DNA of 8,839 nucleotides from JAUWCW01 sp030609125 [NCBI: Candidatus Rokuibacteriota bacterium]. GTDB taxonomy: Bacteria > JAUVQV01. Of this stretch, positions 1 to 8,839 are shown piece by piece (position 1 is the stretch's first letter; each line of letters begins with the position of its first letter). The stretch lies in the NCBI GenBank assembly GCA_030609125.1, contig JAUWCW010000067.1:1-8839 (forward strand), given 5' to 3'. Under the pieces are notes generated by a model. The model had not been told where the DNA came from and did not search any database. It saw nothing but the letters and a program-made list of their open reading frames with translations. The position numbers and the translations under genes were made by a program.

Positions 1-1
1 A

Positions 2-664
2 GTCACCAAGAACTATCGCCAGGGAGACCTTGATGTTCATGCCCTTCGGGGCCTCGATCTGACAATCGGCACGGGGGAATTCACCACCCTCTGCGGCCCG
101 TCGGGCTCGGGCAAGACGACGGCCCTCAACCTCATCGGCGCTTTGGACAGACCGACGTCGGGGACGGTCCTGCTGGAGGGCAGGGACCTGGGCGCCTTGG
201 ACCGCCAGGCCCTGAGCCGCATCAGGCGCGACCGGATAGGGTTCGTTTTCCAGGCCTACAACCTGATGCCGGTGCTGACGGCTTACGAGAATGCCGAGAT
301 CGTCATGTCCCTCCAGGGGGTTCCGGAAACGGAGCGGCGCGGCCAGGTTATGGCCGTCCTCAGGGAAGTCGGCCTGGAGGGGATGGAGAACCGCCGTCCC
401 GACCAGCTCTCGGGGGGGCAGCAGCAGCGGGTGGCGATCGCCCGGGCCATCGCCTCGCAGCCGGCGGTCGTGCTCGCCGACGAGCCGACGGCCAACGTCG
501 ATTCAGAGACGGCCGACAACCTCCTTGAGATCATGGAGAGGCTCAACAGGGAGCACAACGTGACTTTTCTTTTCTCCACGCACGACCCGCGTGTGATGGC
601 GCGCGCCCGCCGCGTGGTGAGGCTGGTGGACGGACGGGTGGACAGCGACGAAACCAAGCCCTAG
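2..664 (+). CDS. ABC transporter ATP-binding protein, LolD/MacB class (5' end outside window)
   Basis: This is the nucleotide-binding subunit of an ABC transporter; it hydrolyses ATP on the cytoplasmic face to power a membrane partner. The frame is open from the window edge, so only the first few residues are missing (220 seen; the family is usually about 225-235). Visible motifs, counted from the first complete codon, are Walker A GPSGSGKTT at about 32-40, the Q-loop in VFQAYNLMP near 84, the signature LSGGQQQR at about 136, Walker B VVLADEPT at about 156 followed by an N-V-D D-loop, and the H-loop STHD near 194. The compact single domain and the AYNLMPVLTAYEN region fit the MacB/LolD/FtsE group, which works with FtsX-like permeases on lipoproteins, peptides or cell-wall tasks. 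No permease is visible, so the substrate is unknown; it probably lies upstream. The stop overlaps the stop of the antisense hisC relic in a shared CTAG. Confidence 0.93.
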   Translation, partial: VTKNYRQGDLDVHALRGLDLTIGTGEFTTLCGPSGSGKTTALNLIGALDRPTSGTVLLEGRDLGALDRQALSRIRRDRIGFVFQAYNLMPVLTAYENAEIVMSLQGVPETERRGQVMAVLREVGLEGMENRRPDQLSGGQQQRVAIARAIASQPAVVLADEPTANVDSETADNLLEIMERLNREHNVTFLFSTHDPRVMARARRVVRLVDGRVDSDETKP

Positions 665-762
665 ATTTTCATTTCCTTGTCGGTGCCGATGGTGACGCGC
701 AGGTGCTTGCCGATCCGGGGGCGGTCGCAATGGCGCACGAGCACGCCGTGATCTCGAAGCCG
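661..762 (-). pseudogene. hisC: hisC C-terminal relic (histidinol-phosphate aminotransferase fragment)
   Basis: Read on the minus strand, 33 codons encode RLRDHGVLVRHCDRPRIG followed by KHLRVTIGTDKEMKI and a stop. This matches the conserved C-terminal block of HisC-type aminotransferases (pattern GhLVRxhxxPRIxxxLRhTIGTxxEM), which holds the substrate-phosphate-binding arginine in LR(V/I)T. Nothing upstream in this frame looks like the rest of the aminotransferase: it runs into Gly/Ser-rich codons, then into the promoter of the next gene. The last 10 or so residues normally found after GTxxEM are also missing. It is best read as a decayed remnant of an inverted hisC copy left by deletion or rearrangement. 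The stop codon shares the palindrome CTAG with the converging ABC gene. A short coincidental match is possible but unlikely given about 30 family-like residues in order. Confidence 0.6.
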
Positions 763-794
763 GGAGGAGCCGGAGCCGCTGCCGGCAGACGGCA

Positions 795-823
795 TTGACA
801 TTCCCCGTCCCTGGCGGTAAAGA
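795..823 (+). promoter_or_regulatory. Predicted sigma-70 promoter for the hemolysin III-like gene
   Basis: A perfect -35 TTGACA (795-800) is followed after 17 nt by a poor -10 TAAAGA (818-823, 3 of 6 consensus). The start of transcription would be near 830. That leaves a leader of about 39 nt if the GTG at 869 is used, but only about 9 nt for the ATG at 839, so it also supports the later start. Confidence 0.45.
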
Positions 824-868
824 GTTTTTGCGGGATCGATGGAATGTCTATTCATGGGGAGCAAAGCG

Positions 869-1519
869 GTGGAAGGTGTAAGCGCGCAAGCACAATCCTA
901 CTCGCTCGGTGAGGAGATAGCCAACGCAGCCACCCACAGCATCGGCGTCGCGCTCAGCATCGCCGCGCTGGTGCTCCTTGTGATCTTCGCCGGCCGGACG
1001 GAGGACTCCTTCCGCATGGTGAGCAGCATCACGTTCGGCTCGAGTCTTGTCTTCCTCTATCTGGCCTCCACTCTTTATCATGGGCTTACGTCACTGAGGG
1101 CCAAACGCATCTTCAAGGTCTTCGATCACGCGGGCATCTACCTGCTCATCGCCGGATCGTATACGCCCTTCACGCTCGTTACGCTCCGCGGCCCCGTGGG
1201 CTGGACGCTGCTCGGTATCGTGTGGGTGCTGGCCGTCACCGGCATTGTGACCGAAGTTTTCTGGGTGGACCGCCCGCGGTGGCTCTCGGCCCTTGTCTTC
1301 ATCGGCATGGGATGGATAGGCATCCTTGCCGTGAAGCCGTTGGCGGCGGCGCTGCCGCAAGGCGGACTGTGGCTGCTTGTGGCGGGCGGTCTTGCGTACA
1401 CCGCCGGCACGATTTTCTATCTCCTCAAGAGCATTCCGTACATGCATGCCGTCTGGCACCTGTGGGTAATCGGCGGAAGTGTGTGCCACGTGCTCGCTGT
1501 CCTGCTTTACGTCCTGTAA
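869..1519 (+). CDS. Hemolysin III family (PAQR-type) integral membrane protein
   Basis: This is a seven-helix membrane protein of the HlyIII/YqfA branch of the PAQR superfamily (relatives of adiponectin and progestin receptors). Bacterial members are uncharacterised or linked to membrane lipid homeostasis; the hemolysin name is historical. Diagnostic pieces are EEIANAATHSIG near the N-terminus, STLYHG (Ser67, His71), DHAGIYLLIAGSYTPF (Asp86), and the last-helix HAVWH (His193, His197) with GSVCH. The Ser/His/Asp plus HxxxH set matches the metal-dependent ceramidase-like site of PAQR proteins. The length of 216 aa is typical. GTG 869 is preferred because GGGGAG lies 7 nt upstream; ATGs at 839 and 854 would add 10 or 5 residues but lack a good ribosome-binding site. 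It appears to be monocistronic. CAGGAT...ATCCTG (1534-1550) after the stop is a weak hairpin without a T-run. Confidence 0.88.
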   Translation: MEGVSAQAQSYSLGEEIANAATHSIGVALSIAALVLLVIFAGRTEDSFRMVSSITFGSSLVFLYLASTLYHGLTSLRAKRIFKVFDHAGIYLLIAGSYTPFTLVTLRGPVGWTLLGIVWVLAVTGIVTEVFWVDRPRWLSALVFIGMGWIGILAVKPLAAALPQGGLWLLVAGGLAYTAGTIFYLLKSIPYMHAVWHLWVIGGSVCHVLAVLLYVL

Positions 1520-1739
1520 GCGGGGAATCATGTCAGGATTCTGCATCCTGCCACTGTGAGCCGGCCGGGGATTTGTCGGAAAGGTAAAGGCCGGACCGGA
1601 AGGGCAGGCTGAAAGTTTCTGTTGCTTTTCCGGCCAGGATGATTTATGTTCCCCCCGTAACAAACAAGTCACCAGATCATGGATTAGTCCCTCCCCGAAA
1701 GAAGCGGCTTTTCCCCACGAACAACCGGAAGGAGCACTC
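1520..1739. other. Intergenic region between hemolysin III-like gene and helicase
   Basis: This 220-nt stretch has no convincing gene on either strand. It holds a weak hairpin (1534-1550, six base pairs, no T-run) just past the upstream stop. It also holds a poor promoter-like pair, TTGCTT (1622-1627) and TATGTT (1645-1650) with 17-nt spacing, which could start a leader of roughly 80 nt for the helicase. Nothing else is seen. Confidence 0.4.
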
Positions 1740-2987
1740 TTGCAGTTCAACGCATTCGGTCTTCACAAACGTATTCTGACCGCCATCGAAAAGGTCGGTT
1801 ATACGGAACCCACGGAAATTCAGAAACTTGCGATTCCCAAGGCCCTCGAGGGCCGCGACATCATGGGCCTCGCTCAGACGGGAACGGGCAAGACGGCGGC
1901 GTTCGCTCTGCCTTTCCTGCAGAGCCACCTCACGTCGGCCCGGGGCCGCATCAGAGTCCTCGTTCTTGCTCCGACGCGTGAGCTCGCCGACCAGATCAAC
2001 GACGCAGTCAAGACCTTGGGCGTCCACACTCCCCTCAGGTCGACGGCCGTCTACGGCGGCGTCAACATCGCCCGGCAGATCAAGACCTTCGAGCGCGGGG
2101 TGGAGATAGTCGTCGCCTGCCCGGGACGACTCCTCGATCACATCGGCCGCGGAACCGTCGATCTCTCGCACGTCGACTGCCTCGTGCTGGACGAGGCGGA
2201 CCGCATGTTCGACATGGGATTCCTCCCCGATATCAAGAAGATCCTGAATGTCCTCCCGCGCAGGCGGCAGACCATGCTTTTCTCGGCCACTATGCCTCAG
2301 GAGATCCGCCGCCTGACTGAGAAGATCCTTCGCTCGCCCGAGACCGTTCAGGCCGGAGCCCTGGCGCCGGCGAGCTCGGTGTCCCATGCGCTCTATCCTG
2401 TTGCGGAGAGCCGTAAGAGCGGCCTGCTTATGGAGATCCTCCGCCGCAGCGAGACGGAGTCGGTCATCGTCTTCACCCGCACGAAGCACCGTGCGCGCAG
2501 AGTGGCGCGGCAGCTCGAAAAGGCCGGGCACCCGGCGACGTCCCTGCAGGGTAATCTCTCGCAGAACCAGAGGCAGCGCGCCATCGAGGGCTTCCGCAGC
2601 GGGCGGTACACGATCATGGTTGCTACGGATATCGCCTCGCGCGGCATCGATGTGTCGCAGGTCTCGCACGTCATCAACTACGACGTTCCCGACACCGTCG
2701 AGGCCTACACGCACCGCATCGGCCGCACGGGCCGCGTTGAAAAGACCGGTGACGCCTTCACCTTTGCAACGAACGAGGACCGCTCCATGATTAGCGCCAT
2801 TGAACGGGTGCTCGGCGAACTGATTCCCCGCCGCGACATGGAAGGCTTCGCGAGCACAGTGGAAACCCAGGCCGGCAGGAACGGTGCGGCGGCCGGGAAG
2901 CGTCCCCGGGGGGCAGTTTCGCAGCGGCCCCGTCGTTACCCACGGAAGAACGAGCGCAGCGGACGGCCCCAAAGTCAAGTCGCCTGA
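1740..2987 (+). CDS. DEAD-box ATP-dependent RNA helicase, RhlE-like
   Basis: This is an ATP-driven RNA helicase that remodels RNA in ribosome assembly, RNA decay or the cold response. All core motifs are present: Q motif (FxAFGL...PTEIQ, residues 6-28), motif I AQTGTGKT (45-52), Ia PTRELA (78-83), Ib as CPGR (127-130, where most members have TPGR), motif II DEAD (151-154), SAT (182-184), motif V ATDIASRGID (295-304) and motif VI HRIGRTGR (325-332). A basic, low-complexity tail of about 40 residues rich in Arg and Lys follows and probably adds RNA affinity. The length of 415 aa is normal for RhlE-like proteins. The start is TTG at 1740, with GGAAGGAG ending 5 nt upstream; an ATG start would cost the Q motif. 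A cold-shock protein and an RRM protein lie downstream, so an RNA-chaperone role is plausible. It ends 23 nt from the converging minus-strand gene. Confidence 0.95.
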   Translation: MQFNAFGLHKRILTAIEKVGYTEPTEIQKLAIPKALEGRDIMGLAQTGTGKTAAFALPFLQSHLTSARGRIRVLVLAPTRELADQINDAVKTLGVHTPLRSTAVYGGVNIARQIKTFERGVEIVVACPGRLLDHIGRGTVDLSHVDCLVLDEADRMFDMGFLPDIKKILNVLPRRRQTMLFSATMPQEIRRLTEKILRSPETVQAGALAPASSVSHALYPVAESRKSGLLMEILRRSETESVIVFTRTKHRARRVARQLEKAGHPATSLQGNLSQNQRQRAIEGFRSGRYTIMVATDIASRGIDVSQVSHVINYDVPDTVEAYTHRIGRTGRVEKTGDAFTFATNEDRSMISAIERVLGELIPRRDMEGFASTVETQAGRNGAAAGKRPRGAVSQRPRRYPRKNERSGRPQSQVA

Positions 2988-2989
2988 CC

Positions 2990-3005
2990 CCGGCACGAAA
3001 GCCGG
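2990..3005. terminator. Possible hairpin between convergent genes
   Basis: CCGGC (2990-2994) and GCCGG (3001-3005) can form a 5-bp stem with a 6-nt loop in the 23-nt gap between the helicase and the converging minus-strand gene. There is no T-run, so this is a weak bidirectional terminator at best. Confidence 0.2.
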
Positions 3006-3010
3006 AGATC

Positions 3011-3367
3011 TCAAGCGTATTTCATAGAGACTTCGTAGGCCATGTCCGCATGTACGGCGGAGGGATCCTTGTTTTCACAGCGGAGCTCACCTTTGGCCGA
3101 TGTCTTATGATTCCGGATCATCATGGTTATGACCCGCGTCAGGTCGAGCCCGCCATCAACACACCCCTCGCCCAGGCAGCTCATTCTGAAGAAGGCATGA
3201 CTCCCGGGATAGAAATTCAAGGTCCTCAGCAGTGAAGTAGTCCCTTCCTTGACGTATTTCATCCTGACGACAATGTTTGCCACCTCGGGAAAACGATCGG
3301 ACATCAACCCTGCGTCAAGCTTCTGCCGCAACCGTTCTTCCCGCGCCTCGTTTTTTCTGTTGTACAC
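3011..3367 (-). CDS. Conserved hypothetical protein, 118 aa, Cys-containing
   Basis: I do not recognise a function. The protein begins with a charged helical segment (MYNRKNEAREERLRQKLD), then a mixed alpha/beta body with FPEVANIVVRMKY, TLNFYPGSHAFFRMSCLGEGCVDGGLDLT and a C-terminal MAYEVSMKYA strand. I associate this arrangement with small uncharacterised proteins of Geobacter-like bacteria. Cys64, Cys69 and Cys97 with His87 and His106 could bind a metal, but this is a guess. The coding strand is well supported: a GTG start at 3367 with AAGGAG 4 nt upstream, and a near-consensus promoter about 120 nt further up. No signal peptide or membrane helix is seen. It is divergent from the cold-shock leader and convergent with the helicase. 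Confidence 0.8.
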   Translation of the reverse strand: MYNRKNEAREERLRQKLDAGLMSDRFPEVANIVVRMKYVKEGTTSLLRTLNFYPGSHAFFRMSCLGEGCVDGGLDLTRVITMMIRNHKTSAKGELRCENKDPSAVHADMAYEVSMKYA

Positions 3368-3420
3368 GTTTCTCCTTACTCGCTACCTTTTTTGCATTCC
3401 GCACGGTCAAAGCCGGCGGG

Positions 3421-3459
3421 AAAAAGTCCCGGCAGCCTCTGGCAGGCCCCGAGGGACTT
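3421..3459 (-). terminator. Possible leader terminator/attenuator upstream of the 118-aa gene
   Basis: Transcribed from the minus-strand promoter, the RNA would contain AAGUCCC...GGGACUU (arms 3453-3459 and 3424-3430), with an inner GCCT/AGGC stem and five Us at the end of the outer stem. This lies between the promoter and the start codon. A competing pairing, CGGG/CCCG around 3417-3431, overlaps the right arm. The short U-run followed by CCC makes it a modest terminator. Confidence 0.35.
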
Positions 3460-3488
3460 GAAGGAACCAGTGGACGAGAACAGGTATC

Positions 3489-3517
3489 ATCATAATACCT
3501 CCGGGCGATTACGTCAA
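3489..3517 (-). promoter_or_regulatory. Near-consensus sigma-70 promoter for the 118-aa gene
   Basis: On the minus strand TTGACG (3517-3512) and TATGAT (3494-3489) each match consensus at 5 of 6 positions, with an ideal 17-nt spacer. Transcription would start near 3482 and give a leader of about 115 nt. Confidence 0.7.
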
Positions 3518-3582
3518 AAATATAATGACCAGTCCTCCCGGGCCTCTTCCTCGGTTGCTTGATGGTGCAGTCGAGAAAGAAG

Positions 3583-3611
3583 TTGCTTTTCCCTGAACAT
3601 TCGTTTATATT
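3583..3611 (+). promoter_or_regulatory. Predicted promoter for the cold-shock leader or small RNA
   Basis: TTGCTT (3583-3588) and TATATT (3606-3611) are separated by 17 nt; the -10 matches 5 of 6 positions and the -35 matches 3. Transcription would start near 3618. The transcript first meets the terminator at 3666-3706, then the cold-shock gene at 3810. Confidence 0.5.
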
Positions 3612-3617
3612 TCAAGA

Positions 3618-3706
3618 GATTAATTGTGCAGTATCTGTTCGCAGACGAGAATAGTACAGAAGATAAGCCGCACAATCCTCTCAAATGGCTGTGCGGCTCT
3701 TTTTTT
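3618..3706 (+). ncRNA. Candidate attenuator leader (or ~90-nt small RNA) upstream of the cold-shock gene
   Basis: No coding frame is seen here, yet a promoter and a strong intrinsic terminator bracket about 90 nt. The RNA has a UUCG tetraloop hairpin (TCTG-TTCG-CAGA, 3634-3645). ATTGTGC (3623-3629) can pair with GCACAAT (3670-3676), which overlaps the left arm of the terminator. The two pairings exclude each other, as in transcription attenuators. Either this is a regulated leader of the cold-shock gene, giving a 5' UTR of about 190 nt (long leaders are known for cspA-type genes), or it is a free-standing small RNA. Confidence 0.4.
3666..3706 (+). terminator. Strong intrinsic terminator inside the cold-shock leader
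   Basis: AGCCGCACA (3666-3674) and TGTGCGGCT (3690-3698) form a perfect 9-bp stem with a 15-nt loop, followed by C and seven Ts (3700-3706). No gene on the plus strand ends nearby, which points to a leader terminator or the end of a small RNA. Confidence 0.8.
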
Positions 3707-3730
3707 GGACTGTAAGCGGACAGACTGCCA

Positions 3731-3787
3731 ACCCGGGCGGCCGGTGGTTATCCGGGTCTTTCAATGAAGTAGTTCCCCTGGGGGAAC
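3731..3787 (+). promoter_or_regulatory. Structured 5' leader hairpins before the cold-shock ribosome-binding site
   Basis: Two stems are visible: ACCCGG/CCGGGT (3731-3736 with 3752-3757) and GTTCCCC/GGGGAAC (3772-3778 with 3781-3787; the tight turn would open to a 4-nt loop). The second ends 7 nt before AAAGGAG. Structured leaders that control translation by temperature are known for cspA; that role here is inferred. Confidence 0.4.
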
Positions 3788-3809
3788 AAAGCGCAAAGGA
3801 GCAGTGAAA

Positions 3810-4010
3810 GTGGCACAGGGAACAGTGAAGTGGTTTAATGCGGACAAGGGTTTTGGTTTTATCACTCAGGATGAGGGGGGCGACGTTTTCGTTCACCATT
3901 CCGCAATCAAGGGAGAAGGCTTCAAGTCTCTTGATGAGGGGGCACGTGTCGAGTTCGATGTCGTCCAGGGCACCAAAGGGCCGGCCGCTGAAAACGTGAC
4001 CGTCCTCTAA
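3810..4010 (+). CDS. Cold-shock domain protein (CspA family)
   Basis: This is a 66-residue single cold-shock domain, a five-stranded OB-fold that binds single-stranded RNA and DNA and melts RNA secondary structure. It shows [15 protein letters not shown] (RNP1 core KGFGFI, residues 13-18) and DVFVHHSAI (RNP2, 26-30), and ends in AAENVTVL as is usual. The GTG at 3810 is chosen because AAAGGAG ends 8 nt upstream and gives the family-typical [10 protein letters not shown]; the in-frame GTG at 3804 would sit only 2 nt from the same site. It is followed by its own strong terminator and preceded by a long structured leader, so it is probably monocistronic and regulated after initiation. Whether it is induced by cold cannot be told from sequence. 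Confidence 0.96.
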
Positions 4011-4024
4011 GATCTTATGTTTGG

Positions 4025-4063
4025 AAGAGCCATGCCCGGCATCCCGCGGGGCATGGCTCTTTT
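4025..4063 (+). terminator. Intrinsic terminator of the cold-shock gene
   Basis: AAGAGCCATGCCC (4025-4037) and GGGCATGGCTCTT (4049-4061) form a perfect 13-bp stem with an 11-nt loop, ending in a short T-run, 14 nt after the stop. The A-rich left end also makes it partly bidirectional. Confidence 0.9.
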
Positions 4064-4113
4064 CCTGTGTGTGGCAAAATGACAACAGCGCATGCTGAAG
4101 AGCGAGGTGTGAA

Positions 4114-4491
4114 TTGACTGTGAAACTGTATGTCGGAAATCTGTCCTACACTACCATGGAAGAGGGCCTGCGTTCGCTCTTTGACCAGTCCGGGACGGTG
4201 ACCAGCTGTGAGCTGATGCTCGACAAGTTCACGGGGAAGTCCCGGGGATTCGCCTTCGTGGAGATGTCCTCCCGGGAAGAGGCGGGCCGGGCGGTCGAAC
4301 AGTTCAACGATTACGAGTTCGAGGGCAGGAAACTGGTTGTGAACGAAGCACGTCCGCGAGAAAGCCGCGGTCCGGGAGGCTATCCCGGCGGGCCATCAGG
4401 CGGCGGCGGGTATGGCGGCGGGCGCAAATCCGGCAAAGGCAGCCGCCGGGGATCTCGCAGCGCTAAACGCGACAAGAAGGCCTGCTGGTAG
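4114..4491 (+). CDS. RRM-domain RNA-binding protein with Gly/Arg-rich tail
   Basis: This is a small RNA-binding protein of the bacterial Rbp type. A single RRM fills residues 4-80, with RNP2 KLYVGNL (4-10) and RNP1 KSRGFAFV (42-49), including the aromatic residues that stack on RNA bases. The tail (81-125) is Gly-rich and then basic (GGYPGG, GGGGYGGG, RKSGKGSRRGSRS), which resembles RGG-like flexible RNA-binding tails. The start is TTG at 4114, with GAGGTG at 4104-4109; GTG at 4120 (MKLYVGNL) is nearly as good and would shorten the protein by two residues. It lies 50 nt after the terminator of the cold-shock gene, so it should have its own promoter, which I cannot place confidently. Known relatives in cyanobacteria are cold-induced; the role here is inferred from neighbours. 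Confidence 0.93.
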   Translation: MTVKLYVGNLSYTTMEEGLRSLFDQSGTVTSCELMLDKFTGKSRGFAFVEMSSREEAGRAVEQFNDYEFEGRKLVVNEARPRESRGPGGYPGGPSGGGGYGGGRKSGKGSRRGSRSAKRDKKACW

Positions 4492-4665
4492 AAACTGCAA
4501 CTGTTCCCTCGCCGGAGAAGAACCAAACGTCCTGCATGTAAGAGTCAGAAGCTGCCCCTCCTCCCGGGCAGCCCGTTGCGCCCGGGCACCCCACCTTCCA
4601 TCACTTATCGTCTATTCTACCTCCCGTGGTGCCTTTTCCAACGAAGGGCAGCAGCGGCCGGGTGG

Positions 4666-4696
4666 TTGACAACCCGCGGCCCATGCGGACAATACT
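4666..4696 (+). promoter_or_regulatory. Predicted promoter for serC
   Basis: A perfect TTGACA (4666-4671) is followed by AATACT (4691-4696, 4 of 6) after a long 19-nt spacer. The start of transcription would be near 4703, about 65 nt before the serC ATG. The rest of the 276-nt gap (4492-4767) holds only a T-less 7-bp hairpin, GCTGCCC/GGGCAGC (4551-4572). Confidence 0.4.
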
Positions 4697-4767
4697 TATC
4701 GTGAGCATCCCGGCGGGCTGCAGGCAATCCCGTCGTAACCTTTCAAATCTCGGAGGAGAGCGGATTC

Positions 4768-5850
4768 ATGGGTCGAGTTTTCAATTTCAGCGCGGGGCCG
4801 GCGGCGATCCCGCAGGAGGTCCTGGAGAGGGCGCAGAACGAGATGCTGGACTGGCGCGGTTCCGGCATGTCCGTGATGGAGATGAGCCACCGCGGCAGGG
4901 AGTTCGTCTCCATAGCGGAAAAGGCCGAGCAGGACCTGCGGGAGCTCATGGAGATACCGTCCGGGTACAAGGTGCTCTTTCTGCAGGGAGGCGCGTCCGC
5001 CCAGTTTGCCATGATCCCCATGAACCTTCTGGCGGGGAAAAAGAGCGCCGACTACATCAACACCGGCGCGTGGTCGAAAAAGGCCATCAAGGAGGCCGGC
5101 CGGTTCTGCGAGGTGGGGATTGCGGCCTCGTCGGAGACGGGTGGTTTCGCCCGGGCTCCGGCGCAGGGGGAGCTGAGGCTGAACCCCGAGGCAGCCTATG
5201 TTCACTACACCCCGAATGAGACGATCGGGGGCGTGGAGTTTCCCTACGTCCCCGACACTGGCTCGGTGCCGCTGGTGGCGGACTTTTCCTCCACCATCCT
5301 TTCCCGGCCCTTGGACGTCTCCCGCTTCGGCCTCATCTATGCCGGGGCGCAGAAGAACATCGGGCCCGCCGGCATAGCGGTGGTGATAGTCCGTGAAGAC
5401 CTTCTCGGTCGCGCTCCGGAGGGCACGCCGGCAATGTTTGACTACAAGACCCACGCCGACAGCGGCTCCATGTACAACACGCCGCCCACCTACCCCTGGT
5501 ATGTCGCGGGGCTGGTCTTCGACTGGCTGAAGCGCAACGGCGGGCTTTCGGCCATGGCGGAGGTCAACGGGCGCAAGGCGAAGAAGCTCTACGAGGCCAT
5601 CGACTCGTCGGGGTTCTACAGCAATCCCGTCGAGTTGGTGTCCCGCTCCTGGATGAACGTTCCCTTCACCCTTGCGAAACCGGAACTCGATGCGGGCTTT
5701 CTCAGGGAGGCCGCCGGAGAGGGGCTGGTCACGCTCAAGGGACACCGTTCCGTGGGCGGCATGCGGGCCAGCATTTACAACGCCATGCCCGAGGAGGGCG
5801 TCGACGCCCTCCTCGCCTTCATGAAGGAGTTTGAAAGGCGCAACGGCTAG
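4768..5850 (+). CDS. serC: Phosphoserine aminotransferase
   Basis: This PLP enzyme converts 3-phosphohydroxypyruvate and glutamate to phosphoserine and 2-oxoglutarate, the second step of serine synthesis in the cytoplasm. At 360 aa it has the family's usual length. The N-terminus RVFNFSAGPAAIP is diagnostic, followed by SHRGREF (substrate-binding His41/Arg42), GGASAQF (74-80, PLP phosphate), Trp102 (ring stacking), ADFSS (Asp172, pyridine nitrogen), and YAGAQKNIGPAG with the Schiff-base Lys196. SMYNTPPT and the C-terminal GHRSVGGMRASIYNAMP block complete the set. The ATG at 4768 follows GGAGGAG by about 10 nt. The stop codon lies within the CTAG that borders the palindromic element; without that element the next gene would begin 6 nt later, suggesting a former operon. 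No serA or serB is in the window. Confidence 0.98.
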   Translation: MGRVFNFSAGPAAIPQEVLERAQNEMLDWRGSGMSVMEMSHRGREFVSIAEKAEQDLRELMEIPSGYKVLFLQGGASAQFAMIPMNLLAGKKSADYINTGAWSKKAIKEAGRFCEVGIAASSETGGFARAPAQGELRLNPEAAYVHYTPNETIGGVEFPYVPDTGSVPLVADFSSTILSRPLDVSRFGLIYAGAQKNIGPAGIAVVIVREDLLGRAPEGTPAMFDYKTHADSGSMYNTPPTYPWYVAGLVFDWLKRNGGLSAMAEVNGRKAKKLYEAIDSSGFYSNPVELVSRSWMNVPFTLAKPELDAGFLREAAGEGLVTLKGHRSVGGMRASIYNAMPEEGVDALLAFMKEFERRNG

Positions 5851-6024
5851 CCCGGAAATTTCATGAGCCATCTGCTGCGAGCGCGGATATCACGCAATCT
5901 CAAGGTATTTTCTTGTCTCACGACCTCGCGGTGCTTCAGCACCGCTTCACCCGCTCAACCGTGCAAAGCCCTTGATCTTACGTAATCTCCACGCTCTCGC
6001 AACGAAGTTCATGAAATATCCAGG
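5851..6024. mobile_element. MITE-like palindromic element with CTAG flanks
   Basis: The space between serC and the next gene is filled by one long imperfect inverted repeat. Its ends, CCCGGAAATTTCATGAGC (5851-5868) and, on the minus strand, CCTGGATATTTCATGAAC (6024-6007), match at 15 of 18 positions. Similarity continues inwards (GCGAG/GCG, GGA-AT, ACG-AA, TCAAGG on both arms) to a perfect central hairpin, GCGGTGC-TTCA-GCACCGC (5928-5945). CTAG flanks both sides (5847-5850 and 6025-6028), as a 4-bp target duplication would. CTAG is a palindrome, so the repeat can also be read as extending through it. There is no coding capacity, so it is a non-autonomous element or an intergenic palindromic repeat. 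Copy number and the helper transposase are unknown. Confidence 0.6.
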
Positions 6025-6033
6025 CTAGGGGCC

Positions 6034-6810
6034 ATGTCTCTCGAGCGGATCGTTGCCGGCACGGGCATCGTGCCCTCGCTTCTCGCCCTGTCTCTCGCTT
6101 TCGCGCCGCCGGCCGCTGCCGGGGAAGAGAGACTCTTCGCCTTCTTTCACCGCGGAGGGGACAAGGGCGAAAGGCATGTGCTCGGGGAGAAGGAACTGAG
6201 TGCTGCACGGTCCGCCCTGCAGGACCTGCAGGGCGAGGCGCGCCTGGTGCTCTTCACGGAGGAGAAAGACTGCAAGGAGTGCGGCGAGGCGGAGGTCCTC
6301 ATGAGAGAGATCGCCTCCTGTTCGCCGAAGGTGAGCCTCGAGGTTCTCTCCCTCTCTGCCGAGAACAGCCGGGCGGAGGAACTGGGCGTTGACAAGGTGC
6401 CGGCAGTCGCCCTGCTGGGCTCCGCCGATACCGGCATACGCTACTACGGGCTTCCCCTCGGCTACGAGTTCGAGACGTTCGTGAATGCCGTGCGGCGCGC
6501 GGCGGAAGGGGAACCGGAACTGGCGCCGGAGACCATGGACGCACTCGGAGGGCTGGAAAAGCCGGTAACCATAACGGTCTTTGTTGCGGATACCTGAAAG
6601 TACTGCCCCGAGGTGGCCCGGGTGGCCTACGGGATGGCAATCGGGAGCGACAGGGTCAGAGCGGAAATCATCGACATTCAGACCTTCCCGCGGATCACCA
6701 GGAAACACAGGGTGAGCGCAATACCGAAGACCTTTATCAACTACGACGATGCCTTCATCGGCACCGAGGAAGAGGCTGAGATTCTTGACCGGGTGATGCG
6801 GGCCCGGTGA
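6034..6810 (+). CDS. Exported tandem-thioredoxin-fold disulfide oxidoreductase, probable selenoprotein (TGA = Sec188)
   Basis: Reading the in-frame TGA at 6595-6597 as selenocysteine gives one 258-residue protein. Residues 1-29 look like a signal peptide (hydrophobic VPSLLALSLAFAPPAAA, cleavage near AAA-GEE). Two thioredoxin folds follow, as in the protein disulfide oxidoreductase/glutaredoxin-like family. Fold 1 is RLVLFTEEKDCKECGE, with Cys80-x-x-Cys83 and cis-Pro123 in KVPAV. Fold 2 is ITVFVADT-U-KYCPEVARVAYGMA, with Sec188-x-x-Cys191 and cis-Pro231 in AIPKTF. Relatives as I recall them have CPYC at the second site, so TGA replaces exactly the first catalytic cysteine. It would catalyse thiol-disulfide exchange in the periplasm; most relatives are cytosolic, so the leader is unusual. 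The ribosome-binding site is weak (GGGG 2 nt from ATG), perhaps because a palindromic insertion uncoupled it from serC. A single nonsense mutation in a CxxC gene is the main alternative. Confidence 0.75.
6604..6639 (+). promoter_or_regulatory. SECIS-like hairpin after the in-frame TGA
   Basis: A lower stem TGCC/GGCA (6604-6607 with 6636-6639) and CCG/CGG (6608-6610 with 6630-6632) supports an upper GGCC-CGGGT-GGCC hairpin (6615-6627). Its apical loop contains GGU, about 22-25 nt after the TGA. Bacterial SECIS elements lie immediately 3' of the UGA, with a short G-starting loop at roughly this distance, and bind SelB. The stem is interrupted (AA mismatch, GAT bulge) and the region is GC-rich, so chance structure is possible. 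Confidence 0.4.
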
Positions 6811-6820
6811 CCTTTCCCTG

Positions 6821-7009
6821 CTACCTTCGGGAGCGCAGGGCTTTCATCCGCGTTCTTTTCGCCTCACGCTGCTTGCGCTTGCGCTTCTCCGAGGGCTTCT
6901 CGAAATGCGCCCGCCGCTTGACGTCGCGGAAGACGCCTTCCTTCTGAAGCTGGCGTTTGAATATCCTCAACGCCTTTTCAACGTTGTCCCCGAAAACTTT
7001 GACTTCCAC
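6821..7009 (-). CDS. rpsU: 30S ribosomal protein S21
   Basis: This is a 62-residue small-subunit ribosomal protein that sits near the 3' end of 16S rRNA and helps in initiation. VKVFGDNVEKALRIFKRQLQKEGVFRDVKRRAHFEKPSEKRKRK followed by a basic REAKRTRMKALRSRR tail is the standard S21 pattern and length. The start is GTG at 7009, with AAAGGGG 8 nt upstream (7018-7024). It converges on the selenoprotein gene with 10 nt between stops, and has its own promoter and a leader hairpin. It stands apart from the dnaG-rpoD linkage seen in many other bacteria. Confidence 0.96.
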   Translation of the reverse strand: MEVKVFGDNVEKALRIFKRQLQKEGVFRDVKRRAHFEKPSEKRKRKQREAKRTRMKALRSRR

Positions 7010-7029
7010 AGTAATTGCCCCTTTCTGAA

Positions 7030-7043
7030 CCGGCGTCAGCCGG
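7030..7043 (-). promoter_or_regulatory. Leader hairpin of rpsU
   Basis: CCGGC/GCCGG (7030-7034 with 7039-7043) makes a 5-bp stem with a 4-nt loop. An alternative pairing can extend outwards through GAAC (7027-7030) and GTTC (7048-7051). It ends just before the ribosome-binding site. It could allow autogenous control, but this is inference. Confidence 0.3.
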
Positions 7044-7063
7044 GATTGTTCAGCAGATCCGAA

Positions 7064-7093
7064 TAGATAACCACATTTTTATTTCCACGTCAA
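7064..7093 (-). promoter_or_regulatory. Predicted promoter for rpsU
   Basis: On the minus strand TTGACG (7093-7088, 5 of 6) is followed after 18 nt by TATCTA (7069-7064, 3 of 6). Transcription would start near 7057 and give a leader of about 48 nt. Confidence 0.45.
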
Positions 7094-7166
7094 GCCCTCA
7101 TCTTCGCGCGAATGCGGCTGCGGGCCGTAAACTCTCGGAATTTTGCTGAAAAATCGCTGTTTCCTA

Positions 7167-7175
7167 TGGTATTAT
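7167..7175 (+). promoter_or_regulatory. Extended -10 promoter directly abutting a start codon
   Basis: TGG-TATTAT (7167-7175) fits an extended -10 (TGn plus 5 of 6 of TATAAT). Transcription would start about 7 nt later, at or next to the A of the ATG at 7182. No good -35 lies at 17 nt; TTGCTG at 7143-7148 is too far upstream. Confidence 0.45.
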
Positions 7176-7181
7176 TAAAAA

Positions 7182-7481
7182 ATGAGATCCAAAGTCCTTT
7201 CCCATGATACCCCAAGCCCCTCACAGCAGGTTTACTCCGGCTCGGAAAAGAGCTTGGCGGCGGCCGTGCTGAGACAGGCCTGGCACGAAGCGATCATCGA
7301 CCTTTTCGTCATCAAGGAAACCACGAGGGCGGACTACAGTCTCCTCAAGAAGGAGGCCATCGACTGGATCTGCGGCGGCAGTGACGGGTTCATCTACTGG
7401 TGCCAGCTGGTCGATGTGGACCACATCGAAGTTCAGCAGAAGCTGGGCAAAGTTCTGCGCTCGCAGCACTATCCGAACTGA
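7182..7481 (+). CDS. Conserved hypothetical protein, 99 aa, possibly leaderless
   Basis: I cannot name a function. After a polar N-terminus of about 25 residues comes a helical core, AVLRQAWHEAIIDLFVI...YSLLKKEAIDWICGGSDGFIYWCQLVDVDHIEVQQKLGKVL. The pattern EAxxWI-(x5)-GFxxWCxLxxxDxxxVxxxL recalls small uncharacterised proteins of deltaproteobacteria with an EAxxWF..PFSFxWxC motif; that link is from memory and needs a profile search. There is no signal peptide or membrane helix. No Shine-Dalgarno precedes the ATG; instead an A-rich stretch and an extended -10 lie right against it, so the mRNA may be leaderless. It is divergent from rpsU, and no terminator with a T-run is seen after it. Confidence 0.7.
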   Translation: MRSKVLSHDTPSPSQQVYSGSEKSLAAAVLRQAWHEAIIDLFVIKETTRADYSLLKKEAIDWICGGSDGFIYWCQLVDVDHIEVQQKLGKVLRSQHYPN

Positions 7482-7594
7482 AGGCCCGGCCCTTTGATTT
7501 GCCCGACAGGGTTTCGTGCGCCCGACGCCGTCCCGGGCAGGTCTTCCCCCGGCGAGGATTCGCATCAAAGAAAGAAGTGCGGGAGCAATAGTTC

Positions 7595-7622
7595 TTGACA
7601 AATTATGTCGGGAATATAGATT
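7595..7622 (+). promoter_or_regulatory. Predicted promoter of the kor operon
   Basis: A perfect TTGACA (7595-7600) is followed by TAGATT (7617-7622, 4 of 6) after 16 nt; TATAGA at 7615-7620 is an alternative -10 with a short spacer. Transcription would start near 7629 and give a leader of about 47 nt. Confidence 0.55.
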
Positions 7623-7640
7623 GTTGTGTGGATCAGAACA

Positions 7641-7660
7641 GGCCCGTCGTGTGACGGGCC
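7641..7660 (+). promoter_or_regulatory. Perfect 8-bp leader hairpin next to the korD ribosome-binding site
   Basis: GGCCCGTC (7641-7648) and GACGGGCC (7653-7660) form a perfect stem with a GTGT loop, 3 nt before GGAGG (7664-7668). With no T-run it is not a terminator. It may be an RNA element stabilising or controlling the operon mRNA, or a palindromic operator just downstream of the promoter. Confidence 0.5.
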
Positions 7661-7675
7661 CGGGGAGGCGGAGAA

Positions 7676-7963
7676 ATGGCAGACTCTCAGGTGGCTGGCG
7701 AGGCCGGGGAAAGGAGCCGTGAGGTCGGGAAAGAGACGAAAATAAAACGGCCCGGGTTCGACATCAGCATCTACCGGTCGTGGTGCAAGGACTGCGGGAT
7801 CTGCGCGGAGTTCTGCAAGGAGAAGGTGTTCGACACCGACGTTCTCGGAAGCCCCCTTATCACCCGGCCCGAGGACTGCACGGGGTGCCAGGAGTGCGTC
7901 CTGCACTGCCCGGACTTTGCCATCCAGGTGGAGAAAAAACGCGAGAAGCCGAAGAAGGACTAG
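7676..7963 (+). CDS. korD: 2-oxoacid:ferredoxin oxidoreductase, delta (ferredoxin) subunit
   Basis: This is a small protein with two [4Fe-4S] clusters that passes electrons between the catalytic subunits of a 2-oxoacid:acceptor oxidoreductase and ferredoxin. Two clean motifs are seen: CKDCGICAEFC (Cys37, 40, 43, 47) and CTGCQECVLHCPD (Cys68, 71, 74, 78). A charged N-terminal extension of about 25 residues and a Lys-rich tail flank them. The length of 95 aa suits KorD/VorD/PorD. ATG at 7676 follows GGAGG by 7 nt. The alpha subunit starts 3 nt after the stop, so the two are co-transcribed and probably translationally coupled. The neighbouring alpha subunit suggests 2-oxoglutarate as substrate; a branched-chain 2-oxoacid enzyme (vor) is possible. 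Confidence 0.9.
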   Translation: MADSQVAGEAGERSREVGKETKIKRPGFDISIYRSWCKDCGICAEFCKEKVFDTDVLGSPLITRPEDCTGCQECVLHCPDFAIQVEKKREKPKKD

Positions 7964-7966
7964 GCG

Positions 7967-8839
7967 ATGGTGAAGAAGGACGGTGCGCCCCGGCTCATAT
8001 CGGGGAACGAAGCGGTGGGATACGGGGCTCTGGCCTCGGGGGTCTCTTTTTTCGCAGGTTATCCCATAACGCCCAGCACGGAGGTTATGGAGCTCATGGC
8101 GCGGGAGTTGCCGAAGCAGGGGGGCACCTTCATCCAGATGGAGGACGAAATCGCCAGCCTCGGTGCGGTGATAGGCGCCTCTCTCGCGGGGGCCAAGGCC
8201 TTCACCGCCACCAGCGGCCCGGGGTTTTCGCTGATGCAGGAGCACATCGGCTTTGCCGCCATGGCGGAGGTCCCCTGTGTGATCGTGGACGTTATGCGTG
8301 CCGGCCCGAGCACGGGTCTGCCCACAAAAACCTCTCAGGGCGACATCATGCAGGCCAAGTACGGGTCTCACGGAGATTACCCCTCGGTCGTTCTGGCGCC
8401 CAACTCCGTGCTCGAGTGTTTCTCCCTCACCGTGAAAGCCTTCAACTTCTCGGAAAAGTACCGGGTTCCGGTCATCCTCCTCTCCGACGAGGTCATCGGC
8501 CACATGTATGAGAAAGTGGTCCTCCCCGACGCGAGGGACGTGGAGGTGATCGACCGGCTCAGCCCGACGGTGCCGCCCGAGTGGTACCATCACTACGAGC
8601 ACACCACCACCGGCATCGCACCCATGGCGAGCTTCGGGGAGGGATACCGCTACCACGTCACCGGTCTCACCCACGACCCCAGCGGCTTTCCCACCTCGCG
8701 CCCCGAGGAGGTGCTGGCCCTGATGGAGAAGTTCAAGAACAAGGAGATCAGGAACGCCAGGTACTTCACCATGGTGGAGGAGTACATGATGGATGGCGCC
8801 AACCTGGCGGTCTTCGCCTACGGGTCGGTGTCGAGATCC
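7967..8839 (+). CDS. korA: 2-oxoacid:ferredoxin oxidoreductase, alpha subunit (3' end outside window)
   Basis: This is the large catalytic subunit of an oxygen-sensitive enzyme that interconverts a 2-oxoacid plus CoA with acyl-CoA, CO2 and reduced ferredoxin. In anaerobes this serves the reductive or incomplete TCA cycle. The frame is open from ATG 7967 to the right edge (291 codons; full subunits are about 370-380). Conserved blocks are LISGNEAVGYGALASGVSFFAGYPITPSTE (about 10-39, with the GYPITPS signature), FIQMEDEIASLGAVIGASLAGAKAFTATSGPGFSLMQE (about 55-92) and RAGPSTGLPTKTSQGDIMQAKYGSHGDY (about 111-138). These match KorA best among Kor/Por/Vor; substrate assignment is inferred. AGGA lies 7 nt before the ATG, inside the end of korD. 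Beta and gamma subunits are expected just beyond the window. Confidence 0.92.
   Translation, partial: MVKKDGAPRLISGNEAVGYGALASGVSFFAGYPITPSTEVMELMARELPKQGGTFIQMEDEIASLGAVIGASLAGAKAFTATSGPGFSLMQEHIGFAAMAEVPCVIVDVMRAGPSTGLPTKTSQGDIMQAKYGSHGDYPSVVLAPNSVLECFSLTVKAFNFSEKYRVPVILLSDEVIGHMYEKVVLPDARDVEVIDRLSPTVPPEWYHHYEHTTTGIAPMASFGEGYRYHVTGLTHDPSGFPTSRPEEVLALMEKFKNKEIRNARYFTMVEEYMMDGANLAVFAYGSVSRS

What the first reader, a model, noticed from the sequence alone, without database searches (positions are those of the whole stretch)
6034..6810. Selenoprotein hidden by an in-frame TGA: exported tandem-Trx oxidoreductase with a UxxC site
Seen: the 187-codon frame ends in TGA and resumes in the same frame, with no gap in similarity, for 70 further codons. 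The TGA falls exactly where the second thioredoxin fold needs its first cysteine (ADT-TGA-KYC-P). Both cis-Pro loops are intact and there is no other stop. Known: bacterial thioredoxin-fold selenoproteins replace the catalytic Cys with Sec, often as UxxC, and anaerobic deltaproteobacteria are rich in them. Inferred: a Sec-containing member of the PDO/glutaredoxin-like double-fold family that also carries a signal peptide, a combination I do not recall as described.
Basis: partly seen in the sequence, partly recalled or inferred. Interest (0 to 1): 0.88.

Follow-up and report, generated by a model that had tools for sequence, protein, structure and literature searches.

The report
Exported selenium-containing disulfide oxidoreductase
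A bacterium from a poorly sampled lineage carries a gene whose internal stop codon is very probably read as selenocysteine, giving a two-domain redox enzyme of a known selenoprotein family that, unusually, appears to be sent out of the cytoplasm; the exported relatives found also use selenium.

Summary
In detail: 6034-6807 is one frame of 258 codons with a single TGA (6595-6597), exactly at the first Cys of the second CxxC of a protein disulfide oxidoreductase (PDO, TIGR02187). The genome has selA-selB, tRNA-Sec and a selD with its own in-frame TGA. A same-order relative has TGA at the same codon. In 16 of 16 PDO genes with an internal TGA (of 96 examined) it replaces this Cys. So it is very probably a selenoprotein (not shown chemically). 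Sec-PDO itself is not new: reviews list it (TIGR02187, UxxC). What looks new is export. The window gene has a signal-peptide-like leader with the codon statistics of a gene. The same-order relative, one gene of a second phylum and 7 of 7 full-length genes of a third have lipoprotein-like leaders. All 10 exported genes found carry Sec; none of 82 Cys-PDO genes examined has a convincing leader (3 incomplete upstream). Export was judged without a trained predictor. Most likely it is an envelope selenol/thiol-disulfide reductase; its donor (perhaps CcdA/DsbD) and substrate (apocytochrome c is one candidate) are inferred. Verdict: real, new exported variant of a known selenoprotein family; moderate interest.

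The parts
6034..6810 (+). whole gene, 258 aa with U188, stop TGA 6808-6810
6034..6123 (+). in-frame N-terminal leader (about residues 1-30), signal-peptide-like: short n-region, hydrophobic stretch, small-residue cleavage region around A29/G30
   Evidence: sequence read by eye; mean hydropathy 2.25 over the best 10 residues; coding statistics start at 6034; residues 1-45 unordered in the model
6178..6180 (+). GTG that would be the alternative, cytoplasmic start, in register with leaderless relatives
   Evidence: disfavoured
6187..6510 (+). first thioredoxin-fold domain, with C80-K-E-C83 (6271-6282) and P123 (cis-Pro position)
6565..6807 (+). second thioredoxin-fold domain, U188-K-Y-C191 and P231 (cis-Pro position)
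6595..6597 (+). in-frame TGA, read as selenocysteine 188 (inferred)
6603..6637 (+). SECIS-like hairpin, -10.7 kcal/mol, loop G 17 nt after UGA (p = 0.154 against synonymous shuffles, not significant alone); a smaller hairpin at 6615-6627 has the sequence and register scored in G001
   Evidence: smaller hairpin in the window read from the sequence

Best explanation
The gene encodes an exported selenoprotein of the tandem-thioredoxin PDO family. UGA at codon 188 is decoded as selenocysteine by the genome's SelA/SelB/SelC/SelD system (inferred from genes and conservation). The leader directs export through the Sec translocon with signal-peptidase I cleavage; relatives are lipoproteins (inferred). 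Outside the cytoplasm, U188-C191 is the substrate-facing redox pair: the selenolate attacks a disulfide and C191 resolves the selenenylsulfide (inferred from the chemistry of Trx-fold enzymes). The N-domain pair C80-C83 relays electrons from a membrane donor of the CcdA/DsbD type (inferred by analogy). Most likely it acts as a reductase or isomerase of envelope protein disulfides.
For: Family: TIGR02187 above cut-off; Foldseek best match 2ywm, E 9.4e-21, TM 0.76/0.86, on a model whose 10-residue blocks from residue 51 on all have mean pLDDT 85 or more, after the TGA too. Sec: TGA at the catalytic Cys in 16 of 16 TGA-bearing PDO genes, no other stop within their matched cores; same-order relative at 42% identity has it; selA, selB, tRNA-Sec, selD with its own TGA; tRNA-Sec at 60 bits or more in 14 of 15 TGA-PDO genomes against 8 of 23 Cys-PDO genomes that I chose among the highest scorers, Fisher p 5e-4 (threshold set after seeing the gap between 53.5 and 63.0 bits). 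Coding statistics unchanged across the TGA. SECIS-like hairpins: combined p 8e-4 for 16 Sec genes against 0.64 for 75 Cys genes, 0.007 for five further exported genes. Export; G001, G106, G245, G372 and five more judged by eye. One CcdA/DsbD-type protein in G000.
Against: The SECIS test is not significant for this gene alone (p 0.154); p is 0.1 or less in 6 of 16 Sec genes, and G001 (0.667), G160 (0.468) and L037 (no hairpin) fail. A stricter first version found none here and no significant Sec/Cys difference after a GC filter (p 0.105). The leader was judged by a home-made scan and codon statistics, not by SignalP; codon support dips to +0.02 at 6154-6213, around the alternative start. The ribosome-binding site before ATG 6034 looks weak. 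G160 has a TGA-PDO but no good tRNA-Sec. No obvious partner gene lies beside it in the window. Donor and substrate are guesses; DsbB-type oxidases were not searched for.
Confidence: 0.83

Rival explanations
1. Sec-PDO, but cytoplasmic: translation starts at GTG 6178 and the upstream stretch is not part of the protein.
For: GTG 6178 is in register with the start of leaderless relatives; AAAGG lies just before it; residues 1-45 of the model are unordered; codon support is only +0.02 at 6154-6213.
Against: Codon log-likelihood of 6034-6177 is +0.26 per codon in frame against -0.24 to -0.51 for the 180 bases before it, with the switch at 6034. The leader is hydrophobic and signal-like, and relatives have lipoprotein-like leaders.
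Confidence: 0.12
2. Pseudogene or sequencing error: a nonsense mutation or miscalled base at a Cys codon of an ordinary PDO gene.
For: The assembly is fragmented (376 contigs); no reads were available.
Against: Same TGA in an independent genome at 42% identity and in 14 further PDO genes; no second lesion; codon bias kept after the TGA; Sec machinery present.
Confidence: 0.02
3. TGA is reassigned or read through genome-wide and gives another amino acid.
For: None found.
Against: 3 of 10 window reading frames listed end in TGA, including this gene; a tRNA-Sec exists; the TGA sits at a redox Cys site.
Confidence: 0.01
4. The exported Sec-PDO is a dedicated reductant for apocytochrome c (CcmG/CcmH/ResA-like role). 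This is a possible refinement of the best explanation, not an alternative to it.
For: In G106 the gene lies beside a CcmH gene, with a thioredoxin gene next; in G001 it lies about 1.3 kb downstream of a multihaem cytochrome gene; cytochrome c assembly proteins in 5 of 5 exported-PDO genomes searched; CcdA/DsbD-type proteins in G000 and G001.
Against: No cytochrome gene beside it in the window; neighbours in G245 and G372 include PfkB kinases, MobA-like and PALP enzymes; cytochrome c assembly proteins are common (8 of 14 control genomes over cut-off); an OsmC-like gene lies directly behind it in G106.
Confidence: 0.25

Closest known systems
Selenoprotein family 'Homolog of AhpF N-terminal domain (Grx-like domain protein)', TIGR02187 / NCBIfam PDO_seleno_TRX
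   Same: Same family model, UxxC. In this survey the U is at the second CxxC in 16 of 16.
   Different: The window protein has a leader; its motif is UKYC, whereas 13 of the 16 have UPYC or UPHC. The passages of the reviews that I saw do not mention exported forms.
PDOs of archaea and Aquifex (1a8l, 1j08, 2ywm, 2ayt)
   Same: Fold; 24-29% identity in structural alignment.
   Different: Cys where this protein has U188 (in 2ywm, 2ayt and 1j08, aligned); cytoplasmic by recall; no such leader in the aligned region.
Exported lipoprotein-like Sec-PDOs found here (G001, G106, G245, G372, L157-L161)
   Same: TGA at the same codon and an N-terminal export-type leader.
   Different: Lipobox-like leader instead of a signal-peptidase-I-like one; in all seven of the G245 group the N-domain CxxC is lost.
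CcmG/ResA and other exported thioredoxin-like reductases
   Same: Possible role as an envelope thiol reductant (inferred).
   Different: Different family and architecture: tandem PDO, not a single TlpA-like domain (recalled).

Membership tests
TIGR02187 PDO (PDO_seleno_TRX) | Score above curated cut-off over full length | tested here: met
   201.8 bits against 185, model 4-209 of 209
TIGR02187 PDO (PDO_seleno_TRX) | Two tandem thioredoxin folds | tested here: met
   AlphaFold2 model pLDDT 83.3, pTM 0.78; best Foldseek match 2ywm, TM 0.76/0.86
TIGR02187 PDO (PDO_seleno_TRX) | Redox CxxC (or UxxC) in each domain and both cis-Pro positions | tested here: met
   C80xxC83, U188xxC191, P123, P231
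TIGR02187 PDO (PDO_seleno_TRX) | Cytoplasmic, no leader (usual by recall, not a formal criterion) | tested here: not met
   in-frame leader with coding statistics; localisation itself untested
Bacterial selenoprotein | In-frame TGA at a position that is Cys in homologues | tested here: met
Bacterial selenoprotein | selA, selB, selC, selD in the genome | tested here: met
Bacterial selenoprotein | SECIS hairpin just after UGA with G in the apical loop | tested here: inconclusive
   present, p 0.154 alone; group p 8e-4; not found by the stricter scan
Bacterial selenoprotein | Selenium in the protein | not testable with these tools
   needs mass spectrometry or 75Se labelling
Exported protein (signal peptide) | Leader with hydrophobic core and cleavage motif, real coding sequence | tested here: met
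   own scan and codon statistics; no SignalP; localisation untested
CcmG/ResA (TlpA-like) | Redoxin/AhpC-TSA domain as main match | tested here: not met
   AhpC-TSA only E 0.086, 13.2 bits against cut-off 26, and in the N-domain; Redoxin not listed

The most novel reading that the evidence does not exclude
Export and selenocysteine are coupled in this family: PDOs that moved to the cell envelope, perhaps more than once, are kept there only as selenoproteins, forming an unrecognised envelope thiol-reduction module (possibly serving cytochrome c maturation) in several little-sampled lineages.
Probability: 0.3. Interest if true: 0.68.

Novelty: new variant of a known kind. Interest (0 to 1): 0.5.

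Why it matters
PDOs are thought of as cytoplasmic enzymes (recalled). If Sec-PDOs serve the envelope, these bacteria have a selenium-dependent extracytoplasmic thiol-disulfide pathway that routine annotation could miss twice: by stopping at the TGA and, for the G245 group, because the family cut-off is not reached (127.9 and 126.9 bits against 185 for the two members scored). It also offers natural comparisons (exported Sec forms against leaderless Sec and Cys forms) for asking why selenocysteine is kept in redox sites.

Tried and rejected
Pseudogene or base error, and genome-wide TGA reassignment, were considered and rejected (see rivals). A stricter hairpin scan found no hairpin in the window gene and no significant Sec/Cys difference among genes with GC of 50% or more (p 0.105; p 0.002 without the filter). 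A broader enumeration with synonymous-codon nulls replaced it; both are reported. Whether all exported Sec-PDOs are one clade was not settled: free tree 3 changes with a bootstrap that had not settled; one clade not rejected (p-AU 0.139). Phylum searches gave no further genome for the window's phylum and one further genome without a match for that of G106. VKOR was not found in G000 and only just over the cut-off in G001; DsbB was not searched for. The host could not be named.

The leader scan first flagged 6 of 16 Sec and 3 of 80 Cys genes. On inspection I dropped G103 (TTG start ahead of a normal ATG), G023 (far upstream inside a long fused frame), G037 and G182 (GTG/TTG just before the usual start), leaving 5 of 16 and 0 of 80. 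G116 and G284, two full-length matches not fetched at first, were added: both Cys, no leader, so 0 of 82. In three of the Cys genes (G000b, G318, G101b) the frame is open to the end of the sequence held, with 42, 281 and 71 bases upstream, so a leader there is not excluded. The five leaders L157-L161 were judged by eye. The query was built from exported Sec forms, so exported Cys forms elsewhere were not specifically sought. The rows are not independent (three lineages), so the Fisher p of 7e-5 for 5 of 16 against 0 of 80 overstates the case. Partial matches, and those beyond its capped list, were not examined. Five Cys genes had no recognised site for the hairpin test (L039, G152, G253, G214, G306b). 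G116 and G284 are not in the tree or the hairpin test.

Full report
What is there. Reading 6034-6810 with TGA as a residue gives one frame of 258 residues with a single internal TGA at 6595-6597 and a TGA stop at 6808-6810. The read-through protein matches NCBIfam TIGR02187 'PDO_seleno_TRX' at 201.8 bits (cut-off 185) over residues 54-257, and solved PDOs of Aquifex and Pyrococcus (names). An AlphaFold2 model from six sequences has mean pLDDT 83.3 and pTM 0.78, with residues 1-45 unordered. Its best Foldseek match is 2ywm, E 9.4e-21. The TGA takes the place of the first Cys of the second CxxC; the N-domain keeps C80-K-E-C83.

Is the TGA selenocysteine? The genome (376 contigs, 92.4% complete) has a selA-selB operon, a tRNA-Sec with anticodon TCA (67.9 bits) and a selD that itself has an in-frame TGA, in the context UAAK; the review table gives UxxK for Sec-containing SelD. 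The only other held genome of the phylum, G001, has a relative at 42% identity with TGA at the same codon and a tRNA-Sec match of 71.9 bits. A search of 386 genomes with TIGR02187 found 69 genomes over the cut-off. Thirteen of these have a match with one TGA, and two more full-length TGA matches lie below it. With L037 this makes 16 TGA genes among 96 genes examined. In all 16 the TGA is the first residue of the second CxxC, and none has another stop in its matched core. Fourteen of the 15 TGA genomes have a tRNA-Sec match of 60 bits or more, the exception being G160 (42.9). Of 23 Cys-PDO genomes that I chose among the highest scorers, 8 have one (Fisher p 5e-4; threshold chosen after seeing the scores). 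TGA also works as a stop in this genome: 3 of 10 window reading frames, this gene included, end in it.

SECIS. Hairpins of SECIS type (loop G 16-37 nt after UGA, limits recalled from bSECISearch) were scored against synonymous-codon shuffles. The combined p was 8e-4 for 16 Sec genes and 0.64 for 75 Cys genes. The window gene has a hairpin of -10.7 kcal/mol with p 0.154, so it is not significant alone; p is 0.1 or less in 6 of 16, and L037 has none. A stricter earlier scan found none in the window gene, and its Sec/Cys difference (p 0.002) was not significant among genes with GC of 50% or more (p 0.105). Five further exported Sec genes gave a combined p of 0.007. In the G245 group the stem is very regular, and one pair changes on both sides between members (read by eye).

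Is it exported? From 6034 on the frame shows coding statistics (+0.26 per codon for 6034-6177), against -0.24 to -0.51 in 60-base steps over the 180 bases before it. The switch falls at the ATG and not at GTG 6178, the start that a leaderless form would use, although support dips to +0.02 at 6154-6213. The leader reads as a signal peptide with a cleavage region near residues 29-30 (by eye). Against this, the ribosome-binding site looks weak and no trained predictor was at hand. Support comes from relatives: G001, G106, G245 and G372 have leaders ending in a lipobox-like Cys. In the phylum of G245, 8 of 12 genomes matched; 7 matches are full-length, all 7 have one TGA, and all 7 have lipoprotein-like leaders, five of them judged by eye; the start codon of L157 is unclear. 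The eighth match is short and different. In all, 10 exported genes were found and all 10 have the TGA. None of 82 Cys genes has a convincing leader (after setting aside three weak hits); in three of them the upstream sequence is incomplete. These are three lineages, not ten independent cases, and the query was itself built from exported Sec forms. G000 and G001 group together with good support (98/92). A single clade of all exported forms is not rejected (p-AU 0.139).

The same genome has a second, Cys-type PDO. It has a normal leaderless start, but its contig ends 42 bases upstream, so a longer start is not excluded.

How it may work (inferred). U188-C191 should be a fast selenol/thiol-disulfide exchange site, and C80-C83 may relay electrons from a membrane donor. 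G000 has one CcdA/DsbD-type protein, no VKOR match and four matches to cytochrome c assembly proteins. In G106 the exported Sec-PDO lies beside CcmH and OsmC-like genes, with a thioredoxin gene next. In G001 it lies about 1.3 kb behind a multihaem cytochrome gene. In G245 and G372 the neighbours give no hint, and in the window there is no obvious partner. A cytochrome c role is thus a lead only. In the G245 group the N-domain CxxC is lost in 7 of 7, so there the Sec domain must do the thiol chemistry without it.

What is known. Sec-containing members of this family are listed as 'Homolog of AhpF N-terminal domain (Grx-like domain protein)', TIGR02187, UxxC, in PMC9312934 (table passage) and PMC13188914 (table passage; another passage there says that Asgard archaea have it too). 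PMC1794560 (table passages) counts two, with Carboxydothermus hydrogenoformans and Symbiobacterium thermophilum listed as having it. In PMC13188914 the words signal peptide, lipoprotein, periplasm and extracytoplasmic do not occur. In PMC9312934 'signal peptide' does not occur and 'periplasm' occurs twice, the one place that I saw being in the reference list. In PMC1794560 neither 'periplasm' nor 'signal peptide' occurs. The paper searches listed no title or abstract start that describes an exported Sec-PDO. Of the listed papers I opened only these three, by passages; PMC11227280 on Asgard selenoproteins was seen as a listing only. Most subscription journals are not covered, so absence from print is not shown.

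Verdict. Observation confirmed; interpretation supported with the correction that Sec-PDO is already known. The exported form is a new variant of a known kind.

Noticed in passing
window 3633-4060: cspA thermoregulator-like RNA, 61.2 bits, below the family's gathering score of 78, overlapping a small ORF at 3804-4010 that looks like a cold-shock protein.
   Followed up: no
L082 4020-4637 (-): Second PDO of the same genome, Cys at both sites; a multihaem cytochrome gene lies on the same contig; contig ends 42 bases upstream.
   Followed up: partly
L140 5968-8401 (-): G106: thioredoxin, CcmH, lipoprotein-like Sec-PDO and OsmC-like genes in a row on one strand.
   Followed up: partly
L155-L161: Lipoprotein-like Sec-PDO group that has lost the N-domain CxxC in 7 of 7; the two members scored fall below the TIGR02187 cut-off.
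   Followed up: partly
L073: G160 has a TGA-PDO but no good tRNA-Sec match (42.9 bits), though its same-family relative G299 has one (71 bits).
   Followed up: no
L092 about 1141-2208: SelD with in-frame TGA, probably a second selenoprotein of the genome.
   Followed up: yes
L119, L128: Two PDO-like genes close together on one strand in G101 and in G306.
   Followed up: no
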